Part shown: piece after piece, positions 1-64,000 of the stretch | Layout: every line of letters begins with the position of its first letter | Position numbering within the stretch: position 1 is the first letter of the stretch | Origin: Raineyella sp. W15-4 | GTDB lineage: Bacteria; Actinomycetota; Actinomycetes; Propionibacteriales; Propionibacteriaceae | Assembly: GCF_033170155.1 (NCBI RefSeq) | Contig: NZ_CP137079.1 | Location: 2,604,001-2,668,000, forward strand | Reading direction: 5' to 3' | Length of the DNA stretch: 64,000 bases | The notes under the pieces: generated by a model | Told to the model about the DNA's origin: nothing | Database searches by the model: none | The model's input: only the letters and a program-made list of their open reading frames with translations | Made by a program: the position numbers and the translations under genes

Positions 1-491
1 ACCCGGGCCCCGGACGGCTCCCCGAGCACGGCGAAGTCGCCCTGCATCAGGTCGGGCCGCTCCCGCTCCACCCGGTTGAGCCCGTTGCGGGAGGCCTCCA
101 CCTCCTCGTTGTCGTAGAAGATCCAGGTGACGTCCCGGCACGGTTCCTCGAGCTCCGCGGCCAGCGAGAGGGCCACCGCCACCCCGGCCTTCATGTCGCA
201 GGTGCCGCGGCCGTACATCCGCTCCTCGCCGTCGACCGTCCGCAGCCGCGCGGGCAGGTTGTCCGCCAGCGGCACGGTGTCGAGGTGGCCGGCGACGACC
301 ACCCGCTCGGGCCGGCCCAGCTCGGTGCGGGCGATCACGGTGTCACCGAGGCGGACCACCGCCAGGTGGCGGCAGCCCCGCAGCGCCGCCTCGACCTCGT
401 CGGCCAGGCGGCCCTCGTGACCGCTCACCGATTCGATGTCGACGATCGTCCCGAGCAGGTCGATGACGTCCGCGCGCAGGTCCAGGGCCAT
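1..491 (-). CDS. dapE: Succinyl-diaminopimelate desuccinylase, N-terminal part (runs off the window)
   Basis: This is a zinc-dependent M20-family hydrolase that removes succinate from N-succinyl-LL-diaminopimelate in the lysine and peptidoglycan-precursor pathway. Reading from the ATG at 491, the protein begins [20 protein letters not shown] and shows the metal-binding GHLDTVP motif, then [11 protein letters not shown], then YDNEEVE with the catalytic and metal-binding acidic residues. No stop occurs before the window edge, so only about 163 N-terminal residues are visible. It is divergent from dapD, with 82 bp between the starts. The dapD and dapC neighbours support the assignment. ArgE-type deacetylases share the fold and are a weaker alternative. 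Confidence 0.9.
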
Positions 492-551
492 GGCTGCACC
501 CTACCCGCCGATCCCGGTCCGAGCGGTGCTCGCGGTGCGAGGGGGTTGGCC

Positions 552-573
552 CCGACTCGGTAGAGTCGGAGCC
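552..573 (+). promoter_or_regulatory. Leaderless dapD promoter inside an inverted repeat
   Basis: A perfect inverted repeat with 7-bp arms (CCGACTC, spacer GGTA, GAGTCGG) spans 552-569. The hexamer TAGAGT at 561-566 lies inside it and is followed by 7 bases and then the dapD ATG, the spacing expected for a leaderless transcript. Whether the repeat is an operator or only a hairpin in DNA is inference. Confidence 0.55.
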
Positions 574-1506
574 ATGAGTGACACCGTACGTACGGCACAC
601 GGCTGGGGTCTGGCCACCGTCCACGCCTCCGGCCAGGTCCTGGACACCTGGTACCCCGCACCGGCACTGGGCGAGCCCGACGGCACGGGCGCCCCGGAGT
701 CGGTGACCGCCGGCATCGTGACCGACGGAGCCCGGGACGTACGCACCGAGGCGGTGCTCACCGTCATCGATCTGGACGCGGCCCCGGCCGGGACCGCGGA
801 CGCCTACCTGCGGCTGCACCTGCTCAGCCACACCCTGGTCCGGCCCAACACGCTCAACCTCGACGGCATCTTCGGGGTGCTGCCGAACGTCGTGTGGACC
901 TCGGCCGGCCCGTGCGCCGTCGACGACTTCGAGGCCACCCGGGCCCGACTGCGGGCCCGGCTCGGCCACGTCACGGTGTTCTCCGTCGACAAGTTCCCGC
1001 GGATGATCGACTACGTCGTTCCCCCGGGCGTACGCCTCGCCGACGCCGACCGGGCCCGGCTGGGCGCCCATCTGGCCGAGGGCACGACGGTGATGCACGA
1101 GGGCTTCGTCAACTTCAACGCCGGCACGCTCGGTCACTCGATGGTGGAGGGCCGGATCTCGCAGGGCGTCGTCGTCGACGACGGCTCGGACATCGGCGGT
1201 GGGGCATCGATCATGGGCACCCTGTCCGGCGGCGGCAAGGAACGTGTGTCGATCGGCAAGGGCTGCCTGCTGGGTGCGAACTCCGGCATCGGCATCTCGC
1301 TGGGCGACAACTGCGTGGTCGAGGCCGGGCTGTACGTCACCGCCGGCACCAAGGTCCTGCTGCCCGACGGCGGCACCGCGAAGGCCGCCGAGCTGTCCGG
1401 GCAGAGCGGCCTGCTGTTCATCCGCAACTCACTCACCGGCGCCGTGCAGGTGCGGTCCCGCGAGGGCCGCACCGTCGAGCTGAACGCGGCGCTGCACACG
1501 AATTGA
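574..1506 (+). CDS. dapD: 2,3,4,5-tetrahydropyridine-2,6-dicarboxylate N-succinyltransferase
   Basis: DapD transfers succinyl from succinyl-CoA to tetrahydrodipicolinate in the DAP/lysine pathway. The product has 310 residues, close to the actinobacterial DapD length of about 315. The C-terminal half has the hexapeptide-repeat character of a left-handed beta helix, with stretches such as [20 protein letters not shown] and [19 protein letters not shown]. The ATG at 574 is preferred over upstream in-frame starts because the protein begins [16 protein letters not shown], as expected, and TAGAGT lies 7 bases before it. No Shine-Dalgarno is visible. Its TGA overlaps the next ATG. Confidence 0.95.
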
Positions 1507-2459
1507 TGTCCGCCCCCGGTCAACTCTCCGACCCGGAGGATCCGTACGGCCTGCCCGGCCGGGCGCGGCGCCCCCGACGGTCCGGACGCACCGGCTGCGG
1601 CATCGCGGCCGGTGTCCTGGTGCTCCTGGTGGCCGCCGCCCTGGTCGGCGGCCTGGTCTGGTTGCGGACGAACGAGTACATCCAGCCCACCCCGTTCGAA
1701 CCCCGTTGCCGGCTCGTCGCCGGCGGCAACACGACGGTGCTGGACCTGGAGCAGGCCCACTATGCCGGCATCATCGTCGGCCGGGCCGTCGCCCGGGGTC
1801 TGCCCGCCAGGGCCGGGTCGATCGCGATGGCCACCGCCTACCAGGAGTCCGGCATCCGCAACCTCGACTACGGCGACCGGGACTCGGTGGGGCTGTTCCA
1901 GCAGCGGCCGTCGCAGGGCTGGGGCACCCGGGCCCAGATCCTCGATCCCTACTACGCGAGCGACGCGTTCTACACCAGCCTGCTCAAGGTGTCGGACTGG
2001 GAGACCGGTGACATCACCACGGTGGCCCAGACGGTGCAGAAGTCGGGCCACCCCGAGGCCTACCGCAAGCACGAGCAGAACGCCCGGGTGATCGCCAGCG
2101 TGCTCTCCGGCCAGACCTCCGCCGGGGTCAGCTGCGGCTACTCGACGCCGGGCGCGGCCGACGCCGCCGGGCTGGCCACCTCGATGCACCAGGCGTTGGG
2201 AGTGACGGCGAAGGTTAGCGGGGACGGAGGCACGCTGACCGCGACCGGCACCTCGGACGCACAGGCCTGGGCGATCGCCTCCCACGCGGTGATCAACGCG
2301 AGCTCGTCGGGGGTGGACAAGGTCACGTTGGCCGATCGGCAGTGGCAGTGGGCGGCCGGCAAGCTGCCGGAGTGGACCACGGTGGCGTCCACCGGCTCGC
2401 GCACGGTCACGGTCACGTTCCTGACCGCGGCCTCCGGATCGGCCACACCGGGCGCGTAG
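1506..2459 (+). CDS. Membrane-anchored protein with lysozyme-like domain
   Basis: This 317-residue protein has a short basic cytoplasmic N-terminus, one membrane segment at about residues 35-54 and a large extracytoplasmic part. Residues around 105-150 contain AYQESGIRN, DYGDRDSVGLFQQRPSQGW and later QKSGHPEAY. This pattern recurs in actinobacterial wall-associated proteins with a lysozyme or lytic-transglycosylase fold, in which the Glu of QESG would be the acid. Enzyme activity is inference. The start codon overlaps the dapD stop (TGATG), so the two genes are translationally coupled. A link between DAP supply and wall remodelling is plausible but unproven. Confidence 0.75.
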   Translation: MSAPGQLSDPEDPYGLPGRARRPRRSGRTGCGIAAGVLVLLVAAALVGGLVWLRTNEYIQPTPFEPRCRLVAGGNTTVLDLEQAHYAGIIVGRAVARGLPARAGSIAMATAYQESGIRNLDYGDRDSVGLFQQRPSQGWGTRAQILDPYYASDAFYTSLLKVSDWETGDITTVAQTVQKSGHPEAYRKHEQNARVIASVLSGQTSAGVSCGYSTPGAADAAGLATSMHQALGVTAKVSGDGGTLTATGTSDAQAWAIASHAVINASSSGVDKVTLADRQWQWAAGKLPEWTTVASTGSRTVTVTFLTAASGSATPGA

Positions 2460-2467
2460 CCCGCGGG

Positions 2468-3637
2468 TCAGGCCGCCGCAGTCAGCCGCCGCGCCGCCGC
2501 CGCGATCCGCTCGTCGGTCGCGGTGAGGGCGATCCGGACGTGCCGGTCGCCCGCAGTGCCGTAGAAGTCGCCGGGGGCGGCCAGGATACCCAGCGCGGCC
2601 AGCCGGTCCAGGGTCGTGCGGCTGTCCTCATCGCGGGTGGCCCACAGGTAGAGCGAGCCCTCCGAATGGTCGATCCGGTAGCCGGCGGCCTCCAGCGCGG
2701 GGCGCAATATCGCGCGGCGGGCCAGATAGCGCTCGCGCTGCTCGCGCACGTGGGCATCGTCGCCCAGCAGCGCGGTCATCGCCGCCTGGACGGGTCCGGG
2801 CATCATCATCCCGGTGTGCTTGCGCAGCTCCAGCAGGTCCTGCACGATCCCGGTGTCGCCGGCGATGAACCCGGCCCGGTAGCCGGCCAGGTTCGACCGC
2901 TTCGACAGTGAGTGGCAGGCCAGCAGCCCGGTGTGGTCGTCCCCGCAGAGGTCGGGGTGCAGCACCGACCATGGTTCCGCCTCCCAGCCGAACTCGCCGT
3001 AGCACTCGTCGGAAGCGAGCACCGCGCCGGTCTCCCGGGCGTACCCGACCCAACCGCGCATCGCGGCGGCGTCGAGGATCTCCCCGGTCGGGTTGGACGG
3101 CGAGTTGAGCCAGATCAGCGCGGGCCGGACGTCCCCGAGGGTGGCCCGCAGCGAGTCGAGGTCGGTGGCCGGGACGATCCGCGCACCGACCAGCAGCGCG
3201 CCCACCGCGTACGTCGGGTAGGCCACCGCGGGCACCACGACGGTGTCGTCCGGGCCGAGGCCGAGCTGGGTGGGCAGCCAGGCGACCAGTTCCTTGGTGC
3301 CGATCACCGGCAGCACGCCCTCACGGCCCAGCCCGACGGCGCCCCAGCGCCGGGTCATCTGGTCGACGATCGCGTCGCGCAGCGCAGCCGTGCCCATCGT
3401 CGTCGGGTAACCGTGCGCGTCGGCGGCCTCCGCCAGGGCCCGGCGGGCCAGCTCGGGGGTCGGGTCCACCGGGGTGCCCACCGACAGGTCACAGATCCCG
3501 TCCGGGTGGGCCGCGGCGGTCGCCCGGGCCCCGGCGATGGTGTCCCAGGGAAAGTCCGGCAGCACGTCGGCGACGCGGCGCCGGCCCGTCCGCCCCGTCG
3601 GCGTCGATGTCCGCACGGGGCTCGGTCGGGAGGTCAT
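2468..3637 (-). CDS. dapC: N-succinyldiaminopimelate aminotransferase
   Basis: This is a PLP-dependent class I/II aminotransferase of 389 residues that converts N-succinyl-2-amino-6-ketopimelate to N-succinyl-LL-DAP. The order of motifs fits: DLSVGTPVDPTPELARRAL near the N-terminus, WLNSPSNPTGEIL, DECYGEF, and CHSLSKRSNLAGYRAGF with the Schiff-base lysine. The first 25 residues are low-complexity and basic. An internal GTG just before LPDFPWDTI would match the usual DapC N-terminus better, so the start is uncertain. It sits downstream of fdxA on the same strand, an arrangement common in actinobacteria. Confidence 0.93.
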   Translation of the reverse strand: MTSRPSPVRTSTPTGRTGRRRVADVLPDFPWDTIAGARATAAAHPDGICDLSVGTPVDPTPELARRALAEAADAHGYPTTMGTAALRDAIVDQMTRRWGAVGLGREGVLPVIGTKELVAWLPTQLGLGPDDTVVVPAVAYPTYAVGALLVGARIVPATDLDSLRATLGDVRPALIWLNSPSNPTGEILDAAAMRGWVGYARETGAVLASDECYGEFGWEAEPWSVLHPDLCGDDHTGLLACHSLSKRSNLAGYRAGFIAGDTGIVQDLLELRKHTGMMMPGPVQAAMTALLGDDAHVREQRERYLARRAILRPALEAAGYRIDHSEGSLYLWATRDEDSRTTLDRLAALGILAAPGDFYGTAGDRHVRIALTATDERIAAAARRLTAAA

Positions 3638-3758
3638 ATCAGCTCGATCCTGGGGTTGGGGCGCTCGGGCGTCCGCGGGGCGTACGCCGGAAACGGGTAC
3701 CGCCGATCATACGACCGTGGAGCCGGTGCGCGCCCCGCGCGACGTGTCGGTCGACGGT

Positions 3759-4082
3759 TCAGTCCTGGTTCTGCGGTGGCAGCGCGGCGACCGCGGGGTG
3801 GTCCTTCGGCAGCGGGCCGAGCTTGGCGGCGCCGCCGGGCATGCCGAGCCCGTCGAAGAAGTGGACGTTGATGTCGTAGTAGTCCTTCCACTCCTCGGGC
3901 ACATCGTCCTCGTAGAAGATCGCCTCGACCGGGCAGACCGGTTCGCAGGCGCCGCAGTCCACGCATTCCTCGGGGTGGATGTACAGCATGCGATCGCCCT
4001 CGTAGATGCAATCGACCGGACACTCGTCGACGCAGGCACGGTCCTTCACGTCGACGCAGGGCTGCGCGATGATGTACGTCAC
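3759..4082 (-). CDS. fdxA: 7Fe ferredoxin
   Basis: This is a small soluble electron carrier of 107 residues with one 3Fe-4S and one 4Fe-4S cluster. Cysteines at 9, 17, 21 and 25 and at 40, 43, 46 and 50 give the expected pattern, visible as ACVDECPVDC and CVDCGACEPVCP. The GTG at 4082 is chosen because the product then begins VTYIIAQPCVDVKDRAC, as in FdxA proteins, and GAGGAG lies about 9 bases upstream. The 5' leader contains a perfect small hairpin (GTGCCC/GGGCAC, 4104-4118). fdxA next to dapC is a recurrent actinobacterial pairing without a known functional reason. Confidence 0.95.
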   Translation of the reverse strand: MTYIIAQPCVDVKDRACVDECPVDCIYEGDRMLYIHPEECVDCGACEPVCPVEAIFYEDDVPEEWKDYYDINVHFFDGLGMPGGAAKLGPLPKDHPAVAALPPQNQD

Positions 4083-4204
4083 AATGAGCTCCTCTATTTC
4101 GCAGTGCCCGAGGGGCACGATCGGTGTGACGGACCTGAGCAACGTCCAGAGCCGTCATGCTGACCCTAGTATCGCGCGCCGTCGACGTACGAGAGGAGCG
4201 TGTC

Positions 4205-4816
4205 ATGAGTGACCTGCCCGTCCCGGGACAGCGGATCGCGCTGCGCTGGCATGACGGGGACGGGCCGCGGGAACTGATCGGCCACGTCCAGCGGATCGGC
4301 CCCGAGGGGCTGACGCTGCTCGACCGTGCGCTGACGCCGCGGCTGCTCGGCTGGCAGAGCCTCGACTCCTGGCGAGGGGTGCCGCAGGTCCCCCGGGGTC
4401 GTGACCCGCGGGCGGCCGACCGGGCGTTGCTCGACCGGATGGCGGCCGACCACCGGCTGCGCGGCAGCGCGGAACCCGACCCGGGGGTGGCGCGGCCGGG
4501 CGAGGTGTGCCAGGTCGCCCGGCTGGCCGACCTGTTGGGCCCGGCGATCCCGGCGCAGGGGCCGGAGGCGTACGACACCGGTGGCGGCACCGCCACCTGC
4601 ACCCTCGGCCCGGCGGAGGGCCGGGCGATCGCGGTCGGCGAGTGGGCGACCATCCGGCTCGCCAAGGGCGAGCCGCCCCACGACGGCGACCGGACCGAGC
4701 AGGTCGTCGCGGCGCTGGCCCGCTGGGCGGCCTACCGGGACGCGCGTAACGTCCAGGTGCGCGGCACCGACCGGGTCCTGCCCGGCTTCACCGCCCTCGG
4801 CCTCAGGAGCACTTGA
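4205..4816 (+). CDS. Conserved hypothetical protein, SH3-like N-terminus
   Basis: I do not recognise the function of this 203-residue protein. Residues 1-45 (PGQRIALRWHDGDGPRELIG, then HVQRIGPEGLTLLDR) look like the small beta-barrel found at the N-terminus of some actinobacterial GNAT acetyltransferases, but no acetyl-CoA-binding motif follows. The rest is alpha/beta and soluble, with no membrane segment or cysteine cluster. The ATG follows GAGAGGAGCGTGTC, a good ribosome site. A promoter hexamer TAGTAT sits at 4167-4172 in the fdxA-divergent spacer. Its 3' end overlaps the convergent VanW gene by 14 bp. Confidence 0.7.
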   Translation: MSDLPVPGQRIALRWHDGDGPRELIGHVQRIGPEGLTLLDRALTPRLLGWQSLDSWRGVPQVPRGRDPRAADRALLDRMAADHRLRGSAEPDPGVARPGEVCQVARLADLLGPAIPAQGPEAYDTGGGTATCTLGPAEGRAIAVGEWATIRLAKGEPPHDGDRTEQVVAALARWAAYRDARNVQVRGTDRVLPGFTALGLRST

Positions 4817-6524
4817 TCTCGTCGCCGGCGGAGTACTTCCAGGTGTAGTTCTGCCGCTTCACCTCCACGCCGTTCTTGATGAAGGCGCGGTAGAAGGTCG
4901 CGGTGAAGCCCTGGAACGCCGGCTGCGGCGTGCAGTCCGGACCGCTCATCGTCTTGCTGCCCGGAGTAACGAAGGCGGACTTCACCGGATCCGGCGTGAC
5001 CACCTTGTCGTACGGCGAGGCGCCCCACAGCTTGACGGTCAGTGAGCCCTGCGTCCCCGGTGTGGACGCCACCCGGTGGGCCTCGATCACCACGACGTGA
5101 TCGGTGTCGTTGCGGAACCGCAGGTCGAGCGAGCCGTAGTAGACCGTCGCCTCCCGACCCGGCGGGTAGCGGTCGAACCAGAGGGAGTGCGGATGGTGCT
5201 CGACGTCCTGCAGGCCCGCCGCGAAGGCGGCGTTGAAGATGGTCGTGGCGCTCTGCGAGACGCCGCCGCCGACCTCCTTGACCTCGCGGTCACCCTGGAT
5301 CACCCAGCCGTCCGCGAACCCCGAGGCGGCGTCCCGCCGGCCGACGACGTCGTTGAGGGAGAAGGTCTCGCCGGGCAGCACCACGTACCCGTTGATCTTG
5401 CTGGCCACCAGACCGAGGTTGGTGTTGCGGTAGTCGGCGTGCGGGAAGTACGTCGTGAACTGCCCGATGACGCCCGCCACATCGGCCTTCTGGGCATCGG
5501 CGGTGGTGAACGAGGCCGGCACGGCGGTGACGGCGACCGACACCCGGCGCTGGTCCCCCTGCGTGGTCAGCACCGGCTGGAGCGCCTTGACGAGATCATC
5601 GCGGGCGATGCCCCGGCCGTCCTTGGAGGGGACGATGGTGGGCTTGCCCGAACCGAGCTGCCAGGTCGCGTCCTGGCCCTCCTGGACGCCCTTGAGCTGC
5701 TTCATCGCCGGCTTGGTGGCCGTCTCGAGACGCTTGGCGTCGATCCGAGGCGCCAGGTTGCCGTCCTGCACCTCGAACGACGTCGACGAGGCGATCATCG
5801 CCGGGGTCACCTGGAAGCTACCGGCGTCCCCGGCGTTGACCGTCACCGGCCCCGACACCGCCGGATCCGCCCAGTCGCGGCGGACCTGCTCCGCCTTCTC
5901 GGTGGTGATCTCGGGATCGATCGACTCGGTGTCGAGGGGCGCCGCGTCGGTGCCGGGGAAGGCCCCGGTCAAGGCGTGCTCGACGGCGGCCGGGGCGATC
6001 GTCCGGCCGGGCACGCCCGGCTCGATCTGGGCCTGGGCCTTGTCGTCGTACGCCAGCGTCGCGTTGCGCGGATCGAGCTGGCCCCCGTCGGCGACCTGCG
6101 CGGTCGTCCGGTCCATCGCCGCCCGGTCGACGACGAGCACCGGCGCGGTCGGCCCGCCACCGATCAGCACCTTCCAGATGTGGCCGGGGGCCCAGCTCCG
6201 GCCGGTCCCGGTCGCGGTCACGGTGGCCGCGTAGTCGACCGACAGTCCGGCCTCGGCCGGGGCGACCGCGACCGTGAAGTCACCCGCGGTCAGTGTCACC
6301 GGCACGGTCGCCCGGGGCCCCAGCTTCTCCTCGAGCGTACGGACGGCCTGGTCGTGGCCCTGCCCGCCGATCGACACCCCCGCGACCGTCGCGGACCGCG
6401 GGACGGAGTCGCCCGCGGCGGCGTAGGCCGCCACGTACGTCGCGCCCAGCAGGACGACGACACCTCCGGCGGCGAGGGCGGCGATCCGCACTCGACGTGC
6501 TCTCGCGGTCGGGTCGGTGGACAT
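4803..6524 (-). CDS. VanW family / peptidoglycan-binding-like wall protein
   Basis: This 573-residue surface protein has an N-terminal cytoplasmic stretch, one membrane anchor at about residues 15-38, two repeats of the type found in PG_binding_4 proteins (residues about 60-340), and a VanW domain at about 350-500. The VanW part shows NLGLVASKINGYVVLPGETF, VGGGVSQSATTIFNAAF and YPPGREATVYYGSLDLRF. Family members are linked to envelope integrity and, in vanB clusters, to glycopeptide resistance, but the biochemical role is unknown. The ATG at 6524 is chosen over an upstream frame because GAGAGGA precedes it and a charged N-terminus leads into the membrane helix. Confidence 0.85.
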   Translation of the reverse strand: MSTDPTARARRVRIAALAAGGVVVLLGATYVAAYAAAGDSVPRSATVAGVSIGGQGHDQAVRTLEEKLGPRATVPVTLTAGDFTVAVAPAEAGLSVDYAATVTATGTGRSWAPGHIWKVLIGGGPTAPVLVVDRAAMDRTTAQVADGGQLDPRNATLAYDDKAQAQIEPGVPGRTIAPAAVEHALTGAFPGTDAAPLDTESIDPEITTEKAEQVRRDWADPAVSGPVTVNAGDAGSFQVTPAMIASSTSFEVQDGNLAPRIDAKRLETATKPAMKQLKGVQEGQDATWQLGSGKPTIVPSKDGRGIARDDLVKALQPVLTTQGDQRRVSVAVTAVPASFTTADAQKADVAGVIGQFTTYFPHADYRNTNLGLVASKINGYVVLPGETFSLNDVVGRRDAASGFADGWVIQGDREVKEVGGGVSQSATTIFNAAFAAGLQDVEHHPHSLWFDRYPPGREATVYYGSLDLRFRNDTDHVVVIEAHRVASTPGTQGSLTVKLWGASPYDKVVTPDPVKSAFVTPGSKTMSGPDCTPQPAFQGFTATFYRAFIKNGVEVKRQNYTWKYSAGDEIKCS

Positions 6525-6644
6525 GCGCGGGGATCCTCTCGGACGACTCTGGACTGGCACATCGTAGGCGAGCCTGTGTACCGCCCCAGCGGCCTGGGCG
6601 GGGGCACGGTCCACTTGTGACCCAGTCGCAACGAAACCCGGCGG

Positions 6645-7559
6645 CTACCCGAGGCCGGCGAAGACGTCCGCGGCCGGGCCTCCCGCCGGCAGCGGTTCGC
6701 CGCCGGCGAACCGGTAGTGCTCCCGGCCCCAGAACTCCCGGGCGAGGTCGTCGGGCAGGCTCAGGAAGCCCTCGTCGGCGCGCAGCTGGCTGCGGTAGGA
6801 GCGCAGGGCCGCGAGCTTGTCGGCCGCGTGATCCCGGGCGTCCACCTCGACGGCGATCTCGTCGTCCCCGCTGAGCATCGGCGACGAGGGGTCGGTGGGG
6901 ATGCCGTCGAGCACCCCGGCCAGGCCCCGCTCGTCGAGGGTGGCGATGCCGTGGGCGATCTGCGAGGCGCTCATCGCGGTCCACAGCACCCGGCTGATCT
7001 GCCAGGGTTCCCCCAGCTCCGGCCGGTAGCTGGGCACGGCGGCCAGCGCCGCGGCGTACGTCGCCACCCGGTGCGCCTTGACGTGGTCCGGGTGGCCGTA
7101 ACCACCGAATTGGTCGTAGGTGATCAGCACCTGCGGGCGGCGGTCGCGGACCAGCGGGACCAGCTCGTCGGCGGCCACCAGCAGGTCGGCGGCGTGGAGG
7201 GACCGCTCGTCGGTGGTGTCCGCCACCGTCGCGGTGCCGTCGGGCGCCCAGGCCATCCCTGAGTCCCGGAACCGGTGGTCGCCCCCCAGCCGGACGAAGT
7301 CGGTGACCCCGAGCGCGGCCATCGCCTCGCGCAGTTCGCCGAGCCGCTGCCGGCCCAGCGCGTCGGGCCCCTCGTCGGCGAGGTGGGCGAGGTCCTCGGT
7401 GACGATCTCCCCCGCCTCACCGAGGGTGCACGTCACCAGGGTGACCGCCGCCCCCTCGGCGGCGTACTTCGCCATCGTCGCGCCCGTCATCAGCGCCTCG
7501 TCGTCGGGATGGGCGTGGACGAGCATCAGCCTGCGGTCGGGGCGCGTCGTGTCGGTCAC
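6645..7559 (-). CDS. mshB: N-acetyl-1-D-myo-inositol-2-amino-2-deoxy-alpha-D-glucopyranoside deacetylase
   Basis: MshB deacetylates GlcNAc-Ins in mycothiol biosynthesis and belongs to the LmbE/PIG-L zinc hydrolases. The zinc motif AHPDDE lies at residues 16-21, and the third histidine is in GYGHPDHVKAHR near residue 150. Length is 304 residues, typical for MshB; the paralogue Mca would be slightly shorter and acts on S-conjugates. The GTG start at 7559 has no Shine-Dalgarno, but TAGGCT (7566-7571) lies 6 bases upstream, so a leaderless mRNA is likely. It follows the peptide-transporter operon on the same strand but probably has its own promoter. Confidence 0.92.
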   Translation of the reverse strand: MTDTTRPDRRLMLVHAHPDDEALMTGATMAKYAAEGAAVTLVTCTLGEAGEIVTEDLAHLADEGPDALGRQRLGELREAMAALGVTDFVRLGGDHRFRDSGMAWAPDGTATVADTTDERSLHAADLLVAADELVPLVRDRRPQVLITYDQFGGYGHPDHVKAHRVATYAAALAAVPSYRPELGEPWQISRVLWTAMSASQIAHGIATLDERGLAGVLDGIPTDPSSPMLSGDDEIAVEVDARDHAADKLAALRSYRSQLRADEGFLSLPDDLAREFWGREHYRFAGGEPLPAGGPAADVFAGLG

Positions 7560-7582
7560 CGGGCCAGCCTAGGTCCCCCGGA

Positions 7583-8605
7583 TCAGGCCTCGACGAGCCG
7601 GCGGGCGAAGTGGCAGGCGCTGAGGTGCTGCCCGGTCCCGTCGTCGTGCGGGTCCAGCGCCGGCTCCTCGGTGCTGCAGCGGGGCAGGAACTCCGGGTGG
7701 GCCTTGACCAGCGGGCAACGGGTGTGGAACCGGCAGCCGGCCGGCGGGTCGGCCGGTGACGGGACGTCGCCGGTGAGCAGGATCGGCTGCTTGGTCTCCC
7801 GGGCCGCCGGGTCGGGCACCGGGACGGCCGACAGCAGCGCCTGGGTGTACGGATGGGTCGGCCGTTCGTAGATCTGGTGCTCGTCACCCAGCTCGACGAT
7901 CTCGCCGAGGTACATCACCGCGACCCGGTCCGAGATGTGGCGCACCACCGACAGGTCGTGGGCGATGAACACGTACGCCAGGCCGAGCTCGCGCTGCAGG
8001 TCCTGGAGGAGGTTGACCACCTGGGCCTGGACCGACACGTCGAGGGCGGAGACCGGCTCGTCGCAGACGATCACCTTGGGGTTGACCGCGAGCCCGCGGG
8101 CGATGCCGATCCGCTGGCGCTGCCCGCCGGAGAACTGGTGCGGGTAGCGGTTGATGTGCTCCGGGTTGAGGCCGACCAGGTCGAGCAGTTCCTGGACCCG
8201 CCTGCGCCGGTCGCCGCGGGGCAGCACGTCGGGATGGATCTCCAGCGGCTCACCGACGATGTCACCGACGGTCATCCGCGGGTTCAGCGAGGTGTAGGGG
8301 TCCTGGAAGATGATCTGAATGTCGCGCCGGGCCCGGCGCAGCGCGTCGGCGGACAGCGCGAACATGTCGCGGCCCTCGAACCACACCTTCCCGGCGGTCG
8401 GCTGCTCCAGCTGCACCAGGAGACGTCCGAGGGTCGACTTGCCGCAGCCGGACTCGCCCACCACGCCGAGCGTCTCGCCGGGAAACAGTTCGAAGGAGAC
8501 CCCGTCGACGGCCTTGACGTCGCCGACCCGATGGCGGGTGATGCCCTTGCGGATCGGGTAGTACTTCTTCAGGCCCTCGGCCCTCAGGATCGGTGCGGCG
8601 CTCAT
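7583..8605 (-). CDS. dppF: Peptide ABC transporter ATP-binding protein, OppF/DppF type
   Basis: This is the second ATPase subunit of an Opp/Dpp importer, 340 residues. Walker A is GESGCGKST (residues 50-58), the ABC signature is [16 protein letters not shown], and Walker B is [12 protein letters not shown]. The C-terminal oligopeptide-transporter extension has four cysteines in CRFHTRCPL and LPRCSTEE...SACHFA, which in this family can bind an Fe-S cluster. The ATG overlaps the stop of the upstream ATPase by 4 bp (ATGA), so it is the last gene of the five-gene transporter. Substrate specificity cannot be read from the sequence. Confidence 0.93.
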
Positions 8606-9735
8606 CGGGTGCTCTCCTCGCTGCGCTGGTCGGCCTCGAGCAGTCCCTGGCCGAGGACCTGGTCGTAGTGGTGGCAGGCCACCCGGCGTCCCCGGCCGAC
8701 GTCGAGCAGCGCCGGCGGCTCACCGACCCGGCAGACGTCGGTGCCGAACCGGCATCGCGGGTGGAACGGGCAGCCGGCCGGGATCCGGGTGAGGTTCGGC
8801 GGCAGCCCACCGATGGCGTTCAGCCGTTCACCCTGCTGGTCGAGGCGCGGGATGGACTCCAGCAGCCCCAGCGTGTACGGGTGGGCGGGGTCGCGGTAGA
8901 GGTCGAACACGTCGGCCTTCTCGACCAGCCGTCCGGCGTACATCACCGCGATCCGGTCGGCGACGTCCGCCACCACGCCGAGGTCGTGGGTGATCAGGAT
9001 CAACCCCATGTGCGACTCGACCTGCAGTTCCTTGAGCAGCTCCATGATCTGGGCCTGCACGGTGACGTCCAGGGCGGTGGTGGGCTCGTCGGCGATCAGC
9101 ACGTGCGGGTCCAGCGCGATCGCCATCGCGATCATGATCCGCTGCCGCATGCCGCCGGAGAACTGGTGCGGATAGTTGTGCACCCGCTCCCGGGCGGCAG
9201 GGATCCGGACCCGCTCCATCAGCCGGACGGCCTGCTCCTCGGCGTCCCGCCGGTTCATCCCGCGGTGGACGCGGAACATCTCGGCGATCTGCCAGCCGAC
9301 GGTGAAGACCGGGTTCAGCGAGCTGAGGGCGTCCTGGAAGATCATCGAGATCTCGGCGCCGCGGACCGTCTGCATCACGTTCTCGTCGAGGGTGAGCAGA
9401 TCCGTGCCGCAGTACTTCACGGCGCCACCGGTGACGAAGGCCGGTGGGGTGTCCAGGATGCCCATCACCGCCTGGGCGGTGACCGACTTGCCCGACCCGG
9501 ACTCACCGAGGACGGCCAGGGTTTCGTCCTGGTGCAGCTCGAAGCTCACCCCGTTGATCGCCCGGGCGACGCCGTCCCGGGTGCGGAACTCGACGTGCAG
9601 GTCCTCGACCTGCAGCAGCGTACGGTCCACCGGCGTCCAGCTCCGGGCGAAGCGCTGCCGACGCCGGGCGGCCCGCGTCCCGGGTGTCACGGGCACCGCG
9701 GGCGTGGCCGGGGCCGGGGGGTTCATGGTGGTCAT
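8602..9735 (-). CDS. dppD: Peptide ABC transporter ATP-binding protein, OppD/DppD type
   Basis: This is the first ATPase subunit, 377 residues. A proline- and arginine-rich N-terminal stretch of about 38 residues precedes the nucleotide-binding domain. Walker A is GESGSGKSV (about 77-85), the signature is [16 protein letters not shown] and Walker B is [12 protein letters not shown]. The C-terminal part carries the Opp/Dpp domain with [22 protein letters not shown] lies just upstream of the ATG at 9735; a second in-frame ATG three codons on is also possible. The gap to the upstream permease gene is 12 bp. Confidence 0.93.
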
Positions 9736-9747
9736 GGTTCGCTCCTC

Positions 9748-10761
9748 TCAGCGCAGCTTCGGGTCGAGAGCGTCACGGACGACCTCGCCGAGCAGGATGA
9801 ACGCCAGCACGGTGACGGACAGGAACAGGGACGGGAAGAGCAGCATGTGCGGGGTCGACCGGACCAGGCCGATCCCCGAGGCGTCGGAGATCGCGACACC
9901 CCAGGAGATGGCCGGCGGCGCCAGGCCGATGCCGAGGAAGGACAGGGTCGCCTCCAGCGCGATGTACATGCCGAGGTTGATCGTCGCGACGGCGATCACC
10001 GGGGCGACGGCGTTGGGCAGGATGTGCGAGAAGACGATCCGGCCCGGCTTCGCTCCGAGGGCCCGGGCGGCCTGGACGAAGTCGTGCGGCTTGACCTGCA
10101 GCACCGAGGAGCGCATCAGTCGGGCGATGCTGGGCCAGCCGAGGATGCCCAGGGCCAGGACGACCTTGCCGACCATCACCAGGTAGAGGGTGTCCAGGGT
10201 GTTGGGGAACGTGTACAGGGCGAGAATGCCGCCGAGCAGCAGCGGGATGGCGAAGAAGACGTCGCCCAGCCGGGACAGCACGACGTCCCACCAGCCGCCG
10301 AAGTAGCCGGCGAAGATGCCGATCACGCTGCCGAGCAGGGTGGTCACCACGGTGGCGCCCAACCCGACCAGGATCGAGGACCGGGCGCCATAGATCGTCC
10401 GCGAGTAGACGTCGTAGCCCTGCGCGTCGAACCCGAACCACGCCTGCGCCGACGGCGCCAGCCGGGCCTTGGACAGATCCGCGTACTGCGGATCCGGCTG
10501 GGGGCTGAAGAAGGTGAACAGCTGCGGCACGATCGCCATCAGCACGACCACCAGGATCAGCCCCGCCGAGATCCAGAACAGCGGCCGGCTGCGCATCTCG
10601 CGCCAGGCGTCGGACCACAGCGACCGGGCCGGGCCGAGGTCGGCGTCGCCGGAGCCGGGGATGGCCGGATCCGCCAGCACAGCAACGGGATCCTGAGGAG
10701 CGAAGGCGGACCGGCGGTCCTCCTCCAGCTCGACCATGGCCTGGTCCTCACGGTCATTCAT
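9748..10761 (-). CDS. dppC: Peptide ABC transporter permease, OppC/DppC type
   Basis: This is an inner-membrane permease of 337 residues. A long acidic cytoplasmic N-terminus (about 55 residues) leads into six predicted membrane helices. The EAA loop that contacts the ATPase is visible as DFVQAARALGAKPGRIVFSH followed by ILPNAVAPVI. The gene start overlaps the stop of dppB by 8 bp, and GAGGAT upstream of the ATG can serve as ribosome site. It pairs with the dppB product to form the translocation channel. Confidence 0.92.
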   Translation of the reverse strand: MNDREDQAMVELEEDRRSAFAPQDPVAVLADPAIPGSGDADLGPARSLWSDAWREMRSRPLFWISAGLILVVVLMAIVPQLFTFFSPQPDPQYADLSKARLAPSAQAWFGFDAQGYDVYSRTIYGARSSILVGLGATVVTTLLGSVIGIFAGYFGGWWDVVLSRLGDVFFAIPLLLGGILALYTFPNTLDTLYLVMVGKVVLALGILGWPSIARLMRSSVLQVKPHDFVQAARALGAKPGRIVFSHILPNAVAPVIAVATINLGMYIALEATLSFLGIGLAPPAISWGVAISDASGIGLVRSTPHMLLFPSLFLSVTVLAFILLGEVVRDALDPKLR

Positions 10762-11677
10762 GGCTGATCCTCGGGTCGAGCACGCCGTAGAGCAGGTCGA
10801 CGAGCAGGTTCATGAGCAGGTAGATGAACACCAGCATGACCACCGCGCCGACCACCGACACGCCGTCACGCTGGGAGATGGAGCGGAAGATGAAGCTGCC
10901 GACCCCGTTGATGTTGAAGATCCGCTCGGTCACGATCGCGCCGCCCATCAGCGCGCCGAAGTCGTAGCCGATGTAGGTGACGACCGGGATCAGCGAGTTC
11001 CGCAGGGTGTGCAGACCGATCGACCGGCCACGCCCCAGGCCCTTGGCCTTCGCCGTCCGGACGTAGTCGGCCCGCAGGTTCTCCACCAGATTGGTCCGGG
11101 TCAGCCGGGCGACGTACGCCACCGAGACCGAGCCGAGCACCAGGCCCGGCAACAGCAGCTGCCACCAGGTGCCGGAGGTCGAGGTCACCGGGAAGATCCC
11201 CAGCTTCATCCCGAAGACCAGCTGGGCGAGGGCACCGATGACGAACACCGGCACCGAGATGATCAGCAGACTGCCGATCGTCACCAGGGTGTCCGGCCAC
11301 CGTCCGCGTCTCATCCCGGCCCAGACGCCGGCGCCGATGCCGACCACGATCTCGAACGCGATCGCGATGACGGCCAGCCGCAACGTGGTCGGGAACCGGA
11401 CGGCGAGCTCGTGCAGGACCGGGTTGCCGTAGAAGTTGGTGCCCAGGTCACCGCGGACCAGCTTGCCGAGATAGTAGCCGTACTGCACCACGACCGGCTG
11501 GTCCAAGTGGTACTCCTGGGTGAACTTCGCCACGTACGACGGTGGGCAGGCGCGCTCGCCGCAGCGACCGGAGACGGGGTCTCCCGGGAGGGCGAAGACC
11601 ATCAGGAAGATCAGGAACGTCGATCCGATCAGGACCGGAATCATCTGCAACAACCTGCGGATGACATAGGTTCCCAT
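10754..11677 (-). CDS. dppB: Peptide ABC transporter permease, OppB/DppB type
   Basis: This is an integral membrane permease of 307 residues. It begins MGTYVIRRLLQMIPVLIGST, the typical OppB/DppB first helix. The EAA motif appears as DYVRTAKAKGLGRGRSIGLH. The ATG at 11677 is preferred over an upstream frame because it gives this canonical N-terminus and follows GAGAGGAG. A 34-bp palindrome separates it from the binding-protein gene, so its expression is likely set below that of the binding protein. Confidence 0.93.
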   Translation of the reverse strand: MGTYVIRRLLQMIPVLIGSTFLIFLMVFALPGDPVSGRCGERACPPSYVAKFTQEYHLDQPVVVQYGYYLGKLVRGDLGTNFYGNPVLHELAVRFPTTLRLAVIAIAFEIVVGIGAGVWAGMRRGRWPDTLVTIGSLLIISVPVFVIGALAQLVFGMKLGIFPVTSTSGTWWQLLLPGLVLGSVSVAYVARLTRTNLVENLRADYVRTAKAKGLGRGRSIGLHTLRNSLIPVVTYIGYDFGALMGGAIVTERIFNINGVGSFIFRSISQRDGVSVVGAVVMLVFIYLLMNLLVDLLYGVLDPRISHE

Positions 11678-11736
11678 GCGTGCTCCTCTCGAACCGGCGG
11701 GATCCCCTGGGCGCCGCCGCAGATGCGAAGCGTACG

Positions 11737-11770
11737 CCACCGGCCCGCCGGGATCCCGGCGGGCCGGTGG
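11737..11770 (-). terminator. 34-bp perfect palindrome between dppA and dppB
   Basis: Two 17-base arms (CCACCGGCCCGCCGGGA and its exact complement) abut without a loop. In RNA from the dppA side this forms a very strong GC hairpin 33 bases after the dppA stop. No U-tract follows. It can act as a partial terminator and as a 3' block against exonucleases, leaving abundant dppA mRNA and less permease/ATPase mRNA. Confidence 0.75.
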
Positions 11771-11802
11771 GTGGCGATCAGGGGATCACCGTGGACCCGG
11801 CG

Positions 11803-13422
11803 TCACTTCGTCTGGATACCGGCGTAATCGATCTCGCCGAACGGGTCGACCTTGACATTGGTGACGTTGGTGGACCAGATCACCGGGCGGGTGGTGGACC
11901 ACAGCGGCAGGGTCGGCAGGTCCTTGCCCAGCACCTGCTCGGCGGCCTGCCACTTCACGTTCGCGTCGGCCGTGGTCTTGGCCTGGTTGCCTTCCTTGAG
12001 CAGCTGGTCGAACTCCGCACTGGAGTAGTTGAAGTAGTTCGACGAGGCGCCGGTGGCGTAGACCGGGGTGAGGAAGTCCTCGATCGACGGGTAGTCCATC
12101 TGCCAGCCGTAACGGAACATGCCCTTGAGCTCACGGTTCTTCATCTGGTCGAGCAGGGTCTTGAAGTCCGGGGTGACGATCACCTGGCAGTCGAGACCGA
12201 GGGTGTTCTTGATCGAGTTGCAGGTGGCGTCGGCCCACGGCTTGTGGCTGCCGTCACCGTTCACCGCCAGGGTCAGCGTTCCCTGGTAGCCGCCGGCCTG
12301 CTGGTAGAGCGCCTTGGCCTGGTCGGGGTTGTAGGTGCAGGTGTCGCCACAGGCGCCGGCCTTGTAGCCGTCCACCGAGGGGGCCACCCAGGAGTCAGAG
12401 GGCGTACGGGTCGCCATGAACACCTGCTTGGTGATCTCCGGGCGGTTGATCGCCATCGAGATCGCCTTGCGCAGCGTCGGGTTCTTCAGCTGCTCGTCGA
12501 CCGGCGAGAAGGCCGCCAGCTGGATGACCCCCTCCTTCGCGACGAGGTTACGGTCGGCGGCGTCGGTCTTCCACTGATCGTTGACCAGCATGCCGGTCGG
12601 CACTTCATCGCTGGCGTCCAGGTTGTTGGCGATCACATCCGCGTAGGCCGCGTCGGTCGACTGGTAGATCCGGTAGGTGATCTTGTCGGTGTGGGCGGGC
12701 CACTGACCCTTGTAGTTCGGGTCCTTCTCCACCACGATGTTCGAGGCGTCCTGCGAGACGAACTTGTACGGGCCAGCGCCGATCGGCTTGGCCTCGTATG
12801 CCTTCGGATCGGAGAAGAACGAGTCCGGCAGCGGCTGGAAGACGGTGTACCCCAGCCGGATCGGCAGGTTCGACACCGGTGAGCTGGTCTTGATGGTGAA
12901 GGTGTAGTCGTCCACCACCGCCAGGCCGGTCATCTTGTCGGTCTTCGGCTTCGTCGTGCACTTGGTGTCGGGGCACTGCAGATCCGCGTAGCCCTCGATC
13001 GGCTCGAAGAAGTAGCCACCCTGCATGCCGTTCGGGGCGTAGGCGGCGTAGTTCCAGGCATTGACGAAGTTCGCCGCCTTCACCGGGGTGCCGTCGTGGA
13101 ACGTCCGGTCCTGCTTCAGCTTGATGGTGAAGCTCTGGTTGTCGGAGGTCTCGATCGACTGGGCGAGATCCAGCTCAGGGGCCGCCGTGTCCACGTTGTA
13201 GTGCACCAGCTGCGACGACAGGGTCTTCAACACCATGTGGCCACAGGATTCGGTGGTGTTGGCCCCGATCAGAGCCTCCTGCGGGGTACACCCGCGAACG
13301 GTGATGGAGCCTCCCGTCCCCCCGCCGGCGGAGCTGTTGGCACCTCCGCCGCCGCAGGCGGCCGCGAACATCGACACCACGGCCACTGTCGCGAGTGTGG
13401 CCACACGGACATTTCGACGCAT
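11803..13422 (-). CDS. dppA: Peptide ABC transporter substrate-binding lipoprotein
   Basis: This is an extracellular binding protein of family SBP_bac_5, 539 residues. The N-terminus MRRNVRVATLATVAVVSMF leads to AAAC, with Cys23 as the likely lipidated residue, followed by a Gly/Ser linker. Family landmarks include FTIKLKQDRTFHDGTPVKAA early in the mature part and PTLRKAISMAINRPEI later. The ATG at 13422 follows AGGAGG at a good distance; upstream in-frame codons are rejected because they would bury the signal peptide. It is the first gene of the transporter operon. Confidence 0.93.
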   Translation of the reverse strand: MRRNVRVATLATVAVVSMFAAACGGGGANSSAGGGTGGSITVRGCTPQEALIGANTTESCGHMVLKTLSSQLVHYNVDTAAPELDLAQSIETSDNQSFTIKLKQDRTFHDGTPVKAANFVNAWNYAAYAPNGMQGGYFFEPIEGYADLQCPDTKCTTKPKTDKMTGLAVVDDYTFTIKTSSPVSNLPIRLGYTVFQPLPDSFFSDPKAYEAKPIGAGPYKFVSQDASNIVVEKDPNYKGQWPAHTDKITYRIYQSTDAAYADVIANNLDASDEVPTGMLVNDQWKTDAADRNLVAKEGVIQLAAFSPVDEQLKNPTLRKAISMAINRPEITKQVFMATRTPSDSWVAPSVDGYKAGACGDTCTYNPDQAKALYQQAGGYQGTLTLAVNGDGSHKPWADATCNSIKNTLGLDCQVIVTPDFKTLLDQMKNRELKGMFRYGWQMDYPSIEDFLTPVYATGASSNYFNYSSAEFDQLLKEGNQAKTTADANVKWQAAEQVLGKDLPTLPLWSTTRPVIWSTNVTNVKVDPFGEIDYAGIQTK

Positions 13423-13548
13423 GAACTTCCTCCTAGGTTCGGCACCCCCTTCGGCGCCGATTCCGCACTCCCGGCCCTCCGCCGGAGCTGCTGCGCTGCA
13501 TCGTGTCCGCCGGATCGTCCCGTGACGACCCGGCAAACGCACGAGAGT

Positions 13549-13590
13549 TGTACGTCGACTGTAGTACATTCGTACGTCACCCGTAGTACA
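13549..13590 (-). promoter_or_regulatory. Putative operator region upstream of dppA
   Basis: The 291-bp gap between dppA and the upstream MFS gene holds no gene. Within it, TGTAC-N10-GTACA forms an inverted repeat at 13549-13568, and the octamer GTAGTACA occurs twice, at 13561-13568 and 13583-13590, exactly 22 bp apart (two helical turns). The cluster lies 127-168 bp upstream of the dppA ATG, in the place for a regulator of the peptide operon. The regulator is unknown. Confidence 0.4.
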
Positions 13591-13713
13591 CCCGCGTGCC
13601 CCTTCGATCCTGCTGGAGATTACCGTCGGTGAACCCATGGGTCGATGTTTTTGTCCCCCCGGACCACGTTTTGTTACCCGATTGCCATGGATACCTTCGA
13701 CAAGCGGCACTGC

Positions 13714-15081
13714 TCAGACCAGCACCCTGCCACGCTGCTCGGGCAGCGTCACCGCCGCGACGGCCCCGATCAGGAAGGCCACCCCGAACACCACGAAGGT
13801 CAGCACGAAGCCATACGACGCTCCGCCCCAGCGGAGGAACACCGGCACCGACAACGGGGCCAGGATCGAGGCGATCCGGCCGAAGGCTGCCGCTGCCCCG
13901 GTGCCGGTGCCCCGCAACCGGGTGGGATAGAGCTCCGGGCCGATGGCGTAGAGCGCGCCCCAGGCGCCCAGGTTGAAGAACGACAGCACGGCCCCGGCGC
14001 CGAGCACCGCCCCGACCGCCGGCCGGTCACCGAAAGACGCCAGTCCGAAGGCCACCGCACCGGCGGCGGACCCGAGCAGGAACACCGCGAGGGTGAGGCG
14101 CCGGCCCCACCGCTCGATCAGCCAGGCCGCGGCGAGGTAGCCGGGCAGCTGGGCCAGGGTGATCAGCAGCACGTACTCGAAGGAACGGGTGAGGGTGAAG
14201 CCGCGGCCGAGCAGTAGGGTGGGCAGCCAGGTGAAGGCGCCGTAGTAGGACAGGTTGATGGTGAACCACACCACCCACAGCGCGGCCGTCCGCCCGGCCA
14301 ACGGCCGGGCCCAGATCGAGGCGGCCCGGATGTCGTCGATGTCGGTCACCGGCTCCCGGGGCGCCCGGACCCGGCGCAGCATCGGCGGTGAGGTCTCGAA
14401 CCGCCGGACCGCCTGCTCCGCCTCTGCCGTACGGCCGCGCTGTTCGAGGAACCGGACGGACTCCGGCAGCCCCAACCGGACCACCACTGCGTAGAGGGTC
14501 GGGAGGATGCCGACAGTGAGCGCCCAGCGCCAGCCGCTGGCGAAGGCCGGGATGATGAAGTAGCCGATCAGCGCGGCAAGGATCCACCCCACCGCCCAGA
14601 AGGCCTCGAGGAACACCACCATCCGGCCCCGGATCCGGCGGGGGGCGTACTCGCTGACCAGGGTCGAGGCGACCGGGAGCTCCGCGCCGAGCCCGAGTCC
14701 GACGATGAACCGGAAGACCACCAGGGCGGTCACCGACCAGGACAGGGCGGCGGCACCGGTCGCCACGCCGTAGATCAGCAGGGTCAGCGCGAACACCTGC
14801 CGGCGCCCGGCCCGGTCGGCGAGCAGGCCGCCGAGCGCGGCCCCGATCGTCATGCCGACGAAGCCGATCGACCCGATCACCGACAGGGTGGTGGCGCCGA
14901 GGTGCCATTCGACGGCCAGGGCCGCCATCACGAACGAGATCAGGCCGACGTCCATGGCATCGAGGGCCCAGCCGATCCCCGAGCCGATCAGCAGCCGGTG
15001 GTGCTGCCGGGTGTAGGGCAGCCGGTCGAGGCGCTCCGCACGGGTCGGGGCGACGGCCCCACCGTTGTCCGCTCCTGTCAT
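13714..15081 (-). CDS. MFS transporter, sugar/aromatic-acid (NiaP-like) type
   Basis: This is a 12-helix major facilitator of 455 residues. Signature loops are visible: GALLADRAGRRQVFA-like sequence between helices 2 and 3 (GGLLADRAGRRQVFA), RFIVGLGLGAELPVASTLVS in helices 4-5, and APRRIRGRMV after helix 5. The start LPYTRQHHRLLIGSGIGWAL with DAMDVGL is typical of the AAHS/NiaP-like group that imports small carboxylic acids such as niacin. The substrate is not decidable from sequence. It ends 291 bp before dppA on the same strand and is probably separately transcribed. Confidence 0.85.
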   Translation of the reverse strand: MTGADNGGAVAPTRAERLDRLPYTRQHHRLLIGSGIGWALDAMDVGLISFVMAALAVEWHLGATTLSVIGSIGFVGMTIGAALGGLLADRAGRRQVFALTLLIYGVATGAAALSWSVTALVVFRFIVGLGLGAELPVASTLVSEYAPRRIRGRMVVFLEAFWAVGWILAALIGYFIIPAFASGWRWALTVGILPTLYAVVVRLGLPESVRFLEQRGRTAEAEQAVRRFETSPPMLRRVRAPREPVTDIDDIRAASIWARPLAGRTAALWVVWFTINLSYYGAFTWLPTLLLGRGFTLTRSFEYVLLITLAQLPGYLAAAWLIERWGRRLTLAVFLLGSAAGAVAFGLASFGDRPAVGAVLGAGAVLSFFNLGAWGALYAIGPELYPTRLRGTGTGAAAAFGRIASILAPLSVPVFLRWGGASYGFVLTFVVFGVAFLIGAVAAVTLPEQRGRVLV

Positions 15082-15115
15082 GGTGCCGAGTGTCCCACGA
15101 TCGGGGCCCGGACGG

Positions 15116-15706
15116 TCAGGCGGCGAGGAGCGGCTCCAGGTCGGCGCGCAGCTGGCTCGGGTTGCGGAACCGGATGGCCTGCATCCCGGTGCTGCGGGCG
15201 CCTTCGCAGTTGACCGGCCGGTCGTCGACCATGATCACCGTCTCCGGGGCGACGCCGAGGTCCCGGCACACCGTGTGGTAGGCGGTGGGATCGGGCTTCG
15301 CCAGGTGGATCCGGCAGCTGTAGCAGCGGCCCTTCATCGCCGACAGCTCGGGCAACTCGTCGATCGCTGCGGCGATGGACACCGGGGCGTTGGAGAACAG
15401 CGCCGTGGGGATCCCCCGATCCACCAGACCGGCGTGGATCGCCACGACCTCCTCCGACAGGTGCAGCCAGCTGTCGACGTCGCGCTGGACCAGCTCCTCG
15501 ACGGTCTCCTCGGCCAGGCCACGGCCAGCGATCGCGTGCCAGTACTCCCCGGCGGTCAGGCCGCCCTTGTCGTACGCCTGTCGCTTCGCCCAGTAGCGAT
15601 GGTTGAACGCCTCGAGTTCGACACCGGCGACCGCGGCCATCCGGACCCGATCGCGAGGTGTTTGGGGTAGTCCGAGGACCTCCCCGAAGTCGAACAGCAC
15701 GAGCAC
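15116..15706 (-). CDS. HAD-superfamily phosphatase
   Basis: This 196-residue soluble hydrolase has motif I as LFDFGEVLG (nucleophile Asp), motif II as ALFSNAP, the motif III lysine in AKPDPTAYH, and motif IV as VIMVDDRPVNCEGA. The DFG form, with Gly in place of the second Asp, is common in YihX-type HAD enzymes. Substrate is unknown, probably a sugar phosphate or nucleotide. The GTG at 15706 is chosen because AGGAAGG precedes it and the protein then begins at the first beta strand. A second GTG two codons on is possible. Confidence 0.8.
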   Translation of the reverse strand: MLVLFDFGEVLGLPQTPRDRVRMAAVAGVELEAFNHRYWAKRQAYDKGGLTAGEYWHAIAGRGLAEETVEELVQRDVDSWLHLSEEVVAIHAGLVDRGIPTALFSNAPVSIAAAIDELPELSAMKGRCYSCRIHLAKPDPTAYHTVCRDLGVAPETVIMVDDRPVNCEGARSTGMQAIRFRNPSQLRADLEPLLAA

Positions 15707-15921
15707 GATGCCGCCACCTTCCTGCCGATCGGGCACCCACGCAGGGCACCCACCGGCCAGGCGGCCGGCAGCACCGACCCTAGCGGCGTCCCCGCTCCCG
15801 TGACCACTCGGTATCCGTCCTGACCCACCCGGTGAGCAGCCGCCGGTGGCGCCGGCAGACCGCGTCCGGGTCGTGGTAGAGCCCACCGCGGTGGGCACAC
15901 CGGCCGGTCCGTTGGGGTCCG

Positions 15922-15949
15922 ACCGTCCGGTGGCCCGCCACCGGACGGT
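15922..15949 (-). terminator. Strong hairpin after the holin-like gene
   Basis: A perfect 12-bp stem (ACCGTCCGGTGG) with loop CCCG and exact complement lies 24 bases after the stop of the holin-like gene. There is no U-tract, as usual in high-GC actinobacteria. The 267-bp gap between the holin-like and HAD genes holds nothing else I can recognise. Confidence 0.7.
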
Positions 15950-15973
15950 GCGGCCCGGCCCCGCAGCGGCGGT

Positions 15974-16348
15974 TCATGCGCGCTCCCGACGCCAGGGGGA
16001 CGCGCCGAGCAGGAAGCTGACGATCGAGATCACCAGGGCTCCCCAGAAGGCGGGGCCGAAGCCGTCGACATGCCAGCCCAGGCCGACCAGTCCGGCCAGC
16101 CAGGAGGTGAGCATCAGCATCAGGGCGTTGATGACGAGCAGGAACAGACCGAAGGTCAGCACCACCAGACAGCCGGTGAGGGTCCCGAGGATGGGCTTGA
16201 CGATCGTGTTCACCGCGCCCAACAGCAACGCGACGAGCGCGACGGTGAGCACGATGCCGGTCGTGTCGGGGGCGGTCACCGTGATGCCCGCGACCAGGTA
16301 GGTCGCGGCCGCCACGGCGAGGGAGTTCACCAACCAACGCCAAATCAT
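15974..16348 (-). CDS. Phage-holin family (Phage_holin_4_2-like) membrane protein
   Basis: This 124-residue protein consists almost entirely of four hydrophobic helices, beginning MIWRWLVNSLAVAAATYLVA. The sequence GAVNTIVKPILGTLTGCLVV between helices 2 and 3 is characteristic of the family often labelled mycobacterial holin 4. Family members are chromosomal and not phage genes; their role is unknown. The ATG at 16348 gives the standard N-terminus. It is the last gene before a strong hairpin terminator. Confidence 0.85.
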   Translation of the reverse strand: MIWRWLVNSLAVAAATYLVAGITVTAPDTTGIVLTVALVALLLGAVNTIVKPILGTLTGCLVVLTFGLFLLVINALMLMLTSWLAGLVGLGWHVDGFGPAFWGALVISIVSFLLGASPWRRERA

Positions 16349-16419
16349 GTCCCCATCATCCCCGCCAGGCACCGATCCCGCACTCAGGGGTCCCCCCGGG
16401 CGGTCCCCCAACCGCCCGG

Positions 16420-17460
16420 TCAGGCCGGGCCGACGGTCCGATCCGCCGCGGCCTCGGTCAGCCAGTCGATCCAGCCGCCGTGCTGGCCCACCCGGGCCAG
16501 CGGCCGACCGTCCAGGGCCAGCACGAAGCACGGCGGCCCGGCGTACGGCGCGGCGGGCAGCCGGTCGCGGACCTCGGGCACCACCCGCTCCCCCTCACAG
16601 GAGACCCAGCGTGCCCCGAGCCCACCGACCAGCGCCCCGAACCGGGCCCGCCGGTCGCGGGACACGTACGACAGGGTGGCGGTGTGCATCACCACCACGG
16701 TGTCCGCATGCCGGCGGGCCTCGGTGACCGCGTCGGGCAGCGCCTCGAGGGCGTCGCCGGTGATCACCGGCACCGGCGGCAGGCCGGCGGCGGTGGCCAG
16801 CGCACCGGCGAGCCGGTCCTCGCGCTCCTGCTGGCCGGGCCAGATCAGCGCCCGCAGCCAGGCCGCGACCTCCGGGTCGGTCGGATCGAGGGGGGCGGTG
16901 TCGATCCCGCACCGCCAGGCGATGGCGGGTGTCGCGTACGCCGCCTCGGCCGGGGTGGCCCCGCCGATCCGGCACGGGATCACCGGCGTCCCCGATCCCA
17001 CCACCAGGTCGGGCCGATCGGCGAAGCGGTAGCGGTAGGCGTACGCGTCGGGCAGCAGGCACAGACCGGCCGAGGACCCCACCTCGACCAGGGCGATCGG
17101 GCCGGCGTCATCGGCCAGACCGGCGAGCAGTGGCAGGTGCACCGCGCACCGGCCGACCTCGTTGGTCTGGGTGGAGTGGCCGAGGATCGTCCGCTCCAGC
17201 TCGTCCCAGTGCTCGGCGACCCAGTCCGCGAGGGCGGGTCCGGGGGTCAGCGGTGCGTCGAGCCGTCGCAGCGCCGCCAGGAACAGTTGCGGCTGGCGCT
17301 TCATGCCGGGCAGGGCGGCGAGCCGGTCGGCGACCGCCCCGGTCCGGGCCACCCAGTCACAGACCGCCCGCCAGGTCGGCGACGAGGGTGCCGCCTCGGC
17401 GGCGAACCACCGGTAGATCTCGGCGATGTCCCCGTCCGCGTAGAAGTGTCCGGTGCTCAT
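16420..17460 (-). CDS. DUF2332 domain-containing protein
   Basis: This is a 346-residue cytoplasmic protein of a family of unknown function. Recognisable family stretches are QTNEVGRCAVHLPLL, IALVEVGSSAGLCLLPDAYA and VVVMHTATLSYVSRDRRARF. The VEVGSSAGL segment resembles the glycine loop of a class I methyltransferase, so SAM-dependent methylation is a reasonable but unproven idea. The ATG at 17460 overlaps no ribosome site clearly but gives the family N-terminus FYADGDIAEIYRWFA. Its start is 5 bp from the stop of the upstream CorA-type gene, so the two are probably co-transcribed. Confidence 0.8.
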   Translation of the reverse strand: MSTGHFYADGDIAEIYRWFAAEAAPSSPTWRAVCDWVARTGAVADRLAALPGMKRQPQLFLAALRRLDAPLTPGPALADWVAEHWDELERTILGHSTQTNEVGRCAVHLPLLAGLADDAGPIALVEVGSSAGLCLLPDAYAYRYRFADRPDLVVGSGTPVIPCRIGGATPAEAAYATPAIAWRCGIDTAPLDPTDPEVAAWLRALIWPGQQEREDRLAGALATAAGLPPVPVITGDALEALPDAVTEARRHADTVVVMHTATLSYVSRDRRARFGALVGGLGARWVSCEGERVVPEVRDRLPAAPYAGPPCFVLALDGRPLARVGQHGGWIDWLTEAAADRTVGPA

Positions 17461-17465
17461 CTCGG

Positions 17466-18476
17466 CTACACCCAGTCGTTGAGCCGGAACAGCAGGTACA
17501 GCCCGATCGAGGACACCAGGATCATCAGCGCGCTGAGCCCGACGCCCCACGGTTGGTTGAACCCCCAGTAGGGCACGTTCTGGCCGAACCAGCCGGTGAT
17601 CGCCGTCGGCACGGCGATGATCGCGGCCCAGCCGGCGAGCTTCTTCATGATCTGGTTCAGCCGGGAGTCCTGCAACGACAGGTGGGTCTCGAACATCGTC
17701 GCCACCATGTCCCGCAGCGACTCGGTCCACTCGGCGGCACGCAGGACGTGGTCGTAGAGGTCGTCGTACCAGGAGTCGAGCTCGGTGTGTGGGCCGGTCC
17801 GGTGCCGCAGCACCCCGTTCACCACCTCGCGCATCGGCAGCACCACCCGGCGCAGGTCGACCAGGTCCTTGCGCAGCCCGTACACCTGGCGGATGAACCC
17901 GGCCTTCGGTTGGCCGGCGGCGAACAGTACGTCCTCGAGTCGCTCCGTCTCGTCGTCGAGGGCCTGGATGGTCTCGAAGTGCCCGTCGACGATGACGTCG
18001 AGCAGGCCGTGGACCAGCGCCCCGGCGCCGTACTGCAGCAGGTGGGAGTCCTCGCGCCAGGTCCGTTCCGGCTGCGTCATGTCGAAACCGTCGTCGAGGC
18101 GGATCGTCACCAGGGCGTGCGGCGTCATGATGCCGGAGACCCGGCTGGACACCATCCGGCCCTTCGTCGGGTCGAGGTGGTCGTGCGGCCGCAGGCGGGT
18201 GGCGTACACGGTGAAGAAGAGGTAACCCTCGCGGCGCGAGACCTTGGGGCGCTCGAACGGCGCCAGGGCGTCCTCGACGGCCGTCGGGGGCAGGCCGAGC
18301 TCGTGCACCAGCGCCCCGAGTTCTCCGGCGTCGGGCTGCAGCAGGTCGATCCAGACGATGTTGTCCGGGTCGCGGATCTCGGCGGCCACCTCATCGGGGC
18401 GGACGTCGTCGTCGACGACCACACCGCCTCGCCAGGTCCGGCTCGCGGCGATGCAGTTGATCTCGATGTCCGTCAC
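17466..18476 (-). CDS. corA: CorA-family divalent cation channel, GQN variant
   Basis: This is a membrane channel for Mg2+ or another divalent cation, 336 residues: a large cytoplasmic N-terminal domain, a long helix and two C-terminal membrane helices. The loop between the helices normally carries Gly-Met-Asn; here it reads GWFGQNVPYWGF, so Met is replaced by Gln. Such GQN variants occur in divergent CorA relatives, and specificity may differ. The GTG at 18476 is preceded by GGAGAGGG. The start is 25 bp after the stop of the O-antigen-ligase-like gene, suggesting one transcript of three genes. Confidence 0.85.
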   Translation of the reverse strand: MTDIEINCIAASRTWRGGVVVDDDVRPDEVAAEIRDPDNIVWIDLLQPDAGELGALVHELGLPPTAVEDALAPFERPKVSRREGYLFFTVYATRLRPHDHLDPTKGRMVSSRVSGIMTPHALVTIRLDDGFDMTQPERTWREDSHLLQYGAGALVHGLLDVIVDGHFETIQALDDETERLEDVLFAAGQPKAGFIRQVYGLRKDLVDLRRVVLPMREVVNGVLRHRTGPHTELDSWYDDLYDHVLRAAEWTESLRDMVATMFETHLSLQDSRLNQIMKKLAGWAAIIAVPTAITGWFGQNVPYWGFNQPWGVGLSALMILVSSIGLYLLFRLNDWV

Positions 18477-18501
18477 CCCTCTCCGGTGGGACCCTCGCCG
18501 G

Positions 18502-20265
18502 TCAGCCCCGCCACCGGCTGCCCCGGCCGATCCGTGGCACGTCGTCCTCCGTGGTGTCGTCGGCGTCGGCGCCGCGGCGGGCCCACGGATTGGGGTCGCC
18601 GTCGGGTCGGGCCCACGGTACCCGGTCCGGTGTCGGGGGCGGCGGCTCGACGGACTCTGATCGAGGGACCGGGGCGCCCCGCCAGGCCGAGGCGTACGTC
18701 GGCACGGGCGCAGGAGTCTCGACGCGGGCGGGCTCGGCTCGGGCGGGCTCGACCGCCGGCGCCGGCTCGCCCCAGCCCTGGGAGCCGACCGGAGTGTACG
18801 GGTCCCATCCACCGACGGTGGTGTCCCCCGCACCGACGGCGCCGCGATCCGGTTCGGGGAAGGACGGGACCGCGGGCACCGGAGCGGCGACCGGCTCGGG
18901 ACCGGCGACCGGCTCAGGTTGTCCGGGACGTCCGGCCACCGGGACGGAGGGCCGGGCCAGGATCCGCTGGTCCGCCACCGGGGAGGTCATCACCAGACCG
19001 ATCGCGAAGGCGAGAGCCAGGGCGATCCGCAATGCGTTGGCGGGGTGATCGGTGAGGCTCATCAACCCGAAGCCGAGCAGGCCGGCGCCGAGCGCGGCGG
19101 CGATCCGGGACCCCTCGGCGGTCGAGCGCCAGACCCGCCAGCAGACCAGGACGGTGATCGCCATCACCGCCAGGAAGCCCAGCCAGCCGGCCTCGACCAG
19201 CCAGTTCAGCCAGGTGTTGTGGGCGTGCTGGAACTGCAGCGAGTCCGGGATGGCCTGGGTGAGCAGGGTCCCCGAGCGGCCGAGGCCGACGCCCAGCGGG
19301 TGGTGGACGGCCAGGGAGAGCGCGGCCGTCCAGAGCCTGGTGCGGACCCCGGCGCCGGAGACGACCGCCATGCCGACCGCGGCCACCAGTCCGACGGCAA
19401 GCAGCGCTCCGCCGATCCGCAGCCGCCGCCCGATCGGCCTGGCCAGCGTGAACAGGGCGACGATCCCCAGCACGCCGGCCGCCAGGCCGGCCCGCGACCA
19501 GGTCTGCAGCAACGCGAGGTAGCCCAGGGCAAGGAGCACATAGCCGGCCAGCCGGGCCGCACTGTTCAGCCACTCGTCAACGGCGAGCCAGGCGAGCGGC
19601 AGGAAGAGCAGCAGGAAGGCCGCCAGCAGGTTGGGGTTGGTCATCGTGCCGATCACCCGGACCAGGGCGCCGGGCTGCTCACAGCCGTCGGCCATGCCCT
19701 GTCCCGGGGACCGACAGAAACCGGTCGGGGTCTGCGCCGCCGCCTGCTGCAGGGCGATGAGCGCCGGCGTGGCGATACCGACGAGGACGAAGATCAGCGC
19801 GGCCCGGTGACCGTCGCGATGCTGCCGACGGACCATCACGACCAGGTAGTAGAGCGCCACCTCGGTCAGCAGCCACCGCCAGGCGGCCATGCTGTCGGTC
19901 CTGCCGAACGAGGCGACCAGACTGGTCAGGACCAGGACCAGCAGCGGGATGTCGAGCCAGGTCCGCCACGCCGACGGATGCGGGACGACGAGGGCCATCG
20001 CCACCAGGCCGACGATCAGCACGGCCCGGACCGGTGTGATGAGCCAGAACAGCGTCCCGTCCGGGAGGATCCCCGCCACCGACTCGAAGAAGGCGAGCGC
20101 CATGCACACCACGGCGATCGAGGTCAGGATGTTGCGCCATGGCTGGCGCTGTGTCCAGCGCCAGGGCGCCCGGGCCCCAGGGGCCCGCGTGGCGGCCCCC
20201 CCGGAGGAGCCGGGCGCCGTCGGCTCCACGGGTCGGGGCGAACGGCCGGGTCCACGGTTACTCAC
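18502..20265 (-). CDS. O-antigen ligase/polymerase-like (Wzy_C) membrane protein with disordered tail
   Basis: This 587-residue protein has about 10-12 membrane helices up to residue 435. The Wzy_C region shows GTMTNPNLLAAFLLLFLPLA, LQTWSRAGLAAGVLGI and FQHAHNTWLNWLVEAGWLGF; the His of HAHNTWLNW is the typical periplasmic-loop histidine. Related proteins polymerise or ligate surface polysaccharide. Residues 435-587 are rich in Pro, Ala, Glu and Asp with no predicted fold, an unusual cytoplasmic tail. The GTG at 20265 follows GGAAAG; an ATG six codons upstream is possible but lacks a ribosome site. Confidence 0.8.
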   Translation of the reverse strand: MSNRGPGRSPRPVEPTAPGSSGGAATRAPGARAPWRWTQRQPWRNILTSIAVVCMALAFFESVAGILPDGTLFWLITPVRAVLIVGLVAMALVVPHPSAWRTWLDIPLLVLVLTSLVASFGRTDSMAAWRWLLTEVALYYLVVMVRRQHRDGHRAALIFVLVGIATPALIALQQAAAQTPTGFCRSPGQGMADGCEQPGALVRVIGTMTNPNLLAAFLLLFLPLAWLAVDEWLNSAARLAGYVLLALGYLALLQTWSRAGLAAGVLGIVALFTLARPIGRRLRIGGALLAVGLVAAVGMAVVSGAGVRTRLWTAALSLAVHHPLGVGLGRSGTLLTQAIPDSLQFQHAHNTWLNWLVEAGWLGFLAVMAITVLVCWRVWRSTAEGSRIAAALGAGLLGFGLMSLTDHPANALRIALALAFAIGLVMTSPVADQRILARPSVPVAGRPGQPEPVAGPEPVAAPVPAVPSFPEPDRGAVGAGDTTVGGWDPYTPVGSQGWGEPAPAVEPARAEPARVETPAPVPTYASAWRGAPVPRSESVEPPPPTPDRVPWARPDGDPNPWARRGADADDTTEDDVPRIGRGSRWRG

Positions 20266-20410
20266 ACGACATTCTTTCCACATCCACGTTAAGAGTGGTG
20301 GAACCGTCCGCAAACTGTCGGCGACGTCGAGCCGTACTCTGCGCCCTGGCCGGCCCGTCGGGGGTCCTACGATGGCACCGTCCCCGCGGACCGTCGGGAG
20401 GGAGTGGGCC

Positions 20411-21703
20411 ATGCGTACCAGCCGGGAACACACCGACCGGGCCGGCGGGCCGTACGGCGACCTGAGGGCGAAGGCCTGGCAGGTGGTGATCGGCTTCGGA
20501 TCGGTCAGTTTCGCCGCAGACATGGTGTACGAGGGGGCTCGATCGATCACCGGCCCGCTGCTCGGTCAGTTGGGCGCCACCGGCCTGGTCGTCGGGCTGG
20601 TGACGGGGACCGGCGAAGCGATGGCCTTGGTGCTGCGGCTGCTGTTCGGGCCGCTCGCCGATCGCACCGGACGTTACTGGTCACTGACCCTGGTCGGCTA
20701 CGGGCTGACCGCCGTCTGCGTACCCCTGCTGGGCATCACCCCGCGGCTCGGCGCAGCCGGGCTGGGCGTCGCGATCACCCTGATCCTGCTGGAACGCACC
20801 GGCAAGGCCGTCCGCAGCCCCTCGAAGACCGCCCTGCTCGCCGACGCCGCCGGAGCGGTGGGGCGCGGTCGCGGCTTCGGGGTGCACAAGTTCCTCGACG
20901 AACTGGGCGCCCTCAGCGGGCCGTTGCTGGTGGCCGCGATCATCGCCGCCACCACGATGATCGCCCCCGCGATGGCCTGGCTCGCTGTGCCGGGGGTGTT
21001 CGCCCTCGTCATCCTCGTGGTGTTGCAGCTCCGGGTCCCCGACACCTCGGTGTTCGCCGACCCGGGACCGCCCTCCGCGCCGGGTGCCACCGCCGCCCGT
21101 CCCGCCCCCGACCGGGGCCGCGGCGACGCGGCGGGACACTGGTGGGGCCGGACCCTCGGCATCGGGTTGCCGCGCCGGTTCTTCCTGTTCGCCGCCTGCG
21201 CTGCACTGGCCACCGGTGGACTGGTGACCTTCGGGGTGATCTCCTTCCATCTGGTCTCCGCTGCGGTCCTGCCGCTGGCCGCGGTCCCGGTGGTGTATGC
21301 CGCCGGCCAGGGAGCGTCCGCGCTGGCCGCCCTGGCGACGGGCCACGGCTACGACCGGTGGGGCCCCCGCGTGCTGTACGTGCTGCCGATCCTGGTCACC
21401 CTCGTCCCACTGCTGGCCTTCGCCCGGTCCGCCTGGGTGGCGATCATCGGCGTCCTCGCCTGGGGTGCGGCGAACGGGCTGCAGGACTCCACCGTGAAGG
21501 CCCTGGTCGCCGATCTGGTCGGCAAGGACCGCCGGGCGACCGCGTACGGCGTGTTCGCGGCGATCCAGGGCGCCGCGGCGATCGGTGGCGGTGCCCTCGC
21601 CGGCGGCCTCTACACCTCCGCGCTGCCGTTGCTGGTGGTGATCGTCGCGGTCAGCCAGGTCGGCACCGCACTGCTGCTGCGTCGTACGCTCGGACACGGC
21701 TGA
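20411..21703 (+). CDS. MFS transporter
   Basis: This is a 12-helix major facilitator of 430 residues. Residues near the first loop, RLLFGPLADRTGRYWSLTLV, carry the MFS motif A, and a second copy occurs in the C-terminal half as ATGHGYDRWGPRVLYV. A hydrophilic Pro/Asp linker of about 40 residues separates the two six-helix halves. The substrate is not recognisable; LERTGKAVRSPSKTALLAD in helices 4-5 is a distinctive feature of a drug-efflux-like subgroup. GGGAGGGAG precedes the ATG. It is divergent from the Wzy_C gene across 145 bp. Confidence 0.82.
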   Translation: MRTSREHTDRAGGPYGDLRAKAWQVVIGFGSVSFAADMVYEGARSITGPLLGQLGATGLVVGLVTGTGEAMALVLRLLFGPLADRTGRYWSLTLVGYGLTAVCVPLLGITPRLGAAGLGVAITLILLERTGKAVRSPSKTALLADAAGAVGRGRGFGVHKFLDELGALSGPLLVAAIIAATTMIAPAMAWLAVPGVFALVILVVLQLRVPDTSVFADPGPPSAPGATAARPAPDRGRGDAAGHWWGRTLGIGLPRRFFLFAACAALATGGLVTFGVISFHLVSAAVLPLAAVPVVYAAGQGASALAALATGHGYDRWGPRVLYVLPILVTLVPLLAFARSAWVAIIGVLAWGAANGLQDSTVKALVADLVGKDRRATAYGVFAAIQGAAAIGGGALAGGLYTSALPLLVVIVAVSQVGTALLLRRTLGHG

Positions 21704-21750
21704 GCCCCGGCCGCGACCGGCCGTCGGTACGGTGTGTGAGAATCGGCCCC

Positions 21751-22683
21751 GTGACGATCACAGCAGCGGCGGACGGATCATCCCTCGGCAATCCCGGCCC
21801 GGCCGGCTGGGCCTGGTACGTCGACGACGACTGCTGGGCCAGCGGCGGGTGGCCCCGTGGCACCAACAACATGGGGGAGCTGATGGCGGTGCTGGACCTG
21901 CTGCACCAGACCGCCCACGCCGACGAACCGCTGCACGTGCTGTGCGACAGCCAGTACGCGATCAACGTGATCTCCAAGTGGACCAAGGGCTGGAAGAAGA
22001 AGGGCTGGAAGAAGGCCGACGGCAAACCGGTCCTGAACGTCGATCTGGTGAAGGCCCTCGACGAGGCGATGCAGGGACGCGACGTCACCTTCGAGTGGGT
22101 CCGTGGGCACAACGGCCACAACCTGAACGAGGCGGCCGACACCCGCGCCCGGGCCGCCGCCACCGCCTACCAGCAGGGCCGCGAGCCCGACGCCGGGCCG
22201 GGGTTCCCGGTGACCGGCGGCGTCGCTGCCGCTCCGGTGGTCACCGAACCCGACGATCTGGTCACCGAGCCCGACGAGGAGGAGTCCGACCTCCCGGAGG
22301 ACTACCTGCAGCCCGACCTCTTCTCCGGCGCCGAGCCCGAGCTCGACCTGCCCGAGATCGACCAGGTCGCCGAGCTCGAGCGCTGGCTGCACAGCGCCGA
22401 GCCCGCCGAGGACCCGACGCAGTGGGCCGGCCTGCTGCATCCGGGCTGGTTCCGGGTACGGGCGGACGGCAGCCTCGACCACCGCGGCGACGTGCTCAGC
22501 GGGGTGCTCTCCCCCGACGTCTGCACCCTCGACATCGTCGAGGCGCGCCGGCTGCGTCCCGACGAGGTGCTGCTGCTCAGCCGCGCCACGCAGGCCACCA
22601 CCGCCACCCTCCGGACCGCCCTGTGGGTCCGGGAGAACACCCAGTGGCAGCAGCGTTTCGAGCAGGTCACACCGGAACTCTGA
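21751..22683 (+). CDS. Ribonuclease HI fused to an NTF2-like (DUF4440-type) domain
   Basis: The N-terminal 145 residues are RNase HI, which cuts RNA in RNA-DNA hybrids. All catalytic residues are present: Asp8 in AADGSSLGNPGPAG, Glu43 in NNMGELMAV, Asp66 in CDSQYAIN, His120 in WVRGHNGH and Asp130 in NEAADTRA. An acidic linker (about 150-205) joins a C-terminal domain (205-310) that reads like the NTF2-like DUF4440 fold: ERWLHSAEPAEDPTQWAGLL, HPGWFRVRADGSLDHRGDVL. Its role is unknown. The GTG at 21751 gives the usual N-terminus; a GTG 15 bases upstream is possible. Confidence 0.88.
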   Translation: MTITAAADGSSLGNPGPAGWAWYVDDDCWASGGWPRGTNNMGELMAVLDLLHQTAHADEPLHVLCDSQYAINVISKWTKGWKKKGWKKADGKPVLNVDLVKALDEAMQGRDVTFEWVRGHNGHNLNEAADTRARAAATAYQQGREPDAGPGFPVTGGVAAAPVVTEPDDLVTEPDEEESDLPEDYLQPDLFSGAEPELDLPEIDQVAELERWLHSAEPAEDPTQWAGLLHPGWFRVRADGSLDHRGDVLSGVLSPDVCTLDIVEARRLRPDEVLLLSRATQATTATLRTALWVRENTQWQQRFEQVTPEL

Positions 22684-22717
22684 CCCCGGCTGACCACCCA
22701 CGGACCACAATGGGCGC

Positions 22718-23344
22718 ATGGACCCGCACCCCGTGAGGGGAGAGGTGAGCCCCCCGCCGACCACCACCTCCACCCGCCCCGACTGGCTGACCCTGCCCAA
22801 CGCCGTCACCCTGCTCCGGTTGCTACTGCTGGCGCCGGTGTGCTGGCTGCTGGTGCGTACGCCCGGGGACAGCCCGTTGGTCGTCGGGCTGCTCGCCCTT
22901 TGGGCGGCCACCGACTGGGTGGACGGCTTCCTGGCCCGGGCCCTGCACCAGGTGAGCCGGACCGGGGAGATGCTCGATCCGATCACCGACCGGGTCGGCA
23001 TCGGCGCAGTGCTGCTGGCCCTCGCCCTGGGCGGCCACGTCTCGTGGTGGCCGGTCGGCATCGTCGTCGTCACCGACCTGGCCACCGGCCTGCTCGCCGG
23101 GCGCGCCGCGGCGAGGGGCCGGATCAAGGTGCACCTGCTCGGCAAGTTCCGCACGGCGGTGCTCTTCGTCGGCATCGTCGCGCTGATCGCCGCCCTGGCG
23201 TTCTACCCGCCGGCCACGATCTTCGGCAGGCTGCTCCTCTGGGCCGGCGCGGCATTGCACGTCGTCGCCGGGGCGACCTACATCCGGGCGGCCGTCCTCG
23301 GCGCCCGGAGGCCGCCGGCGATCGACGACCGGGAGCGGCGGTGA
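22718..23344 (+). CDS. CDP-alcohol phosphatidyltransferase (PgsA-like)
   Basis: This is an integral membrane enzyme of 208 residues that joins a CDP-activated lipid to an alcohol in phospholipid synthesis. The full signature D-x2-DG-x2-AR-x8-G-x3-D-x3-D is present with Asp66, Asp69, Gly70, Ala73, Arg74, Gly83, Asp87 and Asp91. Four to six hydrophobic helices surround it. Whether it makes phosphatidylglycerophosphate, cardiolipin or phosphatidylinositol phosphate is not clear. CACAAT followed by 6 bases precedes the ATG, supporting a leaderless start at 22718; a GTG nine codons on behind GGGGAG is the alternative. Confidence 0.85.
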   Translation: MDPHPVRGEVSPPPTTTSTRPDWLTLPNAVTLLRLLLLAPVCWLLVRTPGDSPLVVGLLALWAATDWVDGFLARALHQVSRTGEMLDPITDRVGIGAVLLALALGGHVSWWPVGIVVVTDLATGLLAGRAAARGRIKVHLLGKFRTAVLFVGIVALIAALAFYPPATIFGRLLLWAGAALHVVAGATYIRAAVLGARRPPAIDDRERR

Positions 23345-24186
23345 GCGGTGTCACGGTCGCGGTGCTGGGCACCGGTCGTCTCGCCCATGCCCTGACCGGC
23401 GCCCTCACCGCCCGGGGGGTGGCGGCCAGCATGCTGTCGGCCAGGGACCCCGACCGGGCCCGCGCGCTCGACGCCGATCTGACCGTACTGGCCGTCAGCG
23501 ACGACGCGATCGGCCCTCTCGCCGCCGCCCTGGCCGCCGAGGCGGGCGAGCCCGCCGATGCCGATGGGACGAGCGGGGTCGTGCACTGCTCCGGGGCGCT
23601 CGACCTGGCTCCGCTGGCGCCGCTGGCCACCGGCCGGTGGCTCGGGGCCTGGCACCCGATGCAGGCCTTCGCCACCGTCGACACCCCGATCGCTCCCGGC
23701 GTCACCTGGGGCATCACCGCCGAGGCCGAGCTGCGGGAGGTCCTGGTCGGACTCACCGCCACCCTGGGTGGCCGTCCGGTGCTGCTCCGGGAGGAGGACC
23801 GCCCCCGCTACCACGCCGCGGCGACGATGGCGTCCAACTACACCGTCGTCCTGATCGACCATGCGGCGCGGCTGCTGCAGGACTGCGGGCTGGACGCCGA
23901 TGCCGCCCTGGAGGCCCTGCTCCCCCTGGTCCGGACCAGTCTCGACGGACTGCAGGGCGTCGGCCTGCCGGGCGGGCTCACCGGCCCCGCCGTACGCGGC
24001 GACGTGGGCACCATCCGGCGCCATCTCGCGGCGCTCGCCGACCGCCCCGATACCGCGGCGCTCTACCGCGCGGCAGGACGGGCGGCGCACGACCTGCTGG
24101 TCGCCCGCGGGATGGGCCCGGCCACCCTGGCCGCGGTCGATGCCGCCCTGCGGGACCCCGGTGATGGCACTGGAACGGGAGCGTAA
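23341..24186 (+). CDS. DUF2520 Rossmann-fold protein, candidate ketopantoate reductase
   Basis: This 281-residue protein starts with an NAD(P)-binding loop ([20 protein letters not shown]), has [13 protein letters not shown] in the middle, and a helical C-terminal domain containing [17 protein letters not shown]. The architecture matches 6-phosphogluconate-dehydrogenase-like reductases. The family (DUF2520) lies beside panC and panD in mycobacteria. Here it precedes panD, panB and panC while panE is absent from the cluster, so ketopantoate reduction is a strong context-based inference. The GTG overlaps the upstream stop by 4 bp. Confidence 0.8.
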
Positions 24187-24223
24187 ACTTGTGCCGAACA
24201 CCACACGGCAGAGAGGTACACAC

Positions 24224-24640
24224 GTGCGGTTCCGGACGATGGTGAGCGGCAAGATCCACCGCGCACGGGTCACAGCGGCCGACCTCGACTATGTCGGCAG
24301 CATCACCGTCGACGAGGATCTCCTCGACGCGGCGGACATCCTCCCCTTCGAGCGGGTCCAGGTCGTCGACCTCAACAACGGCGAGCGTCTCGAGACGTAC
24401 ACCATTGCCGGCGCCCGTGGCTCGGGCGAGATCCAGCTCAACGGCGCGGCGGCCCGGCTGGTGCAGCCCGGCGACCTCGTCATCATCATGGCCTACACCC
24501 AGGTGACCGATCCGGTCCCGGCCGGCTGGCACCCCAGGGTCGTCCTGGTCGACTCGAACGACAACTCGATCGCCCGGATCATCACCGATGTCGACGACCC
24601 GATGGCCCTGCACGGCCCGATGCCGGCGGCGCTGAGCTGA
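24224..24640 (+). CDS. panD: Aspartate 1-decarboxylase
   Basis: PanD makes beta-alanine from aspartate for pantothenate. It is a pyruvoyl enzyme that self-cleaves at Gly-Ser, visible here as Gly25-Ser26 in [27 protein letters not shown]-like sequence ([17 protein letters not shown]) and [18 protein letters not shown] confirm the family. The 138-residue length is typical. The GTG at 24224 is chosen by the canonical start position relative to the cleavage site and by GAGAGG about 9 bases upstream. TAAACT at 24184-24189, within the end of the previous gene, may be an internal promoter. Confidence 0.95.
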
Positions 24641-24643
24641 CCG

Positions 24644-25510
24644 ATGCGGACCTCGATCGCCGACATCCGGGCGGCGTACCTGCGCGGTGAGCGCATCCCG
24701 ATGATCACCGCGTACGACTACACCAGCGCCCAACTGGTGGAGCGCGCCGGCGTGCCGATGATCCTGGTGGGCGACTCCCTCGGCATGGTGGTCCAGGGCC
24801 ACGAGTCGACACTGCCGGTCACCGTGGACGACATGGTCTACCACACCCGGGCTGTGGTCCGCGGTTGCGCGACCCCGCTGGTCGTCGCAGACCTGCCGTT
24901 CCTGGCGTACGCCACCGAGACCGACGCGCTGCGCCACGGCGGGCGGCTGCTCGCCGAGGGCGGCGCCGGTTCGGTCAAGCTGGAGGGCGGCCGGCCGGTC
25001 GCCCCGACGGTCCGCCGGCTGGTGCAGGCCGGGATCCCGGTGATGGGCCATCTCGGTTTCACCCCGCAGTCGGTCAACCAGATCGGGATGCGGGTCCAGG
25101 CAAAGGAGTCCGCGGCCGCCCGCGCCCTGGTCGAGGACGCCCTCGCCCTCCAGGACGCCGGCACCTGGGCCGTGGTGCTGGAGCTGATCCCCGCCCCGCT
25201 GGCCGCCGAGGTGACCGCCCGGCTCGACATCCCGACGATCGGCATCGGCGCCGGCCCCCGGTGTTCCGGGGAGGTGCAGGTCTGGCACGACCTGCTCGGC
25301 CTGTTCAGCGACTTCGTCCCCCGGCACACCCGCCGCTACCGCACCCTCGGCGAGGAGGTGGTCGGCGGCCTGCAGGCCTACGCCGACGACGTACGCTCCG
25401 GGGTGTTCCCGACCGAGCGGAACAGCGCCGGGATGGACCCGCAGGTGCTGGCCGAGGCCCTCGCCGGGCTGGACCGGGCGGAGGACCACCGGACGGAGGA
25501 ACAGGGATGA
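24644..25510 (+). CDS. panB: 3-methyl-2-oxobutanoate hydroxymethyltransferase
   Basis: PanB transfers a hydroxymethyl group from methylene-tetrahydrofolate to ketoisovalerate, giving ketopantoate. The 288-residue sequence shows [39 protein letters not shown] with Mg-binding Asp, and KLEGG followed by [12 protein letters not shown]. It starts 3 bp after the panD stop and overlaps panC by 4 bp (ATGA), so panD-panB-panC is a coupled operon. Confidence 0.96.
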
Positions 25511-26361
25511 GGGTCGTCACCACCCGCGAGGAGCTCCGGGCCGCCCGGGCCGGGCTGGGCGGGGCCGGTGAGGTCGGTCTGGTGCCGACGATGGGCTTCC
25601 TGCACGAGGGACACCTCAGCCTGGTCCGCCGGGCCGCCGAGGAGAACGACGCCACCGTGGTGTCGATCTTCGTCAACCCGGCCCAGTTCGGGCCCGCCGA
25701 GGACCTCGCGGCCTACCCGCGCGACCTCGACCACGATCTCGGCCTGCTGGCAGCGGCCGGTGTCGACCTGGTCTGGGCACCGCGGGTCGAGGACGTCTAC
25801 CCGGCCGGTTTCGACACGTACGTCGCCCCCGGCGGCGTCGCCGACGTGCTGGAAGGGGCCCGCCGGCCCGGCCACTTCCGCGGGGTCGCGACGATCATCA
25901 GCATCCTGTTCCATCTCGTCGCCCCCCGGCGGGCCTACTTCGGTCAGAAGGATGCCCAGCAGGTCGCGGTGATCCGGCAGCTGGTCCGCGACCTGGGGCT
26001 GCCGGTCGAGATCGTCGCCTGCCCGATCGTCCGGGAGCCGGACGGCCTGGCGATGAGCAGCCGCAACACCTATCTCACCGCCACGGACCGCCCGGCCGCG
26101 CTGGTGCTCTCCCGCGCACTGCGGGCGGCCGGGCAGGCCTGGGAGAACGGGGAACGCGACGCCGAAGCGCTGCGGACGATCATCCGCGAGGTCCTCGCCG
26201 CCGAGCCGCGGGCGAAAGTCGACTATGTCAGCGTCGCCGATCCGCGCACCCTGGCCGAGCTGGGCACCGTCGACCCGGCGGTCGGCGCGCTGGCCTCGCT
26301 GGCGGTACGGGTCGGCGCGCCACGGCTGATCGACAACCTGGTGCTCGCGCCCCGCGCCTGA
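25507..26361 (+). CDS. panC: Pantothenate synthetase
   Basis: PanC condenses pantoate and beta-alanine with ATP via a pantoyl-adenylate. The 284-residue product has the nucleotidyltransferase motif [17 protein letters not shown] (HEGH), [36 protein letters not shown], and the KMSKS-like AMSSRNTYL. The ATG at 25507 is within the panB stop (ATGA), which fixes the start. It is the last gene of the pantothenate cluster. Confidence 0.96.
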
Positions 26362-26454
26362 CGATCCCGCACCTGAGCCGGGAACATCACACCCGTTCGC
26401 TGCTGCGGTACGGCACATCACGGCCGAACGCGACGGCCCCCGCCAGGCCTTTCG

Positions 26455-28730
<2,276 letters not shown>

Positions 28731-28792
28731 CCGGCGCGGCCGGGCCGACGCCTCCGGACCGAGGTCCGTACGCCACCGGTCCGTGCCGACCA

Positions 28793-28826
28793 GGACGGCG
28801 TCGGGGAGACATCCCCGGCGCCGTCC
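28793..28826. terminator. Bidirectional terminator between icd and the SDR gene
   Basis: A 15-bp stem (GGACGGCG, one T-G wobble, CGGGGA) closes a GACA loop. It lies between two convergent stops (icd at 28730 and the SDR gene at 28840) and can serve both strands. Confidence 0.8.
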
Positions 28827-28839
28827 GGCGCGTCCGGCC

Positions 28840-29598
28840 TCAGATCACGCTCCACCCGCCGTCACACATCAGCACCGCGCCGCTGATGTTGGAGGCGTCG
28901 TCACTGAGCAGGAAGGTGATGGCCGCCGCGAGCTCGTCGGCGGTCGCCGTCGGCGGCATCATCGCGCCGAGCAGCGGGGCGATGGTCTCGGCGAACCCGG
29001 GCGTGTCCATCCGGGCCTGGATGTTGGTGGCGACCCCGCCGGGCGCGACGCTGTTGCACCGGATCCCCTTGCGGGCATAGAAGAGCGAGGTGGACTTCGT
29101 CAGCCCGATCACGGCGTGCTTGGACGCCGTGTAGGCGACCCCGGCCGCTCCGGCCCGGATCCCGGCCTCGGAGGAGACGTTGACGATCACCCCCGCACCG
29201 CGGGCCAGCATCACCGGGATCGCCGCCCGGCTCAGCCGCATCATCGCGGTCAGGTTGACGTCGAGCACCCGCTGCCAGGTGGCGTCGTCGATCTCCGCGA
29301 TGGGGAGGAAGTCGTCCATGATCCCGGCGTTGTTGACCAGCCCCCACAGCTCGGGGCCGGCCTCGGCGACCACCCGGTCGACGACCTGCTGGTCGGTGAT
29401 CGACCCGGCGACATAGCGGAAGCCCGGAGCGCCGAGTTCCTCGGCGACCTCCCGGAGCCGCTCCTCGGACAGGTCGGCCCCGACGACGGTCGCCCCCTCG
29501 GCGACCAGCCTGGCGGCGGTGGCCCTGCCGATGCCGGATCCGGCACCGGTCACGATGATGGTCCGGCCGGTGAACCGGTCGGGAATGACGGCGGACAT
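28840..29598 (-). CDS. Short-chain dehydrogenase/reductase
   Basis: This is a classical SDR oxidoreductase of 252 residues. The cofactor loop TGAGSGIG is at 17-24, NNAG follows the fourth strand, and the catalytic Ser-Tyr-Lys set is NVSSEAG with Tyr156 and Lys160 in AYTASKHA. ADLSEERLREV after the second strand has Asp, favouring NAD over NADP. The substrate is unknown. The ATG at 29598 is chosen because GGGAGGTC precedes it and it places the cofactor loop at the usual distance. It stands alone, convergent with icd. Confidence 0.88.
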   Translation of the reverse strand: MSAVIPDRFTGRTIIVTGAGSGIGRATAARLVAEGATVVGADLSEERLREVAEELGAPGFRYVAGSITDQQVVDRVVAEAGPELWGLVNNAGIMDDFLPIAEIDDATWQRVLDVNLTAMMRLSRAAIPVMLARGAGVIVNVSSEAGIRAGAAGVAYTASKHAVIGLTKSTSLFYARKGIRCNSVAPGGVATNIQARMDTPGFAETIAPLLGAMMPPTATADELAAAITFLLSDDASNISGAVLMCDGGWSVI

Positions 29599-29677
29599 GA
29601 TGACCTCCCGTGCGGGTGTGGACACGGTGCCCGACAGGCGCACCCGGACGGTCGTAGTACGACGCCGTACGTACTTC

Positions 29678-30643
29678 TCAGTGTAGGACGCGGCCGGCGG
29701 CGGTGCGCCGGATTCGGGGCCGAGCGGGCCGGCATCGGACCGTCAGGGCGCCGGGCAACACACCCACCTCGAGGTCGACGACATCGGTGACGACATCGCC
29801 GTCCAACTGGACCGGCAGCGGGCTCGGCGGCGTGACCCGGGCGGCGGAGGTCCGGCCGTACGCCAGCGCCCGGGTCCGGCGAGGTCGGTGGAACAGTCCC
29901 GTGCCGGCCACGGCGACCCAGTCGAGGAGACTGCGCAGCGGCACCTCCAGGGTCTCCAGGGCGCCGTCGCCGGGGGCCGCGTCGGGAAACACGGTGATCC
30001 CCCCGGGGACCCGTGGGAGATTGCCGAAGAGCACGGTCCAGGTCCGCACCGCGCGCGGATGACCGTCGAGATCGACGACCATCGGCAGCGGCCGCAGCAG
30101 CGCATGGCGGATCCCGGCGGTGAAGTAGGCCAGCCAGCCGAGCCGCCGTTTGAGGCGTACGCCGGTGGCGGCCACGGTCTGCGCGTCGCGGCCGATCCCG
30201 GCCATCACCAGGAAGACCGCCTCGACCACCGGTCCGGGAGCGGTGGTCATCCGGGCGGACCCGACGTCCATCCGCAGCTCGCCGCCGCCCAGCGCGGTCG
30301 CCACGGCGAGACGTACGTCCCGGCGGGGCAGCCGCAGATTGCGGGCGACGATGTTGGCGGTCCCGGTCGGGACGATGCCCAGCGCAACGCCGGTCCCGGC
30401 GAGCACCCGGGCCGCTTCGCGGACGGTCCCGTCACCACCGGCGACCACCACCAGGTCCGCCCCCGCGGCCAGCAGTCGCCGGGTCTGGTCGGCGCCGGGC
30501 GAGTCGACGGTGGTGGTGAGGACGGTCGGGGCGGGTGCGCCGAGGGCGGCCAGGGCCGCGGCGAGTTCCCGGCGGGCGCGCTCCGCCCGCCGGCCGACGG
30601 GATTGAGCACCAGGCCGACCCGCGGACGGTCGGCCGGCGGCAC
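29678..30643 (-). CDS. Diacylglycerol/lipid kinase (DagK-YegS family)
   Basis: This 321-residue soluble or peripheral enzyme phosphorylates diacylglycerol or a related lipid. The catalytic-domain signature VVVAGGDGTVREAARVL lies at about 64-80, and GIVPTGTANIVARNLRLP follows near residue 90. The C-terminal beta-rich domain ends with LPVQLDGDVVTDVVDLEVGV. The start is a GTG with no clear ribosome site. It is 18 bp after the stop of the MarR-type regulator on the same strand, so they may share a transcript. Confidence 0.88.
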   Translation of the reverse strand: MPPADRPRVGLVLNPVGRRAERARRELAAALAALGAPAPTVLTTTVDSPGADQTRRLLAAGADLVVVAGGDGTVREAARVLAGTGVALGIVPTGTANIVARNLRLPRRDVRLAVATALGGGELRMDVGSARMTTAPGPVVEAVFLVMAGIGRDAQTVAATGVRLKRRLGWLAYFTAGIRHALLRPLPMVVDLDGHPRAVRTWTVLFGNLPRVPGGITVFPDAAPGDGALETLEVPLRSLLDWVAVAGTGLFHRPRRTRALAYGRTSAARVTPPSPLPVQLDGDVVTDVVDLEVGVLPGALTVRCRPARPRIRRTAAGRVLH

Positions 30644-30661
30644 GGCGATCGACGGCTCGGC

Positions 30662-31096
30662 TCAGGCGCTCTCCGGAAGACCGGAGGACAGGTTGTCGCA
30701 CATCCGGCGCAGGGTGTCGACCGTGGTGCGGTAGTCGGCGCCGCTGATGCCGCGGGCCAAGTCCTGCCGGACGTGCTCCACGTGGCCGCGGACCTGGTCG
30801 TGGGCAGCCAGACCGGTCTCGGTGAGGGACAGTGTCGTCCCGTCGTCGTCGATCCAGCCCCGGGCGGAGAGGATCTCCAGGGCCGCCTCCAGCGAGTCGT
30901 CCCGGTCACAACGGAACGCGCCGAGCGTCTCGCGCAGGCTCGCGACGGTCCGGGCGCCCCAGGACAGGGCGCTCAGCACCTGCCACTGACGACGCGTCAC
31001 GTCGTCCTCGTGGAGGGCCTGCTCGAACGCCTGGTTGATCAGGGAATCGAGATGCTTGGCCCAGTAGCCGATCGGCCGCTCCTGTTGTTCCCGCAT
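30662..31096 (-). CDS. MarR-like winged-helix regulator
   Basis: This 144-residue DNA-binding protein has the MarR layout: N-terminal helix (IGYWAKHLDSLINQAFEQAL), winged helix with RRQWQVLSALSW and LEILSARGWIDDDGTTLSLT, and C-terminal dimer helices. It is divergent from a two-gene ABC exporter, the usual arrangement for local control of efflux. The ATG at 31096 has no ribosome site, but TACCGT (31103-31108) lies 6 bases upstream, suggesting a leaderless mRNA. Confidence 0.82.
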   Translation of the reverse strand: MREQQERPIGYWAKHLDSLINQAFEQALHEDDVTRRQWQVLSALSWGARTVASLRETLGAFRCDRDDSLEAALEILSARGWIDDDGTTLSLTETGLAAHDQVRGHVEHVRQDLARGISGADYRTTVDTLRRMCDNLSSGLPESA

Positions 31097-31232
31097 ACGC
31101 CCACGGTAATCGTCTGCGGGGTGGTCCACCACGAAAACCCACGGGAGGCCGGTGTCCGCCCCCGCGTGGCGCCGGTTCCCGCCGGCTCCGCCCGGCCGGT
31201 CGGCCGACCGGCCGACCGGGTATCCTGCCGGT
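31097..31232. promoter_or_regulatory. Divergent leaderless promoters, MarR gene and ABC exporter
   Basis: On the minus strand TACCGT (31103-31108) lies 6 bases before the regulator ATG. On the plus strand TATCCT (31221-31226) lies 6 bases before the ABC GTG. Between them CGGCCGACCGGCC-type repeats around 31200-31217 could hold an operator, but no clear MarR palindrome is evident. Confidence 0.5.
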
Positions 31233-32147
31233 GTGATCTCGGTGCAGGGACTGACGCGCCGGTTCGGTGAGACGCTGGCGGTCGACGGTCTCACGGTGGA
31301 GATCGGTGAGAGTGAGGTCTTCGGCCTGCTCGGCCCGAACGGTGCGGGCAAGACGACGACGATCCGGATGCTGGCCGGGCTGATCGGGGTGACGAGCGGC
31401 CGCGCGACCGTGCAGGGCGTCGACATCACCGACCGGTCGGCCGGCCCCCGCCTGCGGAGACTCGTCGGGGTGTTACCGGAGGAGGTCGGTCTCTACGGCG
31501 ATCTGAGCGCGGCCCGGACGCTGGACTTCTTCGCCCGACTCCACCACGTGGACCGACCGCGACGGGTCGAGCAGATCGAGTGGCTGCTGCACCGGCTGGA
31601 CCTCTGGGAGCGACGTGACATGCCGGTCGCCGACCTGTCGAAGGGCCTCAAACAGCGGCTCGCCCTCGCTCGGGCGCTGGTGCACGATCCGCCGGTCGTC
31701 CTTCTGGACGAGCCGACCGCCAACCTGGACCCGGAGATGGCCCGCACGGTCCGGCAGTTCCTCGTCGACCTCGGAGCACGTGGGCATGTGGTCGTGATCA
31801 ACACCCACCGGCTCGAGGAGGCTGAGCGGATCTGCCATCGCGTCGGCATCCTGCGGACCCGTCTCCTCCGCGTCGGCCGGCCAGCCGAACTGCGCGTGAG
31901 CATGGCTGCCGGTCGTGTTGCCGTCGAGCTGGAGCAGGTCACGGACGCCGTCGTCGAGGCGGCCCGGAGTGTCGGCGCCGTCGATGTGACTGCCGCGACC
32001 ACGCAGCTCGAGGCGCACCTGCCCGCCGAGGTCTCCGTACCCGACCTCGTCACAGCCATCGTGCTGGCCGGCGGCCGGGTCACCGCGGTGTCCCGGGGGG
32101 AGACCCTCGAGGACGCCTACCTGGAGATCGTCGAGGACCACCCGTGA
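31233..32147 (+). CDS. ABC transporter ATP-binding protein (exporter type)
   Basis: This 304-residue ATPase powers an export system with the next gene. Walker A is GPNGAGKTT at about 39-47, the signature is the degenerate DLSKGLKQRLALARAL, and Walker B is VVLLDEPTANLD. A C-terminal extension of about 90 residues follows the H-loop, typical of the CcmA/NatA/DrrA group. The GTG at 31233 is favoured by the leaderless spacing from TATCCT and by the normal N-terminus VISVQGLTRRFGETLAVDGL; longer versions reading into the promoter are rejected. Confidence 0.9.
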   Translation: MISVQGLTRRFGETLAVDGLTVEIGESEVFGLLGPNGAGKTTTIRMLAGLIGVTSGRATVQGVDITDRSAGPRLRRLVGVLPEEVGLYGDLSAARTLDFFARLHHVDRPRRVEQIEWLLHRLDLWERRDMPVADLSKGLKQRLALARALVHDPPVVLLDEPTANLDPEMARTVRQFLVDLGARGHVVVINTHRLEEAERICHRVGILRTRLLRVGRPAELRVSMAAGRVAVELEQVTDAVVEAARSVGAVDVTAATTQLEAHLPAEVSVPDLVTAIVLAGGRVTAVSRGETLEDAYLEIVEDHP

Positions 32148-32878
32148 ACGCCACCGACGTCCTCACCATCGCCCGCAAGGACCTCGGGACGGCCCTCCGG
32201 CGCCGCAGCCTCCGGTACTCGCTCATCCTCTTCCCGGTCCTCACCGCCATCGGGCTCTCGCTCGTCATCGGGTACGTAGGACGGGCCGCCGAGGTCCCCA
32301 CGGACGTCGTCGCACACCTGCTGCTCTCCTTCGTGTTCTTCTTCGCCGTCGGTGCCGCGATCCTCTCGACGACGATCGCCGCGTATTCCTTCGTCGGGGA
32401 GAAGGTCGAGCGGAGCCTCGAGCCGTTGCTCGCCACGCCCGTCACCGATCTGGACATCCTGCTGGGGAAGGCGCTCGCCGCGGTCCTGCCTCCGGTCGTC
32501 TCCACCTGGCTGGGGATCGCGCTGTTCATCGTCCTGGCCGATCTCCGGACGTCCGCCCGTTTCGGTGTCGGCTACCTGCCCGGCCCGGCGGCCTGGATCA
32601 TCATCGGTGTGGTCGTCCCGCTGTCCTCCCTGCTGAGTGTCCTGTTCAGCGTCCTGGTCTCGACGCGCGCCGCCGAGACGCGTGCGGCCCAGCAGGCGGC
32701 CGCACTCATCACGCTCCCCTTCGCCGCGATCTACGTCCTCTCCGAGGTCGGGATCGTCCCTCTCGATCCCGTCGGGATGCTGTCCCTCTCGGGAGTGCTG
32801 GCCGTCGTCGACGTGGTGCTGTTCCTCCTGGCGAGGGTCGCCTTCGACCGGGAGGAGATCCTCACCCGGTGGCGCTGA
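32144..32878 (+). CDS. ABC transporter permease (ABC-2 type)
   Basis: This 244-residue membrane protein has six helices in ABC-2 order. It begins NATDVLTIARKDLGTALRRR, a typical amphipathic start, and shows SFVGEKVERSLEPLLATPVT between helices 2 and 3, the conserved NatB/ABC-2 coupling region. The GTG overlaps the ATPase stop by 4 bp. The pair resembles NatAB-like or drug exporters; the cargo is unknown. Confidence 0.87.
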   Translation: MNATDVLTIARKDLGTALRRRSLRYSLILFPVLTAIGLSLVIGYVGRAAEVPTDVVAHLLLSFVFFFAVGAAILSTTIAAYSFVGEKVERSLEPLLATPVTDLDILLGKALAAVLPPVVSTWLGIALFIVLADLRTSARFGVGYLPGPAAWIIIGVVVPLSSLLSVLFSVLVSTRAAETRAAQQAAALITLPFAAIYVLSEVGIVPLDPVGMLSLSGVLAVVDVVLFLLARVAFDREEILTRWR

Positions 32879-32970
32879 CGGCCGAGCGACCACAGTGGCA
32901 CGCGTAGCTGTGCCAGCGGATCGCCAGGGGTCAAGATGTCGTCACCATCACACCGGCGGGAGGAGAGCAC

Positions 32971-33753
32971 GTGAGGACCCGGGTGGCCGACTACCTGCTG
33001 GAGGTGGCCGGGGCGCGACGTACGCCTGAGCTCAACCGCCATCTCGCGCTGCTGCTCGCCCTGGTGGCCGGGATCCTCAACTCCGTCGGCTTCGTCGCCG
33101 TCAGCGTCTACACCTCACACATGACCGGGCTCACCGCCACGGTCGCCGACGCCATCGTGCTGTGGCGGCCGGCGGTGGTGCTGAGCGGGGTGACCGCGCT
33201 GGCCTCGTTCATCGCCGGCGCGATGGGCTGCGCCGTGATCTTCAACTGGGGTCGCCGCCGGGGGCTGCACAGCCGCTACGCGAACGTGCTGCTGGTCGAG
33301 GGCGGCCTGATGCTGCTGTTCGGCCTGCTCGCCGAGGAGCTCACCTGGGACCACCGGCACCTGGTGTTCATCGCGGTGCTCTGCTTCACGATGGGCCTGC
33401 AGAACGCCACCATCACCAAGATCTCCGGGGCGACGATCCGCACCACCCACGTCACCGGCATGGTCACCGACATCGGCATCGAGCTCGGCAAGATCGCCTA
33501 TCGCAACCGGCTTCCCGACGCGGACCCGGTGGTCGGCGACCGGACCAAGCTGGCGATGCTCGCCTCGTTGGTCGGCCTGTTCTTCCTCGGCGGGATGATC
33601 GGCGCCGCGGGCTATCTGTGGATCGGGTTCGCCTTCCTGGTCCCCACCGCGCTGGTGCTGCTGGTGGCGACCTACCGGCCGCTGGCGGAGGACCTGCGGG
33701 CACTGCGGCACGCCCGGCGGGACCGGGCCGGTCACCCACGGGCCGAGAGCTGA
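32971..33753 (+). CDS. YoaK/DUF1275 family membrane protein
   Basis: This 260-residue integral membrane protein has six to seven helices. Family-typical pieces are LVAGILNSVGFVAV, YTSHMTGLTATVADAI, GLQNATITKISGATIRTTHV and TGMVTDIGIELG. No function has been shown for the family to my knowledge. GGAGGAGAG lies just before the GTG start. It converges with the Fpg/Nei gene with only 7 bp between stops. Confidence 0.88.
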   Translation: MRTRVADYLLEVAGARRTPELNRHLALLLALVAGILNSVGFVAVSVYTSHMTGLTATVADAIVLWRPAVVLSGVTALASFIAGAMGCAVIFNWGRRRGLHSRYANVLLVEGGLMLLFGLLAEELTWDHRHLVFIAVLCFTMGLQNATITKISGATIRTTHVTGMVTDIGIELGKIAYRNRLPDADPVVGDRTKLAMLASLVGLFFLGGMIGAAGYLWIGFAFLVPTALVLLVATYRPLAEDLRALRHARRDRAGHPRAES

Positions 33754-33760
33754 CCCCGGC

Positions 33761-34615
33761 TCACTTCAACAGGCGATCCATCCGCCGATCGCTGAGCCGG
33801 CGGCCGCCGGTCTGGCAGGTCGGACAGTACTGCAGCGACTTGTCGGCGAAAGCGACCTCGGCGATGTCGGTGCCGCACATCGGGCACGGCAGCCCGGTCC
33901 TGGCGTGCACCCGGTAGCCGGCGTGCTTGATGCCCTTGAGCCGGTCCAGCGGCTGTCCCGCCATCGCCTCGGCGGCCCGCCCGAGCACCTCACCGATCGC
34001 GGCGTGCAGCCGACCGGTCTCGTCGACGCCGAGGGTCTTCGCCGTCGCGTACGGTGACAGCCGCGCCGCGTGCAGGATGTCGTCGGAGAAGCCGTTGCCG
34101 ATGCCGGCCATCAGCATCTGGTCGGTGAGCACCGTCTTCAGCCGGGCGCCGGTGCCGGCCAGGATCGCACCGAGCTCCTCGACCGACAGGCCGGCCGCCT
34201 CCGGTCCGAGGCGCGCGATCTCGGGCAGTGTCGCGGGGTCGGCGGCGACGTACGCCGCCACGCCCTTCTTGGTGCCGGCCTCGGTCACGTCGAGCGCCGA
34301 CCCGCTGTCCAGGACGAGGCGCAGCGCCAGCGGGCCGCGGCCCGGCCGGACCGGGGTCTTCGGGGTGGTGGCGCGCCAGTGCAGCCAGCCGGCGCGGGCC
34401 AGATGGAGGGCAAGGTGGACGTCCTCGCAGCCGAGCAGCAGGAACTTGCCACGCCGCCCGACCTCGGTCAGCCGCTTGCCGATCAGGGCGGTGTGCGGCG
34501 GGTCGGCAGTCTTCAGCACCGAGAACGAGGCGAGGTCGACACGCTCGACCAGCCGGCCCGCGGCACGCTCCCGCAGGAAGGCCGCAGCGGCGTCGAGCTC
34601 GGGGGCTTCCGGCAT
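33761..34615 (-). CDS. Fpg/Nei family DNA glycosylase
   Basis: This bifunctional glycosylase/AP lyase for oxidised bases has 284 residues. After Met removal the N-terminus is Pro-Glu (MPEAPEL), the catalytic pair. A conserved Lys follows in GKFLLLG, and the C-terminal zinc finger has C-x2-C-x16-C-x2-C (CPMCG ... CPTCQTGGR). GNGFSDDILHAARLSP replaces the commoner GNIYVNE. It is probably an actinobacterial Fpg-like branch and not the main MutM. The ATG is preceded by CATAAT at 6 bases, a leaderless promoter overlapping that of the divergent pcm gene. Confidence 0.88.
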   Translation of the reverse strand: MPEAPELDAAAAFLRERAAGRLVERVDLASFSVLKTADPPHTALIGKRLTEVGRRGKFLLLGCEDVHLALHLARAGWLHWRATTPKTPVRPGRGPLALRLVLDSGSALDVTEAGTKKGVAAYVAADPATLPEIARLGPEAAGLSVEELGAILAGTGARLKTVLTDQMLMAGIGNGFSDDILHAARLSPYATAKTLGVDETGRLHAAIGEVLGRAAEAMAGQPLDRLKGIKHAGYRVHARTGLPCPMCGTDIAEVAFADKSLQYCPTCQTGGRRLSDRRMDRLLK

Positions 34616-34632
34616 GCGGCCATTATGGACCT
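34616..34632. promoter_or_regulatory. 17-bp divergent spacer with overlapping leaderless -10 boxes
   Basis: The palindrome CCATTATGG (34620-34628) gives CATTAT on the plus strand (34621-34626), 6 bases before the GTG at 34633, and CATAAT on the minus strand (34622-34627), 6 bases before the ATG at 34615. The two -10 boxes share five base pairs, so only one polymerase can open this site at a time. Confidence 0.6.
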
Positions 34633-35217
34633 GTGAGCACAGCAGCGACGATGTCCGACATCCTGCGGGTGATGCGGGACCTCGGGCGTGTCCCGTTTCT
34701 CCGGGCGGCGGAGCGGCCGTACGCCGACATCGACCTCCCGCTGCCGATCGGTCACGGCCAGACGAACTCCCAGCCGTCCACCGTGGCGGCGATGCTGGAG
34801 CTGCTCGAGGTGCCGGCCGGCGGGTCGGTGCTGGACGTGGGAGCCGGCTCGGGCTGGACCACCGCGCTCCTCGCCCGGCTGGTCGGATCGTCCGGCCGGG
34901 TGACCGGGGTCGAGAGGATCCCCGACCTGACCCGCCGGGCCGCCGCGACGCTGGCGACCCTGGGCCTGCCGTGGGCCGAGATCCACCAGGCCGTCCCGGG
35001 CCTGCTCGGGTGGCCCGCCGCGGCGCCGTTCGACCGGATCCTGGTGTCGGCCGACGCCGAGCGGCTGCCGATGGATCTGGTCCACCAGTTGGCCCCGGGC
35101 GGCATCATGGTGATCCCGGTTGCCTCGGTGATGCACCGGATCCGGCAGGAGATTTCCGGCCGGATCGTCGACACCCGCCACGGGCCGTACTCCTTCGTGC
35201 CGCTGATCCCCTGGTGA
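34633..35217 (+). CDS. pcm: Protein-L-isoaspartate O-methyltransferase-like
   Basis: This SAM-dependent enzyme, 194 residues, would repair isoaspartyl residues in damaged proteins. N-terminal family features are VPRFLRAAERPYADID-like sequence (VPFLRAAERPYADIDLPLPI) and GQTNSQPSTVAAMLELL; the SAM loop is VLDVGAGSGWTTALLA. At 194 residues it is slightly shorter than E. coli Pcm. The GTG at 34633 fits the leaderless spacing; an ATG six codons later is the alternative. A distinct methyltransferase substrate cannot be excluded. Confidence 0.83.
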   Translation: MSTAATMSDILRVMRDLGRVPFLRAAERPYADIDLPLPIGHGQTNSQPSTVAAMLELLEVPAGGSVLDVGAGSGWTTALLARLVGSSGRVTGVERIPDLTRRAAATLATLGLPWAEIHQAVPGLLGWPAAAPFDRILVSADAERLPMDLVHQLAPGGIMVIPVASVMHRIRQEISGRIVDTRHGPYSFVPLIPW

Positions 35218-35223
35218 GCCGGC

Positions 35224-35739
35224 TCAGCGGAGCCTGCTGTCCTCGCTCAGCCGATGGTAGGCGTGATCGACGTACACCAACGGGAAGGCCCGGGGCCCCA
35301 GATCCGCACGCACGGCCCGGGCGATGACGAGCAGGCTGCCGGCGATGTCGATCCGCTGTTCGATCCGGCCCTGCACCCACCCGACAGCGCCGGAGAGGAC
35401 GATCTCCCCGCCGGGCAGCACCTCGGTGGCGATCCCGGCGAACCGGTCCTGCGCGGGCGCGGCGAACCTGGCCGCGACGTCGGACTGGGCGGCGGACAGC
35501 ACGTTGACCACCACCCCGTCCGCGGCCTCGATCACCGCCCGGGACGAGGAGGTCGCGTTGACCGAAAAGGCGAAGTAGGCGGGATCGACGGACACCGAGA
35601 CCACCGAGGTCGCGGTGAAGCCCCGTGGACCGTCGGGCCCGACCGCCGTGACCACCGCCACACCCCCTGCGTGTCGCCGGAAGACAGCCCTGAAGTCCTC
35701 AGCGCCGAGCTGTTCGTCCGTCCGGGCGTCGTCTGTCAC
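35224..35739 (-). CDS. Flavin reductase domain protein
   Basis: This 171-residue FMN-binding split-barrel protein is likely an NAD(P)H:flavin reductase that supplies reduced flavin. The family segments FRAVFRRHAGGVAVVTAVG, GFTATSVVSVSVDPAYFAFS and SRAVIEAADGVVVNVLS are in order. The GTG at 35739 follows GGAGGA at 4 bases; an ATG five codons upstream overlaps that ribosome site and is less likely. It overlaps the Pth2-like gene by 4 bp and converges with pcm 6 bp away. Confidence 0.85.
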   Translation of the reverse strand: MTDDARTDEQLGAEDFRAVFRRHAGGVAVVTAVGPDGPRGFTATSVVSVSVDPAYFAFSVNATSSSRAVIEAADGVVVNVLSAAQSDVAARFAAPAQDRFAGIATEVLPGGEIVLSGAVGWVQGRIEQRIDIAGSLLVIARAVRADLGPRAFPLVYVDHAYHRLSEDSRLR

Positions 35740-36452
35740 CTGTTCCTCCATTCCGGGTCCCCCGCAGGCCAACGGTAGCCGGGCATCCACCGGGCCCGGA
35801 CGGTCTCGGTCGGCCCGTCGAGCTCGGTGAAGCCGGCATCGACCACCGAGACGGGGCGGGTGGCGGCCGCCCAGGCCACCGGGTCGGGGTGATCGACCCG
35901 CACCCGGAGGCCGTCGGCCCGCCACCGCCGCCGGATCGGCGCGTCCATGGCTTCCCAGGCGAGCTGGGCGGCGTGGCCGCACTGCGCCGCCAGCTTGCCG
36001 CTGGTCAGCTCGATCAGCGGGCTGACTTCGATCACGACGACGGGATCGACGGTGAGGCTCTCCCCGCCGGTCTCGAACTGCGTGCCGGACACCTGCAGCT
36101 TGTCGAGCAGCCGGGGCAGCGGATGTACCGGTGCGGGGACGAAGGCCCGGACGGCGGCGGTGGCGTGGCCCTCCGGTCCCGGCTGGCTGGTCGTGATGCC
36201 GTCGAGGATCTGGACGTCGTCCCAGCGTTTGCCGTCGGCGCGGCGGACGAGCTTGCGGATCCGGTCGTCGGACCAGTATTCGACAGCGTCGTGCCATGGC
36301 CCGCCCGGGGCCGCGCGCTCGTCGGCGAGCAGCGAGACGACCGCCCGGGCGGCCGCCTCGGCCACATCGATCTCCCGGGTCGGGACATGCCGGTCGCGGC
36401 GGACGACGAGCTGCATCGCCCAGGGGAGGTCATCGTCATCGTGCTCGGTCAC
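35736..36452 (-). CDS. Peptidyl-tRNA hydrolase Pth2-like protein
   Basis: This 238-residue protein has an N-terminal part beginning with acidic residues and PWAMQLVVRRDRHVP, and a C-terminal Pth2 signature GKLAAQCGHAAQLAW at about 153-167. Pth2 enzymes recycle peptidyl-tRNA. The bacterial form is typically longer than the archaeal 115-residue enzyme, and that is what is seen. The GTG at 36452 is 11 bp from the stop of the UvrA paralogue. Co-transcription of uvrA-like, pth2-like and flavin-reductase genes is likely. Confidence 0.8.
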   Translation of the reverse strand: MTEHDDDDLPWAMQLVVRRDRHVPTREIDVAEAAARAVVSLLADERAAPGGPWHDAVEYWSDDRIRKLVRRADGKRWDDVQILDGITTSQPGPEGHATAAVRAFVPAPVHPLPRLLDKLQVSGTQFETGGESLTVDPVVVIEVSPLIELTSGKLAAQCGHAAQLAWEAMDAPIRRRWRADGLRVRVDHPDPVAWAAATRPVSVVDAGFTELDGPTETVRARWMPGYRWPAGDPEWRNR

Positions 36453-36463
36453 GCCGGACGACC

Positions 36464-38977
36464 CTACCGGCCGAGGTGCCGGGCCAGGTACCGGCCGGTG
36501 GTGCTGGCGTCGGCCCGGGCGATCTCGTCGGGGGTGCCGACGGCGATGATCCGGCCGCCGGCCGCGCCGCCGCCGGGCCCCATGTCGATCACCTGGTCGG
36601 CGTTGGCGATCAGATCCAGGTCGTGCTCGATCACGATGACGCTGGCCCCTCGGTCGGTGAGTCGCTGCAGGACGTCGAGCAGCGTACGGACGTCGAGTGG
36701 GTGCAGTCCCACACTGGGTTCGTCCAGGACGAAGACCGCGCCGGACTGGTCGCGGTGCAGCTCGGTGGCCAGCTTGAGCCGTTGTGCCTCCCCGCCGGAC
36801 AGCGCCGGGGTGTCCTCCCCCAGCGTCAGGTAGCCGAGGCCGAGGTCGTCCAGGGCGCTGAGCCTGCGGCGCACCGCCGGGAGGTCGCCGACCACGCCGA
36901 GGGCTTCCCGTACGGTGTGGCCGAGCAGCTCGGGCAGCGCGATGCCACCGCGGCGGATCTCGAGGGCCCGCGGGGCGTAGCGGCTGCCACCGCAGTCGGG
37001 GCATGGGATGTCGATGTCGGGCAGGAACTGCACGTCGAGGGAGACCTGCCCGGTGCCCTCGCAGCGTGGGCAGGCCAGCGACCCGGTGTTGTAGGAGAAG
37101 TCCGAGGCGGTCAGCCCGAGCCGGGTCGCGTCGTCGGTGGCGGCGTACGCCTTGCGCAGGTCGTCGTAGACGCCGGAGTAGGTGGCGACGGTGGAGCGTA
37201 CGTTCACCCCGATCGGCGTCGCGTCGACGGTGTGCACCCGGGTGATCCCGTCCGCCTCGATCGTCCGGACGTGACCGGGGACCCGGCCGGTCCGCCCGGA
37301 TCTCCCGTTGCCGGATCGCCCGGCGAGGGCGACCAGGGCCGGCACCAGCGAGTCCAGCACAAAGGTGGTCTTGCCCGACCCGGACACGCCGGTGACGGCG
37401 ACCAGCCGGCCCCGGGGGATGTCGACCCGGAGCGGCCGGACGGTGTGGATCGCGGCGGTCTCCAGACGGATCCGGCCGATCGAGAACATCTCCGCCGCGG
37501 TGACCCGTTCCCGGACGACCACCGGCTGGTCGCCGGTCAGGAATCCGCCGAGCAGCGACGCCGGGTCCCGCTGCACCGCGGCGACCGGGCCCTGGGCGAG
37601 CACGGTGCCGCCCTCGGTACCCGAGCCCGGCCCGATCTCCACCAGCCAGGTGGCCTCGCGGAGGATCTGGACGTCGTGGTCGACGAAGACGACGGAGTTG
37701 CCGTCGGTGAGCAGGTCACGCATCACCCCGAGCAGGCCGTCGACGTTGGCCGGGTGCAGCCCGATCGAGGGCTCGTCCAGCACGTACAGCACGCCGGTGG
37801 TCTCGTTGCGGACGGCCCGGGCGAGTTGGACCCGCTGCAGCTCTCCGGTGGAGAGCGTCGCCCCTGCTCGGTCCAGGGTGAGGTAGCCCAGCCCGAGCTG
37901 GATGAGCCGGCGGGCCATCCCGAGCAGGGTGTCTACCAGCGCGTCGGCCATCGGCAGCATCTCCGCCGGGAGCGTGCCACGGACCGTCGGCGCCCAGGCG
38001 ACGACGTCGTCGAGGGTCAGCGCGGTGACATCGGCCAGGCCGAGGTCACCGATCCGTGGGGTGCGGGCCGCCTCCGACAGTCGGCTGCCGTGGCAGTCGG
38101 GGCAGGTGCCGGTGGTGAGGAACTTGGCGATCCGCTGCACGGCGCGTTCGTCCTTCGCGGTCCGCAGCGCCTCCTCGACGGTGAGTCGGGCGTTGCGGAA
38201 GGTGAAGTCCAGTTCCACGAAGCGGCCGGTCTTGGTGGTGACGCTGATGTGCCGCTTCTCCTCGGGCCCGTGCAGGACGATGTCGCGCTCCGCGGCGGTG
38301 AGCTTGTCGAACGGCACCTCGGTGCGGACCCCGAACTCGGCGACGACCTGGGGCATCACCTTGAAACCGATCATCTGCCAGGAGGCCACCGCGCCCTGGT
38401 CGATGGACTTCGAGCCGTCCGGCACCAGGGTCGCCTCGTCGACGGCCCGGACGACGCCGGTGCCGGCACAGGTCGGGCAGGCCCCGCCGGAGTTGAAGGC
38501 GAGCGCCTCGGCGCCCGGTGGGGTGACGGCGGCCCCGCACACCGGGCAGCGGATCGGGATCTCGGCCGCGACGTCGATGGTCGGCCCGATCCGGTGGCCG
38601 TTGGGGCACCGGTGGGAGGCGAGCCGGGAGAACATCAGCCGCAGCACGTTGAGCAGCTCGGTCGAGGTGCCGAAGGTGGAGCGGACCCCGGGCACTCCCG
38701 GGCGTTGGCGCAGCGCGAGGGCCGCGGGCACATGCTGCACCGAGTCGACTGCGGCCCGCGGGGCGTGCGCCATCCGGCGGCGGGTGTAGGTGGACAGCGC
38801 CTCGATGTAACGGCGCGATCCCTCGGCGTAGAGCACCCCGAGGGCCAGCGACGACTTACCCGAGCCGGAGACGCCGGCGATCCCGACGAGCTCCCGCAGC
38901 GGGATGTCGACGTCGATGCCCTTGAGGTTGTGCACCCGGGCGCCGCGAACGGAGATGTGATCGGTGACCTCGTTCAC
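36464..38977 (-). CDS. UvrA paralogue (class II, no UvrB-binding domain)
   Basis: This is a tandem ABC ATPase of 837 residues, about 110-120 shorter than UvrA. The first Walker A is GVSGSGKSSLALG, the second GVSGSGKTTFVLD; signatures are LSTGELQRVQLARAV and LSGGEAQRLKLATEL. Zinc-finger cysteines occur as CPVCGAA, CPTCAGTG, CPDCHGSRL and CPRCEGTG...CPDCGGSRY. Little lies between the first Walker A and the sequence MAHAPRAAVDSVQHVPAALA, fitting loss of the UvrB-binding insertion. Class II proteins are linked to resistance to DNA-intercalating drugs. TAGCCT (38985-38990), 7 bases before the GTG, suggests a leaderless mRNA. Confidence 0.88.
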   Translation of the reverse strand: MNEVTDHISVRGARVHNLKGIDVDIPLRELVGIAGVSGSGKSSLALGVLYAEGSRRYIEALSTYTRRRMAHAPRAAVDSVQHVPAALALRQRPGVPGVRSTFGTSTELLNVLRLMFSRLASHRCPNGHRIGPTIDVAAEIPIRCPVCGAAVTPPGAEALAFNSGGACPTCAGTGVVRAVDEATLVPDGSKSIDQGAVASWQMIGFKVMPQVVAEFGVRTEVPFDKLTAAERDIVLHGPEEKRHISVTTKTGRFVELDFTFRNARLTVEEALRTAKDERAVQRIAKFLTTGTCPDCHGSRLSEAARTPRIGDLGLADVTALTLDDVVAWAPTVRGTLPAEMLPMADALVDTLLGMARRLIQLGLGYLTLDRAGATLSTGELQRVQLARAVRNETTGVLYVLDEPSIGLHPANVDGLLGVMRDLLTDGNSVVFVDHDVQILREATWLVEIGPGSGTEGGTVLAQGPVAAVQRDPASLLGGFLTGDQPVVVRERVTAAEMFSIGRIRLETAAIHTVRPLRVDIPRGRLVAVTGVSGSGKTTFVLDSLVPALVALAGRSGNGRSGRTGRVPGHVRTIEADGITRVHTVDATPIGVNVRSTVATYSGVYDDLRKAYAATDDATRLGLTASDFSYNTGSLACPRCEGTGQVSLDVQFLPDIDIPCPDCGGSRYAPRALEIRRGGIALPELLGHTVREALGVVGDLPAVRRRLSALDDLGLGYLTLGEDTPALSGGEAQRLKLATELHRDQSGAVFVLDEPSVGLHPLDVRTLLDVLQRLTDRGASVIVIEHDLDLIANADQVIDMGPGGGAAGGRIIAVGTPDEIARADASTTGRYLARHLGR

Positions 38978-39020
38978 ATCCGACAGGCTAGTTCGCGACG
39001 GAAGCCCAGGCCGCGCGGCA

Positions 39021-40676
39021 TCAGCCGATCGCGGCCTCCTTCGCCATCCGGCGGGCGCCCCGCAGACCGAACACCGAGGCCGGGCCGATGGTGGATCCGG
39101 GACCGGGATAGGTGTGGCCCATCACCGACGCGGTGGTGTTGCCGGCGGCGTAGAGACCCGCGATCACCGAGCCGTCGGCCCGCAGTACCCGGGCGTCGGC
39201 GTCGGTGACCACACCGCCCTTGGTGCCGAGGTCGCCGATGACCACCTTGTACGCGGTGAACGGGCCCTTCTCCAGCGGTCCGAGGCAGGGGTTCGGCCGT
39301 ACGGTGGGGTCACCGTAGTAGCGGTCGTAGGCAGAGTCCCCACGATGGAAGTCCTGGTCCCGCCCGGTGCGGGCGAAGCCGTTGAACCGCTCGACGGTCC
39401 CCCGCAGCACGGCCGGGTCCACGCCGATCCGGCCCGCGAGGGCGTCCAGTGACCCCGCCCTGAACAGCAGACCCTGCGCCGCCATCGCCTTGGTCAGGCC
39501 CGGGATGATCGAGAAGGTGCTGAAGTAGCGCCGGGAGTGGCGGGCCTCGGTGATGAACCAGTAGTCGCCGTCCCTGTCGTGGGCGAGCATGTGGTGCCCC
39601 AGGTCGACGTACGACTCCGACTCGTTGGCGAACCGCTGCCCCCTGGCGTCCACCATCAGGCCGTACGGCATCGACCGTTCACCGACCAGGAAGGACGGGG
39701 TGCCGCCCTCGACCGGCGCCAGCGAGGCTCCCCACCAGGCGTCCTCCATGTAGTCGACCGCCGCCCCGAGGTCCTGCGCCATCGCGATCGCGTCGCCGAG
39801 GTTGCCCGGATTGCCCGACGGATAGCCGTCGATCCCCTCGTAGCGGCGTCGCCACTCCCGGTTGTGCTCGAAGCCGCCAGCCGCCAGCATCACGCCGCGA
39901 CGGGCGCGCAGCACCTTCTCCCCGCCTGGTGCACCGACCCGGACGCCGACCACCCGGTCGCCCTCGGTGACGAGCGCCTCAGCCGGCGTGCCGAGCAGCA
40001 ACGGGACACCGCCGCGGACAAGGACCGCGTGGGCGAACTGGGCCGCCAGCGCGCCGCCCAGGCCGACCAGGCGCTTGCCGCGTACCAGACCGCCGAGGGC
40101 GCGGAACACGAACTGCGCGCCGCGGACGAATCCACCGGGAGTGGACCAGGCCCGGCCCAACAGCCACACGTCATTCGTCCGCACCGGCAGGGGGATCGGG
40201 TCCCGCTGCGTCGTGGCCCACTCCCCCAGCCGCTTGAGATCGAAGTTCTGCCCCTCGATGGCGCGCCCGATCTTCCCGCCGGGCAGTTCCGGATAGTAGT
40301 CCGGGTAGTCGGGGTCGCGGAGGAACTCCATGCCGTGCCGCTCGGCGGTGAGGACGAAGTCCTCCACGCCGCCCACGAACGCCTCGAGCCGCTCCGGCGA
40401 GGACGCCGGGCCGGGCTCCCCGACCGTCCGTCGCAGGTAGTCGAGGGCCTCCTCGCGGGAGTCCGCCGCCCCCTGACGGCGCATCAGCGGATTGTCGGGG
40501 AGCCACAGGCCGCCACCCGACATCGCGGTGGAGCCGCCCCACCGATCGGTGCTTTCCACCATGATCACGCTGAGGCCCTCGTCGACGGCTCCCAGCGCCG
40601 TGGCGAAGGCGGCCGCACCACTGCCGACGACCACCACGTCGTAGGTCTCATCCCCTGTGCCTGACATCTCTGACAT
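39021..40676 (-). CDS. FAD-dependent 3-ketosteroid delta-1-dehydrogenase-like oxidoreductase
   Basis: This 551-residue flavoprotein begins with a dinucleotide-binding loop (VVVVGSGAAAFATALGAV) and has a fumarate-reductase/KstD-type catalytic region. GGSTAMSGGGLWLP, SMPYGLMVDARGQRFANES, and the C-terminal GLYAAGNTTASVMGHTYPGP are typical of KstD and related enzymes. The substrate may be a steroid or another cyclic ketone; no other steroid-degradation gene is in the window. Two in-frame ATGs (40676 and 40667) are possible starts. It is divergent from a TetR regulator. Confidence 0.82.
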   Translation of the reverse strand: MSEMSGTGDETYDVVVVGSGAAAFATALGAVDEGLSVIMVESTDRWGGSTAMSGGGLWLPDNPLMRRQGAADSREEALDYLRRTVGEPGPASSPERLEAFVGGVEDFVLTAERHGMEFLRDPDYPDYYPELPGGKIGRAIEGQNFDLKRLGEWATTQRDPIPLPVRTNDVWLLGRAWSTPGGFVRGAQFVFRALGGLVRGKRLVGLGGALAAQFAHAVLVRGGVPLLLGTPAEALVTEGDRVVGVRVGAPGGEKVLRARRGVMLAAGGFEHNREWRRRYEGIDGYPSGNPGNLGDAIAMAQDLGAAVDYMEDAWWGASLAPVEGGTPSFLVGERSMPYGLMVDARGQRFANESESYVDLGHHMLAHDRDGDYWFITEARHSRRYFSTFSIIPGLTKAMAAQGLLFRAGSLDALAGRIGVDPAVLRGTVERFNGFARTGRDQDFHRGDSAYDRYYGDPTVRPNPCLGPLEKGPFTAYKVVIGDLGTKGGVVTDADARVLRADGSVIAGLYAAGNTTASVMGHTYPGPGSTIGPASVFGLRGARRMAKEAAIG

Positions 40677-40712
40677 CGTCGAACCACCCTGTTCCCGATC
40701 GGTCCGTCACTA

Positions 40713-40748
40713 CCGGACGATGCTGTCCGGATGAGTATAGTCGACGTA
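40713..40748. promoter_or_regulatory. TetR operator and leaderless TetR promoter
   Basis: CCGGAC-N6-GTCCGG at 40713-40730 is a perfect 18-bp interrupted palindrome. TATAGT at 40736-40741 follows, and 7 bases later the regulator ATG begins. The palindrome covers the spacer and -35 area of the regulator and lies 36 bp upstream of the dehydrogenase start, so one site could control both. Confidence 0.6.
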
Positions 40749-41312
40749 ATGGAACAGCGGCGACCGAAGGCGAACCGGGGTCCGGCGGCAGCAGCGGAGA
40801 ACCGTACGGCGATCCTGCGGTCGGCCCGTCGCCTCTTCGCCGCCCAGGGGTTCCGGGTCCCACTCACGGCGATCGCCCGGGACGCCGGCGTCGGGCAGGG
40901 CGTGCTCTATCGGCATTTCCCCACTCGGATGGATCTGGCCCTGGCGGTGTTCGACGAGAACCTGACCCGGATCGAACGCACCGCCGCCTCCGGCGGACCC
41001 GAGGTGTTCGACCGGGTGTGGCGCGAGCTGGTGACGCTCATCCTCACCGACGTGGCCTTCGTCGAGACCGCGGTGGAGGCGGATCGTACGGCGACCGCCG
41101 AGCAGTCTGCCGACCGCCTCGCCGGCATCATCACGCCGCTGTTGGACGACGCCCGTCGCGCCGGATCCGTCGACTCCGATGTCGACGTCGACGACCTGTT
41201 CCGGGCCCTGCGGGCCGCGTACGGTCTCGTGGTGACTGCGCAGGACTCCGCCCAGGCGCGCCGGGACGTCGTGGCGCTGATGACCTCGCTCGGCCTCCCT
41301 GCGCCGCAGTGA
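40749..41312 (+). CDS. TetR-family transcriptional regulator
   Basis: This 187-residue repressor-type protein has an N-terminal TetR helix-turn-helix (ILRSARRLFAAQGFRVPLTA, IARDAGVGQGVLYRHFPTRM) and a helical ligand-binding domain. An ATG at 40731 is in frame but lies inside the promoter hexamer region; TATAGT 7 bases before the ATG at 40749 makes the shorter start better. It probably controls the divergent KstD-like gene through the palindrome between them. The ligand is unknown. Confidence 0.87.
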   Translation: MEQRRPKANRGPAAAAENRTAILRSARRLFAAQGFRVPLTAIARDAGVGQGVLYRHFPTRMDLALAVFDENLTRIERTAASGGPEVFDRVWRELVTLILTDVAFVETAVEADRTATAEQSADRLAGIITPLLDDARRAGSVDSDVDVDDLFRALRAAYGLVVTAQDSAQARRDVVALMTSLGLPAPQ

Positions 41313-41368
41313 GACCACCGGCCGTCAGCGCCACGCCCAGGCTCAGCCTTCCGTGCGAGGCTGGAGAC

Positions 41369-42445
41369 ATGGTGGACAGATCCTTGATTTCCGATCAGGC
41401 GTCGATTCCCGATCAGGCGGCCGAGACCGCGACGCGACTCGTGACCGAGGCGGGAATCACCGCGAACGCCGACCTCGTCGCCCGCATCCTCGAGACCGGC
41501 CTCGGCCTGGGCACCGATGCGCCGACGCGGCTCGACCTGAAGATCGCCTCCGCGGCACTCACCGAGATGCGCGCCGCGTTCCGGCTCTTCGCCCCGTACC
41601 AGGGGGTGCCGAAGGTCACCATCTTCGGCTCGGCCCGGACCCGGCCGGACACCCTGTTGTATCGCGCGGCCGCGGACACCGCGACGACACTGTCGCGACG
41701 CGGATGGATGGTGGTGACCGGGGCGGGGCCGGGGATCATGCAGGCCGCGGCCGAGGGCGCTGGCCGTGAGCGTTCCCTCGGCGTCTCGATCCGGCTGCCG
41801 TTCGAGGAGAGTCCCAGTGCGGCGACCGTCGAATCCGGCAATCACGTGGCGATGAAGTATTTCTTCACCCGCAAGCTCATGCTGGTCAAGGAATCCCGCG
41901 GGTTCGTCTTCGTGCCGGGAGGGTTCGGCACGCTCGATGAGATGTTCGAGGTGCTGACCCTGCAACAGACCGGCAAGGCGGAACCGGCTCCCATCGTCCT
42001 GCTGGACAGTCCCGATGGAACGTTCTGGGCAGGGCTGCGACGGTTCGCCCGCGAGGCGATGATCCCGGCCGGAGTCATCTCCGCCGACGACTTCGACCGG
42101 GTCCTGGTGACCGACTCGGTGCCCGCGGCAGCCGACGAGATCACCGGCTTCTGGCGCAACTACGACTCGCTGCGCTGGGTCGGACGCCGGCTGGTGTTGC
42201 GTCTGCGCGCGGAGCCGACCCCCGCCGAGGTCGACGACCTCAATGATCGGTTCGGACACCTGCTGACCAAGGGCCGCATCGTACGCTCCGCTCCGCTCGC
42301 GCAGGAGGCGGGCGACAACGATCGTGTCGACCTGCCTCGGCTCCTGATGACCTATGATCCGCGCCAGGTGGGCTCCCTCCACCGGCTCATCCGCGCCGTC
42401 AACACGCTTCCCAGTTCACCCGGCGGACCGGCCACATCGGAGTAG
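41369..42445 (+). CDS. LOG-family (lysine decarboxylase-like) protein
   Basis: This 358-residue Rossmann-fold protein carries the LOG signatures GWMVVTGAGPGIMQAAAEGA and PGGFGTLDEMFEVL. LOG enzymes release free bases from nucleoside 5'-monophosphates. This form is longer than the about 190-residue plant-type LOG, with an N-terminal helical part of about 85 residues and a C-terminal extension of about 90. The ATG follows GGAG closely. It marks the last core gene before the accessory island. Confidence 0.85.
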   Translation: MVDRSLISDQASIPDQAAETATRLVTEAGITANADLVARILETGLGLGTDAPTRLDLKIASAALTEMRAAFRLFAPYQGVPKVTIFGSARTRPDTLLYRAAADTATTLSRRGWMVVTGAGPGIMQAAAEGAGRERSLGVSIRLPFEESPSAATVESGNHVAMKYFFTRKLMLVKESRGFVFVPGGFGTLDEMFEVLTLQQTGKAEPAPIVLLDSPDGTFWAGLRRFAREAMIPAGVISADDFDRVLVTDSVPAAADEITGFWRNYDSLRWVGRRLVLRLRAEPTPAEVDDLNDRFGHLLTKGRIVRSAPLAQEAGDNDRVDLPRLLMTYDPRQVGSLHRLIRAVNTLPSSPGGPATSE

Positions 42446-42464
42446 TCGACCCGCTCCTCGCCGC

Positions 42465-43715
42465 TCACGGACCGAGCAGAGCCAGCGGCACCACGGCGAT
42501 GCCGTCCGGCCGTCGGTACGCCGTCGTGCCGGTGGTGACCACCATGAGGTCGGCCATCCTGTCGGGAATCTGATCGCGGAGCCACACCAGATGCCGGACG
42601 TCGGAGGTGGTCACCTCTGGAGCCAGTTTCACTTCGATGCCGAGGATCTGACCATCGACGCCCTGGACGATGAGGTCGACCTCTCGATCTCCACCGGTGA
42701 GGCGAAGGTGGCTCACCGACGCTTCTGCGGCCTGGGCCAGGACTCGGACCCCCAGGGTCACGAGCGATTCGAAGAGCGGACCCGCCATATGCGCGCCGGC
42801 AGTCCCGAGCAACGACGCCGCGGACAGGCCGAGGAGGCGCGCCGCCAACGCAGGGTCGGCAAGCTGATGCTTCGGGGCCTGCTGCAATCGACGGATGGGA
42901 TTGTTCGCAGGTGTCCATCCGGGCACCGGATCGAGCAACCAGAGCTGGCTGAGGTGATCGCGATAGGCGATCGTTGTCGTCTTCGCTGGCTGATTCGAAT
43001 CTCCGCCGGTCGTCGCATCGAGCAGCCGTGAGTAGGCGGTCGTCGTCGACGACGCAGCCGCGTACGCCGCGAGCCACGACCTGAGCGTCGCCGGTCGGCG
43101 CACGTCGTACCCCCGCTCGGGCAGGTCCCGATCGATGACGCGCTGCAGGTAGGCGTCGAGGAGAGCCCGACGCAGACGCGGCGCCGTGGCCATGATGCCG
43201 GGAAAGCCACTGTCGACGATCGCATCGGCGTAGTCGCGCAAGGAGAACGCCGTCTGGCCCCCGACATGCTCCGCACCACCCGCGAGAGCAGCGGACAACG
43301 AGACCGTCGGGGTCACCATCCCGCGTTCATGCAGGCCCATCGGGCGCATGCGCAGAGACAGGATGCGCCCGGCACCACTGTGAGTACCTGCCGGATCGAC
43401 CGGAGTGGCAGAACCGGTGAGGAGAAACCGGCCTGAGGGCGCACCCGCGTCGACCTGGCGCCGGACAGAATCCCATACCTGCGGGAGCTTCTGCCATTCG
43501 TCCAGCAGGACAGTGCCGGGCGGAACCGATGCCAGGTCGAAATCGGCCCGAGCAACCTCTCGCTGCGCAGGGTCGTCCAAGAACCAGACCGCATCGGCGC
43601 GGCGACGAGCAGTGTCCGTCTTTCCTACGCCCTTGGGCCCATCAAGGGCGATAGCGGGCGCGACAGGCAGCAACTCGTCGAGCTCACGATCCACCGTCCG
43701 TTCCAGGTAGTCCAC
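42465..43715 (-). CDS. AAA_14/DUF4143 ATP-binding protein
   Basis: This 416-residue protein has an N-terminal AAA-type ATPase (Walker A GPKGVGKT at 26-33, Walker B TVLLDEWQKLP at about 68-78, sensor-like FLLTGSA) and a C-terminal DUF4143 region with a PD-(D/E)xK-like core: GGDREVDLIV then GIEVKLA. Such proteins are widespread in mobile and defence-rich regions, function unknown. The GTG at 43715 gives the usual start VDYLERTVDRELDELLP and follows AAGGTGG; an ATG 13 codons upstream overlaps the repeat array. Three direct repeats lie 33-91 bp upstream. Confidence 0.85.
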   Translation of the reverse strand: MDYLERTVDRELDELLPVAPAIALDGPKGVGKTDTARRRADAVWFLDDPAQREVARADFDLASVPPGTVLLDEWQKLPQVWDSVRRQVDAGAPSGRFLLTGSATPVDPAGTHSGAGRILSLRMRPMGLHERGMVTPTVSLSAALAGGAEHVGGQTAFSLRDYADAIVDSGFPGIMATAPRLRRALLDAYLQRVIDRDLPERGYDVRRPATLRSWLAAYAAASSTTTAYSRLLDATTGGDSNQPAKTTTIAYRDHLSQLWLLDPVPGWTPANNPIRRLQQAPKHQLADPALAARLLGLSAASLLGTAGAHMAGPLFESLVTLGVRVLAQAAEASVSHLRLTGGDREVDLIVQGVDGQILGIEVKLAPEVTTSDVRHLVWLRDQIPDRMADLMVVTTGTTAYRRPDGIAVVPLALLGP

Positions 43716-43747
43716 GTCGCCCACCTTACCGCCGAAGGAGCCGTACG

Positions 43748-43806
43748 CTACCATTTGCGGTTGAGGTAGGCTACCTTTTGCGGTTCTCAGACACTACCAT
43801 TTGCGG
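43748..43806. repeat. Three 13-bp direct repeats with 23-bp periodicity
   Basis: CTACCATTTGCGG at 43748-43760, CTACCTTTTGCGG at 43771-43783 and CTACCATTTGCGG at 43794-43806 begin exactly 23 bp apart. The sequence between the first two includes GGTAG-G-CTACC, a small palindrome. They lie in the promoter region of the ATPase, one of them forming the end of the truncated HXXEE gene. This looks like a multi-site operator; spacers of 10 bp rule out CRISPR. Confidence 0.8.
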
Positions 43807-43988
43807 ATCTCACAGTCGGGGACCGCGCCGCGACGTGCACCCCGGCCCACGACTGACGTGTATCCACGCGCAGCCAGCCCCTCGATCCCGGTGCGGGTCG
43901 CCAGGTGGTCACAGGTCTGTGGGAACGCGAAGGCTTCCTCGACATCGTGCACCACCCAGGCCAGGTAGAGTGCACCTGGGCCTCTCAT
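43794..43988 (-). pseudogene. Truncated HXXEE-domain membrane protein
   Basis: A good ribosome site (AAGGAGGGGG) and ATG at 43988 open a 64-codon frame: MRGPGALYLAWVVHDVEEAF followed by AFPQTCDHLATRTGI. HDVEE matches the HXXEE motif of small multi-helix membrane proteins, which are normally about 150-200 residues. The frame stops inside the third repeat, so the C-terminal two-thirds is lost. The ATG overlaps the TGA of a preceding fragment (frame containing HLIEEHMAVGARTRAIKEG), probably the end of a lost upstream gene. Together with 44080-44140 this fills the 431 bp without an intact gene. Confidence 0.6.
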
Positions 43989-44079
43989 ACAGCCGCCCCC
44001 TCCTTGATCGCTCTGGTCCGAGCCCCCACGGCCATGTGCTCTTCGATGAGATGCGCACACGCTCACCGCGTCGGCAAAC

Positions 44080-44140
44080 ACTGCTGGTGGTGACCGACCA
44101 CCACGAGGTCGGCGATCCTGTCGGAATCTGATCGCGTGGA
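44080..44140 (-). pseudogene. Relic of a second AAA_14/DUF4143 gene C-terminus
   Basis: This 60-bp stretch aligns closely with 42528-42585 inside the intact ATPase gene (encoding DQIPDRMADLMVVTTG), on the same strand, with one 1-base deletion and a 4-base insertion that break the frame. Shared blocks include AATCTGATCGCG and GAGGTCGG. It is a decayed duplicate or the scar of recombination between two such genes. Confidence 0.65.
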
Positions 44141-44146
44141 GCGGCG

Positions 44147-44686
44147 TCACAGGTCCATGACAAGCTCAGGGTCGACCTTCCACCACAGGTGTCCCGCAGC
44201 GGGGATCTCCCGGGCACTGGCGGTCACCCTCGTCCGAAGCGACCGCAGGAGCGTGTCGTACGCCGCTTCGCTGAACTCGAACGTCTTCGCGCCGGCCGCG
44301 CCATCGACCAGTTGGATGCCATCGCCTTGTCCCTCCCAGCCGAACCGGCTCCATCGGACCACCCCCTGGGATCGCTCCAGCGCGACACTGAGGACGCCGC
44401 AATCCACGTCGCCGCAGACCTGACAGACGAAGAGGCCCACCCGACCGGGCGCCAGGGCTCCGCCGCGAGGATCGGCCAGCCGGTCGAGCCAGGCCAGTCC
44501 CTCGCTCACGGTCCACTCCGACCGCAGAGGGGTGCATCCTGTCGACACGTCATTGAGCTGCAGCTGATCGCGCAACAACGTCCCGTTCACAAGCAGGTCG
44601 AGAAACCGAGCCCGCTCGACAGCCGGACGGCGCCTCTCCAGAACACCCCACGAGGTGATGCGATCCGCGGTGCCCAGCTCGTCCAC
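44147..44686 (-). CDS. Conserved hypothetical protein
   Basis: I do not recognise a function for this 179-residue soluble protein. It has a cysteine-containing stretch VCQVCGDVDCGVLSV near residue 90, possibly metal-binding, followed by VVRWSRFGWEGQGDG and a C-terminal FEFSEAAYDTLLRSLRTRV. Similar proteins occur in other actinobacteria. The GTG at 44686 has TACGGT 7 bases upstream, fitting a leaderless start. It is the first intact gene after the relic zone. Confidence 0.65.
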   Translation of the reverse strand: MDELGTADRITSWGVLERRRPAVERARFLDLLVNGTLLRDQLQLNDVSTGCTPLRSEWTVSEGLAWLDRLADPRGGALAPGRVGLFVCQVCGDVDCGVLSVALERSQGVVRWSRFGWEGQGDGIQLVDGAAGAKTFEFSEAAYDTLLRSLRTRVTASAREIPAAGHLWWKVDPELVMDL

Positions 44687-44810
44687 GGGCCCAACCGTAT
44701 CCGACCCGATGCGCCCGCCCGAGGTCCATCGAGATCCCCCCAGGAGGGGGCGTGACCACCGGGTATGGCTGCTTGGGAATACGTGTGCCGATGGGCCAGT
44801 TGAAGAAGGC

Positions 44811-46064
44811 GTGGGAACGGAGATCGCGCGCTACGCCGCGTTTGCGGAAAGTCCCGACGGTGGGAATCCAGCTGGGGTCGTCCTCAACGCCGCGGGGCTC
44901 TCGGACGACCGCATGCAGCAGATCGCGGCTGACGTCGGCTACTCGGAGACAGCGTTCGTGTTCCCGGGTGCCCCCGACGTCGCTGACCGCGACCGGGCTG
45001 AACGCCGGTACCGTGTGCGCTACTGGTCGCCCGCCGCCGAAGTGCCGTTCTGCGGCCATGCCACGGTTGCCACCGCGGTCGCCCTCGCCGAGCGCGACGG
45101 GGTGGGGCCGATGGTGTTCGACACCCCCGCCGGCGCCATCCCGATCACCACCATCCGCGCGTCCTCGGGAGCCATCGACGTCGCGATGACCAGCGTGGAG
45201 CCAAGCGTCCGCACCATCGCTCCGGACGTCCTCACCCAACTCTTGGACTTCCTCGGCCTCGAGGCCGCGGATATCGATGAACGTTTCCCGCCGCGCGAAG
45301 CGTACGCCGGAAACTGGCATCCCATCCTGGTATTGCAGGACGCGGGAGTCTTCCACCAATTCCGTTTCGCTCCGTCGGCCATCGCCGCGCTGATGCAAGC
45401 CCAGGGTTGGACCGGGACCGTGACCGTGCTGCACGAGGCCGGAGCGGACGATTTTCTGGCACGCAACCTCTTTCCGGTCGGACGCATCACCGAGGACCCG
45501 GCCACCGGATCGGCCGCCGCATCCACCGGCGCCTACCTGCGCGCCCTCGGCTATGCCAGCGGCGGCAGCAGGATCACGATCCACCAAGGAGCCCACGTCG
45601 GACGCCCGAGCCTGCTGACGGTCAACGTCCCGACCAGGGGCGGCATCACGGTGACCGGCAGTGCATCCCCCATCGGCGCCGAGCCATCGAGCGGGCAGAA
45701 CGACACCACTCGGTACAGCGGGAACATCACCGGGGTGCTGGCCCGGGTCTACGTGAACGACCTGGATGCGGCTCTGCCGTTGTACGAGCGACTGACCGGC
45801 GACCACGCCCCCCACCGGTTCACCTACGGGACGATGAGGCTGGCAACGGTGGGGACGTTTCTGATCATTCAGGGAGCACCGGCCGAGGTGCGCACCCATG
45901 CGACCACCGTGACCGTCCGCGACATCGGCACCGTCGTCGACGCGATAGCCGGGGCAGGCGGGACATTGCTGGAGGGCCCGGCGCCGGGCCCGAACGGGGC
46001 CAGGCTGATCGCCCGCCATCCCGATGGGAACGTGGTTGAGTACATCGAGATTATCGAGGGCTAA
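44811..46064 (+). CDS. PhzF-family isomerase fused to a VOC/glyoxalase domain
   Basis: Residues 1-290 are a PhzF-like protein: RYAAFAESPDGGNPAGVVL, the catalytic Glu46 in GYSETAFVFPG, PFCGHATVATAVAL and ITEDPATGSAAASTGAYL. PhzF isomerises 2,3-dihydro-3-hydroxyanthranilate in phenazine synthesis, but most relatives have other, unknown substrates. Residues about 305-417 are a vicinal-oxygen-chelate domain (LARVYVNDLDAALPLYERL, ending RHPDGNVVEYIEIIEG). The fusion is unusual. The GTG at 44811 fits the family start; the ribosome site is weak. It overlaps the GIY-YIG gene by 4 bp, tail to tail. Confidence 0.82.
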   Translation: MGTEIARYAAFAESPDGGNPAGVVLNAAGLSDDRMQQIAADVGYSETAFVFPGAPDVADRDRAERRYRVRYWSPAAEVPFCGHATVATAVALAERDGVGPMVFDTPAGAIPITTIRASSGAIDVAMTSVEPSVRTIAPDVLTQLLDFLGLEAADIDERFPPREAYAGNWHPILVLQDAGVFHQFRFAPSAIAALMQAQGWTGTVTVLHEAGADDFLARNLFPVGRITEDPATGSAAASTGAYLRALGYASGGSRITIHQGAHVGRPSLLTVNVPTRGGITVTGSASPIGAEPSSGQNDTTRYSGNITGVLARVYVNDLDAALPLYERLTGDHAPHRFTYGTMRLATVGTFLIIQGAPAEVRTHATTVTVRDIGTVVDAIAGAGGTLLEGPAPGPNGARLIARHPDGNVVEYIEIIEG

Positions 46065-46996
46065 AGGGTGCACTCGATCGTGGCGAAGAGGTCGTCCGCG
46101 AGATGGTAGTCGTGGAACCGCGAGAACATGCCACCGCCTTTCCGGAGCAGCCCCACGGAAAACCGACGAGCCGCGTCCAGTAATGCCTCGTCATCCAGGA
46201 CCTCGCCAAGTGCCTCCAGGTCATCGAACCATACCTGGGTCACAGCCCCGGTCTTGCCGTACTCACCATCCTGGAAGCTCAGATCCTCGCTGAGCTCCGG
46301 CGGTACTGCGTCAAGTCGGGCGAGATTGGCAAAACCGCATACTGCGCGTTCACCGCCAGCCGTTGTCACCTCACCGATGACGAGCGCCTCGACGTTGCTG
46401 ACGGAGATGGCCGCGAGCCGTCTCCACTCCGCACTCCTGCCAGTCGTTGGCAGACTCGTGACCACCCAAATCTTGCGTTCCGTACGATGCGGGTAGGGGA
46501 TGCACAGAGCCACGTAGCGAGCAAGTCCGCCTCGGATGGCCTCGTAGTCCGGCCGGGCCGCCAGCTCGGCGAACTTGTTGCGCGTGCGCTGCCGTTGCAT
46601 TGCGATCACTCCACGGTCGCCGATGTTGCTGGCGTCGCTGTCGCCGGTAAGCCAGTCTTCGACATCGACCGGGTCGACATAGTGGTCGAGTTCCGGCGAC
46701 CGCAGTGGAAGCCCGATCAGATCGACATTGCGGAGCCTGGCACCGTCGCGGACCAGCAGGGCGACGACATCACGTTCCGCGTCGTCAAGAAGCTCCGGCG
46801 CGACTTCCCTGAATCGCACTGCGACGATCTCGCCGGGCCACCGTCGCCTGTGCGCAGAGAAGCGGCTGAGCAGGTGCACAGTCTGCCCGACGTATTCCTC
46901 GCCGTCCGCGAACTCCAGCACGTAGATGCCGCACGCATCCGACGTGTAGACGGACAGTGAGATAGCGTCGTTGATCGACCATCGGGTGAAACGCAT
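46061..46996 (-). CDS. GIY-YIG domain protein
   Basis: This 311-residue protein has a GIY-YIG nuclease-type N-terminus: GIY at 23-25, YVG at 35-37, Arg45 in LLSRFSAHR and a candidate catalytic Glu74 in DDAERDVV. The remaining 220 residues do not match a family I know and include a YVALCIPYPHRTERKIWVVT stretch. It may be a restriction, homing or repair-like nuclease, or an inactive relative. It is a single gene with more A/T-ending codons than the flanking core genes, in keeping with transfer. No partner methylase is visible. Confidence 0.72.
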   Translation of the reverse strand: MRFTRWSINDAISLSVYTSDACGIYVLEFADGEEYVGQTVHLLSRFSAHRRRWPGEIVAVRFREVAPELLDDAERDVVALLVRDGARLRNVDLIGLPLRSPELDHYVDPVDVEDWLTGDSDASNIGDRGVIAMQRQRTRNKFAELAARPDYEAIRGGLARYVALCIPYPHRTERKIWVVTSLPTTGRSAEWRRLAAISVSNVEALVIGEVTTAGGERAVCGFANLARLDAVPPELSEDLSFQDGEYGKTGAVTQVWFDDLEALGEVLDDEALLDAARRFSVGLLRKGGGMFSRFHDYHLADDLFATIECTL

Positions 46997-47141
46997 ATCC
47001 GCACGCTACGCGGCGCGGCGGCCGCCCCTTGCGCGACCGGTGTCGGCGCGAGTTCAGCCGTCACCCTGATCGCCGCCATGCCGTCCGGTCCAGCAATTCG
47101 AGCCGGGCCACCCGGTTTGCTGCCTCCTTAGGATGGGCGAC

Positions 47142-47579
47142 ATGACCGTAAGGATGGACAACGTCGGCATCGTCGTCGAGGACCTCGGTGCTGCGATCGA
47201 GTTCTTCCGTGAGCTCGGACTCGAGCTCGAAGGGCGAACGGTGGTGGCGGGAGAGTGGGCCGGTCGCGTCACCGGCCTGGGCGATCAGCGCGTCGAGATC
47301 GCGATGATGCGCACGCCGGACGGCCACAGCCGGCTCGAACTCTCCCGCTTCCTCGAGCCATCCGTCATCGCCGATCACCGGAACGCCCCGGTGAACGCCT
47401 TGGGCTACCTGCGCGTCATGTTCGCCGTGGACGATATCGATGAGACCCTCGGCCGGCTCCGCGCGCTCGACGCACAACTCGTCAGCGACGACGTCGTCCG
47501 ATACGAGGACGCGTACCGGCTCTGCTACCTGCGGGGCCCCGAGGGAATTCTCATCGGACTCGCCCAGGAACTCAACTGA
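47142..47579 (+). CDS. VOC family protein (glyoxalase/bleomycin-resistance type)
   Basis: This 145-residue two-module metal-binding-fold protein begins TVRMDNVGIVVEDLGAAIEF and ends with RLCYLRGPEGILIGLAQEL, the usual VOC halves. Members include lyases, dioxygenases and antibiotic-binding proteins; the substrate here is unknown. The ATG at 47142 is preferred to one 9 bases upstream because TAGGAT lies 7 bases before it and no ribosome site exists, fitting a leaderless mRNA. Confidence 0.85.
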   Translation: MTVRMDNVGIVVEDLGAAIEFFRELGLELEGRTVVAGEWAGRVTGLGDQRVEIAMMRTPDGHSRLELSRFLEPSVIADHRNAPVNALGYLRVMFAVDDIDETLGRLRALDAQLVSDDVVRYEDAYRLCYLRGPEGILIGLAQELN

Positions 47580-47687
47580 TCTCGCGGCCCACCCGGCCCA
47601 CCTGCCACCAAACCACGGCAGGGCGGTCCGAACAGCGGGCGTCACCGCTGAGTGAACGACTGTGCGTCAGCCACAGTGGGCACACGC

Positions 47688-47866
47688 TCAGGCGATCTGC
47701 AGCGGAGTGATCGCCGCGACCTTGTTCTGCGTGATCCCGAAGCCCTCGATGAAGTCCTCCATGAGCACCTCGCCGGGATGAATCGATTTTATGAGGTTAC
47801 TGTCAGTGGCAGTCGACGAGTGCCAGATCCGTTCAGCGGCCTTGTCCCGGAACCACGTAACCTCAC
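47688..47866 (-). pseudogene. Deleted higBA remnant
   Basis: Reading from a GTG at 47866, the first codons (TWFRDKAAERIWH after a 1-base shift) resemble the N-terminus of HigB. The sequence then jumps to IHPGEVLMEDFIEGFGITQN, identical over 19-20 residues to the intact HigA at 53.4 kb, and then to VAAITPLQIA, matching the HigA C-terminus. About 180 bp of HigA and most of HigB are missing. The inner junction lies at a GCGA(C/G)CT microhomology. It cannot encode a working antitoxin. Confidence 0.8.
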
Positions 47867-47884
47867 GGGGGCAGCCCGCCGACA

Positions 47885-48229
47885 TCACCCAGCTTCATCC
47901 ACCACCCCGGCGAGGTAGCCACGGATCGTCGGCAGGTCGACCACGAGCGTGTCCCAGACCGCCCCGTAATCGGTCCCCTCGTAGTGATGCGCCAGTCGGT
48001 CGCGCATCCGCTTGATCAACGACCATGGAACCTCGGGGTGCTGGTCCGTCGTGTCGGCGCTCAGACGAGCGACGTTCTCACCGACCTTGATGATCAATGA
48101 CTCCGCTGCCAGACCCGGCACATTGTCGGGGTCACCGACATACCACTCACGGCCACGGGCCACCAGATCCGCTCCGACGTCACAGAGGCGGACGATCTCA
48201 CGCAACGCAGCAGCATCCCGCACGTTCAT
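47885..48229 (-). CDS. hepT: HEPN-domain toxin, HepT type
   Basis: This 114-residue all-helical protein has the HEPN ribonuclease motif R-x4-H-x-Y as Arg76-His81-Tyr83 in RDRLAHHY. HepT toxins cut RNA and are neutralised by the paired MNT nucleotidyltransferase, which AMPylates the motif tyrosine. The start overlaps the stop of the MNT gene by 4 bp. The antitoxin-first order differs from the best-studied pairs, but both orders are known. The family is often annotated DUF86. Confidence 0.88.
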   Translation of the reverse strand: MNVRDAAALREIVRLCDVGADLVARGREWYVGDPDNVPGLAAESLIIKVGENVARLSADTTDQHPEVPWSLIKRMRDRLAHHYEGTDYGAVWDTLVVDLPTIRGYLAGVVDEAG

Positions 48230-48669
48230 ACGGCAACGGCCGTGGCCAGGATCTCGTGATCGGCGCGGAGACCACCGTCGGTCACCACATCGACCTCGAC
48301 TCCGAGCAGATCACTGGCCCGCTCGGCGAACGCGGCCAGCGCCATCAGTCCGGTCCCCGGCGAGCGCGTCACCAGGATGTCCAGGTCGCTGCCCGGACGG
48401 TCGGTACCGCGTACGGTGGAGCCGAAGACGCGGACGTTGCTGAGGCCGTAGCTGTGCGCCAAGACAACGAGTTCGTCGCGATGGGCGGCCAGCGCGTCAT
48501 GCGGCAGCGGGCGAGCCGCCGTGCGCAGTCGCTCCAGCATCGCCACCGAGGCCCTCCGTCGACCAGCCTCGTACGCAGCAATGTTGGGTTGTGCGACTCC
48601 GGACCGCTCCGCCAGCTCAGCCTGGCTGAGGCCCGCAGCCTCCCGCAACTCCCGAACTGCATTCGTCAT
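48226..48669 (-). CDS. mntA: MNT-type nucleotidyltransferase antitoxin with N-terminal HTH
   Basis: Residues 7-50 form an XRE-type helix-turn-helix (LREAAGLSQAELAERSGVAQ), and residues 75-147 a minimal nucleotidyltransferase with the exact G-S-x10-D-x-D motif (Gly83, Ser84, Asp95, Asp97; third carboxylate Asp127). The NTase part would AMPylate the HEPN toxin; the HTH would bind the palindrome overlapping its own promoter. Fusion removes the need for a separate repressor. TATCAT lies 6 bases before the ATG, so the mRNA is likely leaderless. Confidence 0.87.
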   Translation of the reverse strand: MTNAVRELREAAGLSQAELAERSGVAQPNIAAYEAGRRRASVAMLERLRTAARPLPHDALAAHRDELVVLAHSYGLSNVRVFGSTVRGTDRPGSDLDILVTRSPGTGLMALAAFAERASDLLGVEVDVVTDGGLRADHEILATAVAV

Positions 48670-48675
48670 GTCACC

Positions 48676-48696
48676 ATGATATCGCGCGATATATCA
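48676..48696. promoter_or_regulatory. Operator-promoter of the mntA-hepT pair
   Basis: ATATCGCGCGATAT at 48679-48692 is a perfect 14-bp palindrome, extending to TGAT...ATCA at 48677-48696. The minus-strand -10 TATCAT (48676-48681) overlaps its edge and sits 6 bases from the mntA ATG. Binding of the HTH there would block transcription. The next 190 bp to the binding-protein gene hold nothing recognisable. Confidence 0.7.
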
Positions 48697-48885
48697 CAAG
48701 GTCGTGTGCTGCTGCGATGTCTGCGGACTCCCCGACAACTCGTCGTGGCGCCGGCCACTCAGGGACAGGAGACGCCCCGGTACGTCACACCATGTGGGCC
48801 CTTGTCCATCGGGGAAGCGGTACGAGCTCGCCCCAACCGTCGTGAGGCGGTCTCCGACGTCTTCCCGCCGCTGAAGGACCGGGGC

Positions 48886-49602
48886 TCACCCGTCGGCTGC
48901 AGGTGCGACCGCGATGTCCTGCCCGGAGCGCCGCAGCGCATCGGCGACGAATCCGGACACCTTCACGTCCTCGACGAACCAACGTACGAACCGCACCGCG
49001 GATGCCGTACGACCCGTCGGCACCGCGACCGCCTGCTCGATCTGCATGAAGGGCGGCTCGATCAGGCGCAGGCCCGGGTCGGCGGCCACGAAGGCAGCGA
49101 TCGGTTGGCGGATCCCGGCAGCCACGTCCAGCCCGAGATCGCGGAAGACCATGGTGCCCTCTGCCCCGCGGACCACCTCCGCGAACCGCAACTTCCGGGA
49201 CAGGAACAGGTCATAGGCCGCCCCCTGCTTCACACCGATCCGCACCCCGGGCCGGTCCACGTCGTTCAGTGTCCGGATCGAGGAGTCCTGCGGCACGGCG
49301 AACACCCCCTCGATCAGGGCGTACGCCGCGGTGAAGGTGAGGACCTCGGCACGGGCCGGGTCGATCGCCAGGAAGCATAGGTCGGCCGCGCCATCGACCA
49401 CGGCAGCCAGGGACTTGCGCGCCGCGTCGAAACACACCAACTGGACAGGTACGTCCAGCCGCCGGCCGAGCTCCCTGGCCAGGTCCACGGTCACCCCGGA
49501 GGGGTGCGACGGACTGCCCTGTGCCAGCACCGGGTTCCCCAGGTTGATCGAGGCGCGCAACACGCCGGTGGGCGCCAGTTCACGCCGGACGTCGTCATCC
49601 AT
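48886..49602 (-). CDS. Substrate-binding-protein-fold (SBP_bac_3) protein without signal peptide
   Basis: This 238-residue protein has the fold of polar amino-acid binding proteins: GVTVDLARELGRRLDVPVQL, DLCFLAIDPARAEVLTFTAA and GVRIGVKQGAAYDLFLSRKL. It starts MDDDVRRELAPTGVLRASIN with no signal peptide, lipobox or membrane helix, and no ABC partner lies nearby. A cytoplasmic sensing role or cyclohydrolase-like activity has been proposed for such proteins elsewhere; I cannot tell. The 122-bp gap to vapC has no clear feature. Confidence 0.75.
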   Translation of the reverse strand: MDDDVRRELAPTGVLRASINLGNPVLAQGSPSHPSGVTVDLARELGRRLDVPVQLVCFDAARKSLAAVVDGAADLCFLAIDPARAEVLTFTAAYALIEGVFAVPQDSSIRTLNDVDRPGVRIGVKQGAAYDLFLSRKLRFAEVVRGAEGTMVFRDLGLDVAAGIRQPIAAFVAADPGLRLIEPPFMQIEQAVAVPTGRTASAVRFVRWFVEDVKVSGFVADALRRSGQDIAVAPAADG

Positions 49603-49724
49603 GGCGTCAGTGAACCACGGCGGGGAGGTCAGGAGAGCTACTGCCGGGTCCGCTCATCGTTCTCCCCGATACTCGGCATCCGTGAAGGTCACCCGATCGT
49701 CGCTGGGCGTGACGCGCAAGCCGA

Positions 49725-50144
49725 TCAGTCGACCCAGGGGTCGGTCAGGTCGATCCCGGTGCCGGCGAAGTCCTTGGTGTTCCGGGTTGCGCAGGTGGCG
49801 CCGTGGGCCCGGCAGATCGCGGCGATCTGTGCATCAGCTGTGCTGATCGGCAGCCCCGCGCTCTCGCGAGCGACGAGGATATCGGCGTAGTGGCCGGCAG
49901 CCCCCTCGTCAAAAGCGAGGACCGCACCGGTCTCCCGGTAGGGCTGTAGCGCAGCGTCGATCCCCTGCCCCAGTGCGGTCTTGCGCCTGCCGTCCGGGAG
50001 TCGCCGCACACCTGCCAGTAGTTCGGCGAGCGTGACGGCGGTGATGGCGACCTCGCCGGTGAGGGATTCCAGCCACGCGACGACTTGGGGCTCCGGCCGG
50101 GTCCGGAACACCTCCGATATGACGTTCGTGTCGAGAGCGATCAC
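49725..50144 (-). CDS. vapC: PIN-domain ribonuclease toxin, VapC/FitB type
   Basis: This 139-residue toxin carries the PIN acidic set: Asp5 in MIALDTNVISEVF, Glu41 in TLAELLAGVRRLP, Asp104 in STADAQIAAI and Asp125 in NTKDF. VapC/FitB toxins cleave RNA using Mg2+. The GTG overlaps the antitoxin stop by 4 bp. The N-terminus LDTNVISEVFRTRPEPQV and the antitoxin type place it in the FitAB-like branch. Confidence 0.9.
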   Translation of the reverse strand: MIALDTNVISEVFRTRPEPQVVAWLESLTGEVAITAVTLAELLAGVRRLPDGRRKTALGQGIDAALQPYRETGAVLAFDEGAAGHYADILVARESAGLPISTADAQIAAICRAHGATCATRNTKDFAGTGIDLTDPWVD

Positions 50145-50374
50145 TCGAAGTCCGCCGCCCGCGCGACGTCCGCCCGCTCCGGGACCGGGAGATCGTCGAC
50201 ACCGCCGACGTCCTGGGCCGCCAGCATCAGGGCCACTCCGATATTGGGTCGGCGCGCGGCCCTGGTGAGGATGTCACGGACCTCAGCCTCCATGGAGCGT
50301 CCGTGCTCTTTTGCCCTGGCGGCGAGCTGCTTCTTCACGGACTCGTCGAGCCCGCGGACGATGATGGACGCCAT
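50141..50374 (-). CDS. vapB: Ribbon-helix-helix antitoxin, FitA/VapB type
   Basis: This 77-residue antitoxin has an N-terminal RHH DNA-binding part (ASIIVRGLDESVKKQLAARA, KEHGRSMEAEVRDIL) and a C-terminal tail (about 45-77) that would occupy the PIN active site. The ATG at 50374 is chosen because GGAGG is 8 bases upstream; an in-frame GTG 9 bases earlier abuts that ribosome site. The palindrome upstream is its likely operator. Confidence 0.88.
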   Translation of the reverse strand: MASIIVRGLDESVKKQLAARAKEHGRSMEAEVRDILTRAARRPNIGVALMLAAQDVGGVDDLPVPERADVARAADFE

Positions 50375-50401
50375 AGCTGCCACCTCCTCGACACTATGAC
50401 A

Positions 50402-50425
50402 GCTGCTATCAGTGATGATAGCAGC
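50402..50425. promoter_or_regulatory. vapBC operator palindrome
   Basis: GCTGCTATCA, spacer GTGA, TGATAGCAGC: a perfect 10-bp-arm inverted repeat 27 bp upstream of the antitoxin ATG. RHH antitoxin dimers bind such repeats to autorepress. It lies between vapB and the end of the hipA gene. Confidence 0.75.
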
Positions 50426-50494
50426 CGCTCAAGGCCGGCAACCGCCGAGCAACCTCCCCGTACACGACGCCATATCGTTTGGGACATGAGGTCG

Positions 50495-51742
50495 CTATGC
50501 GGCTGTGCCTGCGGCGACGACGGCCTCCAGCCGTGGCGCGATCGATTCTGCCATCATCGTGATCTCGCGTTCGGCAATCCTGTTCTTCCGGGCCTGGTGC
50601 TGCCAATTCGCCAGGGCGGACGCTACGTACCTCAGCCGCTCTCGGGCTGCCTCCGCAGACAGGCTGCAGTCCTGGGCGAGCGCCAGAAGTCCGTCAACCT
50701 CCTCGGATTGCGCATCTGCCCCGGCGATCGAGGTCGCACGGGTCCGCGTCACGTCCGGGGTCGGATTCACGTCGAAGGCGGGACTGAGTGTCCAGGAGCC
50801 GTGATCGGCGAGGAACCCGTGATTGCGCAGATGGTCATCGGTGTTTCCAAGCGCGACGCTGGCGATGATCCGGTCATAGAGCTCATGATGATCCCGCCGG
50901 GGTGAGCGGGAGATGTCCCGCATCGCCTCAGCGATGTCGGCGTAGTCACGGCGTTCACCATCGGTGGATCCGGTCGCCGTCATCGCGCTGATGTATCCCA
51001 GACGCGCTCCTGTGCCCGTTCTGTCGAATCGTCGCAGGATGAGCACGCTCCGCTCCCCGACGTGCGTGAGCCGTCGTTGTGGCGTGCGAATGCCCGCGGC
51101 TTCCAGGAGATCGAGCATGGTGGCCTCCCAGGCCATCACGTCCCAGCCGTCGCTGGAGTGTGGGAACTTGGCGATCGCGAGACTGCCGTCCTCGAGGCAC
51201 ACAGAGGCCTTCGGCCGGGCACCGCCCAGGCCCGTTCCCGTGTTCAGGAGCTGCTTGACCGCACGGGACGGGTCGGCATCCGAGGCGAGCTCGTCGCTGG
51301 CCTGCAGGAGCTCCGGTAGCGAGGTCAGCTGTGGCACGCTCGAAGGCCTGCCCAGGAACTCGTCATGGCCGGGCAGACGGAAGCGCAACGCACCCTGACG
51401 GGTGTCGTCGCTGACACCCAGAAGGGAGTCGAGGTCGTCGAGTCTGCGCGGCGCCCTGTGCTCCTCGCGAGCACGGGTCCGCTCGGCCTTCTCGATGAGA
51501 TTGCGTCCCCACTGATCAGGAGCACTGTCGCCGAAAGCCCTGATGAGCCCCTGCTGATGCTGCGAACCGGACACCAGGAGCAATGCGGGGTCGATGTTCA
51601 TCCCGCCGCCGGCGAGGTAGGCCGAGTCGTAGAGGAAGGTAGTAGAGATCTGGCCATGATTGCGAGTGAAATGAGCCTGGCCGACCGGCCGGGTGGCCCC
51701 CGCCTCCCGGTCATCCGCGACGAGAACATCGATCGCCGTCAT
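50495..51742 (-). CDS. hipA: HipA-family serine/threonine kinase toxin
   Basis: This 415-residue kinase-fold toxin has a glycine loop GTGLGGARPKASV near residue 170, catalytic GNTDDHLRNHGFL near 297 and metal-binding AFDVNP near 320. E. coli HipA phosphorylates glutamyl-tRNA synthetase; targets differ between families. The N-terminal subdomain begins MTAIDVLVADDREAGATRPV. All key residues are present, so an active toxin is expected. It overlaps the upstream HipB-like gene by 4 bp. Confidence 0.9.
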   Translation of the reverse strand: MTAIDVLVADDREAGATRPVGQAHFTRNHGQISTTFLYDSAYLAGGGMNIDPALLLVSGSQHQQGLIRAFGDSAPDQWGRNLIEKAERTRAREEHRAPRRLDDLDSLLGVSDDTRQGALRFRLPGHDEFLGRPSSVPQLTSLPELLQASDELASDADPSRAVKQLLNTGTGLGGARPKASVCLEDGSLAIAKFPHSSDGWDVMAWEATMLDLLEAAGIRTPQRRLTHVGERSVLILRRFDRTGTGARLGYISAMTATGSTDGERRDYADIAEAMRDISRSPRRDHHELYDRIIASVALGNTDDHLRNHGFLADHGSWTLSPAFDVNPTPDVTRTRATSIAGADAQSEEVDGLLALAQDCSLSAEAARERLRYVASALANWQHQARKNRIAEREITMMAESIAPRLEAVVAAGTAA

Positions 51743-52026
51743 CGCGCGCGCTTCTTGGAGAGGTTGCCGGCGCGCAGCCTGCCGATGTCGGTGTTCAGCG
51801 GATCGATTGCCTCAACGACCTGGTCGAGCACGCCCAGTGCTCGCAGCACTTGGGCGACGTTGGAGAAACTGACACTCGGGTTACCCGACTCGATCTTGCG
51901 CAGGGTGTCACGAGTGATGTCAGCACGCTCGGACACCTGCTGCGCTGTCAACCCGAGGATCATGCGCCAGCCCCGCACGTGCTCACCGAAGGCCGTGATC
52001 TGGCGGTCGATCCTGTAGCCGGACAT
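51739..52026 (-). CDS. hipB: HipB-like XRE antitoxin
   Basis: This 95-residue protein has an XRE helix-turn-helix (ILGLTAQQVSERADITRDTL, RKIESGNPSVSFSNVAQVL) and a basic C-terminal tail ending NLSKKRAR. It would neutralise the kinase and repress the operon. AGGGAGGGGG precedes the ATG. A near-consensus -10 TATAAT (52052-52057, minus strand) lies 26-31 bp upstream inside an inverted repeat. Confidence 0.87.
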   Translation of the reverse strand: MSGYRIDRQITAFGEHVRGWRMILGLTAQQVSERADITRDTLRKIESGNPSVSFSNVAQVLRALGVLDQVVEAIDPLNTDIGRLRAGNLSKKRAR

Positions 52027-52043
52027 GAGTGCCCCCTCCCTAC

Positions 52044-52093
52044 TGACGATTATTATAGTCAGATCGCACCGTAATGACGTTTGTGATCGTCAT
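52044..52093. promoter_or_regulatory. hipBA promoter with two inverted repeats
   Basis: TGAC-N10-GTCA at 52044-52061 covers the minus-strand TATAAT box. A second repeat, ATGACG-N8-CGTCAT, lies at 52074-52093. Centres are about 31 bp apart, three helical turns, fitting cooperative HipB binding. The rest of the 250-bp spacer to the MerR fragment shows no recognisable gene. Confidence 0.6.
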
Positions 52094-52268
52094 AGTTTGG
52101 CCCAGTGGTCCCGTCGTACCGCAGGAGGGTGGTCCGCGAGCAGGCGCGGCCTGCCTTGGATACCTACGAGGACTGCCGAGTCCGGTGGGTGGACGCGGAG
52201 GCCATGACCGCCTCGTGCAGTGACGTGATGCTCGTCGAGACGGGCCACCTGACACGCTGGAACCATCT

Positions 52269-52517
52269 GACACCGGCATGCCCACGGCCGAGATGATGTC
52301 CTTCGTACAGATGCTCGGCGAGGGCGCCGCAAGTCACGCGTCGAGGATCGCGCTCCTGGAGAGGCATCGACGCCGGCTCAGCGAACGGCGCGCGGCAATC
52401 GACGCGGCCGACCGGGCACTCGAGAGCAAGATCTCCCACTACCGGCGCCTCATCGCGCAGGGCCTCGACTGCCACGGCCTCGCCGCGCCCGCCGCGTCAC
52501 CGTGCCGGACGCAGTGA
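52269..52517 (+). pseudogene. MerR-family regulator, C-terminal fragment
   Basis: The frame DTGMPTAEMMSFVQMLGEG followed by RIALLERHRRRLSERRAAID and ESKISHYRRLIAQG reads like the dimerisation helix of MerR regulators, but the DNA-binding N-terminus is missing and upstream sequence is unrelated. Its 3' end overlaps the truncated NmrA-like gene by 21 bp, tail to tail. MerR regulators often sit beside such reductases, so both may be parts of one broken resident locus. Confidence 0.65.
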
Positions 52518-53321
52518 CGCCGCGGTTCGTACGACACTTTCCAGGCCGTCGGCCGGCCGCCGGCCTGGAAGATCCCGCAGGTCGGGGCTGGTCTCGTTCA
52601 GGAAGCCGTGCCGGATGTTGGTCGCGATCGAGGCGAGCATCGACGGCTGGAAGGCCAGCAGATTCGCATCGCTCAGTCGGGCCCGGTATTCGCTCAGGCT
52701 CCGCAGGCTGACATCGAGGCCACGGGCCACGTCGAGCGCCGTGACCGGCTCGCCGACCAAATCGTAGATCCGGCCGGCATGCGCGGCGGGATCACGGGCC
52801 ACGACCGCTGCCGCGGCGGCGAGGTCTGCGCGCGTGACAGCCGCCAGCGCGCCGTCACCGAACGGGGACTCGAGTTCACCGTCAGAGGCCCAGGCGAGCA
52901 GCGCGCCGAACAGTTCGGCGTAGAGCCCGTTGCGCATGATCGTCCAGCCCAGGCCGGATTGTTGAATGAGTCGCTCGGTGGCGCGGTGGGCCACCGCGTG
53001 CGCGAGGTGATCCCCGGCGCTGGTCAGGCTGGTGTAGACGACGTGCTCCACGCCGTCACGCATGGCCGCCTCGAGCACGGCCCGGTGGCGGGCGATCACG
53101 ACATCGTCCTCGGCGCGACCAGCAGACACGAGGACGAGGGTCGAGACCCCTGTCAGGTCGAGGCTCACCGGATCGTCGAAATCGAGGTGTTGCTGGTCCG
53201 GGCCTGGAGTGCGGCTTCCGCCGACGACAGCCGCGCTCGGCGTGCGCACGCCTTCTGACACAGAGGGTTCCAACTCCGTGGTGGTACACATGCAGCTCAG
53301 GGTCGGGCAGGGTGTACTCAT
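52497..53321 (-). CDS. NmrA/SDR-like NAD(P)-binding protein, 5'-truncated
   Basis: The body of this 274-residue protein matches atypical SDR/NmrA reductases: LDFDDPVSLDLTGVSTLVLV, HVVYTSLTSAGDHLAHAVAH, WTIMRNGLYAELF and RIYDLVGEPVTALDVARGL. The expected first strand and glycine-rich cofactor loop (TGATGxLG) are missing; the first 40 residues (MSTPCPTLSCMCTTT...) are unrelated and low-complexity. The 5' end abuts higA at 36 bp, so insertion of higBA probably removed the original start. It is likely non-functional. Confidence 0.65.
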   Translation of the reverse strand: MSTPCPTLSCMCTTTELEPSVSEGVRTPSAAVVGGSRTPGPDQQHLDFDDPVSLDLTGVSTLVLVSAGRAEDDVVIARHRAVLEAAMRDGVEHVVYTSLTSAGDHLAHAVAHRATERLIQQSGLGWTIMRNGLYAELFGALLAWASDGELESPFGDGALAAVTRADLAAAAAVVARDPAAHAGRIYDLVGEPVTALDVARGLDVSLRSLSEYRARLSDANLLAFQPSMLASIATNIRHGFLNETSPDLRDLPGRRPADGLESVVRTAASLRPAR

Positions 53322-53356
53322 CGACTCCCACCATCACCACCGACCACCCTGTGCCT

Positions 53357-53656
53357 TCACGCGGTCTTCAGCGGTGCAATTGCAGCGACCTGATCAGCGA
53401 TGTGGTCGTTCGCGACCTCAAGTTCGTACCGTGTCTGCAGGTTGAGCCAGAACTGCGGGTCGACCCCGAAGTACCGCCCCAGGCGCAGCGCAGTGTCAGC
53501 CGTGATCGCGCGCTTGCCATGCACGATCTCGTTGATGCGCCGCGGCGGTACGCCGATGGAGACGGCGAGCTTGTTCTGCGTGATGCCGAACCCCTCGATG
53601 AAGTCCTCCATGAGGACCTCACCCGGGTGGATCGGCGGGTAGAGCTTCTCGGGCAT
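53357..53656 (-). CDS. higA: HigA-family antitoxin
   Basis: This 99-residue XRE-type antitoxin has HPGEVLMEDFIEGFGITQN and LAVSIGVPPRRINEIVHGKR (the recognition helix), then ALRLGRYFGVDPQFWLNLQ, all diagnostic of HigA/VapI. Two ATGs in tandem (53659 and 53656) follow GAGGAGGA; the second has better spacing. It lies downstream of the toxin gene by 9 bp, the characteristic higBA order. A broken copy exists at 47.7 kb. Confidence 0.92.
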   Translation of the reverse strand: MPEKLYPPIHPGEVLMEDFIEGFGITQNKLAVSIGVPPRRINEIVHGKRAITADTALRLGRYFGVDPQFWLNLQTRYELEVANDHIADQVAAIAPLKTA

Positions 53657-53665
53657 CATTCCTCC

Positions 53666-53947
53666 TCAGTGGTAGTCGACGATCTCGACGTCTTCAGCGC
53701 CGGCATCCGTCCAGCGGAAGCAGATCCGCCACTGATCGTTGATGCGGATGCTGTGCTGGCCAGCCCGGTCACCCTTGAGCACTTCGAGGCGATTGCCTGG
53801 TGGCACCCGCAGCGCGTCCAGCACCGTGGCAGCGTCCAAGAGGTGCAGCTTCCTGTTCGCTGTCTTGTGGATTCGCGGATCAAGTCGCTTCACCGGCTCG
53901 CGACGCCACACTCGCTCGGTGTCACGGTCAGCAAACGATCTGATCAC
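53666..53947 (-). CDS. higB: HigB-family (RelE-like) toxin
   Basis: This 93-residue ribosome-dependent mRNA interferase of the RelE superfamily shows LHLLDAATVLDALRVPPGNR, LEVLKGDRAGQHSIRINDQW and RICFRWTDAGAEDVEIVDYH. All are standard for HigB. The GTG at 53947 has no ribosome site, but TATGCT (53954-53959) lies 6 bases upstream, supporting a leaderless mRNA. The full-length frame and intact antitoxin suggest an active module. Confidence 0.92.
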   Translation of the reverse strand: MIRSFADRDTERVWRREPVKRLDPRIHKTANRKLHLLDAATVLDALRVPPGNRLEVLKGDRAGQHSIRINDQWRICFRWTDAGAEDVEIVDYH

Positions 53948-53953
53948 AGAACC

Positions 53954-53980
53954 AGCATATAACGTAACGCGTCAATAACG

Positions 53981-53990
<10 letters not shown>
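53954..53990. promoter_or_regulatory. higBA promoter and candidate operator
   Basis: The minus-strand -10 TATGCT (53954-53959) precedes higB. TAACGT (53960-53965) and ACGTTA (53985-53990) form an inverted pair, and AACG recurs between them. The right arm overlaps the last codons of ychF, showing the module inserted directly against its stop. This A/T-rich spacer contrasts with its surroundings. Confidence 0.5.
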
Positions 53991-55054
<1,064 letters not shown>

Positions 55055-55101
55055 GGCAGGTCAGTCTAGCCGAGGCAGGCTACCCGCCAGGCCGCCCGGC
55101 G

Positions 55102-55140
55102 CCCGCCCCGGAGGGCGGGATCCCCGCTCCGAGGGGCGGG
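55102..55140 (-). terminator. GC-rich hairpins after the DivIVA-like gene
   Basis: CCCGCCC (55102-55108), loop CGGA, GGGCGGG (55113-55119) is one perfect stem. CCCGCCCC (55102-55109) can instead pair with GGGGCGGG (55133-55140). Both lie within 52 bases of the DivIVA-like stop. No U-tract. Confidence 0.55.
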
Positions 55141-55152
55141 GGCAGGTACGGC

Positions 55153-55692
55153 TCAGCTCTGGTGGGTGGCGTCCCAGGCAGCACCGTGCGCATCGCGGCT
55201 GGCCAGGTCGTGCAGCCGGTCCAGCTGCTGGTTGAGCTGGTCGAGGACACCCTTCATCTGGTCGTGGGTGACCCGGGCGTACGTCCGTACGTAGTCGACC
55301 AGGTCGACGTCGGCGGCGTCGGCGACCCGCTGGCGTGCCTCGACCTCGGCATCGGCCATCAGCTGGTCGGCCATCTGCTGGGCCCGGGTGAGGATCGCCT
55401 CGGCCTGCCCACCGGCCGAGACTCCCGGCTCGACCGGGGCCGGCACGGGCGCGGAGAACATCGCCGGGGCGGGCGCAGTGCCCTCCGGCGGCCTGCCCCC
55501 GTACGACTCGAGTTCGGCGCGCAGGTCACGGTTGGTCTGCACGAGCCGCGCGTTCTCGTCCTGCAGGTCCTCGATGAGGTCCGCGAGATCGGCGAGGTAG
55601 TCGGTCACCTCGGTCGTCTCGTAGCCCCGCATCCGGACGCTGAATTCCTTGCGTCGGATGTTCTGTGGCTCGAAGTCTTCGATGCTGGCCAT
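55153..55692 (-). CDS. DivIVA-like coiled-coil protein
   Basis: This 179-residue protein has a DivIVA-type N-terminal domain (IRRKEFSVRMRGYETTEVTD, YLADLADLIEDLQDENARL), a Pro/Ala-rich linker at about 70-95 and a second helical coiled-coil. DivIVA/Wag31 directs polar growth in actinobacteria; this short form lacks the classic membrane-binding start and may be a paralogue with a partner role. AAGGAGGAG precedes the ATG. It is followed by strong hairpins. Confidence 0.82.
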   Translation of the reverse strand: MASIEDFEPQNIRRKEFSVRMRGYETTEVTDYLADLADLIEDLQDENARLVQTNRDLRAELESYGGRPPEGTAPAPAMFSAPVPAPVEPGVSAGGQAEAILTRAQQMADQLMADAEVEARQRVADAADVDLVDYVRTYARVTHDQMKGVLDQLNQQLDRLHDLASRDAHGAAWDATHQS

Positions 55693-55724
55693 CGTCTCCT
55701 CCTTCGGTGATCAGCCGGGCGTGG

Positions 55725-56300
55725 TCACTGACCGGCGCCCGTGGAGGGCCCCGTCTTGATGGCGCTGATCTCGAAGTCGAGGTCGACCTTCTCGGAGACG
55801 AGCACCCCGCCGGTGTCGAGCGGGACGTTCCACTCCAGCCCGAAATCGCGACGATTCATCCGGCGCTTGCCGGCGAAACCGGCCCGGGTCCCGGCGCCGA
55901 ACGGGTCCTTGGCCACGCCGATCACGTCGACGGGGATCACCACCGTCTTGGTGATGTCGCGGATGGTCAGCTCACCGGTCACCATGAACGCCAGGTCGTC
56001 GACCTCCTCCATGGAGGTGCTGACGAAGGTGATGTACGGGTACTTCTCGACATCGAAGAAGTCCGCGCTGCGCAGGTGCTCGTCGCGCTGGGCGTTCCGG
56101 GTGTTGACGCTGGCGACGCCGATCCTCACCGACACGGTGGACAGCTCGGGGCGCTCGGCATCGGCGTGGATCTTGACCTCGATGTCGTCAAAGGCGCCAC
56201 TGACCTTCGCCACCATGGCATGGCGGGCCGTGAAGCGGATGGTGGAGTGGGCGGGATCGGCCTCCCAATCGCCGCTCCAGGACGGATCGTAGTCGCTCAT
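55725..56300 (-). CDS. YceI family protein
   Basis: This 191-residue lipocalin-like beta-barrel binds isoprenoid chains in characterised relatives. AHSTIRFTARHAMVAKVSGA, YPYITFVSTSMEEVDDLAFM and VTGELTIRDITKTVVIPVDV are family features, ending FGLEWNVPLDTGGVLVSEKV. No signal peptide is present, so this form is cytoplasmic. The ATG at 56300 follows TGGAGTG; a GTG two codons upstream is less likely. It is 32 bp from the DivIVA-like gene on the same strand. Confidence 0.9.
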   Translation of the reverse strand: MSDYDPSWSGDWEADPAHSTIRFTARHAMVAKVSGAFDDIEVKIHADAERPELSTVSVRIGVASVNTRNAQRDEHLRSADFFDVEKYPYITFVSTSMEEVDDLAFMVTGELTIRDITKTVVIPVDVIGVAKDPFGAGTRAGFAGKRRMNRRDFGLEWNVPLDTGGVLVSEKVDLDFEISAIKTGPSTGAGQ

Positions 56301-56463
56301 GAACACTCCAGATCGATGGTCACGAAGCCCCTCTGCGTGCTCCCGGGGCCGGGTGAGGCGAGATTAGCATGAGGGACCCTCAGCGCCCGGCCAGGCACGG
56401 CGGTTTTCCGGGCGACGCCGACGAGTCCGGGCAGCTGGGCAGCCCAGTCGGCGCCGATGACCG

Positions 56464-57759
56464 TCAGGCCCCGGTCCAGTAGGCCGCCAGCACCCTCCGC
56501 AGGGCGTACGGATCGGCCGATCCACACATCTCACGGGCCGAGTGCATCGACAGGATCGGGGCGCCGACGTCGACGGTGAGCAGACCCAGCCGGGTGGCGG
56601 TGATCGGGCCGATCGTCGACCCGCACGGCACGGCGTTGTTGGAGGCGATGACCTGCCCCTTCACCCCGGCGGCGCGGCAGGCCCGGGTCCACAGCGCCGC
56701 GCCCGCCGCGTCGGTGGCGTAGCGCTGTGAGGCGTTGACCTTCAGCATCGGGCCGCCGTTCAGCACCGGCTGGTGGGCGGGGTCGTGGCGCTCGGGGTAG
56801 TTCGGGTGCACCGCATGCCCGCCGTCGCTCGACATCACGGTGGAGCGGGCGTACATCCGGCGCAGTCCGTCGGCGTCGGCCCCGAGCGCGTGCCCGGTGC
56901 GGACCAGGACGTCCTCGAGGACGGGCCCGGCCGCCCCGGCGCGGGTCGACGACCCGACCTCCTCGTGGTCGAAGCAGGCCAGCACCTGGATGTCGCCGCC
57001 GCCCGGCGCCGGGGTGGTGTCGAGCAGCGCGGTGACACCGGCGTGGACGCTGAGCAGGTTGTCCAGCCGTGCCGAGGCGAAGAACTCCTCCTCCGCGCCG
57101 AAGACCGCCGGCGGCTGGACGTCGAAGCTGCGCAGGTCGAACCCCGCGATGTCGTACGCCGCCAGCCCGGCCAGGGCGGCGACGTGGCCGAGCACCGAGG
57201 CTTCGGGACGGCCGACCGACCACACCGGGTGCAGGTGCTGCTGCGGGTCGAGGACCAGCCCGTCGTTGACCGTACGGTCCAGGTGGATGGCCAGCTGTGG
57301 GATCCGCATCAACGGCCCGGTCCGGACCAACACCTCCTGCCCGGCGACCGTCACCAGCCGTCCGGCCAGGCCGAGCTCGCGGTCGAGCCAGGAGTTGCGC
57401 AGCAGGCCGCCGTACACCTCGACGTTGACCAGCTGGTAGCCTGCCGCGGCGCTGTCCGGCGCCGGTTTGACCTGGAAGGCCGGGGAGTCGGTGTGCGTCC
57501 CGACGATCCGGAACCCGCTGTGCACACCGGCCCTCTCGGGGACCCGCCAGGCCACCACGGCACCGCCCCGGACCAGGTAGTGACCACCCGGCGCGGCGTC
57601 CCAGGGCTCGGTCTCGTCCTGCCGGACGAACCCGGCCACGTCCAGTCGGCGGACCACCTCGGCCGCGGCGTGGAACGGACTGGGGGCCGCCTGCACGAAG
57701 TGACCGAGGTCCTCGAGGTGGGTCAGTGCGTGCGCATCCGGGCGCGTGGTCATCGGCAT
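56464..57759 (-). CDS. M18 family aminopeptidase
   Basis: This 431-residue zinc aminopeptidase has the M18 layout: GTHTDSPAFQVKP (metal His/Asp), NSWLDRELGLAGRL, FASARLDNLLSVHAGV, ACFDHEEVGSSTRAGA (catalytic Glu-Glu) and the C-terminal LSMHSAREMCGSADPYAL with another metal His. It releases acidic or neutral N-terminal residues in the cytoplasm. Three in-frame ATGs (57768, 57759, 57753) cluster at the start; the middle one is chosen by default. Confidence 0.93.
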   Translation of the reverse strand: MPMTTRPDAHALTHLEDLGHFVQAAPSPFHAAAEVVRRLDVAGFVRQDETEPWDAAPGGHYLVRGGAVVAWRVPERAGVHSGFRIVGTHTDSPAFQVKPAPDSAAAGYQLVNVEVYGGLLRNSWLDRELGLAGRLVTVAGQEVLVRTGPLMRIPQLAIHLDRTVNDGLVLDPQQHLHPVWSVGRPEASVLGHVAALAGLAAYDIAGFDLRSFDVQPPAVFGAEEEFFASARLDNLLSVHAGVTALLDTTPAPGGGDIQVLACFDHEEVGSSTRAGAAGPVLEDVLVRTGHALGADADGLRRMYARSTVMSSDGGHAVHPNYPERHDPAHQPVLNGGPMLKVNASQRYATDAAGAALWTRACRAAGVKGQVIASNNAVPCGSTIGPITATRLGLLTVDVGAPILSMHSAREMCGSADPYALRRVLAAYWTGA

Positions 57760-57839
57760 GGCCCCCATTCAACCCCGTCCGGGCGCCGGGTCTTGCCACC
57801 TTCGGCGGCGATGTCAGAGGGGCCCACCAGACTGGGGCC

Positions 57840-59072
57840 ATGATCACGACGGGTCTCGACCCCACTTCCCTCGTCCTCGGCATCGTCATCGGTCTGCTGG
57901 CCGGGCTGCTCCTCGCCGTGGCCACCGGTCGGCTGCTGCCCCGGCGGGGCCCGGCGACCGGCGACGACGACACCCTCACCCAGCGATTCCGGGCACTGTC
58001 GGCCGATGCCCTGGAACGCCAGGCGCTCAGCGCCGACCGGGCCGCGGACCAGCGCATGTCGGCGACCGCCGACGTGCTCCAGCCGCTGCAGGAGTCGTTG
58101 CACCGGCTGGAGAAGCGACTCACCGACGTCGAGAAGGACCGGGTCGCGATGACCACCGATCTGCGCCATCAGGTGCTCGAGGTGCGGACGACCGGGGAAC
58201 ACCTGCGCCGGGAGACGGCGGCGCTGGCCACCGCCCTGCGCAAACCACAGGTCCGCGGCGCCTGGGGGGAGACCCAGCTGCTGCGGATCGTCGAGATCAG
58301 CGGGATGGTCGAGCACTGCGACGTCGACCTGCAGGTCTCGATCCCCACCAAGGAGGGGACGCTGCGGCCCGACATGCGGGTCAACCTGGCCGGCGGGCGC
58401 AGCGTCTTCGTCGACTCGAAGGTGCCGCTGGCCGCCTTCCTCGACGCGATGGAGACCGACGACCCGGCGGCCCGCGACGACCTGCTGGGCAACTACGCCC
58501 GACACGTCCGGACCCACATCGACCAGCTCGGCGCCAAACGCTACTGGCGGCTGGCCGGGCTGAGCCCCGAGTTCGTGGTGCTGTTCCTGCCCTCGGACGC
58601 CTTCCTCGCCGCCGCGCTGCAGCAGTCCCCCGACCTGCACGAGTACGCCGCGGCCCGCGACGTCGTGCTGGCGACCCCGGCGACCCTGATCGCCATGCTC
58701 CGGACGATCGGCCACAGCTGGCGTCAGGTCGCGCTCGCCGCCTCGACCGCCGAGGTGTACGCGATCGCCCGCGAGCTGTACGAGCGGCTGGCCACCTTCG
58801 GCGACCATGTGGACCGGATCGGCCGTGGCCTCGGGAATGCCGTCCGGTCCTACAACGCCGCGGTGGGATCGTTGGAGAGCAGGGTGCTGGTCAGCGCCCG
58901 CCGGATGCGCGACCTGCAGGTGTCGCGCGAGACGCTCGCCACGCCCGCACCGGTGGACGAGCCGCTACGGGCGGCCAGCGCCCCCGAGCTCCTCGCCGAC
59001 TCCCGCGCCGACGTCGTCGGCCCGCCCCGCGAGGATGAGCCGGCCGGTCTGCTGAGCGACGAGGCGAGCTGA
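57840..59072 (+). CDS. rmuC: DNA recombination protein RmuC
   Basis: This 410-residue protein has one N-terminal membrane helix (SLVLGIVIGLLAGLLLAVAT), a coiled-coil (about 45-130), and an RmuC nuclease-like domain with RGAWGETQLLRIVEISGM, VFVDSKVPLAAFLDAM and FVVLFLPSDAFLAAAL. RmuC limits inversions between short repeats. CAGACT followed by 6 bases precedes the ATG at 57840, consistent with a leaderless start. It is divergent from the M18 gene. Confidence 0.92.
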   Translation: MITTGLDPTSLVLGIVIGLLAGLLLAVATGRLLPRRGPATGDDDTLTQRFRALSADALERQALSADRAADQRMSATADVLQPLQESLHRLEKRLTDVEKDRVAMTTDLRHQVLEVRTTGEHLRRETAALATALRKPQVRGAWGETQLLRIVEISGMVEHCDVDLQVSIPTKEGTLRPDMRVNLAGGRSVFVDSKVPLAAFLDAMETDDPAARDDLLGNYARHVRTHIDQLGAKRYWRLAGLSPEFVVLFLPSDAFLAAALQQSPDLHEYAAARDVVLATPATLIAMLRTIGHSWRQVALAASTAEVYAIARELYERLATFGDHVDRIGRGLGNAVRSYNAAVGSLESRVLVSARRMRDLQVSRETLATPAPVDEPLRAASAPELLADSRADVVGPPREDEPAGLLSDEAS

Positions 59073-59088
59073 AGAGCACAATGGCCCG

Positions 59089-60381
59089 GTGACCATGGAG
59101 ATACCCCCGAGCTTCCAGTGGAACGGGATCCGCGTCGGCGCCGACGCGGTGGAGGAGGCCAGCGCACGGCTCTCCGGCGTGGTCCGCCGGACGCCGCTGC
59201 AACGCAACGAACGGCTGAGCAACCGCACCGGCGCGGAGGTCTGGGTCAAGCGGGAGGACCTCCAACCGGTGCGCTCCTACAAGCTGCGCGGGGCCTACTA
59301 CCTGATCAGTGGTCTGAGCGAGGCCGAGCGGGCCGCCGGGGTGATCTGTGCCAGCGCCGGCAACCACGGTCAGGGTGTGGCGTTCGCCTGCCGGGCGCTG
59401 GGCATCCAGGGACGGATCGTCTGCCCGACCGGCACCCCCCGCCAGAAGCGGGACCGGATGACCGAGATCGGCGGCGACATGATCGACGTCGTGCTGACCG
59501 GCCGCACCTACGACGAGGCGGCCGCCTACGCCGCGGCCGAGGCCGAGCGCACCGGCGCGACGATCGTCCCCGCCTTCGACGATCCGCGTACGGTGATCGG
59601 CCAGGGCACCGTCGCCCAGGAGATCGTGGAGCAGCTCGGCAGCGCGCCCGACATCCTGCTGGTGCCGGTCGGCGGCGGCGGCCTGCTCGGCGGGATCCTC
59701 ACCTGGATGCGGGAACGGGCCCCGCACACCCGGGTGATCGCAGTCGAGCCGGCCGGTGCGGCGAGCCTCGCGGCCGCCCTCGCCGCAGGCGGACCGGTGG
59801 ATCTGGAGCATCTGGACACCTTCGTGGACGGTGCCGCGGTCCGCCGGGTCGGTGACTGCACCTACGCCGTCGCCGCGGTCCGCCCGCCGATGACCGTCGC
59901 CGTGCCGGAGGGCGCCATCTGCTCCGAGATGCTGGAGATGTACCAGGTCGACGGCATCATCGCCGAGCCGGCCGGGGCGCTGGCGACCGCCGCGCTGCGC
60001 ACCGGTGTGATGGTCGGCCAGGGCCAGACCGTGGTCGCGATCGTCTCCGGCGGCAACAACGACGTGTCCCGGTATGCCGAGGTGATCGAGCGGTCCCTGG
60101 TCTGGGAGGGCCGCAAACACTATTTCCTGGTCAACTTCTCCCAGGAGCCGGGGGCGCTGCGGGCGTTCCTCGACGAGGTGCTCGGCCCGAACGACGACAT
60201 CGTCCTGTTCGAGTACGTCAAGCGCAACGATCGGGAACTGGGACCGGCACTGGTCGGGATCGAACTGAGCGAACCGACCGACCTGGCGGCGTTGCTCGCC
60301 CGGATGGACGCCTCCCCCATCGAGTGCGAACGGCTCACCGCCAACAGCCCGGCGTACCGGTTCCTGGTCGCCGGCGGCTGA
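59089..60381 (+). CDS. ilvA: Threonine ammonia-lyase (threonine deaminase)
   Basis: This PLP enzyme converts threonine to 2-oxobutanoate for isoleucine. The Schiff-base lysine is Lys65 in VRSYKLRGAYY, SAGNHGQG binds the carboxylate and VGGGGLLGG the phosphate. A single short ACT-like regulatory domain at the C-terminus (HYFLVNFSQEPGALRAFLDE) makes 430 residues, as in B. subtilis IlvA and unlike the 514-residue E. coli form. The GTG at 59089 is preferred, with CACAAT 6 bases upstream; an ATG two codons on is possible. A weak 6-bp hairpin follows at 60398-60416. Confidence 0.94.
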   Translation: MTMEIPPSFQWNGIRVGADAVEEASARLSGVVRRTPLQRNERLSNRTGAEVWVKREDLQPVRSYKLRGAYYLISGLSEAERAAGVICASAGNHGQGVAFACRALGIQGRIVCPTGTPRQKRDRMTEIGGDMIDVVLTGRTYDEAAAYAAAEAERTGATIVPAFDDPRTVIGQGTVAQEIVEQLGSAPDILLVPVGGGGLLGGILTWMRERAPHTRVIAVEPAGAASLAAALAAGGPVDLEHLDTFVDGAAVRRVGDCTYAVAAVRPPMTVAVPEGAICSEMLEMYQVDGIIAEPAGALATAALRTGVMVGQGQTVVAIVSGGNNDVSRYAEVIERSLVWEGRKHYFLVNFSQEPGALRAFLDEVLGPNDDIVLFEYVKRNDRELGPALVGIELSEPTDLAALLARMDASPIECERLTANSPAYRFLVAGG

Positions 60382-60442
60382 GCCGTCGGGTCGGGCTGAC
60401 CGGTGAGCGCCCGGTCCGCCGGCTCCCTCTGCGGCGAGCCCC

Positions 60443-61396
60443 TCAGCCGCGAGGACGCAGGTGGACCGGCGGCAGCGGGGGCGCCGGGATCGGCGGCTCC
60501 CCGCCGGTGGCCGCGGTGATCGGGCCGAACTGACGCGGATTGGTGCCGTTGCCGTCACTGCGTCCGATCGCGGCCTGCCAGTTCGCCTGGTAGTTGACGA
60601 CCTCGGTGTGGGTGCGGCCGATGAAGTTCCACCACATGATGATCTGTTCCCCGAACGGCGCACCGCCGATCAGCACGATCCGCGTCGGTCGCGGGCCGGC
60701 GGACTCCCGCCGCAGGACGAGGCGGTCGCGTCCGGGGGCGAGGAAGCCCAGCTCGTTGTCGGCGATCGTCTCCCCGTCGACGCTGATCGCGCCGCTGTCG
60801 ACGAGCAGGCCGTACTCCCAGGTCGGCTCGACGGCGAGGGTCAGGTCACCCTCGCCGAGGACGATCTCGGCGCCCACCAGCGGGCTGAAGGTGCCGACCG
60901 GCGAGGACGCACCGGCCAGTGTCCCGAGGAACACGCTCAGTCGGTGGTCGCCGATCCCGAACGGCTCCGGCTCGAAGTGGTCGAACCGCGGGTCGCCCAG
61001 CCGGGCGGCCGCCGGCAGGGCGGTCCACAGCTGGACACCGTGCAGCACCGGGCTGTCCGGGGTGGAGTACTCGGAGTGGTTGATCCCCCGCCCGGCGGTC
61101 ATCAGGTTGAGCTGCCCGGGCCGGACCACCATCCGGGTCCCCAGCGAGTCGCGGTGCTCCACGTGGCCGGAGAACAGCCAGGTCACGGTCTGCAGCGAGG
61201 TGTGCGGGTGCGGCGCGACGCGCATCCCGCCGTGCACGGCCGGATCTTCCGGGCCGAAGTGGTCGAGGAAGCACCAGGCGCCGATCAGTGAGCGGTGTCG
61301 GTCCGGCAGCGTCCGCCGGACGCTGAGCCCGCCCGTGGGGGCCAGCACCACGTCCCGCGGATGGATGATCTGGACCGGTGCGGGCTCCGCTGCCAT
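60443..61396 (-). CDS. Pirin family protein
   Basis: This 317-residue double-cupin protein has metal ligands in GMRVAPHPHTSLQTVTWLF and GHVEHRDSLGT, then MTAGRGINHSEYS. Some pirins oxidise quercetin, others act as co-regulators. The C-terminus carries a Pro-rich tail. The ATG at 61396 follows GAGGAG at 7 bases; a GTG two codons upstream is rejected. It is convergent with ilvA. Confidence 0.92.
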   Translation of the reverse strand: MAAEPAPVQIIHPRDVVLAPTGGLSVRRTLPDRHRSLIGAWCFLDHFGPEDPAVHGGMRVAPHPHTSLQTVTWLFSGHVEHRDSLGTRMVVRPGQLNLMTAGRGINHSEYSTPDSPVLHGVQLWTALPAAARLGDPRFDHFEPEPFGIGDHRLSVFLGTLAGASSPVGTFSPLVGAEIVLGEGDLTLAVEPTWEYGLLVDSGAISVDGETIADNELGFLAPGRDRLVLRRESAGPRPTRIVLIGGAPFGEQIIMWWNFIGRTHTEVVNYQANWQAAIGRSDGNGTNPRQFGPITAATGGEPPIPAPPLPPVHLRPRG

Positions 61397-61526
61397 GGCC
61401 ACTCCTCGTGCTGGGCGATCCGACGGTGATCCGGTCAGCCGGTGACGTACGTGCCGCCGCGGCAGCCGGTGCGCAGGTCATCTTACCGGGACCGGTCCCG
61501 GCGCGGTGGCGAAGGCGGGCGGCCGG

Positions 61527-62531
61527 TCAGCCGCGAGCGGGCCGGCGCGCCGTACGCAACTCGTGCGGCAGGGCGAAGGTGAGGTTCTCCTCGACCAGCC
61601 GCTCCTGCACGGCGGGCGGGAAGCCCTGCTCCTGCAGGTAGGCCAGCACACCCTGCACCAGGCCCTCCGGCACCGAGGCACCCGAGGTCACGCCGACCGT
61701 GGACACCCCGACCAGCCAGTCCGGATCGATCTCCTCGGCCCGGTCGATCCGGTGGGCCGCCGTCGCGCCGGCCTCGAGGGCGACCTCGACCAGCCGCACC
61801 GAGTTGGACGAGTTGGCCGACCCGACGACGATGACGAGGTCGGAGTGGGCGGCGATCTGCTTGACCGCCGACTGCCGGTTCTGGGTGGCGTAGCAGATGT
61901 CGTCGCTGGGCGGATCGATCAGGTGCGGGAACTTCTCCCGCAGCCGGTCCACCGTCTCCATCGTCTCGTCGACGCTCAGCGTGGTCTGCGACAACCAGGC
62001 GACCTTGTCCGGATCGGCCACGTCCAGCTCGTCGACGTCGGCCGGGTGCTCGACCAGGGTGATGTGCTCGGGCGCCTCACCCGAGGTGCCCGCCACCTCC
62101 TCGTGGCCGCTGTGGCCGATGAGCAGGATCTGCACCCCCTGCTGGGCGAAGCGCTTCGCCTCGTGGTGCACCTTCGTCACCAGCGGGCAGGTCGCGTCGA
62201 TCGTCCGCAGCCCGCGGGACTCCGCCTCCGCCTTCACCGCCGGCGACACCCCGTGGGCGGAGAAGATCACCAGCGAGTCGTCGGGCACCTCGTCCAGTTC
62301 GTCGACGAAGATCGCCCCGCGCTGGGACAGCGTCTCGACGACGTGCTTGTTGTGCACGATCTGCTTGCGGACGTAGATCGGGGCTCCGTACGTGTCCAGT
62401 GCCTTCTCCACCGTCTGGACCGCGCGGTCGACGCCGGCGCAGTAGCCGCGCGGTGCCGCGACCACGACCCGCTTCGCGGCCGCCGGCTGTGGGTCGGCGG
62501 GAGTGCGGTCGGACGTGGGGGGAGTCGTCAT
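61527..62531 (-). CDS. ispH: 4-hydroxy-3-methylbut-2-enyl diphosphate reductase
   Basis: IspH makes IPP and DMAPP in the last step of the MEP isoprenoid pathway. The three iron-sulfur cysteines are in [11 protein letters not shown] (Cys31), [12 protein letters not shown] and [28 protein letters not shown] and AHGVSP are also diagnostic. Length is 334 residues, with a 20-residue flexible start. TACACT lies 7 bases before the ATG, so the transcript is likely leaderless. It is divergent from xseA across 38 bp. Confidence 0.96.

Positions 62532-64000: not shown

Follow-up and report, generated by a model that had tools for sequence, protein, structure and literature searches.

Bidirectional promoters most commonly have divergent transcription start sites 18 bp apart, with positions -7 and -11 of the two directions reciprocally coinciding (PMC10268837, PMC12825309). 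The detailed work on such promoters that we found concerns enteric bacteria. For instance, the basal activity of five bidirectional promoters of E. coli was too low for interference, and competition was seen only after activation (PMC12825309). Leaderless mRNAs and TAnnnT -10 elements have been mapped in P. acnes, a relative of the organism considered here (PMC3848588). A literature search for leaderless genes combined with bidirectional or divergent promoters found nothing relevant, many subscription papers lying beyond its reach.

The spacer between a Fpg/Nei-family gene (fpg) and a PCMT-family gene (pcm) of Raineyella sp. W15-4 is best read as the known 18-bp kind of bidirectional promoter, in a doubly leaderless form that was not found described. 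Like the published promoters (PMC12825309, PMC10268837; Warman et al. 2021 as cited there), it has one -10 for both strands, A-11 and T-7 paired, and predicted starts 18 bp apart; the published cases make mRNA both ways, whereas the likeness of fpg/pcm is drawn on starts predicted from the sequence alone. Unlike them, the start codons are themselves the predicted +1 positions, both mRNAs are predicted to be leaderless, and the core promoter fills the whole gap between the genes. With actinobacterial leaderless genes, which carry TANNNT 6-7 nt before the start (PMC3898074, PMC3848588), the pair shares the -10 spacing, the lack of a Shine-Dalgarno sequence and the predicted ATG or GTG at +1. It differs from them in having C at the start of the hexamer, a feature of most fpg and pcm relatives, and in an element common to two genes.

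Within the window, the 64,000-nt stretch that was analysed, the fpg gene (33761-34615, minus strand) encodes a protein of 284 aa with an N-terminal MPE, the zinc-finger cysteines, and H2TH and zinc finger domains (Pfam PF01149, PF06831, PF06827). The pcm gene (34633-35217, plus strand) begins with GTG and encodes a protein of 194 aa resembling protein-L-isoaspartate methyltransferases (Pfam PF01135, E 6.4e-44). The domain matches support both reading frames. Since both proteins fall under the NCBIfam equivalog cut-offs, the NCBIfam PCMT models being matched below cut-off, the names Fpg/Nei and pcm given by the sequence-only reading stand at family level, not as exact enzymes. The automatic gene caller placed the pcm start at ATG 34651. 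Four Raineyella genomes were compared (G000, that of the window; G001; G002, R. antarctica; and G003), and GTG 34633 is preferred because ATG 34651 is ATT in G003, the only relative with the adjacent pair. Elsewhere in the window, a large reading frame on the minus strand (36464-38977) resembles by eye a UvrA-type ABC excinuclease paralogue.

The intergenic spacer (34616-34632) is 17 bp long and would constitute the whole core promoter region of both genes. It holds the palindrome CCATTATGG (34620-34628), with 4-bp arms about one central base pair, in which the two proposed -10 elements overlap by 5 bp: CATTAT on the plus strand (34621-34626), 6 nt from the pcm GTG (34633-34635), and CATAAT on the minus strand (34622-34627), 6 nt from the fpg ATG (34613-34615). 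The start codons are thus 18 bp apart. A-11 and T-7 are the most important bases of a -10, and the reciprocal A-11/T-7 pairing that marks a bidirectional promoter with a shared -10 is present in the spacer: A34622 and T34626 are used by both hexamers, A-11/T-7 of one being T-7/A-11 of the other. Because the bases of an ANNNT core at these positions are mutually complementary, any element of this type already supplies half a promoter to the opposite strand, with an offset of one base. Two start codons at leaderless distance from a common core can only be separated by 18 bp, so that the 6-base distances on the two sides amount to a single coincidence. On both strands the hexamer opens with C in place of T, and the plus hexamer also has T at -9. 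A T at -18, equivalent to A at +1 of the opposite direction, is a common but not obligatory feature of bidirectional promoters; it is present for the pcm direction (T34615) and absent for the fpg direction, pcm beginning with G. No Shine-Dalgarno sequence was found in the spacer upstream of either start codon. The sequence-only reading had placed the -35 region of each gene within the coding start of the other, which is right as to position only: by eye, no -35 hexamer is recognisable 16-18 bp upstream of either -10, the sequence at that distance being CTCGGG for pcm and CGTCGC for fpg.

Leaderless starts on both sides are supported by comparison with the wider genome and with both gene families. 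In a background sample of 40 stretches of the genome (800 kb) together with the window, 864 kb with 673 called genes in all, TANNNT occurred before candidate starts 58 times at 6 nt and 49 times at 7 nt, while other distances gave about 4. Of 47 fpg relatives in the order, 33 have NANNNT 6 nt from the start and 2 have it at 7 nt, with 0-3 at any other distance; the 81 pcm loci gave 35 matches at 6 nt, 10 at 7 nt and about 4 elsewhere. At 6-7 nt from the start, -10 cores are thus above background for both fpg and pcm, which, together with the confirmed coordinates, supports the earlier proposal of two leaderless-type promoters with one -10 palindrome in a 17-bp divergent spacer. Both families prefer CAYAMTGG, with C in the first position, and CCATTATGG is approximately what results when this preference is satisfied on both strands. 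T at the fourth hexamer position, as on the plus strand here, is absent among leaderless pcm relatives, from which fpg is predicted to be the stronger direction.

This geometry is rare. The pattern CAT-N6-ATNATG-N5-RTG has two sites in the 3.96-Mb genome and none in the control. In the 864-kb sample, fpg/pcm alone among 94 divergent pairs has a -10 in common and starts 16-20 bp apart. Between two credible genes, the arrangement with 6 nt on both sides was found at three places in the whole genome, less than 1% of divergent pairs if judged by the 94 pairs in 22% of the genome: fpg/pcm, a DeoR-type regulator (plus) with an MFS-like transporter (minus), both named by eye and with starts 18 bp apart (L318:1325-1347; G000:C1:480824-480846), and glp/MTHFS. 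A second palindromic match, at G000:C1:2797411, was rejected as a double-leaderless pair, having a VapB-like frame on one side and a weak coding signal on the other. As a separate observation, the VapB-like frame begins at this site with CATGCTTACATTATGCAAGCATG, a 23-bp palindrome that is nearly perfect (L213:2412-2434; G000:C1:2797411-2797433), and may be a toxin-antitoxin operator.

Within Raineyella, fpg and pcm are adjacent and divergent in two of the four genomes, G000 and G003. All 17 bases of the G000 spacer are identical in the alignment with G003, which has one extra T before the GTG (18 bp in all); the pcm -10 is therefore 7 nt from the start there and the start codons are 19 bp apart, so that the claim of 6 bases on both sides holds in the window and fails for pcm in G003. 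Conservation of the palindrome had been proposed as a check in relatives with the same gene pair, and it is identical in G003, the only other sampled genome with the pair adjacent; the pair is conserved in no further sampled species. As fpg and pcm are each 84% identical between the two genomes, the spacer identity is suggestive only (0.84^17, about 0.05 by chance), and with only two genomes having the adjacent pair, selection on the pcm direction is inseparable from recent common descent. In R. antarctica, the two genes are still divergent and lie 8 kb apart (G002:C14:304000-318000; NZ_FMYF01000001.1). Its fpg keeps CATAAT-6-ATG with pcm far off, and its pcm has an AGGAGG Shine-Dalgarno sequence ahead of ATG. 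The fpg of G001 has CATACT-6-GTG with no pcm beside it; the best pcm match, 53% identical, is at a separate locus with CACACT-6-GTG. Among the fpg loci examined, pcm was found nearby only in the Raineyella pair and in a distant locus with the genes 1.4 kb apart (L113). The -10 thus probably came to be shared recently, when pcm was placed next to an fpg promoter that already existed.

A DNA-damage box accompanies fpg in other genera. In nine relatives (e.g. L011, L029, L142), a PafBC-type box lies exactly 8 nt upstream of the leaderless fpg -10, with 7-8 of 9 matches to the consensus used for scoring, which we take to be TTGTCRGTG-like, and none was found at neighbouring spacings in those nine. 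By the same presumed consensus, the box is absent from the Raineyella fpg promoter (3 of 9 matches in the window, 1-3 of 9 across the genus), and PafBC control of this promoter was rejected. Raineyella genomes contain 27-34 box-plus-(-10) sites each vs 1-3 control matches. The name and role of the PafBC (RecA-NDp) motif are confirmed by the literature (PMC6789036).

Several other readings of the spacer have to be weighed. If the fpg direction alone were a real promoter, the pcm transcript would originate within the fpg coding region or at some other place, with CATTAT as a by-product of ANNNT symmetry. This would account for the conservation of the fpg -10 in relatives without pcm and for the poorer match of the plus hexamer, and any NANNNT automatically carries an A/T core on the opposite strand. 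Nevertheless, in neither species with the pair does a Shine-Dalgarno sequence precede the pcm start, which lies at leaderless distance (6 nt in one, 7 nt in the other), many pcm relatives are themselves leaderless and have a comparable CAYAMTGG element, and a leadered alternative is backed neither by a Shine-Dalgarno sequence nor by ATG 34651, which is missing in G003; we consider a promoter for fpg alone unlikely. The symmetric CCAT-T-ATGG arms, identical in both species with the pair, might suggest an operator for a regulator of one or both genes, instead of or besides a shared -10. However, the arms are just 4 bp long, and in the R. antarctica fpg promoter CATAATGG is retained while the outer CC is not (GGCATAATGG). 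Leaderless fpg and pcm relatives in general often have GG behind the -10, and the palindrome stands precisely where a -10 should with respect to both starts. All of this leaves an operator very improbable.

The sequence-only reading had further held that polymerases cannot open both promoters at once, so that a DNA-repair and a protein-repair gene would be transcribed alternately. Mutual exclusion is accepted at such promoters: opposing polymerases cannot co-occupy them, and activating one direction can repress the other (PMC12825309). A selected switch could build on this, with competing polymerases tying DNA repair to protein repair through alternating expression. Basal competition was, however, negligible at the five tested E. 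coli promoters (PMC12825309), and since it appeared there only after activation, alternation of fpg and pcm is unsupported. With the damage-activator box that fpg has in other genera missing here, no activator of one direction is visible. In addition, the pair is adjacent in just two sampled species, and the idea that the arrangement exists for the sake of alternate transcription is unsupported; in R. antarctica the genes, 8 kb apart, have separate starts. Such a switch is accordingly judged very unlikely.

We therefore consider it likely that the spacer is a bidirectional promoter in which two leaderless genes depend on one pseudo-symmetric -10 (CATTAT/CATAAT). The housekeeping-sigma RNA polymerase would bind the shared -10 in either orientation, each RNA would begin at the first base of its start codon, with starts 18 bp apart, and both mRNAs would be translated without a leader. 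The two directions would most likely run at low, mostly independent basal rates, fpg being the stronger. In the simplest reading, the ancestral state is a leaderless promoter belonging to fpg, and a single Raineyella lineage joined pcm to the opposite side of it as the two genes came to be neighbours. The fpg/pcm case would then be young, and its pcm direction is an unproven candidate.

A better-conserved instance and a better test case is glp/MTHFS, a divergent pair encoding a molybdotransferase-like divisome protein and 5-formyltetrahydrofolate cyclo-ligase. In the genome of the window (L208:1501-1523; G000:C1:2847391-2847413), one TANNNTA -10 lies between starts 18 bp apart. Loci were taken from 77 Propionibacteriaceae genomes, of which about 66 were distinct with the divergent pair; 52 of these (52 genomes, 22 genera) have TANNNTA and starts 18-20 bp apart, a count that leaves out L270, a weak automatic call. 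Like fpg/pcm, the pair has a doubly leaderless spacing and one shared -10. Unlike fpg/pcm, known in two species, it spans 22 genera and has full TANNNT on both strands, the core usually being TACGATA or TACCATA. The scoring admitted sites with a single full hexamer, yet all 52 have both, which argues for selection on both directions. Family-wide, the TANNNTA pattern shows no excess over control, and only the glp/MTHFS subset is meaningful. The 19-bp form, counted by pattern whatever the genes, occurred in only 3 genomes of a class-wide sample of 297, and the glp/MTHFS-type arrangement looks specific to Propionibacteriaceae. No literature on a shared glp/MTHFS promoter was found, again with many subscription papers beyond the reach of the search.

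If two start codons can both be +1 positions, about 23 bp hold the promoter geometry and the two reading frames fixed, and the arrangement becomes recognisable and datable from sequence alone. Since the genes are separate in R. antarctica, the states before and after the joining of fpg and pcm can be compared, and the 52 genomes with glp/MTHFS at 18-20 bp allow a direct test for selection that keeps shared -10 elements. It is possible, though doubtful at present, that selection maintains the doubly leaderless shared -10 as a device in Propionibacteriaceae, in which start distance and both hexamers are locked, as in glp/MTHFS, and the choice of orientation by one polymerase would set the ratio of two proteins; fpg/pcm may then be a young instance of it.
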